A stretch of 64,000 nt of DNA from Calditrichota bacterium (GTDB lineage Bacteria; Zhuqueibacterota; Zhuqueibacteria; Zhuqueibacterales; Geothermadaptataceae), in contig QQUE01000008.1 of the NCBI GenBank assembly GCA_008501765.1, positions 62,001-126,000 on the forward strand, read 5' to 3'. Both the position numbers and the translations under genes were made by a program. The notes under the pieces were generated by a model. The model was not told where the DNA came from. It did not search any database and worked only from the letters and a program-made list of their open reading frames with translations. Each line of letters starts with the position of its first letter. The stretch's first letter is position 1. Shown in pieces: positions 1 through 64,000 of this stretch.

Positions 1-439
1 TTTCGTCAAAAAGAATGTAGCGCTGTGTTTCACGCTGCCGGACGGCTACTGTTGCCAGACTCTCACTGTCGATGTGAAATTGCATGAATGCCGTTAAATC
101 CAAATCGCTTAAAATATCAACATTTTGCAGCAAAAATGGTTCGTTGCTATCAAAAAACCAGGATGCATTTTTTAATCCGCCCCCGGTATCAAGCAGCTCT
201 TTCTCTTGTGAAAAATCAATGTGGAGTCCAAAGCTGTTTCGGCTCTCGATAAAATCAATAATTTGCCCGGTAAAATGATGCACATTGATGATGATCTCGG
301 TAAATCTATGTTTTTTCAAACGCAAGATGACATGTTCGATCAGTGGAATCCCCTCAACTTCGACTAATGCTTTGGGTTTGCTTGCGGTAATTTTCCCCAG
401 CCGCGTGCCAAGTCCGGCCGCTAAAACCATGGCTTTCAT
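1..439 (-). CDS. Sugar-phosphate nucleotidyltransferase, MurU-like (partial)
   Basis: The gene runs off the left window edge, so only the first 146 or so residues are visible. They open with MKAMVLAAGLGTRLG and continue to SKPKALV, the nucleotide-binding signature of GT-A nucleotidyltransferases. A later NVDIL segment fits the metal-binding Asp. The family transfers a nucleotidyl group to a sugar 1-phosphate in the cytoplasm. It lies 6 bp downstream of an AmgK-like kinase on the same strand, the arrangement of the MurU/AmgK pair of cell-wall aminosugar recycling (known in Pseudomonas), so MurNAc or GlcNAc 1-phosphate is a plausible substrate. The ATG at 439 is chosen over the second Met four codons in because it keeps the normal length before the glycine-rich loop. 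The exact substrate is inference. Confidence 0.85.
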   Translation of the reverse strand, partial: MKAMVLAAGLGTRLGKITASKPKALVEVEGIPLIEHVILRLKKHRFTEIIINVHHFTGQIIDFIESRNSFGLHIDFSQEKELLDTGGGLKNASWFFDSNEPFLLQNVDILSDLDLTAFMQFHIDSESLATVAVRQRETQRYILFDE

Positions 440-445
440 AAATCG

Positions 446-1885
446 TTAATCGCCCTTCATTTCCTGCTCGCGGTGGCGCACTGAAATATCGAGATCGTAT
501 TTCTTCTCGAGAATTTTTGCCAGGTTATTGGCACAATAAACAGAACGGTGCTGCCCACCTGTACAGCCAAATGAAACCATCAGATCAGTAAAATTTCGTT
601 TCTGATAATTCTGAATTGAGCCGTCAACCAGGCGAACAATATTCAATAAAAACTGGTCAACTTCATATTCATTTTTGAGAAAATCGATCACCGGCTGATC
701 GTTTCCTGTGAGGTGTTTGTACTCCTCGTAGCGTCCTGGATTCGGTAGCGAGCGGCAATCAAAAACAAAGCCGCCGCCGTGACCTGTTTCGTCAACCGGG
801 ATGCCGCGTTTGTAGGAAAAACTCTGAATCCGCAGCCGCAGTTTGAGCTGGGCATTGCCAAGTGTGCGTAAAAATGAGGAGCGCACCAGCCGGGTCCAGG
901 CGTCTGTGAGTGCGGGTAACTTAATGGGCAATTCCGCTGTCTGGAGCAACCATTCGAGATTGCGGATGGCGAAGGGCACGCTTTTGAGAAAATGTTCTTT
1001 GCGTTCATAAAATCCACGAAAACCATAAGCACCCAACGCCTGCATAATCCGCACGAAAACATAGCCATAGTAATATTGCATGAATTCGTCTTTTTTGAAT
1101 TTATGTATTTTCCCCAGCGCATCAAGATAACAGTCAAGTAAATGATTTCTCACATCTTGTGGAATGTCTGCCTTGGCATCGAACAGGAGGGAGGCGACAT
1201 CGTATTGCAAAGCTCCGCGGCGGCCACCCTGATAATCAATGAAATAAGGTCGATCGTTAAGGAGCATGATATTTCTCGATTGGAAATCCCGGAAAAGAAA
1301 AAAATCACGCTCCGCGGTTAGCAGAAAATCGGTGAATTTATGAAAGTCATTTTCGAGATATTGTTCATCGAAGGGGATCTTGGCAAGTTTGAGAAAATAA
1401 TATTTAAAATAGTTTAAATCCCACATCATCGATTGTTTATCAAAACTGGATCGGGGGTAGCAGACATCAAAATTTAATTTCTGCCCGGCGGTAATTTGAA
1501 TGTGCGGCAGGGTTGTGATCACTTGCTCATAAACTTTTACAAGCTCATCGGGAAATCCACTTTCGTTGCGGTTTTCGGTCAGGAATTCGAAAAGTGTCAA
1601 ATCACCGAGATCTTCTTCGAGATAAATGCCTTTATCGATATCCTCTACATAGATTTCCGGGACATCCAACTTGTTTTCTTTAAACTGTTTGGAAAAGGTC
1701 AGAAACGCAATATTTTCGCGCCTGTCATCATTTTGAACGCCGATTGCCGTCTGTCCATTTTCCCCGAAAAGGCGAAAATATTTGCGATCGGAACCGTGCG
1801 CGCTCATTTGTAAAATCTGGCTCGGCTTCGAACCACTCCAGTTTTCATATAATTCGGTGAGTTGTTTTTTTATCGAAGTACTCAT
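446..1885 (-). CDS. Aminosugar kinase (APH fold) fused to RapZ C-terminal domain
   Basis: This 479-residue protein has two parts. Residues about 1-330 are an aminoglycoside-phosphotransferase-type kinase. Its catalytic loop is RDFQSRNIM near residue 200 and its metal-binding segment is FIDYQGGRRG near 215, both close to those of AmgK anomeric MurNAc/GlcNAc kinases. Residues about 345-479 are a RapZ C-terminal domain, recognised from GHGGGFVFDCRSLPNPGR and GCTGGQHRSV. In Enterobacteria the RapZ C-domain binds glucosamine 6-phosphate and the sRNA GlmZ. The RapZ N-terminal P-loop domain is absent. The start at 1885 (MSTSIKK) has a TGGA just upstream; the 21 codons before it look like untranslated sequence. 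The nucleotidyltransferase gene follows after 6 bp. The domain calls are firm; coupling of kinase activity to aminosugar sensing is inference. Confidence 0.85.
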   Translation of the reverse strand: MSTSIKKQLTELYENWSGSKPSQILQMSAHGSDRKYFRLFGENGQTAIGVQNDDRRENIAFLTFSKQFKENKLDVPEIYVEDIDKGIYLEEDLGDLTLFEFLTENRNESGFPDELVKVYEQVITTLPHIQITAGQKLNFDVCYPRSSFDKQSMMWDLNYFKYYFLKLAKIPFDEQYLENDFHKFTDFLLTAERDFFLFRDFQSRNIMLLNDRPYFIDYQGGRRGALQYDVASLLFDAKADIPQDVRNHLLDCYLDALGKIHKFKKDEFMQYYYGYVFVRIMQALGAYGFRGFYERKEHFLKSVPFAIRNLEWLLQTAELPIKLPALTDAWTRLVRSSFLRTLGNAQLKLRLRIQSFSYKRGIPVDETGHGGGFVFDCRSLPNPGRYEEYKHLTGNDQPVIDFLKNEYEVDQFLLNIVRLVDGSIQNYQKRNFTDLMVSFGCTGGQHRSVYCANNLAKILEKKYDLDISVRHREQEMKGD

Positions 1886-2025
1886 AAAAATCCATTCATT
1901 TTGAAAAATTATTGCAGAGAATGTAGAAAAACATGATGACAGATGCAAGAATGATCCCGGGTTAAAATCGCCACCCGGGATATAAAATCGGCAGGTCTGC
2001 AGATGGGATTGATATTATGGCAATG

Positions 2026-3591
2026 CTATAATTTCCCGGCTGTATTGAGCTGCGTTAAAATTTCTGTTTTATAAATTCTGTAATACTGGTTCGACAACAC
2101 GAGACGGGCTTTTAAAACCGGGTCAAAATCAGGATTTTCAGCACGTTGTTCCATCGCTTTGTCTAACGGTGTATCTCGCCTGCTAACGATGTATTCCGCC
2201 TTGAAAAAATTGACGATATCATCCAGTACAGTTTCCATGGATTTAGTTATACGATTCATATGCCTGCCGCGATAGGCCTGGCGAATTTCCCGTCCTTCTT
2301 TCATCGCGTAGAGTTTCATCGGCCGCAATCGCATGTGGCGGTCGAGATCGGTGATGATTATTTTGGCATCAGCAGCATCTTTGTTAAAATAATCGATCAG
2401 CTGTTGCACTTCTGGCCGCATGTAGCCTATTGGGGACACGGACCATAACCGTTCTGTGAGGGATGAATGGGGACCGCGCTCAAAAGCTAAAATTGCGAAT
2501 ATCCATGTGAAGCTGCTGATAGCAATTAACAGCAACCCACGCACAGCTTTACCATTCATGTAGCGTTGATACAAAGAATAAAATCCATAGGCAGCATAGG
2601 GCACCATGAGAACGCCGCTCAAAATTGTATAGCGGACGAGAATAACTTTACCGCTGAAAAGCTGTGTGAGCATAAAAAATAAATTTATAAGAAATAATGT
2701 ACGGAAATTTCTGTTTTTAAATATTCGTAAAACCCCCCACAATCCGCCCAGAAAAACCGGAGGTGTTAATGTTATTAATAAAACACCGGGAATAAATGCG
2801 AGAAAGTAAATTATAGTAAATTTATGTCCGAGAAAATATTTTACGACTTCGTTGAATAAACGGTGGGATTCTTCAACAATGACCATTGCTGGAAGCGGGT
2901 GTCCCGTACCTATGTAATTTCCGAGCATCCAAAGTCCGACAGGGATCATCACCGCGATCCAGAAAATCATGCTCGCTTGAAAAAGGTGGCTGCGGAAATC
3001 AAAAAAATCTTTGAAATCCCGGGGCGTATCTAACCAAAGCAGGGGCAGCAGTGGAATAAAAAGCATGCCCTCATAACGCGCCAGGCAAGCCAAACCAAGT
3101 GAGAATCCACTGATTATCAGAAATTTAATCTGCGTATCGTTCGCATATTTGAAAAGATAGGCAAGGGCAGTGATCATAAAAAAAACAAATGTGGATTCAC
3201 TCCCGGTTACTGCTGAAAATTTTACATGTAAGGTGTAAAATGAAAGTAGAAACAGAGATAAATAAGCAATGCGTCGGTTGAAATATTCTTTACACATAAT
3301 ATAAAATGGGAAAAAAGTTAATAATCCCATTATCAGGCTCACAACGCGTGGTGTGACAAGCGGATCGTTCCACAAAAGAAGGCCAAGCCCAATAAACGTG
3401 ACATGCAGCACACCGTATTGCTCCACGAGTGTGTTATCCGTCATCAAATAAGGGGCTTCAATCCATTTCATCGCCATGCGAATGCGCGGCATGAAATCGT
3501 CAAACGCATCGATGCTGAGCGCGAACGCGATTAACCGGAATGTTAAGAATAGACCAAAAGTAATAATAAAATACTGGGTTGTTTTACGCAT
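2026..3591 (-). CDS. Integral membrane glycosyltransferase, GT-C/PMT-like
   Basis: This 521-residue protein has about ten hydrophobic segments and a soluble C-terminal tail of about 120 residues. An acidic DAFDDF lies in the first loop after transmembrane segment 1, where GT-C enzymes (ArnT, PMT, GT39/GT83) carry their catalytic acids. Such enzymes move a sugar from a polyprenyl-phosphate donor to a protein or lipid at the membrane. It is in the same direction as the two aminosugar genes downstream, but 140 bp away, so it may be a separate unit. The acceptor cannot be told from sequence. The leading ATG at 3591 starts a normal inner-membrane signal anchor. Confidence 0.75.
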   Translation of the reverse strand: MRKTTQYFIITFGLFLTFRLIAFALSIDAFDDFMPRIRMAMKWIEAPYLMTDNTLVEQYGVLHVTFIGLGLLLWNDPLVTPRVVSLIMGLLTFFPFYIMCKEYFNRRIAYLSLFLLSFYTLHVKFSAVTGSESTFVFFMITALAYLFKYANDTQIKFLIISGFSLGLACLARYEGMLFIPLLPLLWLDTPRDFKDFFDFRSHLFQASMIFWIAVMIPVGLWMLGNYIGTGHPLPAMVIVEESHRLFNEVVKYFLGHKFTIIYFLAFIPGVLLITLTPPVFLGGLWGVLRIFKNRNFRTLFLINLFFMLTQLFSGKVILVRYTILSGVLMVPYAAYGFYSLYQRYMNGKAVRGLLLIAISSFTWIFAILAFERGPHSSLTERLWSVSPIGYMRPEVQQLIDYFNKDAADAKIIITDLDRHMRLRPMKLYAMKEGREIRQAYRGRHMNRITKSMETVLDDIVNFFKAEYIVSRRDTPLDKAMEQRAENPDFDPVLKARLVLSNQYYRIYKTEILTQLNTAGKL

Positions 3592-3849
3592 TGAGCTGCC
3601 TCATATATTGAATCTATGAATTGTAATATGTTGTTGGACGGGATTAAATAATTACCTGGTTCTCTAATTTATTAAACATACCGAACAATCGAAAAAAACG
3701 CAGATTAAATCCCTTGTTTGCACGTGTCAATTTTGTGTTAATTTGTTGGCAAGACGTTGATTTACCGTTTATTTTAAAACAAAATTCGCAAATTTTGGAT
3801 AAATTTGTGTCAAATCAGGCCGGATTTTTGTGAAAATTAGAAAAAATAA

Positions 3850-3878
3850 TTGACAACATGAAAAAAACACCTTACTTT
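3850..3878 (+). promoter_or_regulatory. Sigma70-like promoter for the 3982 small gene
   Basis: TTGACA at 3850-3855 and TACTTT at 3873-3878 are separated by exactly 17 bp. They sit in an AT-rich gap of about 390 bp between the divergent membrane glycosyltransferase and a 65-residue gene starting at 3982. Nothing else was seen in the rest of the gap (3592-3849). Confidence 0.55.
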
Positions 3879-3981
3879 TCCTATGTGCAGGATGCCAACC
3901 ACCAGACAACAGGGATGACATCTCCTTCATCAAACTTTTCCTTTTGCTGATGAGTCACACTCAAAAAATGAGGTGGTCATA

Positions 3982-4179
3982 ATGTCAATCGGTAAAACAC
4001 TTGTGAATCTCTCTCACCGCGATCGATGGCTTTTATTTTCAACACTCGTCCAAAGTGACAAAAATTATGTCCCGGACGGAACCCGCCAGATAAATCCATT
4101 TATCGATCAGAATGAATCATTTGAGAACCGTTTTTTTAAAAAAGCCGAACGCATTTCGCGCTTGCGAGGGATCACCTGA
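3982..4179 (+). CDS. Small hypothetical protein, 65 residues
   Basis: The protein is basic and mostly hydrophilic, with no membrane segment and no motif I recognise. It begins MSIGKTLVNLSHRDRW and ends SRLRGIT. The ATG at 3982 is chosen because AGGTGG at 3971-3976 is well placed as a ribosome binding site; a GTG at 3973 lies inside that site. A promoter with a 17-bp spacer lies 100 bp upstream and a hairpin with a T-run lies 90 bp downstream, so this looks like a self-contained single-gene unit. That context is the main reason to believe the gene. Its function is unknown. Confidence 0.55.
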   Translation: MSIGKTLVNLSHRDRWLLFSTLVQSDKNYVPDGTRQINPFIDQNESFENRFFKKAERISRLRGIT

Positions 4180-4270
4180 TTCACATTGGTGTAAAAATTG
4201 AGGAAAGAGACAACTGGGTTCCTGCTTATTCCTAACTTTTGATTTTTGAAAATTTTCGTATAAATCAAAC

Positions 4271-4300
4271 AAAAAGCCGGCATCTGTGCCGGCTTTTGTT
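4271..4300 (+). terminator. Rho-independent terminator
   Basis: AAAGCCGGCA and TGCCGGCTTTT form a GC-rich stem with a short loop, followed by a T-rich tail (TTTTGTT). It closes the transcript of the 65-residue gene that ends at 4179. Confidence 0.75.
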
Positions 4301-4317
4301 ATAATAGAAAGGCAATT

Positions 4318-4491
4318 ATGTTATATCGCTTGGTTCCGACTTTGATACTGTCATTAGGGCTTTATTTTGCCTTAAATACGGTTTACAATATTTATAATTC
4401 CGGCGTCACCAGCACACGATTATTGATGATATTACTCAGTATTGTCCTCGTAGTTCGCGGAATTTGGTTGTTGCGTTCACCGGTTAGATAA
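4318..4491 (+). CDS. Small membrane protein, 57 residues
   Basis: A short reading frame starts at ATG 4318 after GAAAGG (4308-4313) and ends at TAA 4491. The product has two hydrophobic stretches (about residues 4-20 and 35-52) joined by a polar loop, NIYNSGVTSTR, so it should be a small two-helix inner-membrane protein. It ends RSPVR, a positively charged tail. No homologue is recognised. The frame is intact with a good ribosome binding site directly after a terminator, which supports it as a real gene, but the short length leaves doubt. Confidence 0.5.
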   Translation: MLYRLVPTLILSLGLYFALNTVYNIYNSGVTSTRLLMILLSIVLVVRGIWLLRSPVR

Positions 4492-4533
4492 ATTCCCCAC
4501 ACCGGATTCTCCCTTCAAATCATTTCTTTTTTG

Positions 4534-4562
4534 TTGATTTTAACTGCATTGCATAGTACTTT
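4534..4562 (+). promoter_or_regulatory. Sigma70-like promoter upstream of the NTF2-like gene
   Basis: TTGATT at 4534-4539 and TACTTT at 4557-4562 are separated by 17 bp. They lie 120 bp before the start of the gene at 4682. A short palindrome, GTTGAATTTTTCAAC, follows at about 4598-4612 in the likely leader. Confidence 0.45.
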
Positions 4563-4681
4563 GATGCATGTCCTTTTTATTGAAAGACTTATAGGGTGTT
4601 GAATTTTTCAACCCAACCCCTGAAATCGTCAGTTTTGCTCACAAATTTACAATCTCATTTTTAAATAACTAAAGGCTTCAA

Positions 4682-5176
4682 ATGAATTCCATGGTGGATC
4701 AGATATTCACTTTTCTGATTATTCTCATTTTTGTGACTGCTTTTGGATTGATGTATAAAAGTTGGTTGGACAAAAAACAGAGCGGCAAGGAAACGCGCAA
4801 GAAGAAACAGGAAATCCTCATAAATATTTTGAAGAAAAAAGCTGAATACTATCAATCCAAGTTTGTTGCCAATGATATCGAGGAAATAAAATTGATGCTG
4901 GCAAAGGATTATTCGCTTCTCGTTCGCGGAATTCCTTACCGCATTGATGGAATTGATGAAGCGGTTAAATGGCTGCAAAAAGCCATGGAAGAATCACCGG
5001 GACAGAGCATAATCGATCAAAGAATAACCCTGATAAACGATGACGCCGGCATAATCACTTTTAATTGGCTGCGTGGCGGAGCGTCAGGGAAAACGACCCA
5101 CGTTTGGCGGCATCAATTTGACGATGGCTGGCATCTCGTGCATGAGCACACTAGCTACAATCCGAATGAAAAATAG
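4682..5176 (+). CDS. Membrane-anchored NTF2/SnoaL-like protein
   Basis: The 164-residue product has one N-terminal transmembrane helix (about residues 7-27), a basic linker rich in Lys (KKQSGKETRKKK), and a C-terminal domain of about 125 residues. That domain follows the NTF2/SnoaL pattern: an acid-rich helix, the DGIDEAVKWLQ segment, then strands ending in WRHQFDDGWHLVHEHTS. The WxxxxxDGWxxxHxHxS ending is typical of the SnoaL-like and CaMKII-association families. These fold as a cone with a ligand pocket, sometimes enzymatic and sometimes only for oligomerisation. AAAGG sits just ahead of the ATG at 4682. The fold is likely; the role is unknown. The next gene, a lipoprotein, starts 36 bp later and may be co-transcribed. 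Confidence 0.65.
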   Translation: MNSMVDQIFTFLIILIFVTAFGLMYKSWLDKKQSGKETRKKKQEILINILKKKAEYYQSKFVANDIEEIKLMLAKDYSLLVRGIPYRIDGIDEAVKWLQKAMEESPGQSIIDQRITLINDDAGIITFNWLRGGASGKTTHVWRHQFDDGWHLVHEHTSYNPNEK

Positions 5177-5212
5177 ATAATTTACAATAATGTTGGATTC
5201 CCAGGAGGAAAA

Positions 5213-5545
5213 ATGAAAATCCGAATGAGCATAGTGTTGATCGCGGCATTCTTTGTTTTAAGTTGTGCCGGTGGTGTTAAAGTAGCCGATATCGAGGCGC
5301 AGCCGGGAAAATACAACGATAAAAATGTTAAAGTTAAAGGCAAGGTCGTACAAACTTTTGCCGTTCCGTTTTTATCCCAAAGTTTGGTAAAAATTGATGA
5401 TGGCACCGGCGAAATTTGGGTGAAACCCTACGGAAAAGTACCGTTTAAAGGCGAAAAAATCAGCGTCGACGGAACATTGAAAGTTGGGTTGACCATCGCG
5501 AACCAGAATCTTGGCTTTATTGTTATCGAGAAAGAGAAGAAATAG
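5213..5545 (+). CDS. OB-fold lipoprotein
   Basis: The 110-residue protein starts with a lipoprotein signal peptide whose lipobox is VLSC (Cys18), so the mature chain should be lipid-anchored and exported. The rest reads as an OB-fold: VKVKGKVVQTF, then IDDGTGEIWVKPYG, then KISVDGTLKVG, similar to the small exported nucleic-acid-binding-like OB domains of the YgiW or tRNA-anticodon type. The ligand is unknown. An AGGAGG at 5203-5208 makes this one of the strongest ribosome binding sites in the region. Confidence 0.75.
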   Translation: MKIRMSIVLIAAFFVLSCAGGVKVADIEAQPGKYNDKNVKVKGKVVQTFAVPFLSQSLVKIDDGTGEIWVKPYGKVPFKGEKISVDGTLKVGLTIANQNLGFIVIEKEKK

Positions 5546-5639
5546 CTGTTTTAAATTTAAGTAAGTTGTATATTTAAATTGTGTGGTTGGAAGTTCAACA
5601 AATTATAATGTGCCAAATTTATAAACGTTGAGGGGTAAT

Positions 5640-6971
5640 ATGGCAATTAACGCTTTTTTGAGTTCAAGTTTTTCTTCCGAAGATTTAGAGTTGATTTCCC
5701 GCGTCAAGGAATTACTAAACTCAGTGGGGATTCACCCAGTTCAAGCAGAAAATCCATCCGAAATACCAAATGATATCATTGCGATGATAGAACAATATGA
5801 TTTATTTTGTGCTGTTCTAAGCGAACGAAGTCATGGAAATATTCCAGAAGCGGTCTCCTTTGAGCTAGGAATTGCATTAACTAAAAAAAAGAACATAATA
5901 GTCTTCCGGGAAGATAAAATTCCAGTCCAAAGTATGTACTCTGGAAAGCTTCAGAAAGCATTCAATAGGGCAAAAATAATAAATCGGGATGAACAAGAAT
6001 TTGATAAGTTATCAAAAACCGTTGAAGATCTACTCAAAATATATGGTTTTGATCCACCATCTTTACTACTTGAGAATAATACTATAAAAAGATATGAATT
6101 TGCAAAAGAGCAGGCTCAGCTTTTAGGAAGTACGATTCTACGCTATTATAATGATGTGTTTTATAAAAATTCAGTTCGAAATTCTAAAATACAGAATTAT
6201 CCGACAGAAGCGGATATTGTTGCTAATCGAATAATTCAGAGGGAGATAGAAAGGGATCGGGAGTTTGGAAAAGATAGATTTATTTCTGAGGAAGATAATA
6301 ATAACCCTGAAAAAAAAATCAGTGAATTAGTAGCACAATCGGATGATCGTTCTGAATACACTTGGGTTATTGATCCTTTAGATGGGACCCTAAATTTTGC
6401 CTATAATTTCCCATTTTTTGGTGTATCAATTGGGGTATTAAAAAATACAGAGCCGGTAATTGGGGTAGTTTATAACCCTACAACTCAAGAAATTTATTGT
6501 GGATTAAAAGGGAGGCAGTCCGAATGCATTGACTTAAGAACTGGGCAGAAAAAGCTATTGAATGTGATAGATTACAAGACCGAATTACGAGATTCAATAC
6601 TAATGACGCATCTATCAACGAAAGAACCAGGAAGACTTAAAACAATTGAAGTACTCAATCCAATTATGAAACATTGTCGAAATGTGCGAATGCTTGGATG
6701 TGGTCAAATGGCCCTAATTTCCATAGCATTACGACAATTTGATATCTTTTTCAATTATTCAACTAATATTTGGGATGTTATTGCGGGAGCAGTAATTCTA
6801 TCTGGAGCTGGAGGGTACGTTACTACGTCCTTAACAAAAGATTCAAGGTGGAATCTATTTTCGCAAGGGATATTAGCAGCATGTAATGATAACATTGGGA
6901 ATAAAATCAGAGAATTGTTAGCCGCAGAATTGCAGGATGACTTTCCGAATTTAATGGGAAGAAAAAGCTGA
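5640..6971 (+). CDS. TIR-like domain fused to inositol-monophosphatase-family phosphatase
   Basis: This 443-residue protein has two domains. Residues about 1-130 look like a TIR or nucleoside-deoxyribosyltransferase-type Rossmann domain: a first strand NAFLSSSF, an AVLSERS segment, and AVSFELGIAL with Glu75 where NAD- and nucleoside-cleaving members carry the catalytic acid. Residues about 150-430 are an IMPase-family phosphatase with all metal-site motifs: TEAD, SEED at about 216-219, IDPLDGT at about 244-250, and IWDVIAGA at about 377-384. IMPases hydrolyse inositol phosphates, 3'-phosphoadenosine 5'-phosphate or NADP, depending on the subfamily. The ATG at 5640 follows GAGGGG at 5630-5635; a TTG at 5628 is too early. 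The gene is visibly more AT-rich than its neighbours, which suggests transfer. Both domains are intact; substrate and role are unknown. Confidence 0.8.
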   Translation: MAINAFLSSSFSSEDLELISRVKELLNSVGIHPVQAENPSEIPNDIIAMIEQYDLFCAVLSERSHGNIPEAVSFELGIALTKKKNIIVFREDKIPVQSMYSGKLQKAFNRAKIINRDEQEFDKLSKTVEDLLKIYGFDPPSLLLENNTIKRYEFAKEQAQLLGSTILRYYNDVFYKNSVRNSKIQNYPTEADIVANRIIQREIERDREFGKDRFISEEDNNNPEKKISELVAQSDDRSEYTWVIDPLDGTLNFAYNFPFFGVSIGVLKNTEPVIGVVYNPTTQEIYCGLKGRQSECIDLRTGQKKLLNVIDYKTELRDSILMTHLSTKEPGRLKTIEVLNPIMKHCRNVRMLGCGQMALISIALRQFDIFFNYSTNIWDVIAGAVILSGAGGYVTTSLTKDSRWNLFSQGILAACNDNIGNKIRELLAAELQDDFPNLMGRKS

Positions 6972-7063
6972 AAATGATACGGTTGAAATACCCTTAGGAC
7001 TGTTATACTAACTAATATTTTAGTGAAACAGACTATGTTTAGAGATCAAAAATATTACAAGGA

Positions 7064-7345
7064 TTATTTCTTTTTAAACAATTCATCCAGTTTTTTGCGG
7101 GCTTCTTCGGCGCTTTTGTCAATGGCCGGTTTCTCAGAAGCAGGCTCGAAATATCCGCAAAAATTTCCAGACTCTTTGTTGGAAACAAGTTCGGCTATCG
7201 GCTCCTTGCATTGCTGTGGAGCATGCAAATCATAAAACCGGCAATTCTTGCAGCAGTGCAAGTAGCTCGAGCATTTGGGGCAGGTTTCTTGCCGGCGCAC
7301 AGGCAAATCTACCGATATTTCTGACTGACAGTGATGGCAATACAT
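7064..7345 (-). CDS. Zinc-ribbon protein, 93 residues
   Basis: The N-terminal half holds paired CxxC motifs (CHHC, CPKC) and then a second cysteine cluster, CCKNCRFYD, HAPQQC, NFCGYF, so it should bind one or two zinc ions. The C-terminal third is a charged helix, ARKKLDELFKKK. No enzyme motif is visible. A very strong GGAAGGA lies just upstream of the ATG at 7345. It is transcribed away from the GT2 gene, sharing a 108-bp divergent upstream region with it. Similar small zinc-ribbon proteins occur in many bacteria without an assigned function. Confidence 0.7.
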   Translation of the reverse strand: MYCHHCQSEISVDLPVRRQETCPKCSSYLHCCKNCRFYDLHAPQQCKEPIAELVSNKESGNFCGYFEPASEKPAIDKSAEEARKKLDELFKKK

Positions 7346-7453
7346 CTATTTTCCTTCCATTTAATTTAATTCACCTTCAATTTCACCCAAAAGTTTACGA
7401 GTAAATTTTGTATCTTTAAATTACTTCGATTAAAGTAAATATACAGGCCAAAA

Positions 7454-8302
7454 TTGCAAACAAAGAATGCCACAATCTCGGTAATTATCCCGACATTCAA
7501 CCGGGCGGACTGGATTTCTGGCTGCATCGATTCTGTGCTCAACCAAACAATGCAACCGGATGAAATTATAGTTGTCGATGATGGCTCTGATGACAAAACA
7601 GCAGAATTATTAAAACAATATCCCACAGTAAAAACGCATTTTCAGAAGAACAAAGGACCGAGTTCGGCGCGCAATCTGGGCGCAGAAAAAGCAACAGGGG
7701 AGTGGCTGGCATTTTTAGATTCAGATGATCAGTGGACACCGGAAAAACTACAAAAGCAGCACGATTATCTATGCCAGAATCCCACACTTAAAGTTGTTTA
7801 CACCGATGAAATCTGGATTCGCAACGGCCGTCGAGTGAACCAAAAAAAGAAACATCAAAAGCATGGCGGGTCGATCTACCGGCACTGCCTGCCACTCTGT
7901 ATCATTAGCCCTTCATCGATTTTGATCGAAAAAAAACTGTTTTTCAATTTGGGCTGTTTCGATGAAAATTTGCCTGCCTGCGAAGATTATGATCTTTGGT
8001 TGCGACTGGCCCTGCGTGAAAAAATCGGATTCCTTGATGAGCCTTTGATTGTGAAAAACGGAGGGCATGTGGATCAACTTTCCCGCCAATGGGGCCTTGA
8101 TAAATACCGCGTCATTGCCCTCGAAAAAATACTTGATGATCCGGATTTGCAAGGTGAAAACAGGCACAAAACCTTACTTGAAGTAATCAAACGCTGCCAA
8201 ATTTTAATTCTGGGATATACGAAGCATGGGAATCTCGAAGAGGCGAACAAATTTAAGCAGAAAATCACAAGGTGGCAAAGTGAAATTGACTGCAGAATTT
8301 AG
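7454..8302 (+). CDS. Family 2 glycosyltransferase
   Basis: The 282-residue protein begins with ISVIIPTFNRADW and IIVVDDGSDDKT, the nucleotide-sugar-binding N-terminus of GT2. It has the DxD-type metal motif in FLDSDDQW (residues about 93-100) and the acceptor-side acids in ACEDYDLWLRL. There is no transmembrane segment, so it acts at the cytoplasmic face on a lipid- or protein-linked acceptor. The start is a TTG at 7454 preceded by CAGG at 7443; no in-frame ATG precedes the conserved ISVIIP strand. Donor and acceptor cannot be inferred. Confidence 0.85.
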   Translation: MQTKNATISVIIPTFNRADWISGCIDSVLNQTMQPDEIIVVDDGSDDKTAELLKQYPTVKTHFQKNKGPSSARNLGAEKATGEWLAFLDSDDQWTPEKLQKQHDYLCQNPTLKVVYTDEIWIRNGRRVNQKKKHQKHGGSIYRHCLPLCIISPSSILIEKKLFFNLGCFDENLPACEDYDLWLRLALREKIGFLDEPLIVKNGGHVDQLSRQWGLDKYRVIALEKILDDPDLQGENRHKTLLEVIKRCQILILGYTKHGNLEEANKFKQKITRWQSEIDCRI

Positions 8303-8312
8303 CTGTGGGCCT

Positions 8313-9008
8313 TTAAATTGTTATAAGCAGAAAAAGCGTCAGAATTGGGATTAAAACCATGCCTGTGGTGGTGGCAATTTTACTGAATCGGCTTGTTTCG
8401 CGGTCGATATACTGTACGTGGACAATTTTTTCAATGCCGATCTGTGCGGCCATCGAAGCATTTTTTTCTCTAAAAATCAGCATCGAACTGTAGGGAATAT
8501 CGCCAATTCTCGACAGCACGTCGAGGATGGGTTTCTCGATTCGATAGCCGTTTTTATTGGTTATGTTTTCCAGATTTCCAACGGGCAGAATTATGGTTTC
8601 CGGCTCATCAAGATAGCGAATGTGCACCGTTTTAAAATCAAATCCTAAAAATTCTGCAAAACGTTCTGAGTTGTCATGCAACCGCAGTGAAATGGTTTCA
8701 TTCATTTCCGGAAGGATAACTTTTCGTTTTACGCCCTTTTTTCCGTCTTCGTATTTGTCCTGATAGTCTACAAATGTCAATTTTTGGAAACCGAGATATT
8801 TGCCGTACTTCACTTCTCCATTTTTTAATCGAATTCGAATTTTGGATCCTACAGGCAAATTTATCGTTTTTCGTAATGATAATATGGTGCCTGTTTCGTA
8901 AAGTGGCTTTTGCCTTATCAATTGACTGGCGCAACTATTGAGAGTAAAAAAACTCAATAAAAGCAGGAGTGAGGTTTGGATGGGTTTTCGCGAAATATCT
9001 GCTTTCAT
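8313..9008 (-). CDS. Lipoprotein of unknown function with C-terminal membrane helix
   Basis: The 231-residue product starts MKADISRK at 9008 and has a lipoprotein signal peptide with LNSC as the lipobox. The body repeats short beta-rich units that pair a hydrophilic loop with a strand (RIRLKNGEVKYGKYLGF, SLRLHDNSERFAEFLGF, HIRYLDEPETIILP), like small SH3- or Sm-like barrels. The last 20 residues (GMVLIPILTLFLLITI) are a strongly hydrophobic C-terminal helix, unusual for a lipoprotein. An upstream Met at 9053 would add 15 residues before the signal and is less likely. It converges with the GT2 gene with a gap of only 10 bp. Confidence 0.6.
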   Translation of the reverse strand: MKADISRKPIQTSLLLLLSFFTLNSCASQLIRQKPLYETGTILSLRKTINLPVGSKIRIRLKNGEVKYGKYLGFQKLTFVDYQDKYEDGKKGVKRKVILPEMNETISLRLHDNSERFAEFLGFDFKTVHIRYLDEPETIILPVGNLENITNKNGYRIEKPILDVLSRIGDIPYSSMLIFREKNASMAAQIGIEKIVHVQYIDRETSRFSKIATTTGMVLIPILTLFLLITI

Positions 9009-9130
9009 CTTGTGGTATTCAGGATAAATTTCCAGGATGTTTTGGTCAAGCAAGTCATTTTTTGTGCAACAAATTAATCCTGAAATCTATGTAAATGCAA
9101 GCCCGGTAAATGCGTAATATTGCCTGATTT

Positions 9131-9502
9131 TTAATCGGCTTGCAGCCAAAAAGCATTCTCAATATGTTTGATTCGGGATTGGTTTTGTTTGATTTCAATG
9201 GCGATGACATCGAACCGGCAATCGACTGTTTCATCATTAAAATCATATAAAAATTTTTGCGCTACTTTACCGATTTGTTTTTGTTTTGCCGGGGTAACCC
9301 AGGTCTCGGGAGCGCCCATTTTCGATGTCCTCGCCGTTTTCACTTCGACAAAAATGAGCATTTTTTCTTTCAGTGCAATTATATCAATTTCCCCACGCTC
9401 AAAGCGAAAATTACGAGCAAGGATTTTATATTCATTTTTTATCAGAAAATTGGCTGCCAAATCCTCGCCGATATTACCGACCTCCCGGCTACTTTGCCCC
9501 AT
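9131..9502 (-). CDS. yraN: YraN/UPF0102 family nuclease-fold protein
   Basis: The 123-residue protein shows the conserved pattern of UPF0102: GNIGEDLAANFL, then NYRF-like NFRFERGEIDIIA, then LIFVEVKTA, the E-D-ExK core of the restriction-endonuclease fold. Length matches the family. The family is commonly found next to rnhB, as here: its ATG overlaps the rnhB stop by one base (TAATG), so the two are translationally coupled. Function is not established; a structure-specific DNA-processing role is usually proposed. Confidence 0.9.
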   Translation of the reverse strand: MGQSSREVGNIGEDLAANFLIKNEYKILARNFRFERGEIDIIALKEKMLIFVEVKTARTSKMGAPETWVTPAKQKQIGKVAQKFLYDFNDETVDCRFDVIAIEIKQNQSRIKHIENAFWLQAD

Positions 9503-10152
9503 TACTCGAACATCTCCTTTTGTTTTTCATTTTTCAAACGAAAACTGCGGCGGTGAATCGGACACCGGCCGAATTCATTGATCGCTTCGATGTGCGCTTT
9601 TGTCGCATAACCTTTGTGCCCGGCGAACTTGTACTCAGGATATTTTAAATCGTAATAATTTTTCATTATTTCATCGCGCACAACCTTGGCCAAAATAGAG
9701 GCTGCGGCTATAGAAATCGATAACTGGTCGCCTTTTACGATCGCAGTTTGTGGAAATGGAGGGGAATCCATTGGCAATCCATCGACTAAAATATGCTGCG
9801 GTTCGACTTGCAAATGGCTCACTGCGCGAGACATTGCCAGAAACGAGGCTTTCCGGATGTTGACTTTATCAATGTCCGCCACTCCAACGATGCCAATACC
9901 TGTCGATACAGCCGTTTGCGCTATCCAGTGATAAGCCTGGATGCGCTGTTTTTCGGTCAGTTTTTTCGAATCGTCAATTTTTACGGGAATTTCCACAGGC
10001 ATGCCTTTGGGCAAAATGACGGCGGCAGCGACTACCGGCCCGGCCAAGGGACCACGGCCAACTTCATCAGTCCCCGCAACGAGTTCGATGCCTTTGTCCC
10101 ACAGTTCTCTTTCAAAATCAAATTTTTTAAGGATGGCTCCCAATTCTGCCAT
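9502..10152 (-). CDS. rnhB: Ribonuclease HII
   Basis: The 216-residue protein carries the type 2 RNase H motifs: GTDEVGRGPLAGPVVAAAV with the first Asp-Glu pair, DDSKKLTEKQR, and VKGDQLSISIAAASILAKV with the third Asp, then a later Asp in KVVRDEIM. It removes RNA from RNA-DNA hybrids, including single ribonucleotides in DNA. It starts at ATG 10152 and is first in a two-gene unit with yraN. Length and all catalytic residues are normal. Confidence 0.95.
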   Translation of the reverse strand: MAELGAILKKFDFERELWDKGIELVAGTDEVGRGPLAGPVVAAAVILPKGMPVEIPVKIDDSKKLTEKQRIQAYHWIAQTAVSTGIGIVGVADIDKVNIRKASFLAMSRAVSHLQVEPQHILVDGLPMDSPPFPQTAIVKGDQLSISIAAASILAKVVRDEIMKNYYDLKYPEYKFAGHKGYATKAHIEAINEFGRCPIHRRSFRLKNEKQKEMFE

Positions 10153-10366
10153 GACAAATCCGTCTCTATTGTTGTTTATATTTTACTTTGATTTAAACTA
10201 AAAATACACGATGTTATTCTAAGACTGCAAACACATTTATCCGCGAGCGAACAATGCCGCAAATCACTTCCCTGAAAACACGAATTCGACTACTTCATCC
10301 ATCTGCAATATTTTATTCATCCTTCTTCAATATTATAGACCAACAATTTAAAGAAAAGAGGGCGCA

Positions 10367-10627
10367 ATGCAATTCGTAAATTCACATTTGATGATTTTTT
10401 CGGAAGATATTGAAAAAATTGTTGATATGTTTTCTCTCAACACCAAAGATTTACTGGTTGAATCCTTTTCCCCGGGAGATAATGCAATTATCGTTGAAAC
10501 GCAAAATAAAAGTCGGTTCCGGCTGCATATTGACTTGCAGGAAAAACGCATAATTGCTGCCAAAAAACTCGGTGAAAACAAAAGCGATACCCATGATTTT
10601 GATAAATACATCGCCTTCATGAAATAG
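10367..10627 (+). CDS. Small hypothetical protein, 86 residues
   Basis: The product is a small, mixed alpha/beta, soluble protein with alternating charged and hydrophobic segments (DNAIIVETQNKSRFRLHIDL), suggesting a compact two- or three-stranded sheet. No family is recognised. GAGGG at 10357-10361 is well spaced from the ATG at 10367. The frame stops 6 bp before the converging glcF gene ends. Base composition is like the surroundings. Confidence 0.55.
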   Translation: MQFVNSHLMIFSEDIEKIVDMFSLNTKDLLVESFSPGDNAIIVETQNKSRFRLHIDLQEKRIIAAKKLGENKSDTHDFDKYIAFMK

Positions 10628-10633
10628 GTGAAA

Positions 10634-11929
10634 TTAGTTTCCACTCTCGCCCTGATACGCCCGCCAGAGCAATGATACCGGATGCAGAATCTGCATGTCG
10701 TTTTTTTGTTTGCTCACACCATATGCCAGTTGGATTGAACACCCCGGATTGGCGCTGACAATGATTGAAGCCCCCGTCTTCGCAATATTTCCCATTTTCC
10801 GGTCTAATAATTCAAATGCCGTTTCCGTGTGCGTAATATTATAAACACCTGCGCTACCACAACACCAATCCGATTCTTCCATTTCAATCAGCTTGATTCC
10901 GGGTATTGATTCAATGATTTCACGCGGGGCAGAGCGAATTTTTTGACCGTGGGCCAAATGGCAGGCATCGTGGTAAGTCACATCCAGCTTTAAATTTTCC
11001 TCAGGTTTTTTGAATCCAATTTCGCAGAGAAATTCCGAGATATCTTTCGTTTTTGAAGCTACTTTATCGATGGTAGCACTATCTGAATCACCGGAGAAAA
11101 TTTTATCACTTTCTTTTAAAAATGCACCACACCCCGCTGCATTGACGATGATCGCATCGAGCGAATCAAGATCAAAGGTAGCTGCGTTTTGTAAAATCTG
11201 CTGACATGCCTGTTTTGAATCCCCGGAATGGGCATGAACCGAACCGCAGCATCCCTGATTCCGCGGGATGAAAACATCGCAGTTGTTCAGCGCCAATACC
11301 TCAGCAGTCGCTACATTAACATCAGAAAATGCTATATCTTGCATGCAGCCTGTCAGCAACCCGACTTTAAATTTCGTCTCTCCTTTGGCAGGCAAAAATT
11401 CTGGAAGAAGCTGGTGCGTGAATTTTTTATTTATCTTTGGTGCGAGGGGAGAGATATCTTTCAATTTCTTTGAGAATAATCCGGCAATGTTTAATTTCAA
11501 ATTTAACCATTCAATTCCGGAACATTGATAAATTCTGATTAGTCTGGCAACAAATTGCAACCGTTTTTGTTTGGCAAACAGACCGTTTAGTAATAATTTT
11601 TTTATCAATCCTGACTTAAAGTCCGGTGTTTTTTGCTGTGCAATTGCCCAGCGTGTTTCTTCGATAATTCGACCGTATTGCACGCCCGCAGGGCAGGCGG
11701 TTTCACACGCGCGGCAATCAAGGCAGAAAGTGGTTTCAGCAATAAACGCATCGGAAATGGGCAGCTTCCCTTCGGAAACGGATTTGATCAAGCGGATTCT
11801 GCCGCGCGGAGAAGACCTTTCCCGTTTTGTTAACACATACGTCGGGCACGACGGCAGGCACATGCCACAATGCATGCATTGCAGCAAAAAATCGTCGGGG
11901 ATTTTTGGGAAGAGATTTATTTTATCCAT
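10634..11929 (-). CDS. glcF: Glycolate oxidase iron-sulfur subunit
   Basis: The 431-residue protein has two N-terminal [4Fe-4S] motifs, CMHCGMCLPSCPTY near residue 18 and CLDCRACETACPAG near 70. Two CCG domains follow, seen as NQGCCGSVHAHSGD and SDWCCGSAGVYN, of the type that binds a further cluster in heterodisulfide-reductase-like subunits. GlcF passes electrons from the FAD subunit GlcD to the quinone pool. glcD lies upstream on the same strand, but an unrelated gene sits between the two. There is no GlcE-like second FAD subunit in the window. Oxidation of lactate or another 2-hydroxy acid is also possible. Confidence 0.9.
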   Translation of the reverse strand: MDKINLFPKIPDDFLLQCMHCGMCLPSCPTYVLTKRERSSPRGRIRLIKSVSEGKLPISDAFIAETTFCLDCRACETACPAGVQYGRIIEETRWAIAQQKTPDFKSGLIKKLLLNGLFAKQKRLQFVARLIRIYQCSGIEWLNLKLNIAGLFSKKLKDISPLAPKINKKFTHQLLPEFLPAKGETKFKVGLLTGCMQDIAFSDVNVATAEVLALNNCDVFIPRNQGCCGSVHAHSGDSKQACQQILQNAATFDLDSLDAIIVNAAGCGAFLKESDKIFSGDSDSATIDKVASKTKDISEFLCEIGFKKPEENLKLDVTYHDACHLAHGQKIRSAPREIIESIPGIKLIEMEESDWCCGSAGVYNITHTETAFELLDRKMGNIAKTGASIIVSANPGCSIQLAYGVSKQKNDMQILHPVSLLWRAYQGESGN

Positions 11930-11974
11930 TGATTGTGGTCTGGCTGAATTCGTATCCGATGCTTGCTTGGGCTC

Positions 11975-12676
11975 TCATTTGATGATTTCAATGATTTGTT
12001 TGAAACGTATCGTTTTACCCCATTTATTGAGAGGAAATATTTTATAATTTATTGCCATCTGAGTTGTTTGATTTGGTATAAATAATTTGAAATAAAACAT
12101 TTCAAATACGTTGCATTCAACCGCACCTTTCAAAACAGCCATTGGTGTGGTTAAATTAAGTCTTTTATAATAGTTAACGATTCTATTGTCAGGTATTAAA
12201 TCGCGGCCCTTTTTTCCAACATATGCTTCATCAACAAACAGGGAATCAATGGCAGCAGCTTCTGTCTCAATTTCCACAATTTTAATGTCATCTGTTCCAT
12301 TAAAATTAACATCTGAAAATGTGATTACGAGGTTATAATCTACCAGGTCTCCATTTCCATAATTATAAAGCAATATTGGCAAATCATATTCATTGTTCTT
12401 CAGGCATTTAATCGTCCTTTTAGGATTTAAAAAATAGGAATTATTCTCCATATTCCCACGTTTCACTTTTTTGGCAAAAATATTTTTATTAAAATGAAAT
12501 TCATCAGTTTGATGCTTCTTGCCAAAATCGGATAATTGTAGATTCGTGCCCAACTCATAAAATGGTAAAATACCCACCAATATTTCTGGTTTGTTGAGAA
12601 GAGAAATAATAAATAAGATCAAGGGGTAAATGGCTAAAACGGCAAAGACTGTTGAAATCACTGCGAGTAATTCCAT
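11975..12676 (-). CDS. Hypothetical membrane-anchored protein between glcF and glcD
   Basis: This 233-residue protein has one N-terminal transmembrane helix (about residues 5-28) and a long soluble part with a beta-rich pattern. Nothing in it is familiar. It is visibly richer in A+T than the glc genes on either side. It is on the same strand, with 45 bp to glcF and 59 bp to glcD, so it would be carried on the same transcript. It may be a recent insertion, since glcD and glcF are normally adjacent. Confidence 0.55.
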   Translation of the reverse strand: MELLAVISTVFAVLAIYPLILFIISLLNKPEILVGILPFYELGTNLQLSDFGKKHQTDEFHFNKNIFAKKVKRGNMENNSYFLNPKRTIKCLKNNEYDLPILLYNYGNGDLVDYNLVITFSDVNFNGTDDIKIVEIETEAAAIDSLFVDEAYVGKKGRDLIPDNRIVNYYKRLNLTTPMAVLKGAVECNVFEMFYFKLFIPNQTTQMAINYKIFPLNKWGKTIRFKQIIEIIK

Positions 12677-12735
12677 GATAAATGATTTTTCCTTGCTTAA
12701 ATTGGTGAAGGTCTTAAATGTTGACTGTATGCAGC

Positions 12736-14124
12736 CTATATCTGGTCAAAAACTTTTCCTGGATTAAGAATATTGTTGGGATCCAGTGTTTTCTTGATTT
12801 GCCGCATTAATTTCATATTTGCCGGTGGTTCAAATTTGGCAAGAAATCCTTTTTTAGCAATCCCGATTCCGTGCTCCCCGGTGATTGTTCCACCCATTTT
12901 TAATGCTGCCTCAAATATCTCCTCAAAGGCCATTTCTACTCGCTGCATCTCATCTTTGTTGCGTTCATCAGTCAAACAGGTTGGATGCAAATTACCATCA
13001 CCGGCATGGCCAAATGTGCCAAATTGTAACTCATATTTTTTGGCAATCGTCTGGATTTGCCGCAGCATCGAGGCCACTTTATCGCGCGGCACCGTAGCGT
13101 CTTCCAAAATGGTCGTTGGTTTTAAGCGGGCGAGGGCAGTAAATGCTGACCGGCGTGCAGTTTTTAAGCGTTCGGCCTCTGTGTCGGTTTCAGCGAACTT
13201 CACCTCTGTTGCATTGTGCTTATTGCATATTTCAATAATACGCTGCGCATCGTGGGCAACAACATCGGGAAAGCCATCGACTTCGATGAGCAACAATGCT
13301 TCGCAAGCTGTTGGCAAGCCAATTTTGGTAAAATCTTCGACACAGCGAATTGTGGTCTGATCCAAAAATTCAAGAGTACAGGGAATTATTTTTTCAGCAA
13401 TTATTGCGGAAACTGTCTCGCCTGCATCCTCGATTTTATTAAAAAAGGCCAGCATGGTTTTTTGATCTTTTGGCTTTGGGATCAATTTTAACAAAATTTG
13501 CGTGATGATACCAAGAATCCCTTCGCTGCCAATGAACAGGTCTTTCATGTTGATTCCGGCCACATTTTTTACACATTTATTGCCGAGCTTAACCCAGTCG
13601 CCGTCGGGTAAAACAGCTTCAATTCCCATCACATAATCACTTGTTACACCATATTTTAGACCCCGTAATCCGCCGGAATTTTCCGCGACATTGCCGCCAA
13701 TTGTACAGATTTTCATGCTGCCCGGATCCGGAGGATAAAACAGACCGCGTTTTTCAACAGCACTGTGCAAGTTCTGCGTTATTACCCCCGGTTGAATCGT
13801 TGCTGTCAGGTTTTTTTCATCGATTTCTAAAATTTGGTCCCAGTGGTGGAGTTGCAGAACTATGCTGTTATTTCCAGGAATTGATCCACCGCTCAGGCCG
13901 GTTCCGGTTCCCCGCGGAACGATACTAAAATTATCTCGATTTGCTAATCGCACGATTTTAATAATATCATCTTTATTACGCGGGGAAACGGCGCAAATCG
14001 GCAATTGCTCGTGCAGAGGGGTGCCGTCATAACTCAGAGAGATCAAATCTTCCTGTTCAGCAAGCACATTTTCCCGGCCTACAATGGCTCGTAGTTTTTC
14101 GATTATTATTGAGAAATCAGCCAT
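12736..14124 (-). CDS. glcD: Glycolate oxidase FAD-binding subunit
   Basis: The 462-residue protein is a full-length member of the GlcD/D-lactate dehydrogenase FAD family. The FAD-binding PCMH domain shows VPRGTGTGLSGGSIPG and GGNVAENSGGLRGLKYG. The C-terminal FAD-linked oxidase domain has FGHAGDGNLHP and TGEHGIGIAKKGFL, where the histidines contact flavin and substrate. With GlcF it oxidises glycolate (or D-lactate) to the 2-oxo acid. The ATG at 14124 gives the normal N-terminus. Confidence 0.92.
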   Translation of the reverse strand: MADFSIIIEKLRAIVGRENVLAEQEDLISLSYDGTPLHEQLPICAVSPRNKDDIIKIVRLANRDNFSIVPRGTGTGLSGGSIPGNNSIVLQLHHWDQILEIDEKNLTATIQPGVITQNLHSAVEKRGLFYPPDPGSMKICTIGGNVAENSGGLRGLKYGVTSDYVMGIEAVLPDGDWVKLGNKCVKNVAGINMKDLFIGSEGILGIITQILLKLIPKPKDQKTMLAFFNKIEDAGETVSAIIAEKIIPCTLEFLDQTTIRCVEDFTKIGLPTACEALLLIEVDGFPDVVAHDAQRIIEICNKHNATEVKFAETDTEAERLKTARRSAFTALARLKPTTILEDATVPRDKVASMLRQIQTIAKKYELQFGTFGHAGDGNLHPTCLTDERNKDEMQRVEMAFEEIFEAALKMGGTITGEHGIGIAKKGFLAKFEPPANMKLMRQIKKTLDPNNILNPGKVFDQI

Positions 14125-14302
14125 ATCGTTTTCTTCTTAATTTAGCGGATAAACTAATTGATTACATAATACTGTGAAAGTCGATCAAAATCAAGTACCT
14201 GAAATATTTTTTTTATGCTCAGGTGTGTCATTTCAACTCTTGGGTTTTTGAAATTAAGACCGATATTAAAATGGAATCAGCGTTCTATTTTTGAGGTCGG
14301 TT

Positions 14303-15028
14303 ATGCAAATTCAAGCCATTCCGCAAGCCTATTTACAGGGCATTCAAAACGTAAAAGCAGGATCTGTTTATCGTCAGAAAGGCGCTGCAGAAACGCATCA
14401 AACAGAGCCGAAGACGGCAATTGACCGCATTGAATTATCTGCAGCAGGCCGCGAAAAATACAAGAGTTCGATCGATTCTGAAAAGGATGCCCAAAAAAAC
14501 CAACTGCGTGAAGATCATGTTCAAAAAGAAGTTAAAAATACAGGAACGAAACAACTTTCTGCAGAAGACAAAAATGCTGTTGATACTCTGAAATCACGGG
14601 ATCGTGAAGTACGCATCCACGAACAAGCTCATATTGCAGCCGCCGGTGGTTATGCAACTGGTGGCGCACGTTTTACTTTTGAGGTCGGGCCGGATGGCAA
14701 AAGATACGCCACCGGCGGAGAAGTCTCAATTGATACCAGCGCTATTCCAGATGATCCGGCCGCAACGATTCGCAAGATGAATACTGTGCGCAAAGCAGCG
14801 CTCGCCCCGATGAATCCCTCTGCGGCTGACCGCGCCATTGCAGCGAGTGCCAGCTCAACAGCGGCAAAAGCACGCGGTGAAATGGCAAACGAAAACGGGG
14901 AAGAAAGCGCGACACAAACGTCAAAATCCACTATCGGTGAACCGGGTGAAAACCGGGCTGTCGAAAATAATCTGTTTCAGTTAAAGTCTGGTATTTCGGC
15001 CTACGAGACCGGTGTTTCAATTCCCTGA
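14303..15028 (+). CDS. SprA-related putative metalloprotease (PF12118 type)
   Basis: The 241-residue product has a low-complexity, charged N-terminal half and then the SprA-related domain. That domain reads VRIHEQAHIAAAGGYATGG, with a HExxH zinc motif, followed by VGPDGKRYATGGEVSIDT, DPAATIRKMNTVRKAAL and PMNPSAADRAIAASAS, all hallmarks of the family. No signal peptide is seen. The ATG at 14303 follows GAGGTCGG at 14293; an upstream TTG at 14291 falls on the ribosome binding site. The family is widespread but its activity is not proven; it is annotated as a putative catalytic protein on the basis of the HExxH motif. Confidence 0.8.
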   Translation: MQIQAIPQAYLQGIQNVKAGSVYRQKGAAETHQTEPKTAIDRIELSAAGREKYKSSIDSEKDAQKNQLREDHVQKEVKNTGTKQLSAEDKNAVDTLKSRDREVRIHEQAHIAAAGGYATGGARFTFEVGPDGKRYATGGEVSIDTSAIPDDPAATIRKMNTVRKAALAPMNPSAADRAIAASASSTAAKARGEMANENGEESATQTSKSTIGEPGENRAVENNLFQLKSGISAYETGVSIP

Positions 15029-15265
15029 ATGTACCATTTCAGTCTCGGTTAAATTGAGAAAAGTCAAAATGGATGATTTGAAATATTACTAAAACTTTCC
15101 GGTTGTATTTCGTAGACGTGGGTTGTATCCAAAACAGTGCTTGCTAACTTTCAAAAATTTAACGTTTTAATTGCAAAATAATAATCTGCAGTTGGCTCTC
15201 GTGTGATGTATTAGGTAATTTTTAGTGTGAATAGTAGAGTTTTATATTTATTGGCTTGAGGGAAA

Positions 15266-16186
15266 ATGCAGCACAACGATCTTTTAATCCGGTTTTGGGG
15301 GGTACGTGGGAGTTTTCCTGTGCCAGGCCCCGGTACAGTGAAATATGGCGGGAACACCTCCTGCATCGAAATTCGTAATAAGAAACACGTTTTGATTCTC
15401 GATGCGGGAACGGGTATCATTCCATTGGGGGAAAAAGTTTTAAACGAACGAACCAATTCAAACGGGGAAGTATTGCCAATTACCGTTTTGCTCTCCCACA
15501 CACACCATGATCATATTCAGGGCTTGCCATTTTTTAAGCCAGCCTACCATAAAAATTATGCTATGTATGTTTTCGGTCCGGAGCTGCTTGGCCGGGATAT
15601 TGAAACCAGTTTGATTCACGCGATGGAGCCTGAATACTGTCCGGTAAAATTGCAGGATTTGAGCGCCGAGAAATTGATTCGCAATTTTAAAATCGATGAA
15701 AAACTGGTCATCCGAAATTCAACTTATCATCCCCAGTTATTTAAAAAAGAAACAGTTGTCGACGATGTTGATCCCGGCGATATGGTGATTACCAGCTTCA
15801 AAAGCCTGTCTCACCCGACGGATGGAGTTTATATTTATAAAATTAAAGCCAATGGTAAAACTATTGTTTACTCGACAGATATCGAAGGAGTGCCCGGGGG
15901 CGATGAGCAGGTAATTCAGTTTGCAAAGGGGGCGGATATACTTATTCACGATGCACAATATCTTGCCGATGAATACAGCGATCCAATTGCCTCCAAAAAG
16001 GGGTACGGCCACAGCACACTGGAGATGGCATGCGAAGTTGCCAATAAAGCTGATGTCAATAAGCTCGTTCTCTATCACCATGATCCTTCCCACGATGATA
16101 GTGAAATGGATAAAATTGAAGAGCAAGCCCGGAATCTGTTTTCAGACGTTTGTGCAGGCCGGGAAGGCATGGAAATCTGGCTATAA
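15266..16186 (+). CDS. Metallo-beta-lactamase-fold hydrolase
   Basis: The 306-residue protein opens with LIRFWGVRGSFPVPGPG and YGGNTSCIEI and has the zinc motif SHTHHDHIQGLPFF, with further ligands in YSTDIEG and the GYGHST and YHHDPSHDD segments. This is the subgroup near PhnP and cyclic-nucleotide phosphodiesterases of the MBL superfamily. Substrates in the group are phosphodiesters, but the exact one cannot be read from the sequence. The gene stands alone, with gaps of about 240 bp on each side. Confidence 0.8.
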   Translation: MQHNDLLIRFWGVRGSFPVPGPGTVKYGGNTSCIEIRNKKHVLILDAGTGIIPLGEKVLNERTNSNGEVLPITVLLSHTHHDHIQGLPFFKPAYHKNYAMYVFGPELLGRDIETSLIHAMEPEYCPVKLQDLSAEKLIRNFKIDEKLVIRNSTYHPQLFKKETVVDDVDPGDMVITSFKSLSHPTDGVYIYKIKANGKTIVYSTDIEGVPGGDEQVIQFAKGADILIHDAQYLADEYSDPIASKKGYGHSTLEMACEVANKADVNKLVLYHHDPSHDDSEMDKIEEQARNLFSDVCAGREGMEIWL

Positions 16187-16448
16187 TTATATTTAAATTA
16201 TCTCATTGCAACTCTCCCAAGCCCCGCCTATATTGTGATCCAAACTTTTATTTTTTACTTTCAGGCAATAAATTACCGTGTAATTGTAGTTAATCTGCAC
16301 TATTTTTAAGCTTGTAAAAATGTGCCCGGCATTTATTCAAACCAAATAAAAATTCAAAAGGTTTTTTTATTGGCTAAATTTAAATGTGTAAACCAGGTGC
16401 CAGGCAATTGATTTATACTTTATGAATACAACAAGTCAAGGCTGTTTT

Positions 16449-16916
16449 ATGGAACCAAAAGCTGAAATCACAGAAATTGTTTTGCCCAATGATGCCAATA
16501 TTCTCGGCAATATCCTCGGTGGCAAAGTCATGCATCTCATCGACATTGCCTGCGCGATTGCTGCATTTCGTCACTGCCGGAAACCGGTTGTGACAGCCTC
16601 GATCGATTTTTTGGATTTTAAACATCCGATAAAAGTTGGCGAATTAATTATAATTAAAGCATCTTTAAACCGCGCATTTAACACCTCGATGGAAATTGGC
16701 GCCCGCGTGCTCTCGGAAAATTTATACACCGGCGAATTAAAACATACGAGCTCAGCTTACCTGACTTTTGTGGCTCTGGATGAAAACAAGGAAAAGCCTG
16801 TTCCGGTCGGCGAATATGTTCCCCAAACCGGGAATGATATCCGGCGCTGGAAACAAGCTGAAGTCCGGCGTTCCCACCGCCTATCCGGGCATAAAAAAGT
16901 TTCAGGAATCAAGTAA
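16449..16916 (+). CDS. Acyl-CoA thioesterase, hotdog fold
   Basis: The 155-residue protein is of the YciA/BFIT type: NDANILGNILGGKVMHLID holds the Asn, Gly and Asp of the active site, followed by VTASIDFLDFKHPIKVGE and a strand-rich second half. These enzymes hydrolyse acyl-CoA in the cytoplasm. I place the start at ATG 16449, after CAAGG; an in-frame ATG at 16422 has no ribosome binding site. queG follows 8 bp after the stop, so the two are likely co-transcribed. Confidence 0.85.
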   Translation: MEPKAEITEIVLPNDANILGNILGGKVMHLIDIACAIAAFRHCRKPVVTASIDFLDFKHPIKVGELIIIKASLNRAFNTSMEIGARVLSENLYTGELKHTSSAYLTFVALDENKEKPVPVGEYVPQTGNDIRRWKQAEVRRSHRLSGHKKVSGIK

Positions 16917-16924
16917 ATTTCGTG

Positions 16925-17998
16925 ATGTCTTCCGAGAAAATATCACCAGCAAACTTCGAGTCTTTGTTGAAAAATCAAGCCCATGAATTAGGATTTGATT
17001 TGTTCGGCATTGCCCGCATTGAGAAAATTCCGGAGATGGATTTTTATTCGAACTGGATAAAAAAGGGATTCCACGCGGCAATGGGATATTTGGCCCGGCA
17101 CGAAGAAAAAAAATGCGATCCTTCGCTGATTGTCGACGGGGCGAAATCAGTCCTCGTTTGCGGAAAAAACTACAACACCAATCATCCATATTCCACAGAC
17201 TCAAGCTCAAAAAATCAAGCCTGGATTAGCCGCTATGCCTGGGGCAATGACTACCACGATTCCATCAAGTCTGCGATAATCGAATTAAATAATTATTGGT
17301 TAAAAATATCCGAGAATCAATACGCCGGCCGGTATTATGTGGATACTGGACCGGTTTTTGAGCGTGCATGGGCAAGCCAAGCCGGGATTGGTTGGAGCGG
17401 CAAAAATTGTTGCACGATCAATCGTGAGCAAGGATCCTGGCTTTTCCTTGCGGTAATAATCACCGATGCTGAATTGCAAGCCGGACAAAAATCAGCCGAT
17501 TTTTGCGGCTCCTGCACGGCGTGTATCGATGCCTGCCCGACAAATGCTTTACGGGCGCCATATATTCTTGATTCCAATCTTTGTATTTCCTATCATACAA
17601 TTGAAAACAGAGGCGCCATTCCGCAACAGTTGCAACCTGAATTTGGCAGACAAATATTTGGCTGTGATATCTGTCAGGATGTTTGTCCGTGGAACCGGAA
17701 AGCCAGGTACAGCAGTGAACCGGATTTTCAACCCCGCGAACAGTTGATAAATCCGGATTTGCGATTCCTTCTTCAATTAGATGAAGAAAAATTTCGCTCA
17801 CTTTTCCGCAAGTCTCCGGTTAAACGAACAAAATACGGCGGATTTATGCGCAATGTTTTAATCGCGGCAGGAAACAGTGGTGATATCGGTCTAATCGAAT
17901 TCATAAAACCATTTTTAGAAAATGAAAATGACTTACTTAAAAATCAGGCTGAATCATCTTTAAAGCTTTTGTCAGATAAGAATAAAATCGAGGAATAA
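16925..17998 (+). CDS. queG: Epoxyqueuosine reductase
   Basis: The 357-residue protein carries the QueG features: RYYVDTGPVFERAWASQAG with the catalytic Asp, GWSGKNCCTI, and two [4Fe-4S] motifs, CGSCTACIDACPTNAL and CDICQDVCPWNR. The last 50 residues form a short HEAT-like tail. It reduces epoxyqueuosine to queuosine in tRNA with cobalamin as cofactor. The ATG at 16925 immediately follows an in-frame GTG at 16922. moaD starts one base after its stop. tgt, an earlier step of the same pathway, is in the window at 62 kb. Confidence 0.93.
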   Translation: MSSEKISPANFESLLKNQAHELGFDLFGIARIEKIPEMDFYSNWIKKGFHAAMGYLARHEEKKCDPSLIVDGAKSVLVCGKNYNTNHPYSTDSSSKNQAWISRYAWGNDYHDSIKSAIIELNNYWLKISENQYAGRYYVDTGPVFERAWASQAGIGWSGKNCCTINREQGSWLFLAVIITDAELQAGQKSADFCGSCTACIDACPTNALRAPYILDSNLCISYHTIENRGAIPQQLQPEFGRQIFGCDICQDVCPWNRKARYSSEPDFQPREQLINPDLRFLLQLDEEKFRSLFRKSPVKRTKYGGFMRNVLIAAGNSGDIGLIEFIKPFLENENDLLKNQAESSLKLLSDKNKIEE

Positions 17999-18253
17999 AT
18001 GAAAGTCGATGTATTGTTTTTTGCAATTTTAAGGGATATCTCACAGTCGGACAAAATAGAAATGGAACTTGATAACGAGATGACGATTGCTGAGTTTTTT
18101 ACCCAATTATGTGAGACTTTCCCCAAATTGGAAAAATATGCGAGCATCGTGAGTTTTGCGATAAATAGTGAATATTGTGACAGAACACAAATGATCCATG
18201 ATGGTGATGAGATTGCATTGATTCCGCCGATTTCCGGGGGAAATTATGGTTGA
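17999..18253 (+). CDS. moaD: Molybdopterin synthase small subunit, with a 3-residue tail after Gly-Gly
   Basis: The 84-residue protein has the MoaD ubiquitin-like pattern: MKVDVLFFAILRDIS, MTIAEFFTQL, VSFAINSEYCD, and DGDEIALIPPISGG. In standard MoaD the chain ends at the Gly-Gly whose carboxylate is activated by MoeB and carries sulfur. Here the frame continues with Asn-Tyr-Gly before TGA. The gene overlaps moaE by 8 bp, so the tail is shared with the start of moaE. The tail must be removed, or the protein is unusual. Loss of one G in the GGGGG run at 18236-18240 would join it to moaE in frame. Confidence 0.85.
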   Translation: MKVDVLFFAILRDISQSDKIEMELDNEMTIAEFFTQLCETFPKLEKYASIVSFAINSEYCDRTQMIHDGDEIALIPPISGGNYG

Positions 18254-18668
18254 AATCACCGATAAAAAAATCGATGTGGATGCGCTGTTGAAAAATACCG
18301 AAAATCCGGCAACAGGCGGTGTTGCTATTTTTATAGGCCGGGTCCGAAACCATGCTCACGGCAAAATTGTTGAAAAAATGGAGTATTTCGGATACGAAAA
18401 AATGGCAATTTTTGAACTTGAAAAAATTGAGGCGGAAGCCCGGCAAAAGTGGCCGGTCCGCGAAATGGCCATTGTACACCGGCTCGGGATGCAGCACATT
18501 GGCGATGCCAGTGTGGTTATCGCTGTTTCCTGTGACCACCGTGCCGATGCCTTTGATGCCTGCCGATTTGTGATCGATACGCTTAAAAAAACAGTCCCAA
18601 TCTGGAAAAAAGAATACGGCCCCAATGGTGAGGAGTGGGTTGACGGCGAGATCCCGCAACCGGAATAA
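18246..18668 (+). CDS. moaE: Molybdopterin synthase large subunit
   Basis: The 140-residue protein has the MoaE signature: TGGVAIFIGRVRNHAHGK, MEYFGYEKMA, VHRLGMQHIGDASVVIAVS, then KKTVPIWKKEYGPNGEEW with the conserved lysines around the active site. It converts precursor Z to molybdopterin using sulfur from MoaD thiocarboxylate. Translation is coupled to moaD through the overlap. No other molybdenum-cofactor gene is in the window. Confidence 0.93.
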   Translation: MVEITDKKIDVDALLKNTENPATGGVAIFIGRVRNHAHGKIVEKMEYFGYEKMAIFELEKIEAEARQKWPVREMAIVHRLGMQHIGDASVVIAVSCDHRADAFDACRFVIDTLKKTVPIWKKEYGPNGEEWVDGEIPQPE

Positions 18669-18740
18669 TGTTTGGTTGTTTTGTTGTATTAATTCTCATT
18701 GTTCAAAATTATTGTCAGTCATTGACGTTACGAATAAGCC

Positions 18741-18817
18741 GTCATTCCCGAGTGTTTTTATCGGGAATCTACCCATGATGTTGGCATGGATTCCCACTTG
18801 AAGCATGCGGGAATGAC
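18741..18817. repeat. Dispersed GTCATTCCCG...CGGGAATGAC repeat, copy 1
   Basis: The element has terminal inverted repeats GTCATTCCCG and CGGGAATGAC, with an inner hairpin TCCCGAGTGTTTTTATCGGGA. A second copy lies at 58333-58409. It sits in the 279-bp gap between moaE and the UPF0173 gene, where nothing else is seen. Confidence 0.75.
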
Positions 18818-18947
18818 AAAGTGAGTACATATTCAGTAGAATTAATCATTTTGTAAAAAGTATTACTATAAAATCTACGTGGATGGAGACAGGACACCAA
18901 AATCTTTGTTTAACTCTCAAATTCAAATTATTTAGCTGGAGGATGCT

Positions 18948-19634
18948 ATGAATATTACATTTCAGGGACATTCATGCTTTACCGTTGAAATCGGTGAGTA
19001 CAGGCTGATAATCGATCCTTTTTTAACGGGGAATCCCATTGCGAAGCTCAAGCCGGAAGAAGTAAAATGCGATTTTATTATTGTCACACATGGCCACGGC
19101 GACCATATCGGTGATACATTTGCACTGGCAAAAGCCAACAATGCGATGGTGATTTCAAATTTTGAGATTGTAACCTATTGCCAGCAAAATGGTCTGGAAA
19201 ATGTTCATGCGATGCATATTGGCGGCGCCCATGAATTCCCGTTTGGCCGGGTGAAATTTACCATTGCCCACCATGGAAGCTGTTTCACAACGGATGACGA
19301 AATAATTTATCTTGGCAATCCTATGGGTGTTTTGCTTTCTGCTAATGGTAAAACTTTGTATCATTCTGGCGATACAGGCCTTTTTCTCGACATGCAACTG
19401 ATCGGCGAAATGAATAAAATCGACACAGCCTTGCTCCCGATCGGCGACAATTTTACCATGGGAATCGAAGACGCGGTGAAAGCTGTGGAGCTTCTCAACC
19501 CACGCGTGACTATTCCCATGCATTACAATACGTTTGATCTGATAAATCAGGATGCCAGTAAATTTATTTCCAAACTGGCAGATAAAGGACGTCAGGCACA
19601 TGTTTTAAATGTTGGCGATTCTTATGAATTTTAA
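18948..19634 (+). CDS. UPF0173 metal-dependent hydrolase
   Basis: The 228-residue protein is a short member of the metallo-beta-lactamase superfamily, UPF0173 (YtkL/YtnP-like). It shows VTHGHGDHIGDTFALAK for the zinc site, AHHGSC, HSGDTGLFLDM, and the closing PMHYNTFDLI. The family lacks an agreed substrate. TGGAGG at 18938-18943 precedes the ATG by 4 bases. It is not in an obvious operon: a terminator-like hairpin follows at 19692. Confidence 0.88.
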   Translation: MNITFQGHSCFTVEIGEYRLIIDPFLTGNPIAKLKPEEVKCDFIIVTHGHGDHIGDTFALAKANNAMVISNFEIVTYCQQNGLENVHAMHIGGAHEFPFGRVKFTIAHHGSCFTTDDEIIYLGNPMGVLLSANGKTLYHSGDTGLFLDMQLIGEMNKIDTALLPIGDNFTMGIEDAVKAVELLNPRVTIPMHYNTFDLINQDASKFISKLADKGRQAHVLNVGDSYEF

Positions 19635-19691
19635 TTGAGTTTCATAATTTTATTTAGTGCTCCAACCGCAGTTTTTAGTCGATAATTACAG

Positions 19692-19735
19692 GAAGAGCAT
19701 CAATTCAAAAAGTGCCGGATTGATGCTTCTTTTAT
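19692..19735 (+). terminator. Terminator after the UPF0173 gene
   Basis: AAGAGCATCAAT and ATTGATGCTTCTT form a 12-bp stem with one bulge and a 14-base loop, followed by TTTTAT. It lies about 60 bp after the UPF0173 stop and before dapF. Confidence 0.6.
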
Positions 19736-19888
19736 ACCAGTCTTCTTTCTTCGAAACAAATCTTTTGACACTAATTCTTTTGACTTTCACCTCTTGCTTT
19801 TCTATATTTTACAATCGACGAAAACACTTGAAAAATATTAAATTTATCAAATCAAATTACCTATAAACGAGTATTCGCGGAGTTGTTT

Positions 19889-20695
19889 TTGACGAAAATT
19901 GGATTCACAAAATTAAGCGCTACCGGCAATGATTTTATACTCATTGACAATCGCCAAAAGATAATGTTCGGGAATGAATATGATTTAATTCGTAAAATCT
20001 GTTCGCGTCGAACGGGCATTGGGGCAGATGGCGTGTTGCTCATCGAAGAGAGCGTAGAAAATGATTTCAAGATGCGCTATTATAATGCAGACGGATTTGA
20101 AGCAGAGATGTGTGGCAACGGTGCCCGGGCCTGTGCCTATTATTCCGATAAAAATGGCATCGCACGGTCCCAAATGACATTTGAAGTGAGTGGCGCCCAT
20201 TATTCGGCACATGTGGATGGGGCCTTTATTTCGTTATTAATGCAAAAACCGGAAAACCTAAATCTGCACCCGGCAGCGCTGGAATCCACCGATTTTCAGG
20301 AAGGTGGCTATCTTGTTTTGGGTGTCCCGCACTACGTGTTGTTTGCTGATAGAATTCAGGAAATAGATGTCGAAAAAGTTGGATCGTATTATTGCGAACA
20401 TCCAGAATTTAAACCTCGAAAAACCAATGTTAATTTTGTGTCGCAACAGAATGGCAAAATTCAGATTCGTACATTTGAGCGCGGTGTCAATGAAGAAACT
20501 TTATCATGTGGAACCGGAACCGTCTCTTCGGCTATAATTCTTAATATGGTTCGAAAAAAAACATATCCAATGGATTTTGAAACGGCGGGAGGCCCGCTTC
20601 GCGTAGACTTTGACGTGACCTCGGGAAGGTATTTACTGCAAGGCACCGTGACCGAAGTTTATACCGGCTCTTTTCAAATGGAAAATTTTAGCTGA
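19889..20695 (+). CDS. dapF: Diaminopimelate epimerase
   Basis: The 268-residue protein converts LL- to meso-diaminopimelate for lysine and peptidoglycan synthesis. Both catalytic cysteines are present, in EMCGNGARACAYYS and LSCGTGTVSSA, along with the N-terminal KLSATGNDFILID. The start is a TTG at 19889, six bases after GGAG at 19879-19882; a TTG at 19883 directly abuts that site and cannot use it. Length is typical of the family. Confidence 0.93.
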   Translation: MTKIGFTKLSATGNDFILIDNRQKIMFGNEYDLIRKICSRRTGIGADGVLLIEESVENDFKMRYYNADGFEAEMCGNGARACAYYSDKNGIARSQMTFEVSGAHYSAHVDGAFISLLMQKPENLNLHPAALESTDFQEGGYLVLGVPHYVLFADRIQEIDVEKVGSYYCEHPEFKPRKTNVNFVSQQNGKIQIRTFERGVNEETLSCGTGTVSSAIILNMVRKKTYPMDFETAGGPLRVDFDVTSGRYLLQGTVTEVYTGSFQMENFS

Positions 20696-20742
20696 ATAAC
20701 AAGATTCATGAACAGATTAAGTGGTGACAGGTAAATAAAGAT

Positions 20743-21855
20743 ATGGGATTTCGATCACAACCGAAAATTGATTTCAAATCGAATGATAAACCGCGGATAT
20801 TAATCTGCCGGTTTCGTCATTTGGGTGATGTGATTGTATCAACCCCGCTTATTCAGCAAATCCGCAAAAGTTATCCCGACGCACATATTGCCTATTTAAC
20901 CGAAGAGAAGTTTGCCCCAATTCTGGAGCGAAATCCATATCTTAATCAAATCATCCCGGCCACTTTACACCGAAATCCTTTTGAAAGCCACCGTGCCGCT
21001 TTTCGGCGTCAAATCGCGTTGATAGCCTCCTTGCGCGCTGGCGAATTTGATTTGATTATCGATTTGTTTGGTAGCTTCCGCTCTGCTCTCTATGCTTTTC
21101 TTTCGGGTGCCGAATTTCGTGTCGGCGGCAATCCAAAGGCTGAACGCATGTTTTATACGCACTTTCAAAACCATAAAGCTCCACAGGAAAGTATCGTTGA
21201 ACGATATTTAAATTCTTTGAAATTTATGGGTATTAAAATAAAAACCCAGCCACCTGAAATTTTTATTACGAAAGATGAGCGGAATTCTGCCTACCATTAT
21301 TTGCGCAGCAAGGGACTTGATCCGGAACAACCAATAATTGGATTGCATCCCGGGGCGACTTGGCCAACAAAAATTTGGGATTACACCAATTATTCGCAAT
21401 TGGCGCAAAAGCTATCCCAGGCTGGATTGCAGGTTTATGTCACCTGCCGGCCCGGTGAAGAAAACATCACGAAAAAAATTGCTGGTGGATGGATTGGCCC
21501 GGTTATAATTGGGGATATTCTGCCCGTGCGCGAATTGGCGGCAGTAATCAAGCATTTTTTCATCCATGTTGCAAATGACTGCGGCGTCATGCATTTGAGC
21601 GCCTCGATTGGAACACCGACCTTTGGTATTTTCGGGCCGGGTGAGCCGCACGTGTGGTTCCCCTACGCTTTGAAAGACGGGCACAAAGCATTTTGGCAGG
21701 AAATGGATTGCCGACCCTGTTTTACAAAAGAATGCTCCAAAGGCAACGGCGCTTGTTTGAAAGCGATCGACCACAATGATGTATTGGATGAAATTATCAG
21801 GCAAGTTAAAAAGCACAAACAAAGTGATAGTTCACAACTTCTCGGGGAAGATTAG
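20743..21855 (+). CDS. Heptosyltransferase-type glycosyltransferase, family 9
   Basis: The 370-residue protein has the GT9 pattern. The N-terminal domain reads ILICRFRHLGDVIVSTPLI and DLIIDLFGSFRSAL; the C-terminal GT-B donor domain reads IIGLHPGATWPTKIWD and VANDCGVMHLSASIGTPTFG with IFGPGEPHVWFP. GT9 enzymes add heptose or related sugars to lipopolysaccharide core, so this marks an outer membrane with glycolipid. The sensor kinase gene follows 23 bp later. Confidence 0.9.
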   Translation: MGFRSQPKIDFKSNDKPRILICRFRHLGDVIVSTPLIQQIRKSYPDAHIAYLTEEKFAPILERNPYLNQIIPATLHRNPFESHRAAFRRQIALIASLRAGEFDLIIDLFGSFRSALYAFLSGAEFRVGGNPKAERMFYTHFQNHKAPQESIVERYLNSLKFMGIKIKTQPPEIFITKDERNSAYHYLRSKGLDPEQPIIGLHPGATWPTKIWDYTNYSQLAQKLSQAGLQVYVTCRPGEENITKKIAGGWIGPVIIGDILPVRELAAVIKHFFIHVANDCGVMHLSASIGTPTFGIFGPGEPHVWFPYALKDGHKAFWQEMDCRPCFTKECSKGNGACLKAIDHNDVLDEIIRQVKKHKQSDSSQLLGED

Positions 21856-21878
21856 GCTGAAAAGCAATTCTCAAATTT

Positions 21879-23243
21879 ATGAATAAAACACGACCATCTT
21901 TCCGGAATCTGCTCACCAATAAATGGACGGTAATTTCATCATTAAGCACCCTCACTTTTTTTATTATCCTGAGTAATTTATTGATCAACCGGTCTTTTAT
22001 TGATGAAATAACAGCGATAATTGATGAGGAGCTGGGTGGGCGTCTCGGCTTGATCGCCACAAAAATTGCTGAAAATATCGAATATGATATTGTTCTCGAA
22101 AATTTACCATCCTCTTTTGAAACGCTTTCTCCCAACGATTTAATTTTTATGAACGGCATTCTCGAAACTGAACAGCGGCAGAATGATTTGCAGGCTATTG
22201 CCATTGTAGATCGCCATTTTCGCACCATCATTTCCTATCCTGCTATATATTTGCGCGGTGAGCCTGTTACGCATTTGGCAAGTGACAGTTTGATTTTTGG
22301 GAAGGCCCTGCAAGGAACAACGGCCATTTCAAAGATGTATTCGGTCAGTGACAATTACTTCAAAACAGCTTATGCACCATTGAAAAATGAATTTGGGACG
22401 ATCATCGGCGTGGTAATTGTTGACGCATCAGCTCGTCATTTCAATACGATACGCGGTTTCCAGCGCTCTTTAAACTGGGGTTTATTATTCACATTTTTAA
22501 TTTTCCTGATTGCTATCGCATTTATTTACTGGGTTGTCACGCAATACACCCAGTTGCACCTTTCGGTGCAGCGAAACCAGCGGCTGGCCTCGATGGGGCA
22601 AATGGCAGCCACCGTCGCACATGAAATACGCAATCCCCTTGGAATCATTAAAAGCACGGCAGAGGTGATTAAATCACGCTATGAAAAAGAAAACAGGGCA
22701 GATGAATTGATCGATTTTATTCCTGCCGAAGTGGACAGACTCAATCGCTTGATAACGGATTTCTTAACTTTTGCCCGCGATCGGGAGTTGCAACTGCAAA
22801 AGACTGATTTCCATGCGTCGATCGAAAAAATTGTGCACGTTCTGCAGCAGGACTACCAGGATGAAGCGATCAAGATTCAGCTTGAAACAGCTTTTGACGG
22901 GCTGAATGTGGAACATGATTTGGACGGAATAAAGCAAGTAATGATAAACCTGATTCAAAACGCGGCACAGGCTATGGAAAATAAAGGCATAATATCGGTG
23001 TCACTTGATGTTATATCTAAGTGGGGGAAAAGGTATGTACGAATTCAGGTTGGAGACTCCGGCCCCGGGATTGCAGAACCGGAACGGATTTTTGAACCGT
23101 TTTTTACCACAAAAACCAGTGGTAGCGGCCTGGGATTGGCCGTAACGCAGCAAATTATATTGAAACATCAGGGACGGATTGATGTCGAAAACAAGCCTGA
23201 AGGTGGTGCAGTATTTACAATTACACTCCCTGTTGCGCAATAA
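21879..23243 (+). CDS. Membrane sensor histidine kinase
   Basis: The 454-residue protein has a transmembrane helix at about 14-32, an extracytoplasmic PAS-like sensing region of about 150 residues, a second helix at about 195-215, and a cytoplasmic kinase. The phospho-acceptor motif is VAHEIRNPLGI near residue 247. ATP-binding motifs are NLIQNAAQAM (N box), VGDSGPGI (G1) and TTKTSGSGLGLAV (F/G2). No response regulator gene is adjacent, so its partner is elsewhere. The signal is unknown. Confidence 0.9.
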   Translation: MNKTRPSFRNLLTNKWTVISSLSTLTFFIILSNLLINRSFIDEITAIIDEELGGRLGLIATKIAENIEYDIVLENLPSSFETLSPNDLIFMNGILETEQRQNDLQAIAIVDRHFRTIISYPAIYLRGEPVTHLASDSLIFGKALQGTTAISKMYSVSDNYFKTAYAPLKNEFGTIIGVVIVDASARHFNTIRGFQRSLNWGLLFTFLIFLIAIAFIYWVVTQYTQLHLSVQRNQRLASMGQMAATVAHEIRNPLGIIKSTAEVIKSRYEKENRADELIDFIPAEVDRLNRLITDFLTFARDRELQLQKTDFHASIEKIVHVLQQDYQDEAIKIQLETAFDGLNVEHDLDGIKQVMINLIQNAAQAMENKGIISVSLDVISKWGKRYVRIQVGDSGPGIAEPERIFEPFFTTKTSGSGLGLAVTQQIILKHQGRIDVENKPEGGAVFTITLPVAQ

Positions 23244-23333
23244 ATTAGTAAAAAAATAGCAGATTTTAAATTACATATTTTACAATAATCCGGTAAGTGT
23301 GATCAGATTTTTTGAAACGGAGTCATCTTTCGA

Positions 23334-26300
23334 ATGTTAGTTAAATTATATACAACTTTGCTGCTTTTTGTGTCCCTGAGTTCACCACTCGCTGCACAAG
23401 GGTTTGGGAAAAATAAAATCCAATACGATTATCAGCGATGGCACTATATTCAATCGAAGCACTATGATATTTACTATTACGATGGTGGTTTGCCTGCTGC
23501 AGAATTTACAGCGGCGGTCGCGGAATCAGCTTACGTGCATATCAGCAAGGTCATTGGATACAAAATGCAGGCTCGCTCTGTCATTATTCTGTATAATTCC
23601 CATAACGATTTCGAAGAGACGAACCTGAGCTCACAAATTCAGGATGAGTCTGTGGGGGGCTTTACCGAATTTTTTAAAAACCGGGTGACATTGCCATACG
23701 ACGGATCTGCCGAAGGATTTCGCCACGTGATTCATCATGAATTGACGCATGCTTTGCAATTGCAGTTTTTTTACGGCACCGGGCCGGGATCAATCATTAC
23801 AGGAATCACCGGTTTTATGCTGCCATCCTGGTTTGCTGAGGGAAGCGCGGAATATTTTTCCCGGCGGTGGGACTCCGAAAGCGACAATTTTATTCGTGAT
23901 GCTGTTCTGTCAAATTATTTGCAACCCATCCCATTTTTAAATGGATTCCTGGCCTATAAAGGCGGCCAGGCCTTTCTCTATTGGGTTGAAAGAAAATATG
24001 GCATCGGCAAAATTGCCCAGCTCAATCGTGTGCTGAAGCAGCAAAAAAATGTTGAGCGCACGTTTAAAACCGTCTTCGGAATGACGCAAATGGAGTTGAC
24101 CAAAGTCTGGCACGAAGACATGAAGGAATTGTATTGGCCGGAAATCGCCTCCCGGCAAAAACCGGTAGATTTTGCAGAAGCAGTCACAGATCATCAAAAA
24201 GATATTAATTTTGTCAATAATAGCCCTGCGCTGAGCCCGGATGGCAGCCGGCTTGCCTATTTAAGCGATAACAACGGTGCGTTTTACATTCACGTCCTTT
24301 CGACCGTCGACGGAAAAAAAGCGAAGAAATTAATTGGCGGACAAAAAGAAAACACCCTGGAAGAATTTAAATGGTTGCGGCCAGGCATCTCCTGGTCTCC
24401 GGATGGTCAGGAAATCGTTTTTGCCGCCAAGGCCGGACACGATGATGTCCTTTATATTGTGGATTCATTTACCGGCAAAAAGATTAAAAAACTGGTTCGA
24501 CCAGAATTAAATGGCGTTTGGTCACCGGCCTGGTCGCCACAGGGAAATTTAATCGCATTTATGGGCACCTCCCGCGGACAAAGCGATATTTATACCTGGG
24601 ATATTGAAAATAATGCGGTTAGAAATTTGACCGATGACCGGTTTTCAGACCTGGAACCTGCATGGTCTCCCGATGGCAAAATAATCGCATTTACCTCGGA
24701 TCGCAGCGTTTATTCGCCGCAAGATAGGGATCGTATTTTACCTGCCGGATCTTTCGATAATACAGATATTTATATTATTTCAAAAGACGGTGGGGAAATT
24801 GAGCAAATCACCACAGATCCGTACAGTGATAAATCGCCGGTTTTTTATGGTTCAGCAGATACATTGCTTTTTGTTTCCGATAGAAATGGCATCGATAATA
24901 TCTACGTGCATTTCATGTCCAGTGGATTAGAAAAACCGATGACAAATTTGATCAGCGGTGCAAATCAGCTGACGACCTCCGCAAATACAGAGCGGCTGGC
25001 GTTTACCAGTTTTTATGCGGGTGGATACGATATTTATTTAAGCAAGGATCCGTTTTCACTCAGCGATACTTTGAACTCGATACCACCGACAGCTTTTCGA
25101 AAAGACAGTGGTCTTAAATTCCGTGATTTTCCGGAGATATTTTTGGAAGACGCTGATTCAACCAGGCTTTCAAAAGAGCAGCGGCCATTTCGCAAATTTG
25201 TCTTTGATGATGATTTTAAGAAGAACAAATTTACTGAAAGCAGAAATTCTCTGACGGACAATGCCGAATTACCTGAAAATGAGCGTCTTTTGGCAAACGG
25301 TCAGTTTATCAAACGCCATTACACCCCCAAATTCACCCTCGATTATGTCGGTGGTTATGGCGGCTACGATCCATTTTGGGGTGTGCAAGGATATACGCAA
25401 TTTATTGTCAGCGATCTGCTTGGCAATCACCGTGTTGGCCTTGGATTAAATATAATCCGAAGTCTGGCAAATAGCGATGCGGTTGTGAGTTGGGCCTATT
25501 TGCCGCGGCGTTGGGATGTCGGACTGCAGGCATTTCATTTTTCAAATTATTATAATACGGGGCAGGGGATTGAACGCTTGCAGCACATGGGCGGGCAATT
25601 AAATCTGCAGTATCCCTTTAATCGGTTTAAACGGCTCGAATTGAATTTTGGCTACACTTATTTGCGCGAACAAAATCTGTTATACGATTTGCCTATAAAA
25701 ACAACGAAAGCGATCCCCTCCACTTTGGCTTTGGTTGCGGACAATACGGATTTTCGTTTTTATGGACCCTACTCGGGAACGCGGTATAAATTATCGTTTT
25801 TTGCCTCGCCGGACATCGCTTCTGACGTGCTGTCATTTTATACCGGCCTGATTGATTTCCGCCATTATATCCCGATTACGCGGGAATCAAACCTGGCTGT
25901 CCGCTTAAGCGGCGGGTACAGTGGTGGCCGTAATCCTTACCGCTTCATTCTGGGTGGCCAGGATAATTGGTTAAATTATGATTTTGCCCGCGGATTAAGT
26001 CGAATCGATATTACTGATTTCTACTTTAGCCAGATTACTACACCGTTGCGTGGTTATGATTATTATGAACAAGTTGGGACACGCTACTTTTTATTCAACG
26101 CCGAATTTCGATTTCCGCTTGTTGATTATTTTATTATGCGCTTTCCATTGCCACTTTGGATTACCAATATTCGCGGGGCAGCATTTACAGATATTGGTTC
26201 AGCGTGGGAAGACGAGTTCCGGGCATCGGAAAGGCTGCCATCCGGAAAACGGCGGTTAAAGGACGTGGCTTGGAGTTATGGCTGGGGATTTCGCGTAAAC

Positions 26301-26399
26301 CTGGGTATATTTCTACTCCGCATGGATGCCGCATGGCGTAGTGATATATTGCAGACAAGTAAACCAAATTATCTTTTTTCCATTGGCACAGATTTTTAA
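23334..26399 (+). CDS. Exported HExxH peptidase-like / PD40 propeller / beta-barrel protein
   Basis: The 1021-residue protein has four parts. Residues 1-22 are a signal peptide. Residues about 35-270 are a peptidase-MA-like domain with HHELTHALQLQ (HExxH at 135-139) and WFAEGSAEYF at 166-174 as the likely third ligand. Residues about 285-560 contain at least five TolB-type PD40 repeats, such as SPDGSRLAYLSD and WSPDGKIIAFTSDRS. Residues about 660-1021 are strand-rich with alternating aromatic residues and end in a C-terminal Phe (SIGTDF), as outer-membrane barrels do. This points to an outer-membrane protein with a large periplasmic part. Homologues are common in the FCB group with unknown roles. 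The GWxTD lipoprotein gene follows 1 bp later. Confidence 0.82.
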   Translation: MLVKLYTTLLLFVSLSSPLAAQGFGKNKIQYDYQRWHYIQSKHYDIYYYDGGLPAAEFTAAVAESAYVHISKVIGYKMQARSVIILYNSHNDFEETNLSSQIQDESVGGFTEFFKNRVTLPYDGSAEGFRHVIHHELTHALQLQFFYGTGPGSIITGITGFMLPSWFAEGSAEYFSRRWDSESDNFIRDAVLSNYLQPIPFLNGFLAYKGGQAFLYWVERKYGIGKIAQLNRVLKQQKNVERTFKTVFGMTQMELTKVWHEDMKELYWPEIASRQKPVDFAEAVTDHQKDINFVNNSPALSPDGSRLAYLSDNNGAFYIHVLSTVDGKKAKKLIGGQKENTLEEFKWLRPGISWSPDGQEIVFAAKAGHDDVLYIVDSFTGKKIKKLVRPELNGVWSPAWSPQGNLIAFMGTSRGQSDIYTWDIENNAVRNLTDDRFSDLEPAWSPDGKIIAFTSDRSVYSPQDRDRILPAGSFDNTDIYIISKDGGEIEQITTDPYSDKSPVFYGSADTLLFVSDRNGIDNIYVHFMSSGLEKPMTNLISGANQLTTSANTERLAFTSFYAGGYDIYLSKDPFSLSDTLNSIPPTAFRKDSGLKFRDFPEIFLEDADSTRLSKEQRPFRKFVFDDDFKKNKFTESRNSLTDNAELPENERLLANGQFIKRHYTPKFTLDYVGGYGGYDPFWGVQGYTQFIVSDLLGNHRVGLGLNIIRSLANSDAVVSWAYLPRRWDVGLQAFHFSNYYNTGQGIERLQHMGGQLNLQYPFNRFKRLELNFGYTYLREQNLLYDLPIKTTKAIPSTLALVADNTDFRFYGPYSGTRYKLSFFASPDIASDVLSFYTGLIDFRHYIPITRESNLAVRLSGGYSGGRNPYRFILGGQDNWLNYDFARGLSRIDITDFYFSQITTPLRGYDYYEQVGTRYFLFNAEFRFPLVDYFIMRFPLPLWITNIRGAAFTDIGSAWEDEFRASERLPSGKRRLKDVAWSYGWGFRVNLGIFLLRMDAAWRSDILQTSKPNYLFSIGTDF

Positions 26400-26400
26400 T

Positions 26401-27672
26401 ATGGACTACTCCGGTATGAAATTTCAAAATAGTGTAAATAAAATACTACTGCTGTTTATTGTGCTCACATTCACCGGCTGCAATCAGGGCAGATTAGCGC
26501 ATTTTAAACAGTTTTACTCGACTCGGCTAAACGCAGCCTACCACATCGCGACAGGCTCCGGGGAAAAGCCGGGCTTTGTAAAAATCATCTTTATCACAGA
26601 AGTGAAGTACAAAGATTTACTTTTCATTCAAACGGATTCAGTTTTTCGGGCCGAGGTGAAACTGACTCTCGCAGTGAATTCAACAAAAGATAAACTGAAG
26701 ACAAAAATACGTGATCGACAAAAAAAGATTGAAGTTGCCTCATTTCCCGAAGCCATTGGCGATGATAAATATGTGCGTTTTATCGAAGCAATCGAGGTCG
26801 AACCGGATGAATATAACGCCCGGGTGATGGTGACGGATGGCAATGCCAAAAGCCTTGGATTGTATTTGCACAAAATTGAGCTGACCGAGATTGGGAAACC
26901 ATTAACGGTTTTTGATCCGGTACTCGTTCAGGATTCGCTGGCGATGTTAAGTCAGGAAAGCATCGTTCCGCTTGATCAAAAAGTATATTCAAAGCCGATT
27001 TTTGCTATGCTTCAGATTGCAGGAATTGAGCCAGAAGAGGAATTAGTGCTCGATTATAATGTTCGTGATCATCAGAAAAAAATCTTCTTTAAAAATCAAA
27101 TATCCACAAGGTGCTCGACCTCCGTGGGTAATTTTTGGCTGCGGCTTTCTCCGGAAAATATCGCGCTTGGCGCCTCGACTCTGCATATCTCAGCATCGCA
27201 GGGAACTGCCAGCGATTCGAGTAAAATCCGGCTGTATTCTCAATACAATTTCACCGACAAGCAATTGCAAAATATCTCCTTTCTGGTCGAACCGCTCAAG
27301 TTAATAATGCCAAAAAATGAATGGAAAGCGTTGAGCAAAGCGGAAGGTGAAGAACAGAACAATTTGTTCAAGAAATTTTGGAAGGATCGCAATCCGGATA
27401 AACACAGTGATAAAAATATGTTGCTGGAAGAATTTTTTTACCGTGTGGAAGATGCCAATAGACGTTTCCGGTTTGGCTCGATGGATGGGTGGCGCACGGA
27501 CCGCGGTCGAATTTACCTCATCAACGGCCCGCCGGATAACGTCCGGCACCAGTATAGCCAATCCCGGCAGGCGGTTTACGAAATTTGGGAATACCGGGAA
27601 CAGGGTATAACCTATTATTTTCGTGATGATTATGGCAATGGAGATTATCGGTTGATGACCGGCATTCTGTAG
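26401..27672 (+). CDS. GWxTD-domain lipoprotein
   Basis: The protein has a lipoprotein signal peptide (LTFTGC lipobox) and a long beta-rich body. Near residue 355 it has RFGSMDGWRTDRGRIYLING with PPD following, the GWxTD motif of a domain found mainly in Bacteroidetes, Ignavibacteria, Calditrichota and related lineages. The function of the domain is not known. Either ATG 26401 or ATG 26416 could be used; the second gives a tighter signal peptide. A longer frame starting inside the preceding barrel gene is unlikely. The 1-bp spacing from the barrel gene makes joint transcription likely. Confidence 0.85.
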   Translation: MDYSGMKFQNSVNKILLLFIVLTFTGCNQGRLAHFKQFYSTRLNAAYHIATGSGEKPGFVKIIFITEVKYKDLLFIQTDSVFRAEVKLTLAVNSTKDKLKTKIRDRQKKIEVASFPEAIGDDKYVRFIEAIEVEPDEYNARVMVTDGNAKSLGLYLHKIELTEIGKPLTVFDPVLVQDSLAMLSQESIVPLDQKVYSKPIFAMLQIAGIEPEEELVLDYNVRDHQKKIFFKNQISTRCSTSVGNFWLRLSPENIALGASTLHISASQGTASDSSKIRLYSQYNFTDKQLQNISFLVEPLKLIMPKNEWKALSKAEGEEQNNLFKKFWKDRNPDKHSDKNMLLEEFFYRVEDANRRFRFGSMDGWRTDRGRIYLINGPPDNVRHQYSQSRQAVYEIWEYREQGITYYFRDDYGNGDYRLMTGIL

Positions 27673-27776
27673 AAATACGCCACCACCAGGGTACAAATTG
27701 TCCCCGGTTTCTCACCTTTGAACGGATTGTGACGATATTCTGAGCAAAATTGCTGTGGAATTAAAGCGAGTAAAAA

Positions 27777-28382
27777 ATGCAAAAACCAGTATTGATATTC
27801 GATTTGGCAGAAACGCTCATCGGCGGACTTTTCTGGATGGTTGAGCCTGCCGCGAAACAACTCAAAGTAACTGAAGATGCTATTCGTGAATATTTTGGCG
27901 GGCACCATCTTGTCTCTTTTTTTCAGGGTGATCTAACGGAGGTTCAATACTGGAATACTGTGTTAAATCTTTCGGGCTTTAATTCGAGCCCGAAAATTTT
28001 GGGTGACTTGGCGAGGGAATCCTTTAAAAAAACCGTGCCTGGCATGGTGTCCCTTCTGTCCCGACTTTCAAAATATAAACGCGTGCTGCTTTCAGACCAC
28101 GCCCGGGAATGGATTGATTATATTGATCAAAAACATGATTTCTTGCAAAAATTGGATCAGCGGTTTCTTTCATTTGAAATGAAATCCACAAAACATGACC
28201 ACAAAACCTTCGATCATGTGGCGCAGGAATTGGGTGTTCGACCTGAAAATTGTCTTTTTATTGACGATTTAACATCCAATATTGAAAAAGCGGCGCAACA
28301 AGGATTTCGCACAATTCATTTCTTAAATGCTGCTCAGCTTGAGAAAGACCTTCTGCACCAGGGGATAATTTTTGATGACTAA
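27777..28382 (+). CDS. HAD-superfamily hydrolase
   Basis: The 201-residue protein fits the HAD fold with a helical cap. Motif I is IFDLAETL, motif II is KRVLLSDH, a Lys is in the FEMKSTKHDH region, and motif IV is CLFIDDLTSNIEKA. In motif I the second Asp of the usual DxD is Ala; relatives such as YihX have Gly there and remain active phosphatases. Substrate unknown. The gene ends 7 bp before a transposon-like repeat. Confidence 0.8.
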   Translation: MQKPVLIFDLAETLIGGLFWMVEPAAKQLKVTEDAIREYFGGHHLVSFFQGDLTEVQYWNTVLNLSGFNSSPKILGDLARESFKKTVPGMVSLLSRLSKYKRVLLSDHAREWIDYIDQKHDFLQKLDQRFLSFEMKSTKHDHKTFDHVAQELGVRPENCLFIDDLTSNIEKAAQQGFRTIHFLNAAQLEKDLLHQGIIFDD

Positions 28383-28389
28383 CTGTTTT

Positions 28390-28725
28390 CGCTCTGTTTA
28401 AGAAACGGTATGTCTGGCTATCCAATTAACTCAGCCAGCGGTGAATATGCCACCCCTCCGGGGTTCTCCGGTTTTTTTGAGTTCACCGAGTTATAATCAT
28501 TGCACCCCTCCGGGGTTTTGCAGCATAACAAAACAGATTAATTTTTTTAATCCCGGAGGGATGATATGATTATAGCACTGAAAATCCAAATATTTAAACC
28601 CCGGAGGGGTGGCATAGTTTTGTAGACTTTTTGAAAAGACTAATTTTTGCAATATAGGTAACATTATATTTTTACAAGAAGTTGAAAATGCTGGCTTTAA
28701 TTCAACTTGTCTTTTAAACAGAGCC
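28390..28725. mobile_element. Non-autonomous element A (TIR GCTCTGTTTAA, 8-bp target duplication)
   Basis: The element begins CGCTCTGTTTAAGAAACGG and ends TTTTAAACAGAGCC, with perfect 11-bp inverted repeats (GCTCTGTTTAA/TTAAACAGAGC). Flanks are ACTGTTTT (28382-28389) and ATTGTTTT (28726-28733), an 8-bp duplication with one mismatch. No coding capacity is seen. Two other copies (42332, 49327) share the ends but not all of the inside. Confidence 0.8.
28449..28614. repeat. Nested palindromes with CCCCTCCGGGG core
   Basis: Inside element A, CACCCCTCCGGGGTT occurs at about 28451 and 28503, and its reverse complement at about 28551 (diverged) and 28598. The outer pair (28449 with 28614) and the inner pair (TTATAATCAT-N5-CCCTCCGGG around 28491-28574) fold into nested hairpins. 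No gene is present. Confidence 0.7.
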
Positions 28726-28733
28726 ATTGTTTT

Positions 28734-29217
28734 TAAAATCCAATTTACTTTTGGCAATCCATTCGACTCATCTTTCCTTTCGTGCTGGTGCTCCGGAACA
28801 TTCATCCATTCCTTTAAAAAAACATGGGGAATCACTGCGCTTATAAATCTCCCCTCATCATTTCTCGTTGCTAATATTGTAAGACTCGAAAATTGTCTTT
28901 GTTAGATTCAATAAATCTCATGAAAATGATAATTTTATCTCCGCAAGAGACCGTGGATTTTGTATTCTTTTGTAATGGGTGTATTATTACAATTGTTTTG
29001 GTTTAATTTCTTTTATATACGGAATGCGCAGCGCTCAAAAAATTAAAAGATTCTCCTGAAAATATAATAAAATCAAAACTTTATAGTTTTCTTTCAGAGT
29101 ATAACCTGCCGACCTGACAGTCTCTGATTTTATTGTTGTGATTGAAACAATTTAATCGGAACAGGCGAAAAACGAAAACTCTGATAGTATGTTGAACTTC
29201 ACACCAGGGACAGGTGA
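28734..29217. other. Gene-free region upstream of the 1792-residue NTPase/TPR gene
   Basis: This AT-rich stretch has no reading frame worth calling and no clear repeat. It presumably holds the promoter of the large gene at 29218, but I see no convincing -35/-10 pair. Confidence 0.5.
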
Positions 29218-32200
29218 ATGCTCAATTCCAGTGAACGATCCGTGGAAAGCAATTCCAATTTGGTGGAAAATCACGCCGGGGAAGTGAATACACAATATTT
29301 CTTGCTCGAAAAACTGAAAAGTATATTAGGTGCCCAGGCTGATGGTGGGGCTATTCTCTCAGTATTTGGTGCAAGTGGAAGTGGTAAAACCAGGTTATTA
29401 CAGGAAATTGAAACGCTATACGCAAATGCCTTTCACCTTGCTTATTTTGATATTTCTCAGGGGCGCTGCGCACACACAATCGCAAATGAGCCCGTCTCAT
29501 CTCTAATTAGTTTACGGACACGCCTTTCGCATAACTATTTTTTCTGCCCAATTTTCGATTTACTCACCGTATCCTATCTTTACCAAAAGGGAGTTTTTAA
29601 CCGGCACTTTATTCGAACGAGCCATCATCAACGTGATCGTTTATTTTTGGTACAGTTGTGGGAATTGCTGGAATCAACACGCTGGGATGGATTGAGTCAG
29701 GATGTTTTGCGCTTGTTCAAAATCACATTAAAATCGCAGTTTTCTGCCTATCAAAACATAACCGGGCTTACTGAAAAAAAGATAGACGGCTATTTGCAAA
29801 TGCGGGCGGATCAGGATATCCCTGAAATTCTTGCAGATGTTTTCGCTGAAGAGTTGAACGCGTCAATTCAAATGACATCGACGCCGAAAAAAACGGTTTT
29901 ACTTTTCGACAACTATCCGGAATGTGGTGCCGGATTCAGCGATGTCCATAATTTTCTGGTGCAAAAATGGCTGTTCCCTTTAATCTATAAATTGAATCTT
30001 GACCTTGGTATCTCCGTGATTTTGACGTCGCAGGAGCATGTTCCGGTGGAGAAGCTGAATCCCGGGGTTGCTCAATCAGAGGAAGATCGACTATATCCCA
30101 TCACAGCCAAAGGGAATATACGAAATCAAGGAGCGAAAGAATGTTGGAATGGAGATTTTCCGGAATATGCGCATATCTTCCATTGCCTGTCTGATCAAAA
30201 AGACGAACTTTCTCCGTATCAACTGGGAATTTGCAGAGATATCATTTCGGATTGCATTGATCGAAACAAAGAAGTGTATGAATCAGATTTTTCGCCCGAC
30301 AGTGTGCAAGTCAAAAAAAACTTTTTTCATATGCGGAAATTGCTGCAATTCATCGGCAGAGAAAGAGCCTATTCACTAATTGCCCTCAGCGCGGCTCGCT
30401 ATTTTGATTTATCGATGTATCTTTATTTGGGAGAAAACCTTCATTTTGAGGCAACTCAGCCAGGGTTCCATTCCATAATCCATTATAGTTTTACTGAATC
30501 AACGACTTTTCAAAATAAAATCTACTATCGATTTTATCCCACGGCCAGTCACGACATGCAAACCTACAGTAAAAAAGTACTTGTTGATTCTCACTTTTAT
30601 CTTGAGAAATATTTCCAAAAACAATGTGAGCAAGGCGATAAATATGCAATATGCGAAGTAATTTACCATCGCAACAGAAGTGACTGGGAAAAAAGTATCA
30701 TTCAGTGGATTCTTGTTTTCGAGAAAGCTTTTGAAGACAAAGACCGAACTCTGCTTTACGCATTGCTGGATATAGTTCATCATCTGATTGTGAAAAGCAC
30801 GTTTTGGCAGGGGAGAGTGTTGCAAAATATCGCCTGGTTTTTTCAAATGTACGGCACTAAAAAGCAGGCTTTGCATTTTCTGAAAGCCGCTCAAAATGCC
30901 TACGATGAAATAATCAACGGGGATCCGGATGATTTTGATGCGATAAATAGCAAAGGGGCGGTGATATTTCAGCGTGGTATGGTTTTGCAGCAACAAGAAA
31001 CCATGTCGTTAAGCACGAGCAGCTTTGCAGAAGCGATGATTTGTTTTTCTCAACTATTGAAAAAAGATAAAAGTTTTGCCGCTGGCCAACTCAATAATAT
31101 TCTCATCGCAATAGAACAGGCCAAGGGGTATCCGTTATTGGATCAAAGTGAGGAGCGTCTGAAACGTTATGAAATTGCGCAAAGAGATCTCGACGATCTG
31201 CTGCAAAAATCACCGACGTTTGTGCCGGCAATAAATACTTATTCCCGGCTGCAAATACGCCTGGCACGGGAATATCAGCAACAGGGGAAAAATAGTTTGG
31301 TTTTTTCAAGGGTATCTGCGGCGTTGGCAGTTTATGATGACAAAGTTTTTAACAGCTCAACGGGATTTCAACTCAAAGAACGGGCAGATATTTATTGGAA
31401 AGCAGCGTGCTTAAATGCAGATTATGGCTATTATCATGAGGCTGATAGCCATTTCCGAATAGCGATCGACTTTGCGAAAGAACATGTGCGTACGGATGAG
31501 AATTTGTCGGCAACGCTTTTTCTCGCGGAAATTTTAAATGCGCATGCGACATTGCAGATTAAATATATGCAATTAACGGCAGCGATGAAAACCCTCGATG
31601 ATGCTGAAGAGCAGACAAAAATTCAACTTTGGGCGCTGCCAAAAAATGGTGAAATCAACAATTTACTCGGCTCAATTGCGCTGCAAAAAGCAGAAATTTT
31701 TATCCACAACTATGATTTTGCAGCGGCAAAAAGTGCATGCCAGACTGCGGATGAATATTTTTCAAATGTGCGCTGGTTTGAGAGTAGAAATATCAGGGCA
31801 ACACAGGGACTGACTTTGGTTAATGCCCGCCTTGCGGCTATTGACGCCCATTTAGCGGAGTATAAAACTGCGCTTGTCAGCTATGAGAGAGCTGTCCAAA
31901 TAAATGATAAAGCCGTTGGAATTGAACAACTGAGTGTGGAAAGATTTGGCAATGCACTGAATTTGCGCATCGATTACGGTGATTTACTTCTGGAGCTCGG
32001 ACAATATAGCGAAGCCGAAAAATGCTACAATGAGACGGACCGACTTTATCGGAAAAATCACAATCTCTTTCCGTCGACAAATTCATTGCAAATTGTACGT
32101 GCTAAATATTTATCGGGTTTGGCTAAAATCTACCTCATATCAGCAAAATACATTGATGCAGCGGAGCTGATGGATGAAAATCTTGCTGATATCGAAAAGT

Positions 32201-34596
32201 TTCTTAAAGGCGCGCCGGATCATTTGAACGCAATGCTGTTGCAAACGGAAATATTGTTAAATTACTGCCAACTTGAGGTAGAAATTGGCAATACCGGAAA
32301 AGCTATCGACCACTTAACCCGCGGACTAAAAATAATTGAGAGTGCCCTTGAAAATGGCATAACTATTCCAGATGTATTGAATGGAAAAGCGCAATGCCTC
32401 TGTGCCCTCGCACGAATACAAATTTCCAACGGCTATTTTGAGCAGGCTAAAGAAAATCTGCAGCAGGCATTAAATCTGCATGACGAGGTTTTGGAGGTCG
32501 CGGAACAAAATTTGTCGGCAAATTTAGGAAAATCGGAAGTCTATTTGCAGATGGCGGTCGTTAGCCTGCATGAGGCTGAATATGAAGTTGCAGAAAAATA
32601 TTGCAAATATGCTAACGAGCAAATTAAAAACAAGGCTTCACTACAGAACAATATCTCATTTCTCAGTCAAAATATTGCTATTAACCGTTTGGAAATCCGG
32701 GTACAAATTGACCGGGCGCAATTCAAGGATGCCGAGGTTTTATTAGACAAATTGATGAAAAATATCGATGTTGCCTGGAAAAATATGCCGCAAGAGCTAA
32801 ATATTAATCTTTTCAAAGTTGATTATCTTTTGTTACAGGCGACTGTTTTTGAACGATTTGGAGAAACAACAAAAGCGATTAAAAACTGCACCAAAGCAAT
32901 CGATGGCCTCGAAAGACTGGCACAAAAATATCAGGATTCAGTCCTCATAAATAATAATTTGGGGCTGGCATGGACACAATTGGCAGATATACAAATTGCC
33001 AAAGGGGCACCGCTGAAAGCAGACAAATATTTGTACAAAGCGATTGCTGCCTTTGAAAGCGTGTTGAAGTTTTCTCCAAATAATTCGGTTTTGACCAATA
33101 ATCGAGCAAATGCGATGCAATTGTTGGCAACAGTCCAGGCTTTGACCCATGGCAATAAGGAGGCTGCAGAAACTCTGGAACAAAGTTATTTGATCTATCA
33201 ACAGATTTGTTCGCAGAATGCCAATGACATGACGGCGCTCTACAATCAGGGGCTTGCGGCTGCAAAATCGGCTTATCTATTTAGCTCCCTCGAAGATGTG
33301 GATGCGGCGCTGATGGCATTTAAAAATGCCATAAAATCCTTTGATCAGATTATCGAAATGGCGCCAAAACAAAGCAAGTTTTACCAGAAAAAAGGGGATG
33401 CGTATCTTGGCAGCGGCGTGCTGTTTATCTCGGGGAAACAAACTACAGAGGCCATCGATTGCCTCAAAATAGCGGTTGCTGCCTTCGATTCTGCACTCGA
33501 ACTGCGGGAGGACAACAGCCATTCTCTGTACAATCGAGGCAAAGCCTTGTTGCATTTGGGTGAGCTGCAAAATCAAACAACAGCAAAGGGGCAGGCTCTT
33601 TGGAGCTACCAACAGTCCAGAGATTGTTTTGCCAAATTGCTGGATTATGATAAAACACAGATCCAAGTCGTGAAGAATCTGGCTGATGTTAATCTGGCCA
33701 TCGGGGAGTTGCAAGTTAGTTTTAGCCAGCACAACGACGCTTTTTTTCATTATCTCAACGCAGTGAAACTCTATGAAATGGTTTTGACCGCAGAACCGGA
33801 AAATACGCAGGTATTTTTTAACCAGGCTTTTGCCAATGAAAAGGTGGCCAGAATTCACGAAATTCGTGCTGAGCGGGCGCAAGCCATCAAATATTATAAC
33901 AATGCTAAAAATCTTTATCATAAACTTTGTAAAATAAATCCTCAAATGATGCACGCCCATTTTGAGTTGGGAAATGTGTTGGTTGATCTCGGTAAAATTT
34001 ATTATGATAATAAAGAAGAACACGATGCCAAATTATGTTTTAATGTCGCTATTAAATCGTTTTCAATGGACCAAAACGGATTTTATCGTGAAGCCCTGGT
34101 TGCGCAAAAACGGGGACAGGCACAAACATTACTTGCAGATGTTTTGATTAGCCAGGGAAACTATGAAGCGGCAGTGCAAATTTTCGAAGCGGCGATGTCA
34201 AGTTTCGATGCAGCCATCGAGCGGGATGCACAAAATATGAAAATTTATTATGATAAAGGAGTTGCAGCAGCAAATTTAGCCGGAATTCAGGTTGAGACCA
34301 ATCGGAATGATGAGGCTATCGAATCGTATGCGTTGGCTGTAAAAGCATATGAGAATGCCCTGCAACTGCAACCGGATATGCTCAACGCCCATTATAACAA
34401 AGCATTATCTTTGAAAGTTATCAGTGACTTGTATAAAGACAAAAATGAAGTTGAGAATGCAAAAATCTACCTCAAATCGTCCATCGACCAGCTCACGCAT
34501 GCCGTAGCTGTGGACGCAACTAACCACGCTGTTCTCGCGTTGCAGCAGCATGTGCAGGAAGCATTTATGCAGTTTGAATCGGTATCACCGGAATAG
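29218..34596 (+). CDS. Giant STAND-like NTPase with long TPR array
   Basis: This 1792-residue protein is the largest in the window. Near the N-terminus is a P-loop NTPase: Walker A GASGSGKT at 51-58, Walker B KTVLLFDNYPE at about 225-234, and a sensor-like strand GISVILTSQEH. A helical, possibly winged-helix region follows to about residue 480. From about 540 to the end it is built of tetratricopeptide-like repeats, many showing the A-x3-Y-x2-A or L-x2-A-G-x3 patterns (for example AIKYYNNAKNLYHKL, AIESYALAVKAYENAL). No effector domain precedes the NTPase, only about 25 residues. STAND proteins use such repeats as sensors. The start at 29218 is preceded by GGGACAGGTGA. Cytoplasmic. Function unknown; signalling or defence is inference. 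Confidence 0.75.
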   Translation: MLNSSERSVESNSNLVENHAGEVNTQYFLLEKLKSILGAQADGGAILSVFGASGSGKTRLLQEIETLYANAFHLAYFDISQGRCAHTIANEPVSSLISLRTRLSHNYFFCPIFDLLTVSYLYQKGVFNRHFIRTSHHQRDRLFLVQLWELLESTRWDGLSQDVLRLFKITLKSQFSAYQNITGLTEKKIDGYLQMRADQDIPEILADVFAEELNASIQMTSTPKKTVLLFDNYPECGAGFSDVHNFLVQKWLFPLIYKLNLDLGISVILTSQEHVPVEKLNPGVAQSEEDRLYPITAKGNIRNQGAKECWNGDFPEYAHIFHCLSDQKDELSPYQLGICRDIISDCIDRNKEVYESDFSPDSVQVKKNFFHMRKLLQFIGRERAYSLIALSAARYFDLSMYLYLGENLHFEATQPGFHSIIHYSFTESTTFQNKIYYRFYPTASHDMQTYSKKVLVDSHFYLEKYFQKQCEQGDKYAICEVIYHRNRSDWEKSIIQWILVFEKAFEDKDRTLLYALLDIVHHLIVKSTFWQGRVLQNIAWFFQMYGTKKQALHFLKAAQNAYDEIINGDPDDFDAINSKGAVIFQRGMVLQQQETMSLSTSSFAEAMICFSQLLKKDKSFAAGQLNNILIAIEQAKGYPLLDQSEERLKRYEIAQRDLDDLLQKSPTFVPAINTYSRLQIRLAREYQQQGKNSLVFSRVSAALAVYDDKVFNSSTGFQLKERADIYWKAACLNADYGYYHEADSHFRIAIDFAKEHVRTDENLSATLFLAEILNAHATLQIKYMQLTAAMKTLDDAEEQTKIQLWALPKNGEINNLLGSIALQKAEIFIHNYDFAAAKSACQTADEYFSNVRWFESRNIRATQGLTLVNARLAAIDAHLAEYKTALVSYERAVQINDKAVGIEQLSVERFGNALNLRIDYGDLLLELGQYSEAEKCYNETDRLYRKNHNLFPSTNSLQIVRAKYLSGLAKIYLISAKYIDAAELMDENLADIEKFLKGAPDHLNAMLLQTEILLNYCQLEVEIGNTGKAIDHLTRGLKIIESALENGITIPDVLNGKAQCLCALARIQISNGYFEQAKENLQQALNLHDEVLEVAEQNLSANLGKSEVYLQMAVVSLHEAEYEVAEKYCKYANEQIKNKASLQNNISFLSQNIAINRLEIRVQIDRAQFKDAEVLLDKLMKNIDVAWKNMPQELNINLFKVDYLLLQATVFERFGETTKAIKNCTKAIDGLERLAQKYQDSVLINNNLGLAWTQLADIQIAKGAPLKADKYLYKAIAAFESVLKFSPNNSVLTNNRANAMQLLATVQALTHGNKEAAETLEQSYLIYQQICSQNANDMTALYNQGLAAAKSAYLFSSLEDVDAALMAFKNAIKSFDQIIEMAPKQSKFYQKKGDAYLGSGVLFISGKQTTEAIDCLKIAVAAFDSALELREDNSHSLYNRGKALLHLGELQNQTTAKGQALWSYQQSRDCFAKLLDYDKTQIQVVKNLADVNLAIGELQVSFSQHNDAFFHYLNAVKLYEMVLTAEPENTQVFFNQAFANEKVARIHEIRAERAQAIKYYNNAKNLYHKLCKINPQMMHAHFELGNVLVDLGKIYYDNKEEHDAKLCFNVAIKSFSMDQNGFYREALVAQKRGQAQTLLADVLISQGNYEAAVQIFEAAMSSFDAAIERDAQNMKIYYDKGVAAANLAGIQVETNRNDEAIESYALAVKAYENALQLQPDMLNAHYNKALSLKVISDLYKDKNEVENAKIYLKSSIDQLTHAVAVDATNHAVLALQQHVQEAFMQFESVSPE

Positions 34597-34899
34597 TGAA
34601 ATCAGCCCGCCAGAATTAATTGTCCATAAAAAAAATGAACGCATGGGGCATAATTACAGCAATCGTATAAATTTGCTGAAATTTCTATTAATCGATTGGT
34701 GTTAGCTTTTAGTTAGCACAAAACTGAAAATCAAATTAAAATACAGCGGCGACCGTAGCAATTGCCGGCACAGTCATTTTAACATTGCAATTCAAAATTG
34801 GGTTGATAAATTACCTTTCCAAAAAGATTTCCTGTTCACAGAGATCTTCCGCGATATTTCACATTTCGTTTTGAATCGAATTATAAGCTGGTATAAAAA
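34597..34899. other. Gene-free gap between the giant TPR gene and ygiQ
   Basis: About 300 bp of AT-rich sequence with no reading frame, hairpin or repeat that I can support. The ygiQ promoter is probably here. Confidence 0.4.
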
Positions 34900-36816
34900 A
34901 TGCTCCAAAGACCCCTTGCAGATTGGCTGCCAATTACGAAAAAAGAAGTTGAACAGCGCGGCTGGGATACGCTGGATGTGATCTTGATTTCCGGCGATGC
35001 CTATGTCGATCATCCGGCTTTCGGGCACGCTGCTGTCGGCCGCGCCATCGAAGCGGAAGGTTTGCGAGTTGCCATAATTCCGCAGCCAAACTGGCGTGAC
35101 GATTGGCGCGATTTTAAAAAACTGGGAGCGCCGCGTTTGTTTTTCGGTGTCACCAGCGGGTGCATGGATCCGATGGTGAATCATTACACGGCCAACAAAC
35201 GTCTACGCTCAAACGATGCCTACACGCCCGGTGGCGAAGCCGGATTCCGGCCGGATTATGCCGCGGTGGTTTATAGCCAAATTTTGAAAAAACTCTATCC
35301 CGATACTCCGGTATTGCTCGGCGGTATCGAAGCATCATTGCGGCGTGTGACCCATTATGATTATTGGTCTGATGAGCTAAAGCCTTCGATTTTGGTGGAC
35401 AGCGGTGCGGACATGCTGGTTTACGGGATGGGCGAGCAGCCTTTGCAGGCGATTCTGCGGCTGCTGAAAAAAGGCGTCCCGTTTCATTCATTGAAAACAA
35501 TCCCGCAGACAGCTCTGCTGATCGATGCAAATGAGGCACTGCCAAAAAATAAAAGCTGGCAGGATTTGGAGTTATCCTCCCATCAAAAATGCCTTGCGGA
35601 CAAGAAAACTTTTGCTGCCAATTTTAAATATATCGAGCGCGAATCCAATAAAACAAATGCGTTTCGGTTAATTCAGCGGGTAGCCAACAAAACGCTCATC
35701 ATCAATCCGCCGTTTGCAACGATGACCGAAAAGGAAATCGACCGATCGTATGAATTTCCGTACACACGCCAGCCGCATCCCAAATACAAAAACCGGGGCG
35801 CTATCCCGGCATATGAGATGATAAAGTTCTCTGTGAATATGCATCGGGGCTGCTTTGGCGGTTGCAGTTTTTGTACAATTTCTGCTCATCAGGGGAAATT
35901 TATTGCCAGCCGCTCGCAGAAATCAATTCTGCAGGAAGTTGATAAAGTTACGCAAATGCCTGATTTCAAAGGTTATATTAGTGACCTGGGGGGGCCGTCG
36001 GGAAATATGTACAAAATGAAGGGGAAAGTGCAATCGATTTGCGACCGCTGCGTCAGCCCATCCTGTATTCATCCGACGATTTGCGATAATCTCGATACGT
36101 CCCACAAAGCGATGATCGATATTTATAAAGAAGTGGCCGCCCATCCTGACGTTAAAAAAGCCTTTGTCAGCAGCGGCATCCGTTACGATATTTTAGCCAG
36201 TAGTAACCCCGAAACGGCAAAACAAAACCATTATGATGATTACATCCGCCAACTCGTAACACATCATGTTTCCGGACGATTAAAAGTGGCGCCGGAACAC
36301 ACATCGGATTCTGTGCTGAAATTAATGCGCAAACCTTCGTTTAAACTCTTTCACCAGTTCAAAAAGAAGTTCGAAGCCATCTGTAAAAAAGCAGGCTTGA
36401 ACCAGCAATTGATTCCCTATTTTATTTCAGCACACCCCGGTTGCGAGCTGGAAGATATGGCAGACGTGGCGGTTAAAACCAAAGATTTGGGCTTCAAACT
36501 GGAGCAGGTACAAGGATTCACCCCAACACCGATGACCGTCGCCACCGTCATTTATTATTCCGGATTTCATCCGTACACACTCAAGCCGGTTTTTACCGCG
36601 AAATCCGATAAGCAAAAACAGGATCAAAACAAATTTTTCTTTTGGTATAAAAAGGAAAACAGGCAGTGGATCAGAAATGTTTTGCAGAAATCTGGCAGGG
36701 CGGATTGGGCGGATTTCCTTTTAAATAAACCAAAGACCGGGCAAGAGAAAGACGCGAATGTAGCGAAGAAAAGGGGAATGGCTAAACCGGGGAGATTTGG
36801 TAAACAACATAGGTGA
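34900..36816 (+). CDS. ygiQ: YgiQ-family radical SAM protein
   Basis: The 638-residue protein has the N-terminal UPF0313 region (LISGDAYVDHPAFGHAAVGR, YTPGGEAGFRPD, VLLGGIEASLRRV) and a radical SAM core with HRGCFGGCSFCTI near residue 318, giving the CxxxCxxC cluster motif. C-terminal segments VAPEHTSDSVL and QGFTPTPMTVATV are typical. Length agrees with the family. The reaction of YgiQ is not established. The final 40 residues are basic and low-complexity. A symmetrical hairpin lies right after the stop. Confidence 0.9.
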   Translation: MLQRPLADWLPITKKEVEQRGWDTLDVILISGDAYVDHPAFGHAAVGRAIEAEGLRVAIIPQPNWRDDWRDFKKLGAPRLFFGVTSGCMDPMVNHYTANKRLRSNDAYTPGGEAGFRPDYAAVVYSQILKKLYPDTPVLLGGIEASLRRVTHYDYWSDELKPSILVDSGADMLVYGMGEQPLQAILRLLKKGVPFHSLKTIPQTALLIDANEALPKNKSWQDLELSSHQKCLADKKTFAANFKYIERESNKTNAFRLIQRVANKTLIINPPFATMTEKEIDRSYEFPYTRQPHPKYKNRGAIPAYEMIKFSVNMHRGCFGGCSFCTISAHQGKFIASRSQKSILQEVDKVTQMPDFKGYISDLGGPSGNMYKMKGKVQSICDRCVSPSCIHPTICDNLDTSHKAMIDIYKEVAAHPDVKKAFVSSGIRYDILASSNPETAKQNHYDDYIRQLVTHHVSGRLKVAPEHTSDSVLKLMRKPSFKLFHQFKKKFEAICKKAGLNQQLIPYFISAHPGCELEDMADVAVKTKDLGFKLEQVQGFTPTPMTVATVIYYSGFHPYTLKPVFTAKSDKQKQDQNKFFFWYKKENRQWIRNVLQKSGRADWADFLLNKPKTGQEKDANVAKKRGMAKPGRFGKQHR

Positions 36817-36822
36817 AAGATG

Positions 36823-36856
36823 ATTGATTCCATCACTCCAAAGTGATGGAATCAAT
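36823..36856. terminator. Bidirectional hairpin terminator between ygiQ and yceI
   Basis: ATTGATTCCATCACT and AGTGATGGAATCAAT form a perfect 15-bp stem with a 4-base loop (CCAA). It lies between two converging genes (stops at 36816 and 36868) and is flanked by A/T-rich bases on both sides, so it can stop transcripts from either direction. Confidence 0.7.
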
Positions 36857-36867
36857 AATATACTACT

Positions 36868-37464
36868 TTACTTCTTCTGAATAGCCTCAACCTGAATCTC
36901 GATGAGCACATCATCACTGACGACGAAACCACCGTTATCCATGACTTTGCTCCAATTCACACCGTAATCCTTGCGGTTAATTTTCAATGATGCTTCCACA
37001 CCGATGCGGGTGTTGCCCCAGGGATCAACGATTTTTCCGGTGATTTCGAAGGGTAATTTAATTTCTTTTGTCACATTGCGAATCGTCAATTTACCAATGG
37101 CAAAAAGTTGCTCGCCCTCTTTTTTGATGGCGCTACTTTTGAAGGTTATAGACGGAAACTCTTCTGCTGCAAAGAAATCCGGGCTGCGCAGGTGATTGTC
37201 ACGTTTTTCCTCCTCGGTGTTGATGCTGGCAACCTCAATTGTGACCTCAACTGAGGATTTCTCAATGTTGGCTTCATCATACGTGAGTTTTATATCGTAT
37301 TTTTTGAACTCACCACGAACTTTGGCCAGGACCATGTGCGTTACTTTAAAGCCAATGTTCGAGTGGGCTTTATCGATGCTGTATTCAGCGCCTTCCATAA
37401 GCGGCATCGCTTGTAACGATGCGAAAACGAAAGCCGAAAGTAAAAATGTGCGAATAATTTTCAT
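36868..37464 (-). CDS. YceI-family periplasmic protein
   Basis: The 198-residue protein starts with a signal peptide (MKIIRTFLLSAFVFASLQA) and has the YceI lipocalin-like barrel pattern: YSIDKAHSNIGFKVTHM, then HLRSPDFFAAEEFPSITFKS, then DPWGNTRIGVEASLKINRKDYG and a final NGGFVVSDDVLIEIQVEA. YceI proteins bind isoprenoid-like lipids in the periplasm. Length is normal. Its ATG at 37464 follows GGAGATCAG. Confidence 0.92.
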   Translation of the reverse strand: MKIIRTFLLSAFVFASLQAMPLMEGAEYSIDKAHSNIGFKVTHMVLAKVRGEFKKYDIKLTYDEANIEKSSVEVTIEVASINTEEEKRDNHLRSPDFFAAEEFPSITFKSSAIKKEGEQLFAIGKLTIRNVTKEIKLPFEITGKIVDPWGNTRIGVEASLKINRKDYGVNWSKVMDNGGFVVSDDVLIEIQVEAIQKK

Positions 37465-37971
37465 ATCTGATCTCCAAAGATTGTAGTTAATAAAAATAAT
37501 GAATGATATAATCGGAAATAATTAACAAGCCGGTATTATGGATTATTCCACAAGATTGCAAATGGTATCAATGAATGCGAAAAGAAAAGTGTAAATTAGA
37601 TTTTGATGGTTGAATTGGGAAATGATGAGAAGATTTTAGTTACTAAATTAATGGACAAAATGCTAAGCAACAAAAATATCCAAGAATACCATTCCAGGTA
37701 CAAGCGGGATTTAATATAATAAAATAGATGATTTGGCATCCGGAAGGATTGATTGCCAAGTACACAGATTATGTGAAAACCAAAACCAAAAAAATATACT
37801 TCCTTGAATTACATGTGCAAACTTCAGCGAAAAAGAGTTAATTTGACCGGATAAACAAGATTTCCAGGATGAAAGAATTTAAATCCTGTTCATTCTGTAA
37901 TCCTGTCTGAAAAATGCAATTTAGTTCAGTAGTTCTATTCATAATATTTTCGTTTTCACACAGCCTGATCC
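37465..37971. other. Gene-free region upstream of yceI
   Basis: About 500 bp of AT-rich sequence without a supportable gene. Around 37850-37915 there is an imperfect palindrome (AGATTTCCAGGATGAAAG and CATTCTGTAATCCTGTCT), of a kind common between genes in such genomes. The promoter of yceI is presumably close to 37470-37550. Confidence 0.4.
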
Positions 37972-38133
37972 TTATTTTTGCGGCAAGTTCCCGGTGATCG
38001 TCTCGGTCTGATGAATGATGGCCGGCATGCAGCGCGGGCAAATGTGCAGCTCCTGGCTGTTGTATGATAAAACGATGAGTGGAATTTGCGTTTCTTCAGT
38101 TTTGCAGTTAAAACATTGTTTTGGTGAATCCAT
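37972..38133 (-). CDS. Small zinc-ribbon protein, 53 residues
   Basis: The product has two CxxC pairs, QCFNCK and HICPRC, about 25 residues apart, so it should bind one zinc ion. It ends in the helix PAIIHQTETITGNLPQK. The ATG at 38133 (MDSPKQC) follows CTGGAGA; an upstream in-frame ATG at 38178 is possible but less likely. Small proteins of this kind with an IPLIVLSY segment recur in FCB-group genomes without a known role. Confidence 0.6.
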   Translation of the reverse strand: MDSPKQCFNCKTEETQIPLIVLSYNSQELHICPRCMPAIIHQTETITGNLPQK

Positions 38134-38312
38134 GGTGTCTCCAGAGTTGACAGTATTAAGATTTTCTTGAATTGGCAAAATTTAGTGCGGCGAAAGTAGG
38201 AAAATATTGATTGAAATGCAAATGGTTAAAACAGGGGCTGCAGTGAAAAAATGATTTTACGTCCTTCCGAATTTATTTCATGTTGTGCTTTGCAGCTGCG
38301 CTATAATTTACT

Positions 38313-38432
38313 CCACCGTCAAAATCACCGCGCCAAAATCTTATTCTACTTTTCCGGTTAAAATATACGGCTGGCCGTGGCTGAGCATGTGGCCGTATTT
38401 TTCGTAAACTTTGGGGAAAAAGGTGGTTTCGT
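38313..38432 (-). pseudogene. Duplicated 3' end of dnaE (remnant)
   Basis: This 120-bp segment matches 39259-39378, the 3' end of the intact dnaE, at a constant offset of 946 bp with no gaps and about 8 mismatches. The copy has a stop codon in the frame (VEEDFG in dnaE reads VE-stop-DFG here), so it is not translated as such. It lies on the far side of a two-gene cassette from dnaE, in the same orientation. Confidence 0.85.
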
Positions 38433-38513
38433 TAGAACTCACTGTTTGCATGAATTAAAATAAATTCTATATTTGCAAAACTATTCTTTGCACAACTACC
38501 CTTTGAAAGAAAA

Positions 38514-38825
38514 ATGCAAATACTCGAAAATGAAATCTCAATTGATGAATTAACAGCAATAGCTGAAGCCGGTTTCGGGGAAATGGTGAAAGCCGTTGTC
38601 GATGTCGATTTGGGAATCGTCGCCATCGATGCAGAATTGCATTCTGACCTTGAAGCGCTGTGTCTTGCGAACAAATCAATACAGGAAAGCCTTTGGGGAA
38701 TTAACTACTATCCCGAGATGGAAGAAGACGATGATTTTATTGAATATGACTCGATGATAAATATTCGCCCGGCACAGGGAAATCGGAGCCGTGGCGTTGA
38801 TGATGAATCTATTCGTCAGAAATAG
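38514..38825 (+). CDS. DUF5674 family protein
   Basis: The 103-residue protein follows the DUF5674 pattern: ISIDELTAIAEAGFGEMVKAV, then DLGIVAIDAELHSDLEALCL, SIQESLWGINYYPE, and FIEYDSMINIRPAQGNRSRG. The C-terminal helix seen in family members (IRKKIxxIVN...) stops early here, at SIRQK, so it lacks about eight residues. Function of the family is unknown. The ATG at 38514 is the only start upstream of the conserved region. It is first of two genes in a segment bounded by dnaE 3'-end copies. Confidence 0.75.
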   Translation: MQILENEISIDELTAIAEAGFGEMVKAVVDVDLGIVAIDAELHSDLEALCLANKSIQESLWGINYYPEMEEDDDFIEYDSMINIRPAQGNRSRGVDDESIRQK

Positions 38826-38861
38826 TGGCTATAACCAATAAGTGGATAAAAAGGTAATTCA

Positions 38862-39197
38862 ATGGCCTATCAACATAAAAATCTCGCAGAGGGGCGTTGG
38901 GCAGCGATGTCTTTATCTGAGCAAATGGCCAATATTGGCAGCGAAGTCAGCAGGGCGCTGAACTGGAAACGAAAAAATAAGGATGAGTACTGCCTGAAAG
39001 CTGTCGATCGAGCATTGGAACTTGTTTTTTTAACCATTGAAAATGTAACAATCACATCTCACTTAAAAGAACTCACCCGGTTGCGGGAAGTGATTATCGA
39101 TTATTTTTATGGCACTAACGAATACGCATCTACCGAGATTCTTTGGGAGAAGTATTTTTATCATTTTAATATCGTTGCCAGAAAAGGCAAGGTTTGA
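38862..39197 (+). CDS. Hypothetical helical protein, 111 residues
   Basis: The protein is predicted all-helical and soluble: MSLSEQMANIGSEVSRALNW, KAVDRALELVFLTIENV, LKELTRLREVIIDYFYGTN, then EILWEKYFYHFNIVARK. Its four helices are amphipathic, like a helical bundle. I recall similar proteins of unknown role in other uncultivated bacteria but cannot assign a family. AAAGG lies 8 bases before the ATG at 38862. It follows the DUF5674 gene by 36 bp, so the pair is probably one transcript. Confidence 0.65.
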   Translation: MAYQHKNLAEGRWAAMSLSEQMANIGSEVSRALNWKRKNKDEYCLKAVDRALELVFLTIENVTITSHLKELTRLREVIIDYFYGTNEYASTEILWEKYFYHFNIVARKGKV

Positions 39198-39238
39198 TGT
39201 TTAAGTAGGACTCGTATTCCATTTCAATGCTTCTTTCT

Positions 39239-42200
39239 TCACATCTTCTCCAACCGCGCCACGGTTAAAGTCACCGCGCCAAAATCTTCTTCTACTTTTC
39301 CGGTTAAAATATACGGCTGCCCGTGGCTGAGCATGTGGCAGTATTTTTCGTAGACTTTGGGGAAAAACGTGGTTTCGTAAATCGCGGTGGTGTCCTCAAA
39401 ACTGATGAATTCCATCGCCTGTTCGTCTTTGGTGCGCACCAGTTTCCCGGTGACGAACCAGCCTACCGTGCGCACAGTTTTGCCGACAAATTGCGCCAGA
39501 TCTTTGGCTGGCACAACTTTTTGTGCTTGTGCGCGGTGTTTGTAAAAAGTCAGCGGGTGGCGGCTGGCGAGAAAACCCAGCGTCTCGGCTTCCTGCGCCA
39601 GGGTGGTTTTCAAATCGAAAGCGCGCAGCTTGGGCGACGGCGTTTTTCTCCGATTCGTTTGGTGCAGCAGGCTGGATTCTTCGGCTTCATCGAATAGGGA
39701 TGCTTGCACCGTTTGTTTTTTTGGCCGCATCGCTGCTGCTTTCTCGCGCGCGATGCGCCACAAAAGTTGCGGCCGCCGTTCCATCGTTTCAATTTTATCA
39801 AATGCGCCGGCTTTTACCAGAATGACAGCCATCGCCGGCAGGGTTTGTGTGCGTTGCATAAATTCATCAAAGCTGCCGAAAAGGCCGTTTTTCTCCCGCT
39901 CTTCCAGCAGGTTCTCCTGCGCGCGGTCACTCAGGCCTTTCACCTGCATAAAACCGATGCGCAGCTTTTTCCCCACACCAAAATAGTGTTTCCGGCTGTG
40001 GTTGATATCCAACGGCAAAACCTCGATTCCCATGCGTTTGGCCTCGGAAATATAAGCGAAAGCGCTGTAAAATCCACCCTGATTGGAAAGCACGGCAGCC
40101 ATAAATTCTGCCGGATAGTGCGCCCGCAACCACGCCGATTTGAACGAAACCATGGCATAGCTGGCACTGTGCGGCTTGCAAAAACTGTAGCCGGAAAAGC
40201 TCATAATCATCTGCCATATTTTTTCAACGGTCTCCGGTGCAACGCCTTTTTTCAGGGCGCCGAAATAAAAATCTTCCTGAAATTGCGCCACTTTTTCCGC
40301 GTTGTTTTTTTTGTTAAAAACCTTGCGCAAACCGTCCGCCTGCGATTCTGAAAATCCGGCTAACGCAATGGCCACCCGCGACACATCTTCCTGGTAGCAC
40401 ATGATGCCGTAAGTTTCCTCTAAAATTTTTTCCACTAACGGATGCAGCGGTTGCCAATCGCCGCCGTGCAGCCGCCGCAAATATTCGCGATTGAAAGCGT
40501 TCGCCGCCGGCCGCACCAGCGAGCTGTGGATCACCAAATGTTCGAAATCGCCGGTTTTGGCTTTGCACTGCAATTGCCGCATCGCGGGTGATTCCACGTA
40601 AAAAACACCGATGGTATCGCCGGTTTTGATGAGCTGCTGTGTCGCCGGATCGAGTTGCGGTTTCACTTCGTTGAAGTCGATGGAAATGCCGAGGTTGCTT
40701 TTCACCGCAGCCACGGCATCGCGGATGACAGCGAGAGAGCGGTTGCCCAAGATATCCAGCTTGATCAGCCCGATTTCCTCAGCCTGATCTTTTTCGACCT
40801 GCACAATTTGCACGCCCTTGGGCGCTTTTTCCACCGGAATGTAAGTGGCGACCGGTTCGGGCGTGATGACCACGCCGCCGCAGTGCACGGAAATAGTGCG
40901 TGGAAAACCATTGATGCGGTCGGCCAATTTAATGATTTCCGGCCACGGATCATCGAGCTCGAGGCCGCGAAAAATGGGGTGAAAATCGATGGTTTTGGCG
41001 ATGCTCTGCACCGAGTAACCACCCAGTTTTTTGCTGATGCGGCCGATTTCCGCATCGGGCAGACCGAAGGTTTTGGCGATCTCGCGCAAGGCCGCCCGCC
41101 CTTTGAAACAGACGTGATTGGCGATCATCGCGGTGTGCGCTTCGCCATATTTATCGAAAATATAATCGAGAATATCATCGCGTTCATCCCAGGCAAAATC
41201 GATGTCGATGTCCGGCGGATCGAGGCGACCGCGGTGCAGAAAGCGCTCGAAAAACAGATCGTAGCGAATGGGATCGACGTGGGTGATGCCGAGCAGATAC
41301 GACACCAGACTGGCCGCTGCCGAACCGCGTCCACAGGTGCGGGTGGCGTGGCGAACGATATCGCGGCTGACGAGAAAATAGGTGGCAAATCCTTTTTCTT
41401 CGATGATCGACAGCTCCTTTTTGAGCCGCTTTTCGATGGCCGGTGAAGTTTCTTTATAACGCCATTGGATGTTTTTACGGCAGAGTTTTCGGAGATATTC
41501 GATGTCTGTCAATTCGCCCGGCGCCGGCGCTTGCGGGAAAATGGCGCCGTTGTTTTTTAGCTGGAATTGACAGAGTTCAGCGATTTTCCCGGTGTTTTCC
41601 AGGGCTTCCGGGCAATCGGGAAACGCCTCGGCCATTTGTTGCGGCGATTTCAGCCAGGCCTGCGGCGAGGCCAATTCTTCTTTAGCGATGCGGGAAAGGG
41701 CGGTGTTGCAGTCGATGGCCCGCAGGGTTTTGTGGATCGAAAAATCGTCCGGTTCGACGAAATAAACGTCGTTGCCGGCAACCGGGGGCAGGTCCATTTG
41801 CCGGGCAAAACGCAGCCTGTTTTTGCGCTGCGGCCCGGGAATGCACAGAACGTAGAGATCGGCACGGCTGTGCTGCCGCAGGTTTTGTAAAAGCACCGGA
41901 TTATCGCTGAGAACGACGAGGCCGGCACGAAAATGCTGCACCGTTTGCATCATAAAATGACGGCGTTCGTTTTCGCTGGTTTTATCGAGATCGAGCGTGC
42001 GTTTTTGTGAAATGAGCTGACAGAGATTTTGATAGCCGCGGGCATCTTTCACCAGCAGCACCAGCCGGCCTATTTTTTTGTCCAGCAATTCCGCCCCGAC
42101 GATGCAGCGCAAACCGTATTTTTTCGCCATCTGTTGTGCCCAAACCAACCCGTGCAAGCCGTCGATTTCGGTGAACGCGAAAACGCGGTGGCCCTGTTTT

Positions 42201-42289
42201 TTCAAGTGGGTGCAGATCTCCTCCTGCGTATTGGCGCCGCGGCAGAAAGAATAATTCGAGTGGATGTGCAAATGGGTGAAGTTCTGCAT
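39239..42289 (-). CDS. dnaE: DNA polymerase III alpha subunit, DnaE type (possibly DnaE2-like)
   Basis: The 1016-residue protein has an N-terminal PHP domain (FTHLHIHSNYSFCRGA), the family C polymerase core with the catalytic acids in LDPPDIDIDFAW near residue 358 and GRGSAAASLVSYLLG nearby, a fingers region (CYQEDVSRVAIALAGFS, YSFCKPHSASYAMVS), and a C-terminal OB-fold ending TLTVARLEKM. At about 1000 residues it is shorter than replicative DnaE1 and closer to error-prone DnaE2. No imuA or imuB gene is near. Whether it is the main replicase or a translesion enzyme cannot be told. Base composition is G+C-richer than the neighbours. Confidence 0.9.
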   Translation of the reverse strand: MQNFTHLHIHSNYSFCRGANTQEEICTHLKKQGHRVFAFTEIDGLHGLVWAQQMAKKYGLRCIVGAELLDKKIGRLVLLVKDARGYQNLCQLISQKRTLDLDKTSENERRHFMMQTVQHFRAGLVVLSDNPVLLQNLRQHSRADLYVLCIPGPQRKNRLRFARQMDLPPVAGNDVYFVEPDDFSIHKTLRAIDCNTALSRIAKEELASPQAWLKSPQQMAEAFPDCPEALENTGKIAELCQFQLKNNGAIFPQAPAPGELTDIEYLRKLCRKNIQWRYKETSPAIEKRLKKELSIIEEKGFATYFLVSRDIVRHATRTCGRGSAAASLVSYLLGITHVDPIRYDLFFERFLHRGRLDPPDIDIDFAWDERDDILDYIFDKYGEAHTAMIANHVCFKGRAALREIAKTFGLPDAEIGRISKKLGGYSVQSIAKTIDFHPIFRGLELDDPWPEIIKLADRINGFPRTISVHCGGVVITPEPVATYIPVEKAPKGVQIVQVEKDQAEEIGLIKLDILGNRSLAVIRDAVAAVKSNLGISIDFNEVKPQLDPATQQLIKTGDTIGVFYVESPAMRQLQCKAKTGDFEHLVIHSSLVRPAANAFNREYLRRLHGGDWQPLHPLVEKILEETYGIMCYQEDVSRVAIALAGFSESQADGLRKVFNKKNNAEKVAQFQEDFYFGALKKGVAPETVEKIWQMIMSFSGYSFCKPHSASYAMVSFKSAWLRAHYPAEFMAAVLSNQGGFYSAFAYISEAKRMGIEVLPLDINHSRKHYFGVGKKLRIGFMQVKGLSDRAQENLLEEREKNGLFGSFDEFMQRTQTLPAMAVILVKAGAFDKIETMERRPQLLWRIAREKAAAMRPKKQTVQASLFDEAEESSLLHQTNRRKTPSPKLRAFDLKTTLAQEAETLGFLASRHPLTFYKHRAQAQKVVPAKDLAQFVGKTVRTVGWFVTGKLVRTKDEQAMEFISFEDTTAIYETTFFPKVYEKYCHMLSHGQPYILTGKVEEDFGAVTLTVARLEKM
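39259..39378 (-). repeat. Direct-repeat partner of the dnaE remnant, in the intact gene
   Basis: This 120-bp stretch codes for the end of DnaE and matches the remnant at 38313-38432 in the same orientation at about 93% identity. The two repeats bound a segment that holds the DUF5674 gene and the 111-residue gene. Confidence 0.85.
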
Positions 42290-42331
42290 TTTTTAAAGTC
42301 TTGGAAACAGATGAATGGGATTAAATAAATT

Positions 42332-42514
42332 CGCTCTGTTTAAAAAACGGTATGAAGTACCCAACATCCTGGCAGCAAGTTTTATGCAGGAAACAACATC
42401 TCACAGAGCCACGAAGTCCACAGAGTTTTATTTTGAAAATCCGCAGGTCATTCTCAGCGGCTCGACGAGAGAATTATATCAGGCTATAAATCAACTTGTT
42501 GTTTAAACAGAGCC
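42332..42514. mobile_element. Non-autonomous element B (TIR GCTCTGTTTAA)
   Basis: This 183-bp copy has the same ends as element A: CGCTCTGTTTAAAAAACGG at left and GTTTAAACAGAGCC at right. Its flanks AATAAATT (42324-42331) and AACAATTT (42515-42522) agree at 6 of 8 positions, consistent with an old target duplication. It shares inner segments with copy C, including ACGAGAGAATTATATCAGGC near the right end. No gene is inside. Confidence 0.75.
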
Positions 42515-42696
42515 AACAATTTAAATTTTTTATCGCTTTGTTGCTTGATTTATACATAGCATCCGCAATATTGAAATGCAAGACATTTTCTCTTTGCGGT
42601 TATTATTTTAGACTGCATTTTTTATTTTGGCAAGGGCTTTCACCAAAGCCGACTCGTTCCCAAAAGAAAAAACGCAGGGCATAAGGGGAGGCTAAA

Positions 42697-42865
42697 TTAA
42701 CGTGAGTTCGATATAAGAAGAATTGGGACAAAACGAATTAATTATAGGATATAGTCCGAAGGCGTCCCGCCGAGGATAACACACGAAACGCTCGGCGAGA
42801 CGCCTTCGCTCTATTATAATTATGCCTGGTAAAGAATGTTACAGCTTACATCGAACTCACGTTAA
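42697..42865. repeat. Long palindromic element, TIR AACGTGAGTTCGAT
   Basis: AACGTGAGTTCGAT at 42699-42712 and ATCGAACTCACGTT at 42849-42862 are inverted repeats. Inside are further arms: AATTATAGGATATAG with CTATTATAATT, and CGAAGGCGTC with GACGCCTTCG around 42757-42808. The whole can fold into one long interrupted hairpin. No reading frame fits it. Confidence 0.75.
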
Positions 42866-42938
42866 ATTATGTGGATTCGAAGAAATACGCTCGCTTCGGC
42901 AAGCTCAACGTCCGTTCGGCTGGACGGCAGAGACTGAA

Positions 42939-45899
42939 TTAAGCCGTGCCGGTGACCCCGAACTGTTTTTGCAGGGTTTCGATCTCCGGCACACGGCGCA
43001 GGTAGCCCATGGCGTGCACCATTTTTTCAGCTGTTTTCAGGTGGTCTCGCGCCTCCGGGGGATTGCCCTCGGCCAGGTTGAGGCGGCAGGCTTCGAGATG
43101 AAAATCTGCCATGTGAATCCCCATCTCCCCGCGCTCAGCGATTTCCTGCGCCTCGTGGAGATCCTGCCACGCCGCCGGGAAATTCCCCTGCACCCGCCGC
43201 AGCGTAGCTCGCGCGAAAAGACCGCGTGGTAAATCGTCTTGATTTCCAGATTCCCGCAGACCCGCCACAGCCTGGTTGAGGTGGGTTGCGGCTTTGGCGA
43301 GTTCAGAGGTGTTTACATCCCCCTGGCCCCCTTCAAAGGGGGAATCGTGCAAGTCCCCCTTTGAAGGGGGATAAAGGGGGATGTTCTGCACCGCCAGCAG
43401 CAAATGCCCACGGCCCAGGGAGAGATCACAAAGTGCAAATGTCAGCAAACTAAATCCACTTTCCCGTGCGACCTTTAATCCAAACTCAGCCCGCTCCACC
43501 ACCTCCCGCGCCTGCCCCCGGCTCAGCAGCAGATCGCAGAACAGGAAGCCGCGCAGGCTGTAGAGATATTTATACTCCGGCTGCCTTTCTTGCTGCATGG
43601 TTTCGGCTTCGCGGAAGAATTTTTCGGCTTCGTCGAGCTCGCCGGACTGGTGCAGCGCATCGGCCAAGGTGGAAAGGTCTTGCAAATGCTCGATTACATC
43701 CCCGCTGCGGTCGGCGAAGTCGACGCTCTGGCGGGCGTAATCCACCGCCTGGCTTACCTCGCCGATGGTCAGGAAGAGCTCGCTGAGGTTGCCGGCATCT
43801 AATGCACATTCCTTCCAATTTTCTTGTTCGATATGCAATTCTAACCCAGCCTGCATGGGCTCGGCCGCCTCGCGCAAACGCCCCAGTGCCCGCAAGCGAA
43901 AGCCAGCCCAGTTCAGGACTAGTGCCTTCCAATTGTCAGATAAATCTTCGGCAGGATGCTTCCATGGTGTATCGAAGAAGTTTGATAAAGCTGCTAGATC
44001 TGCACCAAAAGCACCGAGTTTAGCTGTTAAAAAAGTTTCTTTTCTTCTTCTAATTCGTGCTGAATACACATCATCCAACGCCTCTTGGAGTTTGCCCGCC
44101 AAGCAACCGTGGGCCACCGCGGCAAATAGCGGTTCCATTTCGGCCAGGGTTTCGGGCAGCTCTTTTTCGGGCAGGTTTTTGTAGTAAGCGTACAAACGGC
44201 TGTGGGCTTCGCGCCAGGCACTTTCGTTAGTATCTTTTAATTTTCCACCAAAATGTTCGCGTACGAGGGGGTGGCAATCGAGGGTGTCGGGGCGGTCGTC
44301 TTCGGCGGCCAGTAAACGTAAGTCACGCAGGTGTTTTATGGCGTATTTCCATTGGATATCCGACAGATTTTGCAGGGCGTCGGTGAGTCCGGCTATGGCT
44401 GGTTCTGCACGCAGAGCGTTTATAGCGCCTGCGGCAGCCGGGCGGTCGAACAGGCCCATCAAATAGAGGATATTGAGTTCGGGAGATATTTTATATGTTC
44501 TTTTTAAAAATAAAAAGGATTTGGTTTCAATAGTTAAGCTCGAGTTGTTTTGGAACCATGTCTCATATGACTCCATTACCCTTCGCGCATGACCACCTTT
44601 TTTCTCTTCTTCTGTCAAATTTGGAATTAAATCACGCTTGCGGATTTCGCCATCATGCACAATAGCCAGATAACTGCCCAATAAATTAAGCGCCAGTGCA
44701 TGACCAGCAAAATCATTGGCTGCAGTGGTCAATTCTTTTTGCGTGCCTTTTACACCCAGCTTCTTCAGCAATAAAGCTCCGGCATCGGGTGTGAGGTTTT
44801 CCAGATTTTCTACATGGCTGCCCTCGGTCGAATCCAAATCCTGCACTTTTATTCGGGTGGAAATCACACACAATCCCGGATTGTTGCGGGCCAAATCTTT
44901 CAACAGCGCCTGCAATCCCTGGTCTTTCAAATAGCCCTGCATTTCGCCGGGCGGGTACTGCATCGGTTCGAGTCCATCCAAAATAAGCAGACAACGTTGG
45001 GCGCGCACCAGTTCGGCCAGTTTTTTTCCCTTGTCCCAGGCTGAGGGAATGACCGGCCCATCGTAACCAAACCAGACCAGCGTATCGTTAAAAAAATCAT
45101 CAGCCGAGACCTGGGTTTCTTCTTTGGTGCCCTGGCTGTAAAAAGACCAGCCATACACCCGCTCGGCGCCGCGGTAATTGTCGCGCTCCAAACCGTTGAG
45201 CCAGCCGTTCACCAGCGCACTTTTGCCCACCCCACCCCAGGCCACCAGCGAGACAATATTGGTATGCGCATCGGCCCAGGCATCATCCAACATTTCAAGT
45301 TCGGCTTCACGGCCAAAGAGATCTGGCCCGGTTGTTGGCAGTTTGGCGAGGTGGATTTTGAAAGCAGGTTTGTAATCATCTCGAGGTGCAGCTTGAAGGA
45401 TGCTGAGAATTTCACGTGTGAGTTTGAGACTCTCATCAACTTTCTCAGGCACGTTAAGAAGAATGCGCAGACTTTTTTTCGAATCCGTGCTGATTCCATC
45501 TTTTAAGTTATTAAGAAAACGGGTAACTGCTTCATTTGGATTTTCGTTTGGCAATACTTTTTCAAAAACGGGTAGCAAAATTTGTTTTTTAGGCAACTCA
45601 CCTTCCCGAAGAGATGTGAGTGTTTTGGTCATTTCGGGATCAGTTAAAATCGCCAGAACAAATCTTTTTTTAACACTACTATTTTTTGGAGCCAGCCCAG
45701 ATAACGCCCGTTCGAAAACAGCATCAAACTCGGGAGAGAAAAGTTTGCTGAGGAATGTCTTCTCAATAAACTTGTCCTGCACAACTTTTTCGTAGGCTGC
45801 TGAGGCGGTCTCGCCGCCAAGTGTTTTTAGGTGATCCAGTAAGTGGATTTTATCTGCTGCTTTAACAATAAAGAGTAAGATTGCGACTAAGATTTCCAT
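42939..45899 (-). CDS. STAND NTPase (NB-ARC-like) with TPR domain
   Basis: The 986-residue protein has an N-terminal region of about 190 residues with a short hydrophobic start and no effector motif I recognise, then an NB-ARC/NACHT-type NTPase. Walker A is AWGGVGKSALV (GGVGKS at 222-227) and Walker B is RCLLILDGLEP near 302-312. FYSQGTKEET and VISTRIKVQDL are further NTPase segments. The C-terminal 380 residues are TPR-like helices (AGNLSELFLTIGEVSQAVDYA, ADALHQSGELDEAEKFF). STAND proteins switch on nucleotide exchange after their repeats sense a ligand; many act in defence. Residues about 838-860 come from a palindromic repeat inserted in frame. ATG 45899 gives the full N-terminus. Confidence 0.82.
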   Translation of the reverse strand: MEILVAILLFIVKAADKIHLLDHLKTLGGETASAAYEKVVQDKFIEKTFLSKLFSPEFDAVFERALSGLAPKNSSVKKRFVLAILTDPEMTKTLTSLREGELPKKQILLPVFEKVLPNENPNEAVTRFLNNLKDGISTDSKKSLRILLNVPEKVDESLKLTREILSILQAAPRDDYKPAFKIHLAKLPTTGPDLFGREAELEMLDDAWADAHTNIVSLVAWGGVGKSALVNGWLNGLERDNYRGAERVYGWSFYSQGTKEETQVSADDFFNDTLVWFGYDGPVIPSAWDKGKKLAELVRAQRCLLILDGLEPMQYPPGEMQGYLKDQGLQALLKDLARNNPGLCVISTRIKVQDLDSTEGSHVENLENLTPDAGALLLKKLGVKGTQKELTTAANDFAGHALALNLLGSYLAIVHDGEIRKRDLIPNLTEEEKKGGHARRVMESYETWFQNNSSLTIETKSFLFLKRTYKISPELNILYLMGLFDRPAAAGAINALRAEPAIAGLTDALQNLSDIQWKYAIKHLRDLRLLAAEDDRPDTLDCHPLVREHFGGKLKDTNESAWREAHSRLYAYYKNLPEKELPETLAEMEPLFAAVAHGCLAGKLQEALDDVYSARIRRRKETFLTAKLGAFGADLAALSNFFDTPWKHPAEDLSDNWKALVLNWAGFRLRALGRLREAAEPMQAGLELHIEQENWKECALDAGNLSELFLTIGEVSQAVDYARQSVDFADRSGDVIEHLQDLSTLADALHQSGELDEAEKFFREAETMQQERQPEYKYLYSLRGFLFCDLLLSRGQAREVVERAEFGLKVARESGFSLLTFALCDLSLGRGHLLLAVQNIPLYPPSKGDLHDSPFEGGQGDVNTSELAKAATHLNQAVAGLRESGNQDDLPRGLFARATLRRVQGNFPAAWQDLHEAQEIAERGEMGIHMADFHLEACRLNLAEGNPPEARDHLKTAEKMVHAMGYLRRVPEIETLQKQFGVTGTA
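43318..43386. repeat. Palindromic CCCCCTTTGAAGGGGG repeat inside the STAND coding region
   Basis: TCCCCCTTCAAAGGGGGA-type sequence occurs twice in inverted arrangement within about 70 bp. In the coding strand it reads LYPPSKGDLHDSPFEGG in frame, without a stop. A related non-coding copy lies at 46337-46402. Confidence 0.85.
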
Positions 45900-46065
45900 T
45901 GCATCCCCTTTTCATTATTGCAGCAAATACTGATAAAAACTGTCGGATTCTGTGGCTGATCGTGTTTCTCTGTGCGCATCTCATTCTTCCGGTTAAGAGT
46001 GAAATCGGCATTTTGAGGTGGTGTATTTTGTGTAAATCCCACTATGGAAATTGTAGCAGTTTGTC
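45900..46065. other. Gene-free stretch upstream of the STAND gene
   Basis: This marks the left part of the roughly 1.1 kb between the STAND start and purL. I see no gene here; the promoter of the STAND gene should lie in it but no clear pair of boxes stands out. Confidence 0.35.
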
Positions 46066-46184
46066 ATTCCGGTATTCATCAATGTTCGAAATTGGCACTT
46101 TGCTTCAGTCCTGCATTGATGAAATACCGGAATCTATTGCACATTTGATGAGACCCCGGTATTTCACTTCGTGAAAACCGGGGT
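46066..46184. repeat. Two adjacent palindromes (ATTCCGGTATT... and ACCCCGGTATT...)
   Basis: ATTCCGGTATTCATCAATG at 46066-46084 pairs with CATTGATGAAATACCGGAAT at 46114-46133. Right after it ACCCCGGT-ATTTCAC (46153-46167) pairs with GTGAAAACCGGGGT (46171-46184), a tight hairpin. Both share the CCGGTATT core, so they look like one repeat family. Confidence 0.7.
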
Positions 46185-46266
46185 GACACTTTGGTCTAAA
46201 TTGCTACTTAAAATTCGTGCTAACTATTTTACGGAATTGTGTTTACAATGGCAAGTTATAAAGTCC

Positions 46267-46500
46267 ACTCCTGGGAGCATAGGCGTCAAGTTAAGGAATT
46301 CAAAATGTGGATAACAGCTTTTTTTGAGGCTAATCACGGACATCCCCCTCAATCCCCCTTCAAAGGGGGACTTAAAAATCTCCCTTTGAAGGGAGACAGG
46401 TTTGTGCTCGTCCAGAGCACTAACCAGAGGGATGTTTACAGCGAACTGCGAGTTATTCACAATCTCAGTTTTCTTAACTTGACGCGCATGCTCCCGGGAG
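46267..46500. repeat. Inverted-repeat element with nested CCCCCTTCAAAGGGGG copy
   Basis: CTCCTGGGAGCATAGGCGTC with AAGTTAAGG (46268-46296) is inverted at 46472-46500 (CTTAACTTGACGCGCATGCT with CCCGGGAG), about 28-bp arms with few mismatches. Inside, 46337-46402 holds CCCCCTTCAAAGGGGG and CTCCCTTTGAAGGGAG, related to the repeat inside the STAND gene. Frames that cross the element are not credible genes. Confidence 0.7.
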
Positions 46501-46846
46501 GGGACAGCCGGCTGCGAACGGCGCAGCCGATGAGCAGAAGGCAGGGGTGGGTTTTCGGACGCAGTGGTGAAGGAAAATGCGTGAAACAATCAACGTGCGC
46601 ACCCCTCGATACATCCCGCCACAAAGCAGGCGGGCCACTCGGGATGCTGTTCGGTAAATTATTGAGTCATTCACATTCTGATATTCCTTCACTTGATTCG
46701 AATGCCCTCAGGATGGGGCAGATTTATGATACGCTGTGGTGAATGAAAAAAATCCAGGTCGAAATCCGCATACGAACCCACCCCGGATATCAGCAAAGCT
46801 GCGCTGCGCGCTCTTTGCAGATATCGTCCCCTCCTTGGATGGGATT

Positions 46847-46874
46847 TTGTTTGTCTTTATTATTTGCATACAAT
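46847..46874 (+). promoter_or_regulatory. Possible promoter of purL
   Basis: TTGTTT at 46847-46852 and TACAAT at 46869-46874 are 16 bp apart, about 117 bp upstream of the purL start. The -35 is weak. Confidence 0.35.
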
Positions 46875-46990
46875 CCATAGGATGGGATGAAAAAATCCAA
46901 AATTAAGCTTGAAGGTTTAATCAAATTTGCGTTTCTTTCGTGATTATTTATGCATTCGACTTCATTTATATAAAAAAGAGAAATCCACCC

Positions 46991-49222
46991 ATGCAGGAAC
47001 CCGCAATCACCAGTGAACTCGTTTTAGAGCACGGGCTTTCCGATGAAGAATACGAAAAAATATGTTCGATCCTCGGCCGCACGCCTTCTTTCACAGAATT
47101 GGGCATTTTTTCGGTGATGTGGTCAGAGCATTGCAGCTATAAAAACAGCATTTTGCAGCTCAAAACCCTGCCGCGCGAAGGCGAGCATTTGCTCGCAGAA
47201 GCCGGGGAAGAAAATGCCGGATTGGTAGATATTGGCGATGGTTTGGCGGTGGCGTTTAAAATCGAGAGCCACAATCACCCGTCGGCGGTGGAGCCTTACC
47301 AGGGTGCGGCTACCGGTGTCGGCGGCATTCTGCGCGATATTTTTACCATGGGCGCACGCCCGATCGCTGCACTCAATTCGCTGCGCTTCGGCTCGCTGGA
47401 CGATGCGCACGTACGATTTTTATTCCGCGGTGTGGTCAAAGGCATCGGCGATTACGGCAATTGTTTTGGCGTGCCCACGGTCGGTGGCGAAGTGTATTTT
47501 GACGATAGTTACAGCGGCAATCCGCTGGTGAACGCCATGGCTGTGGGCGTGGTAAAACACGATCAGGTGGCGCGGGCGCAAGCCAAACTCGACGGCGCCA
47601 CAGTGATGATTATTGGGGCTTCCACCGGCCGCGATGGCATTCACGGGGCCACTTTCGCCAGCGAAGATTTGAGCAAAGAGTCGGAAGAACGGCGCTCGAA
47701 CGTGCAGGTCGGCGATCCATTCACCGAAAAACTGCTTTTGGAAGCGACTTTGGAAATGATCAAAGTTGGCTGCATTCACGGCATTCAGGATATGGGCGCC
47801 GCCGGAATAACCTGCTCGACCAGCGAAATGGCAGGCGCCAGTGGCACCGGCATGGAGATCGATCTCAATAAAGTTCCTCTGCGCGAAGAAGGCATGACAC
47901 CCTACGAAATTATGCTATCCGAATCGCAGGAACGCATGCTGCTGGTGGCGGAGCCCGGCCGCGAAGCCGATGTTGTGGCGATATGTGCAAAATGGGATTT
48001 GAACGCCGAAGAAGTGGGGTTTGTGACCACAAAACACGATAAGCTCATCGTGCGCAAAGATGGGCGAATCTTCGCTGAGATTCCGGCTGAAACACTGGTT
48101 TTGGGCGGCGGTGCACCGCAATATGTGCGGGAAGCTGTACAGCCTGCGTACATTGAAGAAGTGCAGGCAGAAAAATTTGATTCGCTGCCAATCCCCGAAA
48201 ACTTAAACGGCACCCTTTTGAAATTAATGGCGACACCAAATATAACCAGCAAATCGTGGGTATTTCACCAATACGATCACTCCGTGCGCACGAACACAAT
48301 CGTTGCGCCGGGCGCAGATGCCGCGGTTGTGCGAATCAAGGGATCAAAAAAAGCATTAGCAACGTCAACGGACTGTAATGGCCGGTATGTTTATCTCAAC
48401 CCGCGACGGGGGACGAGCATTGCGGTGGCCGAATCGGCGCGCAATGTTGTCTGTTCCGGCGGCAAGCCGGTCGGAGTGACCAATTGCCTCAATTTTGGCA
48501 ATCCGTACAAACCGGAAATTTACTGGCAATTTAAGGAAGCCATCGCCGGAATGGGCGAGGCCTGCCGTGTTTTTAACACGCCGGTAACCGGTGGCAATGT
48601 CAGTTTTTACAATGAAAATCCCAAAGGCGCTGTTTATCCAACTCCGACCATCGGCATGCTCGGTGTGCTGGAAGATGTTGAGCATGCAACCACAGCCTGG
48701 TTTAAAAACGACAGCGACATCATCGTTTTATTGGGGGAAAATAAAGAAGAAATCACGGGTAGTGAGTATTTGGCCAGCATTCATGGTCAAATTTCCGGTG
48801 ATTGTCCTTCCCTCGATTTAGAAAAAGAAAAAGCTGTGCAGGACGCCTGTCTCGAAGCTATTCAAAACGGGCTGGTGAATTCAGCCCACGATATTGCAGA
48901 TGGCGGCTTTGCCGTTGCGCTGGCCGAATGTTGTATCATGAATAAAAACAAACCAATTGGCGCTCGTGTTTCAATGCCTGATTTCAATCGTGCAGACGCG
49001 GCACTCTTTGGAGAAAGTCAATCTCGCATAATCCTTTCCATTCCAAAATCAAAGATGAGCAGGCTTGAAAGCATCTGTAAATCGAACGGTGTTGAATGCC
49101 ATCAGATTGGCACGGTTGGTGGTGAAATGCTGGTAATCGGCGAGCACATTAATTTACGATTGACAGCGCTTTCAGACGCCTATCATCACACTATTGAACA
49201 CTGTATGTCCGAGATTATTTGA
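46991..49222 (+). CDS. purL: Phosphoribosylformylglycinamidine synthase subunit PurL
   Basis: The 743-residue protein is the small-type PurL of the PurLQS complex, which converts FGAR to FGAM with ATP and ammonia from glutamine. It shows the family segments [65 protein letters not shown] and [13 protein letters not shown]. purQ and purS are not in the window. The ATG at 46991 is used; an upstream in-frame start at 46940 would add a hydrophobic stretch that the family does not have. Confidence 0.95.
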
Positions 49223-49326
49223 TAGATTAATCTTGACAAATCTTGCCGGATTTATTACGCAAAAGAATTTTACGTTTAACCACAGATCATCACTGATATT
49301 GCACGGATTTTTTTTCTATTAATAAT

Positions 49327-49849
49327 CGCTCTGTTTAAGAAACGGTATGAATTATCCAACAGCTTGGAATGAAATATTATTCAGGCAACAACTCTCACAA
49401 AGCCACGGAGCCCACAGAGTTTTATTGTTTCTGCGCGCTAGTTTAAAACTATGCGCTTCCAGCGCAAGACTTTCAGTTAATGCCATAAAAAATAAAGATG
49501 CAATGCAAATATTGAATTGAAGAAACATCAGCCACTGATTTACACTGATTGAACACAGATTTTATCGGGTTTAAAAAATCCGTGTTTCATCGGTGTTAAT
49601 CTGTGGCCAATAAAAGCATTTCCTGTTTGGCGTAGGCGCTGGGCGAAAGATCATTTTAATGACCAATTGAAAAAGATGGCTTACAAATTATGAAAATTTA
49701 ATGTTTGAATAATGGACTTTCAGTCCTGGCCAAACTTATGCACTTGCAGTGCATAGTTGTTTAATTTTAATATCTTTAAGTCATTCTCTGTATCTCTCTA
49801 CGAGAGAATTATATCAGGCTATAATTCAACTTAATATTTAAACAGAGCC
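49327..49849. mobile_element. Non-autonomous element C (TIR GCTCTGTTTAA, perfect 8-bp duplication)
   Basis: The left end CGCTCTGTTTAAGAAACGG is identical to that of element A over at least 22 bases; the right end is ATTTAAACAGAGCC. It is flanked by TTAATAAT on both sides (49319-49326 and 49850-49857), a perfect 8-bp target duplication. Relative to copy B it carries an extra segment of about 340 bp, most of which is the repeat described at 49421. It lies 100 bp upstream of hisZ. Confidence 0.85.
49421..49731. repeat. 311-bp repeat, copy 1, nested in element C
   Basis: It matches 57834-58144 at a constant offset with no gaps and 7 mismatches over 311 bp. In the middle an imperfect palindrome (GCCACTGATTTACACTGATT with AATCTGTGGCC as the far arm) could form a stem of about 30 bp. 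No reading frame is conserved. Confidence 0.9.
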
Positions 49850-49949
49850 TTAATAATTAAATCTGTTGGGATCCGTGAAAACCAATAACCAGATTTATTT
49901 TATTTGAATACAAAAATAAAGCTCTGAAAAAACAGGTATAAAAAATACA

Positions 49950-50969
49950 ATGATAGACCAAACAACAAAAAATCCACTGCGATTGCCGGCGGGAATTAAA
50001 GATTTTATTTTTGATGAGGCGAAAGAGCATCGGTTTGTCGAGCGTGCACTTATCGATTTATTGATTGAAAATGGTTACGGTGAAATTATCACACCGACAT
50101 TTGAACATGGAGAAATTTTCGAAATAGCCACAAAAGCCGGTATGATTCGCAATGGACTCGATGAAAAAGTTTACCGGTTTCTTGACCGTGACGGCAATTT
50201 GTTGGCCTTACGGGCTGATTTTACCGCTCAGATTGCACGAATTGCAGCGAGCCGTTTCAAGGGTTTGACAAAAGAATTGAAGATATTTTACACCGGTAAA
50301 GTATTCCGGGCGGAGCCGCACCACGAAGGCCGCAGCCGGGAAAAATGGCAGGTGGGGTTCGAAATTCTCAACAAATCGAGCATCGCAGCGGATGCCGAAG
50401 CTGTCATTCATATTCTCGAGGCGCTCGATAAATTTAAATTAAAAAATGTGCGAGTGGCCATTGGTCACATCGGGTATTTTCACGGTTTGATAAAAGAAAG
50501 TGGCCTTGCGGGAGATAAGATGAAAGCGCTGAAATACCTGGTTGAACGTAAGGACAGCGCCGGAATCGAACGGTTTTTAGATGAAACTGCAATCGATGAC
50601 GAAGTGAAAAATGTTTTGCTGGCGCTGCCCGATCTGCATGGCGATATCACTGTTTTGCAGAAGGCGAAGGCGTGTGCCGGCCACGAAAAATCCATGCAAG
50701 CATTGCTAAAGTTGGATAAATTGTGGGATGAAATTTCGGGCCACCCGCTCAGTAAAAATGTGTTTTTTGATCTCAGCGAAGTGGAGGGAATGGGATACTA
50801 CACCGGGATCATGATTAAAGCATTCACCGAAGGCGTGGGCAGCGAAGTTGGAAGCGGGGGGCGTTATGACCAGCTCACGGCGGTCTTTGGCGCAGAAATG
50901 CCAGCCATCGGTTTTTCCTTCGACGTTGATCTTGTGGGTAAAGCAATCAAAATTCAAAAAGAAAAGTGA
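49950..50969 (+). CDS. hisZ: ATP phosphoribosyltransferase regulatory subunit
   Basis: The 339-residue protein resembles the catalytic core of histidyl-tRNA synthetase but is shorter, without the anticodon-binding domain. It has LPAGIKDFIFDEAKEH, LRADFTAQIARIAASR, and GMGYYTGIMIKAFTEG with GSGGRYDQLTAVFG. HisZ binds the short HisG and gives it histidine feedback control. It is the first gene of the his operon, 3 bp before hisG, which is the short form that needs HisZ. Confidence 0.93.
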   Translation: MIDQTTKNPLRLPAGIKDFIFDEAKEHRFVERALIDLLIENGYGEIITPTFEHGEIFEIATKAGMIRNGLDEKVYRFLDRDGNLLALRADFTAQIARIAASRFKGLTKELKIFYTGKVFRAEPHHEGRSREKWQVGFEILNKSSIAADAEAVIHILEALDKFKLKNVRVAIGHIGYFHGLIKESGLAGDKMKALKYLVERKDSAGIERFLDETAIDDEVKNVLLALPDLHGDITVLQKAKACAGHEKSMQALLKLDKLWDEISGHPLSKNVFFDLSEVEGMGYYTGIMIKAFTEGVGSEVGSGGRYDQLTAVFGAEMPAIGFSFDVDLVGKAIKIQKEK

Positions 50970-50972
50970 TAG

Positions 50973-51614
50973 ATGAATATAAATCGATCCAATAAAATTA
51001 TTGCCGCGCTGCCGAAAGGAAAGCTTTTGGCGCCGGCTTTTGCAAAGTTAAAAATCGCCGGATATGAATTTTCAGATACGGAAAAACGAAGCCGCAAGCT
51101 CATTATTGCAGACACGAGCAAATCGGTGCGTGTGCTGTTTGTAAAACCCAGTGACGTGCCAATTTATGTGGAGCACGGCATCGCAGATTTCGGTATCGTT
51201 GGCAGAGATTCTCTCGTTGAGAGCTGTGTTGATGTTTTTGAACCACTTGAGCTGGATTTTGGCCGATGCGGGCTGGCGATTGCCGGGTATCCACGTGACG
51301 AAAATCATGATTGGCGGTTGCGATCTTCGGTGCGCGTGGCGACAAAATATCCAAATATCGCACGCTGGTATTTTGATAAACTGGGTGTGCAGGCTGAGAT
51401 TATCGCCCTGCACGGCTCGGTTGAGCTGGGTGTGCTCGCCGGACTCGCCGATGTCATCGTCGATATTGTGGAAACCGGCACTACTTTGAAAGAAAATGGG
51501 CTCACCGTGTTTGAAGAAATTTTGCCGGTCACAGCTATTTTTATCATCAACAAAGCCAGCCACAAACTTAAATTGCACGAACTGGATCGCATCGTTTCAG
51601 CGATAAAAGGGTAA
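50973..51614 (+). CDS. hisG: ATP phosphoribosyltransferase, short form
   Basis: The 213-residue enzyme catalyses the first step of histidine synthesis, joining ATP and PRPP. It has AALPKGKLLAPAFAKL, GIADFGIVGRDSLVES and VELGVLAGLADVIVDIVETG with TTLKENGL, the PRPP-binding region. Its length shows it lacks the C-terminal regulatory domain of long HisG, as expected beside hisZ. Confidence 0.95.
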   Translation: MNINRSNKIIAALPKGKLLAPAFAKLKIAGYEFSDTEKRSRKLIIADTSKSVRVLFVKPSDVPIYVEHGIADFGIVGRDSLVESCVDVFEPLELDFGRCGLAIAGYPRDENHDWRLRSSVRVATKYPNIARWYFDKLGVQAEIIALHGSVELGVLAGLADVIVDIVETGTTLKENGLTVFEEILPVTAIFIINKASHKLKLHELDRIVSAIKG

Positions 51615-51620
51615 TATTTA

Positions 51621-52916
51621 ATGAATTTTTTCCATGTAAAAAACGCAAATGATCTAAAGTCACTGGTGCAATCTTTTCAGCAGGACGGCGCTGTTAGCAA
51701 GTCGATTTTTTCAGATGTTCAGAAAATTTTGCTAGCGGTGAAAAACCGCGGCGATGCTGCTTGTGTCGAATTTACCGAAAAATTTGATGGCGTAAAATTG
51801 TCCCCGGAAATGCAGGAAATCGATAAAGACACGTGGCAAAAAACCGCTTCTTCAATAAATTCTGATTTGCAAGAAGCTTTGCAATTTGCGGCAAAAAATA
51901 TTCAATTTTTTCATGAAAAACAAAAGCAATCGAGTTGGGAGATAAATCGTGACGGTGTCATTCTGGGCCAGCGAATTGTTCCTATCGAACGTGTTGGTGT
52001 GTATATCCCGGGCGGCCGGGCGAAGTATCCCTCAACGGTGCTCATGACCGCAATTCCGGCAAAAATCGCAGGCGTAGATGAGATAATAATGGTTTCACCC
52101 CCGGACCGCGAGACCGGCACCATCGATCCGGTTTTACTGTACGCAGCTAACTTGGCCGGTGTTGATCGCGTTTTTAAATGCGGTGGTGCGCAGGCTGTTG
52201 CGGCGCTCGCCTACGGCACTGATTGTATTCCGCACGTGGATAAAATAGTTGGGCCGGGCAACGCATATGTCGCAGAAGCCAAACGGCAGGTTTTTGGCAC
52301 CGTGGGGATTGATCTCATTGCCGGGCCTTCGGAGGTTGCCATTTTGGTTGACGAACAGACAAAAACCGAATGGATCGTTCAGGATTTGTTCGCCCAGATG
52401 GAACACGATCCGCTAACGCGCTGTCTGATCGTCAGTTTGTGCGCAGACAAGGCTGATGAAATTATTCAGCTTGCACAGAATAAATTGCATTCTGCGCCGC
52501 GATCAGCAATTTTACAACAAGCCTGGGTTGGCAGTACAACGGTTACAGTCGTTGAAAATAAGGAAGTGGCAATCGAAATTCTCAATGGATTTGCTGCTGA
52601 ACATTTGGAAATTATGACTGCAAATCCCCGGGAAATATTGCCCGAAATCAAACATGCAGGCGCTATTTTTCTCGGTCAGTTTTCGCCGGTCCCGATGGGG
52701 GATTATGTCGCCGGCCCGAATCACACTTTACCGACAAACAGTACCGCACGATTTGCTTCTGCGCTGGGAGTTTACGATTTTGTGCGCCATCAGGATATTA
52801 TCGAATACGATGAAGAAAGTTGGCAGCGTGAAGCAAGGTTTGTCGACCGCCTTGCGCAGGCTGAAGAATTGCCAAATCATGCCCTGTCTGCGATGGCGCG
52901 GAATCGGGAGCGATAG
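51621..52916 (+). CDS. hisD: Histidinol dehydrogenase
   Basis: The 431-residue zinc enzyme carries out the last two oxidation steps from histidinol to histidine. Signature segments are VPIERVGVYIPGGRAKYPST, HVDKIVGPGNAYVAEAKRQV, DLIAGPSEVAILVD, and the C-terminal AGPNHTLPTNSTARFAS. Length is typical. hisC starts 1 bp after its stop. Confidence 0.96.
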   Translation: MNFFHVKNANDLKSLVQSFQQDGAVSKSIFSDVQKILLAVKNRGDAACVEFTEKFDGVKLSPEMQEIDKDTWQKTASSINSDLQEALQFAAKNIQFFHEKQKQSSWEINRDGVILGQRIVPIERVGVYIPGGRAKYPSTVLMTAIPAKIAGVDEIIMVSPPDRETGTIDPVLLYAANLAGVDRVFKCGGAQAVAALAYGTDCIPHVDKIVGPGNAYVAEAKRQVFGTVGIDLIAGPSEVAILVDEQTKTEWIVQDLFAQMEHDPLTRCLIVSLCADKADEIIQLAQNKLHSAPRSAILQQAWVGSTTVTVVENKEVAIEILNGFAAEHLEIMTANPREILPEIKHAGAIFLGQFSPVPMGDYVAGPNHTLPTNSTARFASALGVYDFVRHQDIIEYDEESWQREARFVDRLAQAEELPNHALSAMARNRER

Positions 52917-52917
52917 A

Positions 52918-53988
52918 ATGGGCGTAAAAAAATATATTCGGCCACACGTTCAGCAAATGGCAGGTTATCATCTCGAAAAACGAACCTGCGACATAAAACT
53001 CGATCAAAATGAAACGCCTTTTGATTTACCTGAAGATATAAAAAAAACAATTCTGGATAAAATAGGCGCTGTGAAATGGGGGCACTATCCGGACTACCGA
53101 TCCGCGGAATTAACAGCAAAAATAGCTGAATTTGCCGGCGTTTCTGAGGATCAGGTGCTGGTAGGGCATGGTTCAAATTCACTGATTCTTACACTGCTTT
53201 TAGCTTCGGTTTCAGCCGATGATTCGGTTTTATTGCCTGCGCCGTCCTTTTCATTGTATGGAGTTTTTAACCAGATACTGGCAGCGAAGATTGATTCTGT
53301 TGCGTTAAAGCCATCCGATTTTTCATTGCCGGTGGATGAAATCCTCGCGATTTACAAACAAAAGCATGTACAAGTTACAATTCTTTGCAGCCCAAATAAT
53401 CCAACTGGAAATGCATATTCCCGGAAAAATATCGAAAAAATTCTCAATGCAGCCAGTGGTATCGTACTCGTGGATGAGGCCTATCAGGAATTTCATCAAG
53501 AAAATTTAACATCTCTCTTGCCAAAATACGAAAATCTTGTTATTTTAAGAACCTTTTCAAAAGCCCTTTCAATGGCCGGCTTTCGTGTTGGTTATCTTAT
53601 CGCCCATAAAGAGCTTATTGCGGAAATACAAAAAACCTGTGTTCCATACAATGTGAATGTTTCCGCTCAAATCGCGGTTTCGGAAATTTTAAATTATCCA
53701 GATCTTATTCAGAAACGAATAAATACGATTATCGCTGAACGCCAATACCTTTGGTTGGAATTGCAGAAATTGAATAAATTGAAAGTCTATCCTTCGGACG
53801 CCAATTTTTTTTTGATGTGTGCGCCAAACGGTCAAAAAGCCTTCCAGCATTTTCTCGAGGCTGGTATTTTAGTACGGGATGTAAGCAGTTATCCAGGGCT
53901 TAATAATTGTCTTCGATTTAATATTGGCACGCCACAGGAGAACAGGCACGTTTTGCAGAGCATAAAACAACTGGATGAATTACTATGA
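52918..53988 (+). CDS. hisC: Histidinol-phosphate aminotransferase
   Basis: The 356-residue PLP enzyme has the fold-type I pattern: KLDQNETPFDLPEDI, GHGSNSLILTLLLAS, CSPNNPTGNAYS, LVDEAYQEF and the Schiff-base Lys in RTFSKALSMAGFRVGY. It transaminates imidazole acetol phosphate. The ATG at 52918 begins directly after the hisD stop; a much longer upstream extension overlapping hisD is not credible. Its end overlaps hisB by 4 bp. Confidence 0.94.
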   Translation: MGVKKYIRPHVQQMAGYHLEKRTCDIKLDQNETPFDLPEDIKKTILDKIGAVKWGHYPDYRSAELTAKIAEFAGVSEDQVLVGHGSNSLILTLLLASVSADDSVLLPAPSFSLYGVFNQILAAKIDSVALKPSDFSLPVDEILAIYKQKHVQVTILCSPNNPTGNAYSRKNIEKILNAASGIVLVDEAYQEFHQENLTSLLPKYENLVILRTFSKALSMAGFRVGYLIAHKELIAEIQKTCVPYNVNVSAQIAVSEILNYPDLIQKRINTIIAERQYLWLELQKLNKLKVYPSDANFFLMCAPNGQKAFQHFLEAGILVRDVSSYPGLNNCLRFNIGTPQENRHVLQSIKQLDELL

Positions 53989-54572
53989 GCCGGAAAGCGA
54001 AAATAAACCGGAAAACCGGCGAAACGAATATTGCTTTATCCATAAATATTGATGGCAGCGGCAAAGCTGAAATCGCTACCGGAATTGGTTTTTTTGATCA
54101 CATGCTGCATCTGCTCGCTGTCCATTCTTTGGTGGATATAGAGATAAAGGCTGAGGGAGATTTGCACGTCGATTTTCATCACACTGTTGAAGATGTCGGG
54201 ATTGCACTCGGAGCGGCATTTTTAAAAGCGGTGGGTGATAAAAAAGGAATTTACCGCTACGGCACCGCCTATGTTCCTTTGGATGAAGCGCTGGCACGAA
54301 CTGTCATCGATTTTTGCGACCGCCCGTTTTTGTGTTTTAATCACGAATTGAACGGGACTTTTGCAGGGCAATTTCCCGGGGAACTGGTTGAAGATTTTTT
54401 GATGGCATTTGCCAATAACGCTCGCTTGACTTTGCACTGCGATATTTTGAAGGGGCGCAATGTGCATCACATGATTGAAGTTGTTTTTAAATCGTTGGGG
54501 CAAGCAATTCGAAAGGCCGTCTCGGATGATGCGAAAAGAAGTGGTGTGCCATCTTCCAAAGGTGTGCTGTGA
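53985..54572 (+). CDS. hisB: Imidazoleglycerol-phosphate dehydratase
   Basis: The 195-residue enzyme shows TGIGFFDHMLHLLAVHS, DLHVDFHHTVEDVGIALG and GRNVHHMIEVVFKSLGQA, which supply the histidine and acidic ligands of its two manganese ions. It is the stand-alone dehydratase, without the fused phosphatase found in E. coli, so histidinol-phosphate phosphatase must be encoded elsewhere. hisH starts within its stop codon. Confidence 0.96.
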   Translation: MSRKAKINRKTGETNIALSINIDGSGKAEIATGIGFFDHMLHLLAVHSLVDIEIKAEGDLHVDFHHTVEDVGIALGAAFLKAVGDKKGIYRYGTAYVPLDEALARTVIDFCDRPFLCFNHELNGTFAGQFPGELVEDFLMAFANNARLTLHCDILKGRNVHHMIEVVFKSLGQAIRKAVSDDAKRSGVPSSKGVL

Positions 54573-55165
54573 TAAATATTGTAGATTACGAGGGCGGCAA
54601 TCTTTTCAGCGTTGTGAAAGCGTTTGAGTATTTAGGTGAACAGCCGCAAATCATCACCAGCCCGGAGGCGTATCAAACAGGCAAAATCGTCATTCCCGGT
54701 GTTGGAGATTTTGGCGATGCGATGGGTGAATTAAACGCACGGCATTTCACGCAATTTATTCATGAAAAAGCGGCTGAGGGCGTTGAAATTCTGGGCATTT
54801 GTGTTGGCGCCCAAATCTTGTTTCAAGGGAGCGAAGAGTCTCCGGGAATCGCGGGGTTATCGTTTTTTAAAGAATCAGTGCGATATTTTGCTCCCGGTGG
54901 AAAAATTCCACATATGGGATGGAATACTTTAAAAATAAAGCGACAGAATCCGCTGGTTGTGGACGTAGACGATGGCGGATATGTCTATTTTGCTCATTCG
55001 TATTTTATCCCTGCAGCGATGGCAGACTATGAATTAGCCCATTGCGAACATAATAACTTATTTACAGCGATTATTAATCGCGATAATATATATGGGGTGC
55101 AATTTCACCCGGAAAAGAGCCAGAAAGTTGGAATGCAAATTATGAAGAATTTTATTGAATTATGA
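54569..55165 (+). CDS. hisH: Imidazole glycerol phosphate synthase, glutaminase subunit
   Basis: The 198-residue class I glutamine amidotransferase supplies ammonia to HisF. It has the nucleophile elbow EILGICVGAQILFQG with the Cys, and the His-Glu pair in VQFHPEKSQKVG. It starts at GTG 54569, overlapping the hisB stop by 4 bp. The chain ends 4 bp into hisA. Confidence 0.95.
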   Translation: MINIVDYEGGNLFSVVKAFEYLGEQPQIITSPEAYQTGKIVIPGVGDFGDAMGELNARHFTQFIHEKAAEGVEILGICVGAQILFQGSEESPGIAGLSFFKESVRYFAPGGKIPHMGWNTLKIKRQNPLVVDVDDGGYVYFAHSYFIPAAMADYELAHCEHNNLFTAIINRDNIYGVQFHPEKSQKVGMQIMKNFIEL

Positions 55166-55902
55166 TTATTTACCCGGCAATTGACCTGCGTGGCGGCAAA
55201 TGTGTTCGTTTGCAGCAAGGTGAGAAAAAAAGACAAACTATTTATAATGGTGATCCTGTCGCCGTTGCTCAAGAGTTCAAGGACAAAGGAGCAGAATGGC
55301 TGCATGTTATCGATTTGGACCGTGTTTTTGATGAAGAGACCAACAATACTAAGATAATCAAAAGAATTGTTGATGAAGTTAAAATAAATGTGCAAACCGG
55401 GGGTGGGTTGCGAACTTTAGGCGATATCGGGCGATTGCTGGATACCGGCGTTAAAAGAACTATTTTAGGAACGATCGCTGTGCGTCGGCCGGCCCTGGTG
55501 AAAAAAGCAATCAATGAATTTAGCAGCTCGACCGTGGCACTCGCCATTGATGCCAGAGATGGGCGCGTTGCTGTTGACGGCTGGGAACGCACGAGTCAGC
55601 TCGACGCGCTCGCGTTTGCCAAACGAATGCAGGATGTAGGAATCGAACTCGCCATTTTTACGGATATAGCCCGGGACGGCATGCTGACGGGAGTGAATAT
55701 CAATGCATTAAAATTATTTCTCGAAAATACAGATATGCAAATAATTGCTTCCGGTGGGGTGCGTGACATACGGGATATCAAGAAAATACAGGCCCTTGGC
55801 TCTCCCCAGTTGAATGGGACAATTCTCGGGAAATCCCTTTACGAAGGCCGTATTGATCTGGAAGATGCTTTAAAATTTGTTGATAAAAACAATGCTGGTT
55901 AA
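55162..55902 (+). CDS. hisA: Phosphoribosylformimino-AICAR ribotide isomerase
   Basis: The 246-residue TIM-barrel enzyme starts [20 protein letters not shown] with the first catalytic Asp. [13 protein letters not shown] holds the second catalytic acid, and [11 protein letters not shown] the phosphate site. It isomerises ProFAR to PRFAR. Its last codons overlap the hisF start. Confidence 0.96.
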
Positions 55903-56653
55903 ACGTATTATCCCATGCCTGGATGTTACCGGTGGGCGCGTTGTTAAAGGCGTTAATTTTGTCGATTTAATCGACGCCGGTGACCCGGTTGAACAAGCCC
56001 GGTTTTATAATGACGAGGGCGCCGATGAATTGATATTTCTCGATATCACAGCCAGTTCCGATGGCCGGGAAATTCTGCTGGATATGGTGCGGCGTGTTGC
56101 AGAAAGTATTCACATTCCATTCACAGTGGGCGGGGGAATTCGTTCGGTAAATGATATGCGCGAAATTTTGCGCTCGGGAGCTGATAAAATTTCGATAAAT
56201 ACTTCCGCGATTAAAAATCCACTATTAATTACCCAGGGAGCCAAGGCTTTTGGCAGCCAGTGCATCGTCGTGGCAATCGACGCTAAACGCAAAAAAAATA
56301 GCTGGGACACTTATACACACGGTGGGCGCCATTCGGTCGATATGGATGCTATCGCATGGGCGAAAGAAGCTGTGGAGCGTGGCGCCGGAGAACTGCTGGT
56401 TACTTCGATGGATTGCGATGGGACGCAAAAAGGATTCGATAATGAATTGTTAGCCCGGATTTCGGAGGAAGTCTCAGTACCGATTATCGCCTCTGGCGGC
56501 GCCGGAACAGTTCAACATTTTGTTGATGCCATCGAAAAAGGCAAAGCCGATGCCGTGCTCGCCGCCTCATTATTCCACTTCAGAAAACTAACAATCCGTG
56601 AAATTAAGGAAGCCTTCATTGAAAAAGCAATCCCGGCCCGAACTCAGTATTGA
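55892..56653 (+). CDS. hisF: Imidazole glycerol phosphate synthase, cyclase subunit
   Basis: The 253-residue TIM-barrel starts [20 protein letters not shown], as HisF normally does, at ATG 55892 inside the last codons of hisA; a TTG at 55877 is less likely. Further segments are [39 protein letters not shown] and [11 protein letters not shown]. It forms the active complex with HisH. Confidence 0.96.
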
Positions 56654-57275
56654 TCCCAAAGAATTAAAATTCGATAAAAATGGACTCATTCCCGCGATTT
56701 TGCAGCATGTATTGACGCGTGAAGTTCTCATGCTGGGCTACATGAACAGCGAAAGTTTACAGAAATCAATCGAAACAGGGCATTGCTGGTTTTTCAGCCG
56801 CAGCCGCGCTCGTTTGTGGGAAAAGGGGGAGAGCTCCGGCCATTTTCAAGTTATTGAAAGTATCGCTTACGATTGCGATAAAGATACACTTCTGCTGCAA
56901 GTCACGCCACAAGGCCCGACCTGCCACACCGGAACGCAAAGCTGCTTTGATGGCGCCATTTCCACAGGCGAACTTTCAAACTCTTCACCAACGCTTTATG
57001 CCGCACTTGAACGGCTGCAAGTTGTTGTGCATCAGCGCAATATCGAAAGACCGGCGGATAGTTATACTACCCATTTGTTTGAAAAAGGGATCGGCCAAAT
57101 TGCGAAAAAATTTGGTGAAGAGGGTGTGGAAGTTGCGCTGGCGGCTGTCAGCGAGGAAGACGACCGGCTCGTGAGTGAAACCGCCGATTTACTGTACAAC
57201 TTAACTGTTTTGTTTGAACAGCGTGAAATCAACCTCGAAGAAGTGGGAAAAGTGCTGCTCGAACGGGCTAAATAA
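56619..57275 (+). CDS. hisIE: Bifunctional PR-AMP cyclohydrolase / PR-ATP pyrophosphatase
   Basis: The 218-residue fusion performs the second and third steps of the pathway. The N-terminal HisI domain has [39 protein letters not shown] and the zinc cysteines in [10 protein letters not shown] and [12 protein letters not shown]. The C-terminal HisE domain has [20 protein letters not shown] with acid metal ligands. The start is TTG 56619, directly after AAGGAAG at 56605-56611 and within the end of hisF; a GTG at 56598 lacks such a site. Confidence 0.94.
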
Positions 57276-57283
57276 AAAAAAAT

Positions 57284-57325
57284 GGGACTGACTCATTGAT
57301 GTTGTGCACGAAGAACGTCAGTCCC
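57284..57325 (+). terminator. Hairpin after the his operon
   Basis: GGGACTGAC (57284-57292) and GTCAGTCCC (57317-57325) form a perfect 9-bp stem around a 24-base loop, followed by GTTTA and preceded by an A-run. The T-tract is poor, so it may only slow transcription. Confidence 0.5.
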
Positions 57326-57833
57326 GTTTATGCGATCTCCTTGTTGTCCATTGCAAGTTGTAGTTCATCGAAGATCGTTTAATAGTTATTGATGCGTCAA
57401 CCTAACGTGTCACCAAGCTCCTCTTTGCTGCGTCCTGCAAAACGTAAACTTTTCCTTCAATAACTAAGGCACTTACTGATTGCAAATCAAATGCCATTTT
57501 TTCCTGAGAACTTATTGTCATTTATGCTGTCATTTGAGCGTAAATTAAAAAATGGATTTCCGAGACGAAGTGGTAGAATTCAAGCCACTGATTGGAAACT
57601 GGGCGATTTGTTATTTAAGTTAAACGAGGGTAACTTTCGTGACTTTTTACTGCACTATTTAATGCGGCTATCTGAATATTTGAAAAAACCGTTTTGTGAC
57701 AGAAATTGACAGGTTTCTTTTATTACTATCTTGTGGTGCCTGATTCAACCGAAGCTATTTCTAATACATTTTTCCCGTCATTTTCCTGCGTATAACAAAA
57801 ATCGTTTTACTTCGTCGGCCTGTCGACTCGTTA
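57326..57833. other. Gene-free region after the his operon
   Basis: About 500 bp with no convincing gene. A 72-codon frame (57491-57709) has no ribosome binding site and no recognisable product, so it is not called. Confidence 0.5.
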
Positions 57834-58144
57834 TTTATTGTTTCTGCGTGCTAGTTTAAAACTATGCGCTTCCAGCGCAAGACTTTCCGTTAATGCCTTA
57901 AAAAATAAAGATGCAATGCAAATATTGAATTGAAGAAACACCAGCCACTGATTTACACTGATTGAACACAGATTTTATCGGGTTTAAAAAATCCGTGTTT
58001 CATCGGTGTTAATCTGTGGCCAATAAAAGCATTTCCTGTTTGGCGTAGGCGCTGGGGGAAAGATCATTTTAATGACCAATAGAAAAAGATGGCTTACAAA
58101 TTATGAAAATTTAATGCTTGAATAATGGACTTTCAGTCCTGGCC
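57834..58144. repeat. 311-bp repeat, copy 2
   Basis: It is about 98% identical to 49421-49731, without gaps. Here it is not within a GCTCTGTTTAA element, and its right flank differs from copy 1, so the shared boundaries mark the true ends of the repeat unit or of a truncated copy. Confidence 0.9.
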
Positions 58145-58183
58145 TGGTTTAGTTAGACGGAATTTACAAACTGGATTGCATGG

Positions 58184-58212
58184 GATTCCCAGTAAAAGCA
58201 ATTGGGAATGAC
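58184..58212. repeat. Short hairpin of the GGGAATGAC family
   Basis: ATTCCCAGTAAAAGCAATTGGGAAT is an imperfect hairpin followed by GAC, and resembles half of the GTCATTCCCG repeat at 18741 and 58333. Confidence 0.5.
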
Positions 58213-58332
58213 ATAAATTATGTATAAACCCAAAATTTTCAGAGTAAATCTGAGAAGATTTCTATTTTTCACAACGGGATAGTAATCGTTAGCTTATATT
58301 ATAGCGATTTGCAAAAGTAATGTCCCATGTTT

Positions 58333-58409
58333 GTCATCCCCGAATGTTTTTATCGGGGATCCAAAATTTGTACAAGTATGGATTCCCGATAGGATAATTC
58401 GGGAATGAC
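58333..58409. repeat. Dispersed GTCATTCCCG...CGGGAATGAC repeat, copy 2
   Basis: The ends are GTCATCCCCG and CGGGAATGAC and the inner hairpin CCCCGAATGTTTTTATCGGGG matches the one in copy 1. The core between them has diverged. Confidence 0.75.
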
Positions 58410-58464
58410 AGATTAAGGAAGCTATCATCGGACAATACTTTTACAAATCAGTAGAGATGAATAT

Positions 58465-58809
58465 TTATTCGTCATCATTTTTCTCCGAAATCTTTTTGTC
58501 GTTGTTGGCTTCTTTATTGGAGGCTGTGCGCAATTCTTGTGTCACAGCATTGAAAAAATCAACCCAGGCTTCGGTATCCTTATTATAGTGTGTCACCATT
58601 TTTTGCAAATCATCCATCGAAATCTGCCGCTCTTTCAGCAAGGAATCAATTTTTTCACGACGGTGGACACTGTCCGTTTGAGCATAAATTAAAGCTGCAT
58701 CTATATAGAGTTTGCGGAAATCTTCATCACTTACAGGTTGTACCTGTTGCTGTTTTTCGCATGCGCTGAAAAAAATAATTCCAAATAGAATTAGATATCC
58801 TTTTTTCAT
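58465..58809 (-). CDS. Small lipoprotein, DUF4296-like
   Basis: The 114-residue protein starts with a lipoprotein signal peptide (ILFGIIFFSAC, lipobox FSAC). The mature part is a charged helical region: DEDFRKLYIDAALIYAQTD, then HRREKIDSLLKERQISMDDL and VTHYNKDTEAWVDFFNAVTQ. The spacing resembles DUF4296 lipoproteins of the Bacteroidetes line (a helix pair with a Y-x-x-D pattern), where the role is unknown. The last 20 residues are acidic and Lys-rich. It is transcribed leftward, divergent from mlaE. Confidence 0.7.
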   Translation of the reverse strand: MKKGYLILFGIIFFSACEKQQQVQPVSDEDFRKLYIDAALIYAQTDSVHRREKIDSLLKERQISMDDLQKMVTHYNKDTEAWVDFFNAVTQELRTASNKEANNDKKISEKNDDE

Positions 58810-59026
58810 TTAATCCTCAGTCCAAAAGTTAGCTTCAAATTTTTCCTTCTAAATATTCGAAAAGATTGTGACAAATACAAGGGGAATGAAAGAGAAATGA
58901 TTGCCTCTAAATAACTCTATTCGCATGTGAATTTAGGGAGTTAGAACATGCAGCGATTTTTCAAATAGGGGCTTTATTTTAATAAAAATCAAGTATTCAA
59001 CCCTATTTTAAAAAACAGGAAATCGC
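58810..59026. other. Divergent intergenic region between the lipoprotein gene and mlaE
   Basis: No gene or repeat is seen in this AT-rich gap; it continues into the mlaE promoter region. Confidence 0.4.
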
Positions 59027-59055
59027 TTGATTAATTTTGCATTTTTTTCTATTAT
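59027..59055 (+). promoter_or_regulatory. Sigma70-like promoter of mlaE-mlaF
   Basis: TTGATT at 59027-59032 and TATTAT at 59050-59055 are exactly 17 bp apart, about 90 bp upstream of the mlaE start. Confidence 0.5.
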
Positions 59056-59144
59056 TGAAGTTCCGTAGAAAATTCGAGGCGATAGGAAATTTCAAGATTT
59101 TTAAGCTCTGATAATGGAATAATACACTATTTGATTGCACAAAA

Positions 59145-59918
59145 ATGGTATCAACCCTCACACGTGCCTTAGGCCGAAACATTATCGACTTTTTCGAAAA
59201 ATCCGGCGGCATGTTTATTCTGCTAGCGCAAATATTTTTCGAATCAAAAACCGTCATTCGTGACCGCCGTATTATTATTGAACAAATGCACGCGGTTGGT
59301 GTGATGTCGCTGCCTTTGGTCACGGTAACATCTCTATTTACCGGCGCTGTTTCTGCCTGGCAGGCTGCTTATCAGTTCGAAGGATTTGTTTCGTTAACGT
59401 ATCTTGGTGGTGCGACGGCAATTGCGATTTTTATGGAACTTGGCCCGGTGCTCACTGCGCTTGTTTTGGCGGGCCGCATCGGCGCTTCTATTGCCGCAGA
59501 GCTTGGCACAATGAAAGTGACCGAACAAATTGACGCCCTCGAATGCCTGGCTATTAGTCCGGTGCGATACCTGGCCATGCCGCGATTTTGGGCGGTTGTA
59601 ATCATGTTGCCTGTTTTGACAATTTATGCAAATGTGATTGCGCTTTTTGGCGCCTATGTTGTCGCTTCCACATTGCTGGATGTGAGTGCAACCATGTTTT
59701 TTGATAGTGTGCAGCAATTTTTTGAATTGCGAAATCTCTTCGGCGGACTAACAAAATCGGTGGCATTTGGCGCTTCGATTGCGCTCGTTGGCTGTTACGT
59801 TGGTTTCAAAACTTTTGGTGGCGCCGAGGGTGTCGGACGTTCAACGATTGATGCCTTTGTTTTCTCCGCCATTCTTATTCTGGTAAACGATTATATTTTA
59901 GCGATGCTGATATTCTAA
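59145..59918 (+). CDS. mlaE: MlaE-family ABC transporter permease
   Basis: The 257-residue membrane protein has about five to six helices and the MlaE core pattern: EQMHAVGVMSLPLVTVTSLF, LTALVLAGRIGASIAAELGT, MKVTEQIDALECLAI, then YLAMPRFWAVVIMLPVLT. With MlaF it moves phospholipids between inner and outer membranes. The ATP-binding gene starts 4 bp later. The usual substrate-binding partner mlaD is not here: radA follows mlaF. Confidence 0.92.
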   Translation: MVSTLTRALGRNIIDFFEKSGGMFILLAQIFFESKTVIRDRRIIIEQMHAVGVMSLPLVTVTSLFTGAVSAWQAAYQFEGFVSLTYLGGATAIAIFMELGPVLTALVLAGRIGASIAAELGTMKVTEQIDALECLAISPVRYLAMPRFWAVVIMLPVLTIYANVIALFGAYVVASTLLDVSATMFFDSVQQFFELRNLFGGLTKSVAFGASIALVGCYVGFKTFGGAEGVGRSTIDAFVFSAILILVNDYILAMLIF

Positions 59919-59922
59919 AAGT

Positions 59923-60660
59923 ATGATAGAAATAAAAAAGGTAAGCAAATCTTTCGATGAACAACCTGTTTTAAACGGGGTTGAGCTCATCATTGAAGAC
60001 GGCAGTAGCCATGTAATAATTGGCCGTAGCGGCTGTGGAAAATCCGTTTTACTGAAGCATATTGTCGGACTATTGAAACCCGATGAAGGCGATATTTGGG
60101 TAGACAATGTTTCGGTTGTTTCGATGCGAAGGCGGGAATTGTATAAAACCCGTGTTAAAATTGGTATGCTATTCCAGGGATCAGCGCTCTTTGATTCGAT
60201 GAATGTCGAGGAAAATATTAGCCTTGGTGTGCGCGAGCACCGCATGTTCCCGCACGATGAAATTAGTGATCGCGTGGCTGCGAAATTGGAATTGGTAGAC
60301 CTGCACGGCATCCAGAAAAAATTTCCTTCCGAGCTTTCCGGCGGCATGAAAAAACGTGTTAGCCTGGCTCGAGCACTGATGATGGAACCGAAATATATGT
60401 TATATGATGAACCAACGACCGGACTCGATCCGGTGATGGCCGACGCGATAAACGATCTCATAATTAGCGTGCGCGATCGATTGGGTGTTACTTCAATTGT
60501 TGTAACACATGATATGGCGAGTGCTTACAAAGTTGGGGATCATATTTCGATGCTGCATGAAGGATTGGTAAATTTTTCCGGCACCCCGGATGAAATCCGC
60601 AAGAGCAAAAATCGTGTTGTACAAAATTTTATTACCGGTAACCAAGTTGTTGTGGCATAG
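59923..60660 (+). CDS. mlaF: MlaF-family ABC transporter ATP-binding protein
   Basis: The 245-residue ATPase has Walker A GRSGCGKSVLLKH, signature LSGGMKKRVSLARAL, Walker B YMLYDEPTTGLDPV and the switch His in VVTHDMASA. The Ser-Gly-Gly-Met signature is typical of the Mla-type subfamily. It pairs with the MlaE permease upstream. radA starts 8 bp after its stop. Confidence 0.93.
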   Translation: MIEIKKVSKSFDEQPVLNGVELIIEDGSSHVIIGRSGCGKSVLLKHIVGLLKPDEGDIWVDNVSVVSMRRRELYKTRVKIGMLFQGSALFDSMNVEENISLGVREHRMFPHDEISDRVAAKLELVDLHGIQKKFPSELSGGMKKRVSLARALMMEPKYMLYDEPTTGLDPVMADAINDLIISVRDRLGVTSIVVTHDMASAYKVGDHISMLHEGLVNFSGTPDEIRKSKNRVVQNFITGNQVVVA

Positions 60661-60668
60661 GGGGGAAG

Positions 60669-62036
60669 ATGAATAAAAAGAAAGAGAAAATCCAGTTTGT
60701 CTGCCAGAGCTGCGGCTATGTTTCGATAAAATGGCTGGGTCGGTGCACAGAATGCAGCGCCTGGAATAGTTTTGTCGAAGAAACGGTCTTTCCGAAAAAA
60801 AGCGGCCGTACTGCCAGTTTGAACAGGCACAAATCTGAGCCTGTTTCACTTAATGAAATTACCTCGCTGGAAGACGAACGAATCTCATTTCAGAGTGCGG
60901 AATTTAATCGTGTTTTGGGAGAAGGCCTGGTTAAAGGATCGCTCGTGCTCATTGGGGGCGATCCGGGAATTGGCAAATCAACCCTGCTCCTGCAGGAAGC
61001 GGCTCACATCGCTGAAGAAAAATTTCAGGTGCTCTACGTCTCTGGCGAAGAATCCAATCAGCAGACGAAGTTGCGGGCCTCGCGACTGGAGCTAAATTCA
61101 GCCCATTTGCTTTTGCTCGCGGAAACCAATCTTGAAGAAATTTTACATGCCGCAGAAAAAACAAAACCACAATTGATTATCGTCGATTCCGTGCAAACCA
61201 TCTACCAGCCAGCCATGGAAAGCGCTCCCGGCAGCATATCGCAAGTGCGTGAATGCGCGTTGCGATTTCTGGAATTTGCCAAAAGTAAAAATGTGCCGGT
61301 GATTCTCGTCGGGCATGTGACAAAAGAAGGCTATCTCGCCGGGCCGAAAGTGTTGGAACACATGGTGGATACGTTGCTGCAATTCGAAGGCGATAGACAG
61401 CAATTTTTTCGAATTTTGCGTGCCGTTAAAAATCGCTTCGGTTCGACGCGGGAGATTGGCATTTTTGAAATGAACGAAACCGGCATGGTGGATGTGAGCA
61501 ATCCCTCAGAAATATTTTTGAGCCAGCGCAGCAGCGAGGCTTCAGGCTCGGCGGTTGTTTGCGCCATCGAGGGGACTCGGCCAATTTTAGTGGAAGTACA
61601 GGCACTGGTGACGACGACGAATTACGGCACGCCGCAACGCACGGCCACCGGATTTGACAGCAAACGGCTCGCCCTGCTTTTGGCTGTGCTCGAAAAACGT
61701 ATCGGTCTGCGCCTGGGCATGTTTGACGTCTTTTTAAACGTTGCCGGTGGTGTGCGCTTGGATGAACCCGCCGTCGATTTGGGAATTGTTATCGCGATTG
61801 CTTCCTCGATGAAAAACAGCACAGTGCCCCAGGAAATGGCTTTCATCGGCGAAGTGGGGCTGACGGGTGAAGTGCGATTTGTACCACAGTTGGAACAACG
61901 AATAAACGAAGCTGCCAAGCTGGGATTCAAAAAAGCGGTGGTGCCAAATTTGTCCGGCAAAAAAATCGCCATTCCCAAGAATTTTAAGCTCATTGAAACA
62001 ACCCGGTTGGATGATTTGTTTGATAAATTGTTTTAA
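60669..62036 (+). CDS. radA: DNA repair protein RadA
   Basis: The 455-residue protein has the N-terminal zinc finger CQSCGYVSIKWLGRCTEC, a RecA-like ATPase with Walker A IGGDPGIGKSTLL and Walker B LIIVDSVQT, the RadA-specific KNRFGSTREIG motif, and a C-terminal Lon-like domain. It drives branch migration in recombinational repair. GGGGGAAG precedes the ATG at 60669. It may share a transcript with mlaEF. Confidence 0.96.
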   Translation: MNKKKEKIQFVCQSCGYVSIKWLGRCTECSAWNSFVEETVFPKKSGRTASLNRHKSEPVSLNEITSLEDERISFQSAEFNRVLGEGLVKGSLVLIGGDPGIGKSTLLLQEAAHIAEEKFQVLYVSGEESNQQTKLRASRLELNSAHLLLLAETNLEEILHAAEKTKPQLIIVDSVQTIYQPAMESAPGSISQVRECALRFLEFAKSKNVPVILVGHVTKEGYLAGPKVLEHMVDTLLQFEGDRQQFFRILRAVKNRFGSTREIGIFEMNETGMVDVSNPSEIFLSQRSSEASGSAVVCAIEGTRPILVEVQALVTTTNYGTPQRTATGFDSKRLALLLAVLEKRIGLRLGMFDVFLNVAGGVRLDEPAVDLGIVIAIASSMKNSTVPQEMAFIGEVGLTGEVRFVPQLEQRINEAAKLGFKKAVVPNLSGKKIAIPKNFKLIETTRLDDLFDKLF

Positions 62037-62077
62037 AATAATACTAGCACGAAATTATTTCTTAAGGAACCACATTT

Positions 62078-63220
62078 TTGCTTTCGCAATTTAAATTTGA
62101 ACTTAAAAATATAGATAAATCTTCCAAAGCCCGGCGTGGACTAATCACAACGGCGCACGGCACAATCCAGACGCCGGTTTTTATGCCTGTGGGTACACAG
62201 GGTTCGGTAAAATCGCTAAGCCCAAACGAGCTGGTTGATACTGGCAGTCAGATAATTTTAGGCAATACCTATCACCTGTATTTGCGGCCGGGAACAGAAC
62301 TTTTGCGGCAAGCAGGCGGGTTGCATAAGTTCGCAAATTGGCAAAAACCGATGCTCACTGACAGCGGTGGCTATCAGGTTTTCAGTCTTTCTGGTTTACG
62401 AAAAATCCACGATGACGGCGTGCGTTTTCAGTCCCACATCGACGGCAGTTACCATGATTTTACGCCGGAAAATGTCATGGAAATGCAGCGGCTCATCGGT
62501 GCTGATATCATCATGGCTTTTGATGAATGTCCGCCGCACGACGCTGATGAAAACTATGTGGCGCAATCCAATGATACCACCGTGAAATGGGCGCAGCGTT
62601 GTAAAAAAGCATGGCAAGAAAATCCGCCTGAATATGGCTACGATCAAGCCTTGTTTGGCATCGTACAAGGTGGCACATTTGAGGGTTTACGCCGCCAAAG
62701 TGCACAGCAATTGGTTGAACTGGATCTGCCGGGCTATTCCATCGGCGGTCTTTCGGTGGGCGAACCTGCTCCAGCGATGTACGCGATGACTGAAGTTGCC
62801 ACCGAAATTCTACCCAAAGACAAACCGCGCTATCTGATGGGGGTTGGCAAACCGGAAAATCTGGTTGAAGCCGTAAATCTGGGGGTGGATATGTTTGATT
62901 GTGTGATGCCGACACGAAACGGGCGCAAAGGACAGGCATTTGTCTGGCAGGGCACCTTAAATTTGAAAAATGCCAAATTCACAGATGACTTCACGCCGAT
63001 CGATGAACAATGCCGTTGTTATGCCTGTAAAAATTTTAGCCGGGCTTACATGCGGCATCTTTTGCGAGCAAATGAACTCTTTGTGATGCGCCTGATTAGT
63101 CTGCACAACTTGCAGTTTTATCACGATTTAATGGCAGCCATGCGTGAAGCTATCGAAAAGAACGAATTTTCACAATGGCGAAAGAGTTTTTATGGGAATA
63201 GGTGGAAAGTTAAAAGTTGA
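62078..63220 (+). CDS. tgt: tRNA-guanine transglycosylase
   Basis: The 380-residue enzyme swaps guanine for preQ1 at the wobble position of certain tRNAs. It has LTDSGGYQVFSLSGLRK with the catalytic Asp, DECPPHDADENYV, GIVQGGTFEGLR, GLSVGEPAPAMY, and FDCVMPTRNGRKGQ. The zinc site is CRCYACKNFSRAYMRHLL. The start is a TTG at 62078, preceded by AAGGAA. queG at 17 kb completes the last step of the same pathway. Confidence 0.94.
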   Translation: MLSQFKFELKNIDKSSKARRGLITTAHGTIQTPVFMPVGTQGSVKSLSPNELVDTGSQIILGNTYHLYLRPGTELLRQAGGLHKFANWQKPMLTDSGGYQVFSLSGLRKIHDDGVRFQSHIDGSYHDFTPENVMEMQRLIGADIIMAFDECPPHDADENYVAQSNDTTVKWAQRCKKAWQENPPEYGYDQALFGIVQGGTFEGLRRQSAQQLVELDLPGYSIGGLSVGEPAPAMYAMTEVATEILPKDKPRYLMGVGKPENLVEAVNLGVDMFDCVMPTRNGRKGQAFVWQGTLNLKNAKFTDDFTPIDEQCRCYACKNFSRAYMRHLLRANELFVMRLISLHNLQFYHDLMAAMREAIEKNEFSQWRKSFYGNRWKVKS

Positions 63221-63360
63221 AGATTGAAGGCCAACAGCCAACAGTTAACAGCTAAAAATTCAAGGTTGAGTCCACGATAGCAGCTTGTTAAGCAGTGAAG
63301 TTTGAGGTTTTTACTTTAAACCTTTAACTTCTTTTTTTTAAAATTTATTTGTAAATTAAC

Positions 63361-63378
63361 TGGTCTGATTATAGACCA
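63361..63378. promoter_or_regulatory. TGGTCT-N6-AGACCA palindrome upstream of yajC
   Basis: This is a perfect 6-bp inverted repeat around GATTAT, about 40 bp before the yajC start. GATTATAG could also be a -10 box. An operator is possible but unproven; the sequence ATTATAGACCAA also occurs near 10330, before the small gene at 10367. Confidence 0.3.
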
Positions 63379-63416
63379 ATTTCGTAGTTATTTAGTTATA
63401 TAAAATGGAGTAAATT

Positions 63417-63728
63417 GTGGAATTTGTCAGTAATTTTTTGTTTATGGGAACCCAAGCCGGGCAAGGTGGAAATACAATTGGCACATTTTTACCGATCGTG
63501 TTGATTTTTGGTGTGATGTATTTTTTTATGATTCGCCCGCAGATGAAAAAGCAGAAGGACCATCAAAATATGTTATCCAGCCTTGAAAAAGGCGATAAAA
63601 TTGTCACTTCCGGTGGAATTTTTGGTAAAATTGTCGGTGTTAAAGACAATGCCTTTACCGTTGAAATCGGGAAAGACAACAAGATTGATATATTAAAAAC
63701 AGCCGTGACACAAAAGTTGGAGAAGTAA
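63417..63728 (+). CDS. yajC: Preprotein translocase accessory subunit YajC
   Basis: The 103-residue protein has one N-terminal transmembrane helix (TFLPIVLIFGVMYFFMI), then RPQMKKQKDHQNMLSSLEKG and GDKIVTSGGIFGKIVGV, the YajC pattern. It associates with SecDF-YidC in the inner membrane. The start is GTG at 63417, preceded by GGAG at 63405-63408. def follows immediately after the stop. Confidence 0.93.
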   Translation: MEFVSNFLFMGTQAGQGGNTIGTFLPIVLIFGVMYFFMIRPQMKKQKDHQNMLSSLEKGDKIVTSGGIFGKIVGVKDNAFTVEIGKDNKIDILKTAVTQKLEK

Positions 63729-64000
63729 ATGGCTCTTTTGCCAATCCGTAAATATGGCGACCCTGTTTTACGTGCGAAAGCAAAACCTGTGGAAGTGTTT
63801 GACGAAACGCTTGCGATTTTAGCTGAAGATATGATTGAAACCATGCGAGCTGCGGAAGGAATCGGCCTGGCGGCACCGCAAGTGGGAAAATCGATCTGCC
63901 TGATCGTTGTGGAAACCGGGCTCATCGAAGAGGGAGAAGATCCGTCTATTTTTGTGAATCCCGTGATTCTCGATCGTTATGGCGAAAAAATCTGCATGGA
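63729..64000 (+). CDS. def: Peptide deformylase (partial)
   Basis: The first 90 residues are inside the window; the gene runs off the right edge. They include LPIRKYGDPVLRAKAKP and the first active-site motif GIGLAAPQVG at about residues 45-54. The other two zinc motifs are beyond the window. It removes the formyl group from new proteins. The ATG at 63729 directly follows the yajC stop, so the two are likely co-transcribed. Confidence 0.93.
   Translation, partial: MALLPIRKYGDPVLRAKAKPVEVFDETLAILAEDMIETMRAAEGIGLAAPQVGKSICLIVVETGLIEEGEDPSIFVNPVILDRYGEKICM

What the first reader, a model, noticed from the sequence alone, without database searches (positions are those of the whole stretch)
5640..6971. 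TIR-like domain fused to an intact IMPase-family phosphatase
Seen: one reading frame joins a Rossmann-type N-terminal domain with a Glu in SFELGIAL to a phosphatase with all metal motifs (TEAD, SEED, DPLDGT, WD-xx-AGA). The gene is clearly AT-richer than its neighbours. Known: TIR domains of bacterial defence cleave NAD or make cyclic ADP-ribose signals; IMPase relatives include NADP phosphatase, as in an archaeal NAD kinase-phosphatase fusion. Inference: the two halves could act in sequence on NAD(P), or one could process the product of the other. I do not know a described system with this architecture.
Basis: partly seen in the sequence, partly recalled or inferred. Interest (0 to 1): 0.72.

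Follow-up and report, generated by a model that had tools for sequence, protein, structure and literature searches.

The report
Orphan TIR/NDT-like domain fused to phosphatase
A bacterium carries one foreign-looking gene that joins a domain of the TIR/nucleoside-cleaving fold to a complete inositol-phosphatase-type enzyme, a combination found nowhere else I could search, so it may be an unusual one-protein enzyme acting on NAD or other nucleotides, but this is untested.

Summary
One intact 443-codon frame (5640-6971) joins a ~135-residue alpha/beta domain with a Glu (E75 in SFELGIAL) to a complete IMPase-family phosphatase (Pfam 2.6e-46, all metal motifs). A structure model made with remote viral relatives (pLDDT 79, pTM 0.72) has the TIR/nucleoside-deoxyribosyltransferase fold. 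Its best solved matches mix plant and SARM1 TIR, SPARTA TIR-APAZ, CMP N-glycosidase, DNPH1 and NDT. By sequence it sits just below the curated cut-offs of both TIR_2 and NDT, so 'TIR' is only one of two readings. GC3 is 0.26 against 0.40-0.50 in most neighbours. A congener has a clean empty site, so the gene was gained alone as a ~1.5-kb insert among housekeeping-type genes. No second fusion turned up in all 82 held genomes of the phylum, 795 genomes of two other phyla, plasmids, phages or viral contigs, nor with a gapped fusion pattern over 85,000 species genomes (limited sensitivity). The closest N-terminal relative found is fused to a nuclease-like domain on Agrobacterium plasmids and links to PycTIR. 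Most likely: a horizontally spread nucleotide-conflict enzyme whose halves act in sequence on NAD(P) or a nucleotide. That coupling is inference. An unreported orphan architecture made of known parts.

The parts
5640..6971 (+). Two-domain fusion gene, 443 aa: TIR/NDT-superfamily domain plus IMPase-family phosphatase
5640..6059 (+). N-terminal TIR/NDT-fold domain (about residues 1-140); strands at 3-8, 31-35, 55-60, 85-90, 112-115
   Evidence: Pfam NDT 27.1 and TIR_2 25.4 bits; model pLDDT 78.9; Foldseek
5862..5864 (+). Glu75, invariant in the alignment with 20 superfamily members; candidate catalytic Glu
   Evidence: E75, G77, A79 invariant
6060..6092 (+). Linker between the domains (about residues 141-151)
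   Evidence: low pLDDT 142-147 in the N-domain model; IMPase match starts at 152
6093..6929 (+). IMPase-family phosphatase domain, residues 152-430, with all metal-binding motifs
6372..6389 (+). DPLDGT metal-binding motif (residues 245-250)
5546..7062 (.). Inserted segment, absent at the same place in congener G068 (13-nt spacer there); the interval in G069 also lacks the gene

Best explanation
This is a horizontally acquired, stand-alone two-domain enzyme. The N-terminal domain belongs to the TIR/DRHyd (NDT-like) Rossmannoid superfamily, and its Glu75 is the likely catalytic residue for breaking a base-sugar (N-glycosidic) bond in NAD(P)+ or a related nucleotide. The C-terminal domain is an intact Mg2+-dependent IMPase-type phosphatase that would remove a phosphate from the substrate or product of the first reaction, for example the 2'-phosphate of NADP/phospho-ADP-ribose or a released sugar phosphate. 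The most likely role is nucleotide depletion or signalling in a conflict (anti-phage) setting. Shown here: the frame, the domain families, the fold, the intact motifs, the foreign composition and the empty site. Inferred: both activities, their coupling, the substrate and the defence role.
For: Inositol_P 2.6e-46 with all metal motifs. The N-domain fold matches TIR NADases (SARM1, SPARTA TIR-APAZ, Cat1), NDT and nucleotide N-glycosidases. Glu75 is invariant. The closest N-domain relative found is an Agrobacterium plasmid protein with a C-terminal Mrr-type nuclease-like match (below Pfam cut-off) next to a gene annotated as a restriction endonuclease; it matches the PycTIR profile clearly. The two-sequence profile finds solved PycTIR at 2.2e-5. 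GC3 0.26 in both halves and a clean empty site in a congener. The genome keeps separate SuhB-like and CysQ-like proteins, so the fusion is not the housekeeping copy. IMPase-family NADP phosphatase activity is known in the archaeal NAD kinase fusion (PMC8553519).
Against: It is a singleton, so conservation of the fusion cannot be tested. No defence gene lies beside it: the flanks are an NTF2-like gene, a putative small lipoprotein gene, a zinc-ribbon-like gene and a glycosyltransferase (the last three by my reading of the sequence). PADLOC found nothing. The N-domain lacks the NDT DxGT motif and scores below both Pfam cut-offs. No NCBIfam phosphatase equivalog reaches its cut-off, so the substrate is open. 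The match to PycTIR runs through the Agrobacterium sequence, not through this protein alone.
Confidence: 0.38

Rival explanations
1. The N-domain is a nucleotide or nucleoside N-glycosidase/deoxyribosyltransferase of the NDT/DNPH1/BcmB type, and the phosphatase removes phosphate from the released (deoxy)ribose 5-phosphate or from the nucleotide: a bifunctional salvage, clean-up or biosynthetic enzyme rather than a NADase.
For: NDT is the best Pfam match (27.1 bits). BcmB, NDTs and DNPH1 are among the top structural matches. The viral NDT profile scores the domain above all 2000 shuffles (10.8 against 5.9 bits) while the small own-genome TIR_2 profile does not.
Against: The DxGT motif before FELG is replaced by NIPEAVS. 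The viral profile was built from NDT-like rows collected with an FE-G-A pattern, which favours NDT. The Agrobacterium relative points to PycTIR.
Confidence: 0.24
2. The N-domain is a non-catalytic ligand sensor or assembly domain that switches on the phosphatase, which is the effector (for instance by depleting NADP or PAP).
For: TIR/DRHyd/SLOG domains serve as sensors as well as enzymes (PMC9503650). The closest relative found is fused to a nuclease-like domain that could be the effector.
Against: Glu75 and the surrounding ELGxA are kept.
Confidence: 0.22
3. The N-domain is an inert remnant joined to an ordinary third IMPase, with no functional coupling.
For: No second fusion was found; the phosphatase is a long branch.
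Against: The domain is complete in the model, with all five strands and Glu75 kept. Both halves share one composition.
Confidence: 0.1

Closest known systems
Agrobacterium tumefaciens plasmid protein WP_173995394.1 (pAtH25_79a): TIR-like domain plus Mrr_cat-like region
   Same: 37% identity over 52 residues around FELG, with a similar order of elements in the extended frame; TIR/NDT-like domain at the N-terminus of a two-domain protein
   Different: C-terminal part matches a restriction-nuclease family (Mrr_cat, below cut-off), not a phosphatase; it lies next to a gene annotated as a restriction endonuclease
PycTIR (Pycsar effector; PF10137)
   Same: Same superfamily; top solved match of the two-sequence profile (2.2e-5)
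   Different: PycTIR has an N-terminal cyclic-nucleotide-binding domain and a cyclase gene beside it; neither is present here. PF10137 alone gives only 13.5 bits
Nucleoside 2-deoxyribosyltransferase / CMP N-glycosidase BcmB / DNPH1
   Same: Fold and catalytic-type Glu in an FELGxA motif
   Different: DxGT motif absent; fused to a phosphatase
DUF4062 TIR-like NADases (Swarozyc; PMC13174449)
   Same: Another TIR-like family between TIR and NDT, reported to hydrolyse NAD+; human TEP1 also NADP+
   Different: No DUF4062 match in Pfam at E<=10; different architectures
Archaeal NAD kinase/NADP phosphatase (MJ0917 type; Haladaptatus plasmid homologue)
   Same: IMPase-family phosphatase fused to an NAD-acting domain; 32% identity over 248 aa in the phosphatase
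   Different: Partner is NAD kinase, not a TIR/NDT domain; the NADP phosphatase equivalog model gives only 53.9 bits against a cut-off of 493
SuhB-type inositol monophosphatase
   Same: All motifs; falls on the SuhB/IMPase side of the tree, apart from CysQ (99/99)
   Different: Long unresolved branch; carries the extra N-terminal domain

Membership tests
IMPase family (PF00459) | Profile match above the curated cut-off | tested here: met
   158.7 bits against 27
IMPase family (PF00459) | Metal-binding and catalytic motifs (E..E, DPxDGT, WD) | tested here: met
   Invariant against own SuhB-like and CysQ-like proteins
IMPase family (PF00459) | Phosphatase activity and substrate | not testable with these tools
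   No NCBIfam equivalog reaches its cut-off
TIR domain (TIR_2, PF13676) | Profile match above the curated cut-off | tested here: not met
   25.4 bits against 28 for the domain alone
TIR domain (TIR_2, PF13676) | Flavodoxin-like TIR fold | tested here: met
   Foldseek matches RPS4, SARM1 and SPARTA TIRs at 1e-5 to 2e-4, TM 0.6-0.67
TIR domain (TIR_2, PF13676) | Catalytic Glu in the helix after the third strand | tested here: met
   Glu75 in helix 70-81
TIR domain (TIR_2, PF13676) | NADase or cyclase activity | not testable with these tools
   Needs assay
Nucleoside 2-deoxyribosyltransferase (PF05014) | Profile match above the curated cut-off | tested here: not met
   27.1 bits against 28.8
Nucleoside 2-deoxyribosyltransferase (PF05014) | DxGT motif ahead of FELG | tested here: not met
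   NIPEAVSFELG in the sequence
Nucleoside 2-deoxyribosyltransferase (PF05014) | Fold | tested here: met
   NDT entries 6qai, 2a0k, 7o62
Pycsar effector PycTIR (PF10137) | Cyclic-nucleotide-binding domain and adjacent pyrimidine cyclase | tested here: not met
   No such domain in the protein and no cyclase-like gene noted among the adjacent ORFs
DUF4062 / Swarozyc | DUF4062 profile match | tested here: not met
   Not listed by Pfam at E<=10
Catalogued anti-phage defence system | Match to PADLOC models | tested here: not met
   No match
Bifunctional NADP phosphatase (PRK14076) | Equivalog cut-off | tested here: not met
   53.9 bits against 493

The most novel reading that the evidence does not exclude
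A one-protein conflict enzyme in which a TIR/DRHyd domain cleaves NAD(P)+ or a nucleotide and a fused IMPase-type phosphatase acts on the same substrate or product: for example NADP+ to NAD+ feeding the NADase, or dephosphorylation of phospho-ADP-ribose into a signal or irreversible end product.
Probability: 0.22. Interest if true: 0.65.

Novelty: new variant of a known kind. Interest (0 to 1): 0.42.

Why it matters
TIR-type NADases are usually joined to sensors or nucleic-acid-guided modules. A phosphatase fused to such a domain would mean that phosphate removal is part of the same nucleotide-processing step. It would offer a compact, directly assayable two-step enzyme on NAD(P) or nucleotides. 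As a singleton it is a lead and does not yet define a system.

Tried and rejected
Single-sequence AlphaFold of the whole protein failed (pLDDT 36); an alignment with remote viral relatives gave the usable N-domain model. The gapped fusion pattern hit two plain IMPases by chance. Fragment and subset alignments were mis-registered and not used for folding. Repeat boundaries of the insert: no convincing terminal repeats and no other genomic copy (only matches of 18-30 nt, E>=0.09). Rfam and tRNA: nothing. Promoter-like sites were not above shuffle expectation. Assigning the phosphatase substrate from the tree was not possible: the joint placement with the Haladaptatus NADK-IMPase is flagged as a possible long-branch artefact and is left open.

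Full report
What is there. The frame ATG 5640 to stop 6971 encodes 443 residues without interruption. Residues 152-430 are an Inositol_P domain (2.6e-46). Motifs TEAD, SEED, DPLDGT and WD-AG are intact and line up with the genome's own SuhB-like and CysQ-like proteins. Those two are encoded elsewhere in the genome, next to mutS2-like and ligA-like genes by my reading of their sequences. Residues 1-147 score 27.1 bits for NDT (cut-off 28.8) and 25.4 for TIR_2 (cut-off 28), just short of both.

Fold of the N-domain. A single-sequence model of the whole protein failed. With 20 remote viral relatives (NDT-like and FELG-type proteins) the domain modelled at pLDDT 78.9, pTM 0.72, with a five-stranded alternating alpha/beta pattern and Glu75 in helix 70-81. 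Against solved structures the best matches are a mixture: RPS4 TIR, CMP N-glycosidase BcmB, SARM1 TIR, deoxyribosyltransferases, SPARTA TIR-APAZ (TM 0.67), DNPH1 and the CRISPR effector Cat1. The fold is therefore the TIR/DRHyd class, not a degenerate linker, but the data do not separate NADase-type TIR from NDT/N-glycosidase. A caution: the alignment rows are mostly NDT-like, so they may pull the model that way.

Relatives of the N-domain. A plasmid search found one better relative, an Agrobacterium protein with the stretch SMIEEADIFVAVL...FELGLAIGMRK (37% over 52 residues). Its C-terminal part has a sub-cut-off match to an Mrr-type nuclease, and it lies beside a gene annotated as a restriction endonuclease. 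That protein scores 41.6 bits with a profile built from PycTIR-type sequences, against 7.6 for the best of 2000 shuffles of the window domain. The window domain itself does not exceed those shuffles with the PycTIR profile (2.6 bits) but does with the NDT-like viral profile (10.8 against 5.9). A two-sequence profile of the window and Agrobacterium domains finds solved PycTIR at 2.2e-5, then NDTs. So the window domain is a divergent member of the superfamily that looks closer to NDT-like proteins on its own and to PycTIR through one intermediate.

Origin. In congener G068 the small lipoprotein gene that ends at 5545 is followed after a short spacer (13-14 nt) by sequence matching window 7063 onward. 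In G069 the same interval also lacks the gene. The segment 5546-7062 is thus a gain of one gene in the window's lineage (or its loss in both congeners, which its composition makes less likely). It lies inside a 262-kb contig among housekeeping-type genes, without defence neighbours. No convincing terminal repeats and no other genomic copies were found.

Distribution. N-domain or full-length searches found no second fusion in all 82 held genomes of the phylum, 398 genomes of the phylum of G083 (the Silicimonas, Pseudomonadota, locus), 397 genomes of the phylum of G082 (the Nautiliaceae, Campylobacterota, locus), plasmids, phages or viral contigs. A gapped DNA pattern for FE-[LIMV]-G-x-A ... D ... 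DPxDGT over 85,000 species genomes gave only two chance hits in plain IMPases. That pattern required one Phe codon and a limited spacing, so it would miss part of the real relatives; absence is not proven.

Phosphatase. It falls with SuhB/IMPase-type enzymes and apart from CysQ (99/99), but as a long unresolved branch. Among the plasmid hits listed, the highest bit score belongs to the phosphatase half of a Haladaptatus NAD kinase-IMPase fusion, 32% over 248 residues. IMPase-type domains in such fusions act as NADP phosphatases (PMC8553519). This is suggestive only: no substrate model reaches its cut-off.

Mechanism. Shown: intact motifs, fold, invariant Glu75, single foreign-looking gene. Inferred: N-glycosidic cleavage of NAD(P)+ or a nucleotide by the N-domain, and removal of a phosphate from substrate or product by the IMPase half. 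Precedents are NAD(P)+ hydrolysis by TIR-like domains (PMC13174449) and phosphatases coupled to ADP-ribose-releasing enzymes in conflict loci (PMC9503650). The main rivals are a nucleotide N-glycosidase plus sugar phosphatase, and a non-catalytic sensor that controls the phosphatase.

Verdict. A real, intact, foreign-looking and so far unique two-domain architecture made of known families. The literature searches found no description of it. It is worth an assay, but as a singleton without defence context it is a lead, not an established system.

Noticed in passing
G000 contig C8: 291213-291566, 845141-845455, 848617-848958; contig C1: 19019-19378 (loci L021-L024): Four other ORFs in the same genome match TIR_2 above the cut-off (open frames 829, 954, 566 and 518 aa); two of them lie about 3 kb apart on C8.
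   Followed up: no
window 11975-12676 (-): A second AT-rich ORF (GC 0.315, GC3 0.30, 233 aa) between the glcF-like and glcD-like genes, possibly another foreign insert.
   Followed up: no
window 3848-4179: A 330-bp stretch 81% identical to congener G069, more conserved than the flanking genes, with only a possible 68-aa ORF (GTG start, 3973-4179) and no Rfam match.
   Followed up: partly
L091:2974-3783 (Agrobacterium plasmid pAtH25_79a): TIR/NDT-like domain followed by a weak Mrr_cat match, next to a gene annotated as a restriction endonuclease and near an ATP-binding protein; the annotated start seems too late, since in-frame upstream sequence supplies the first strand and helix.
   Followed up: partly
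L088:924-2642 (Haladaptatus halobius plasmid): NAD kinase-IMPase fusion of 572 aa with the kinase at the N-terminus.
   Followed up: partly
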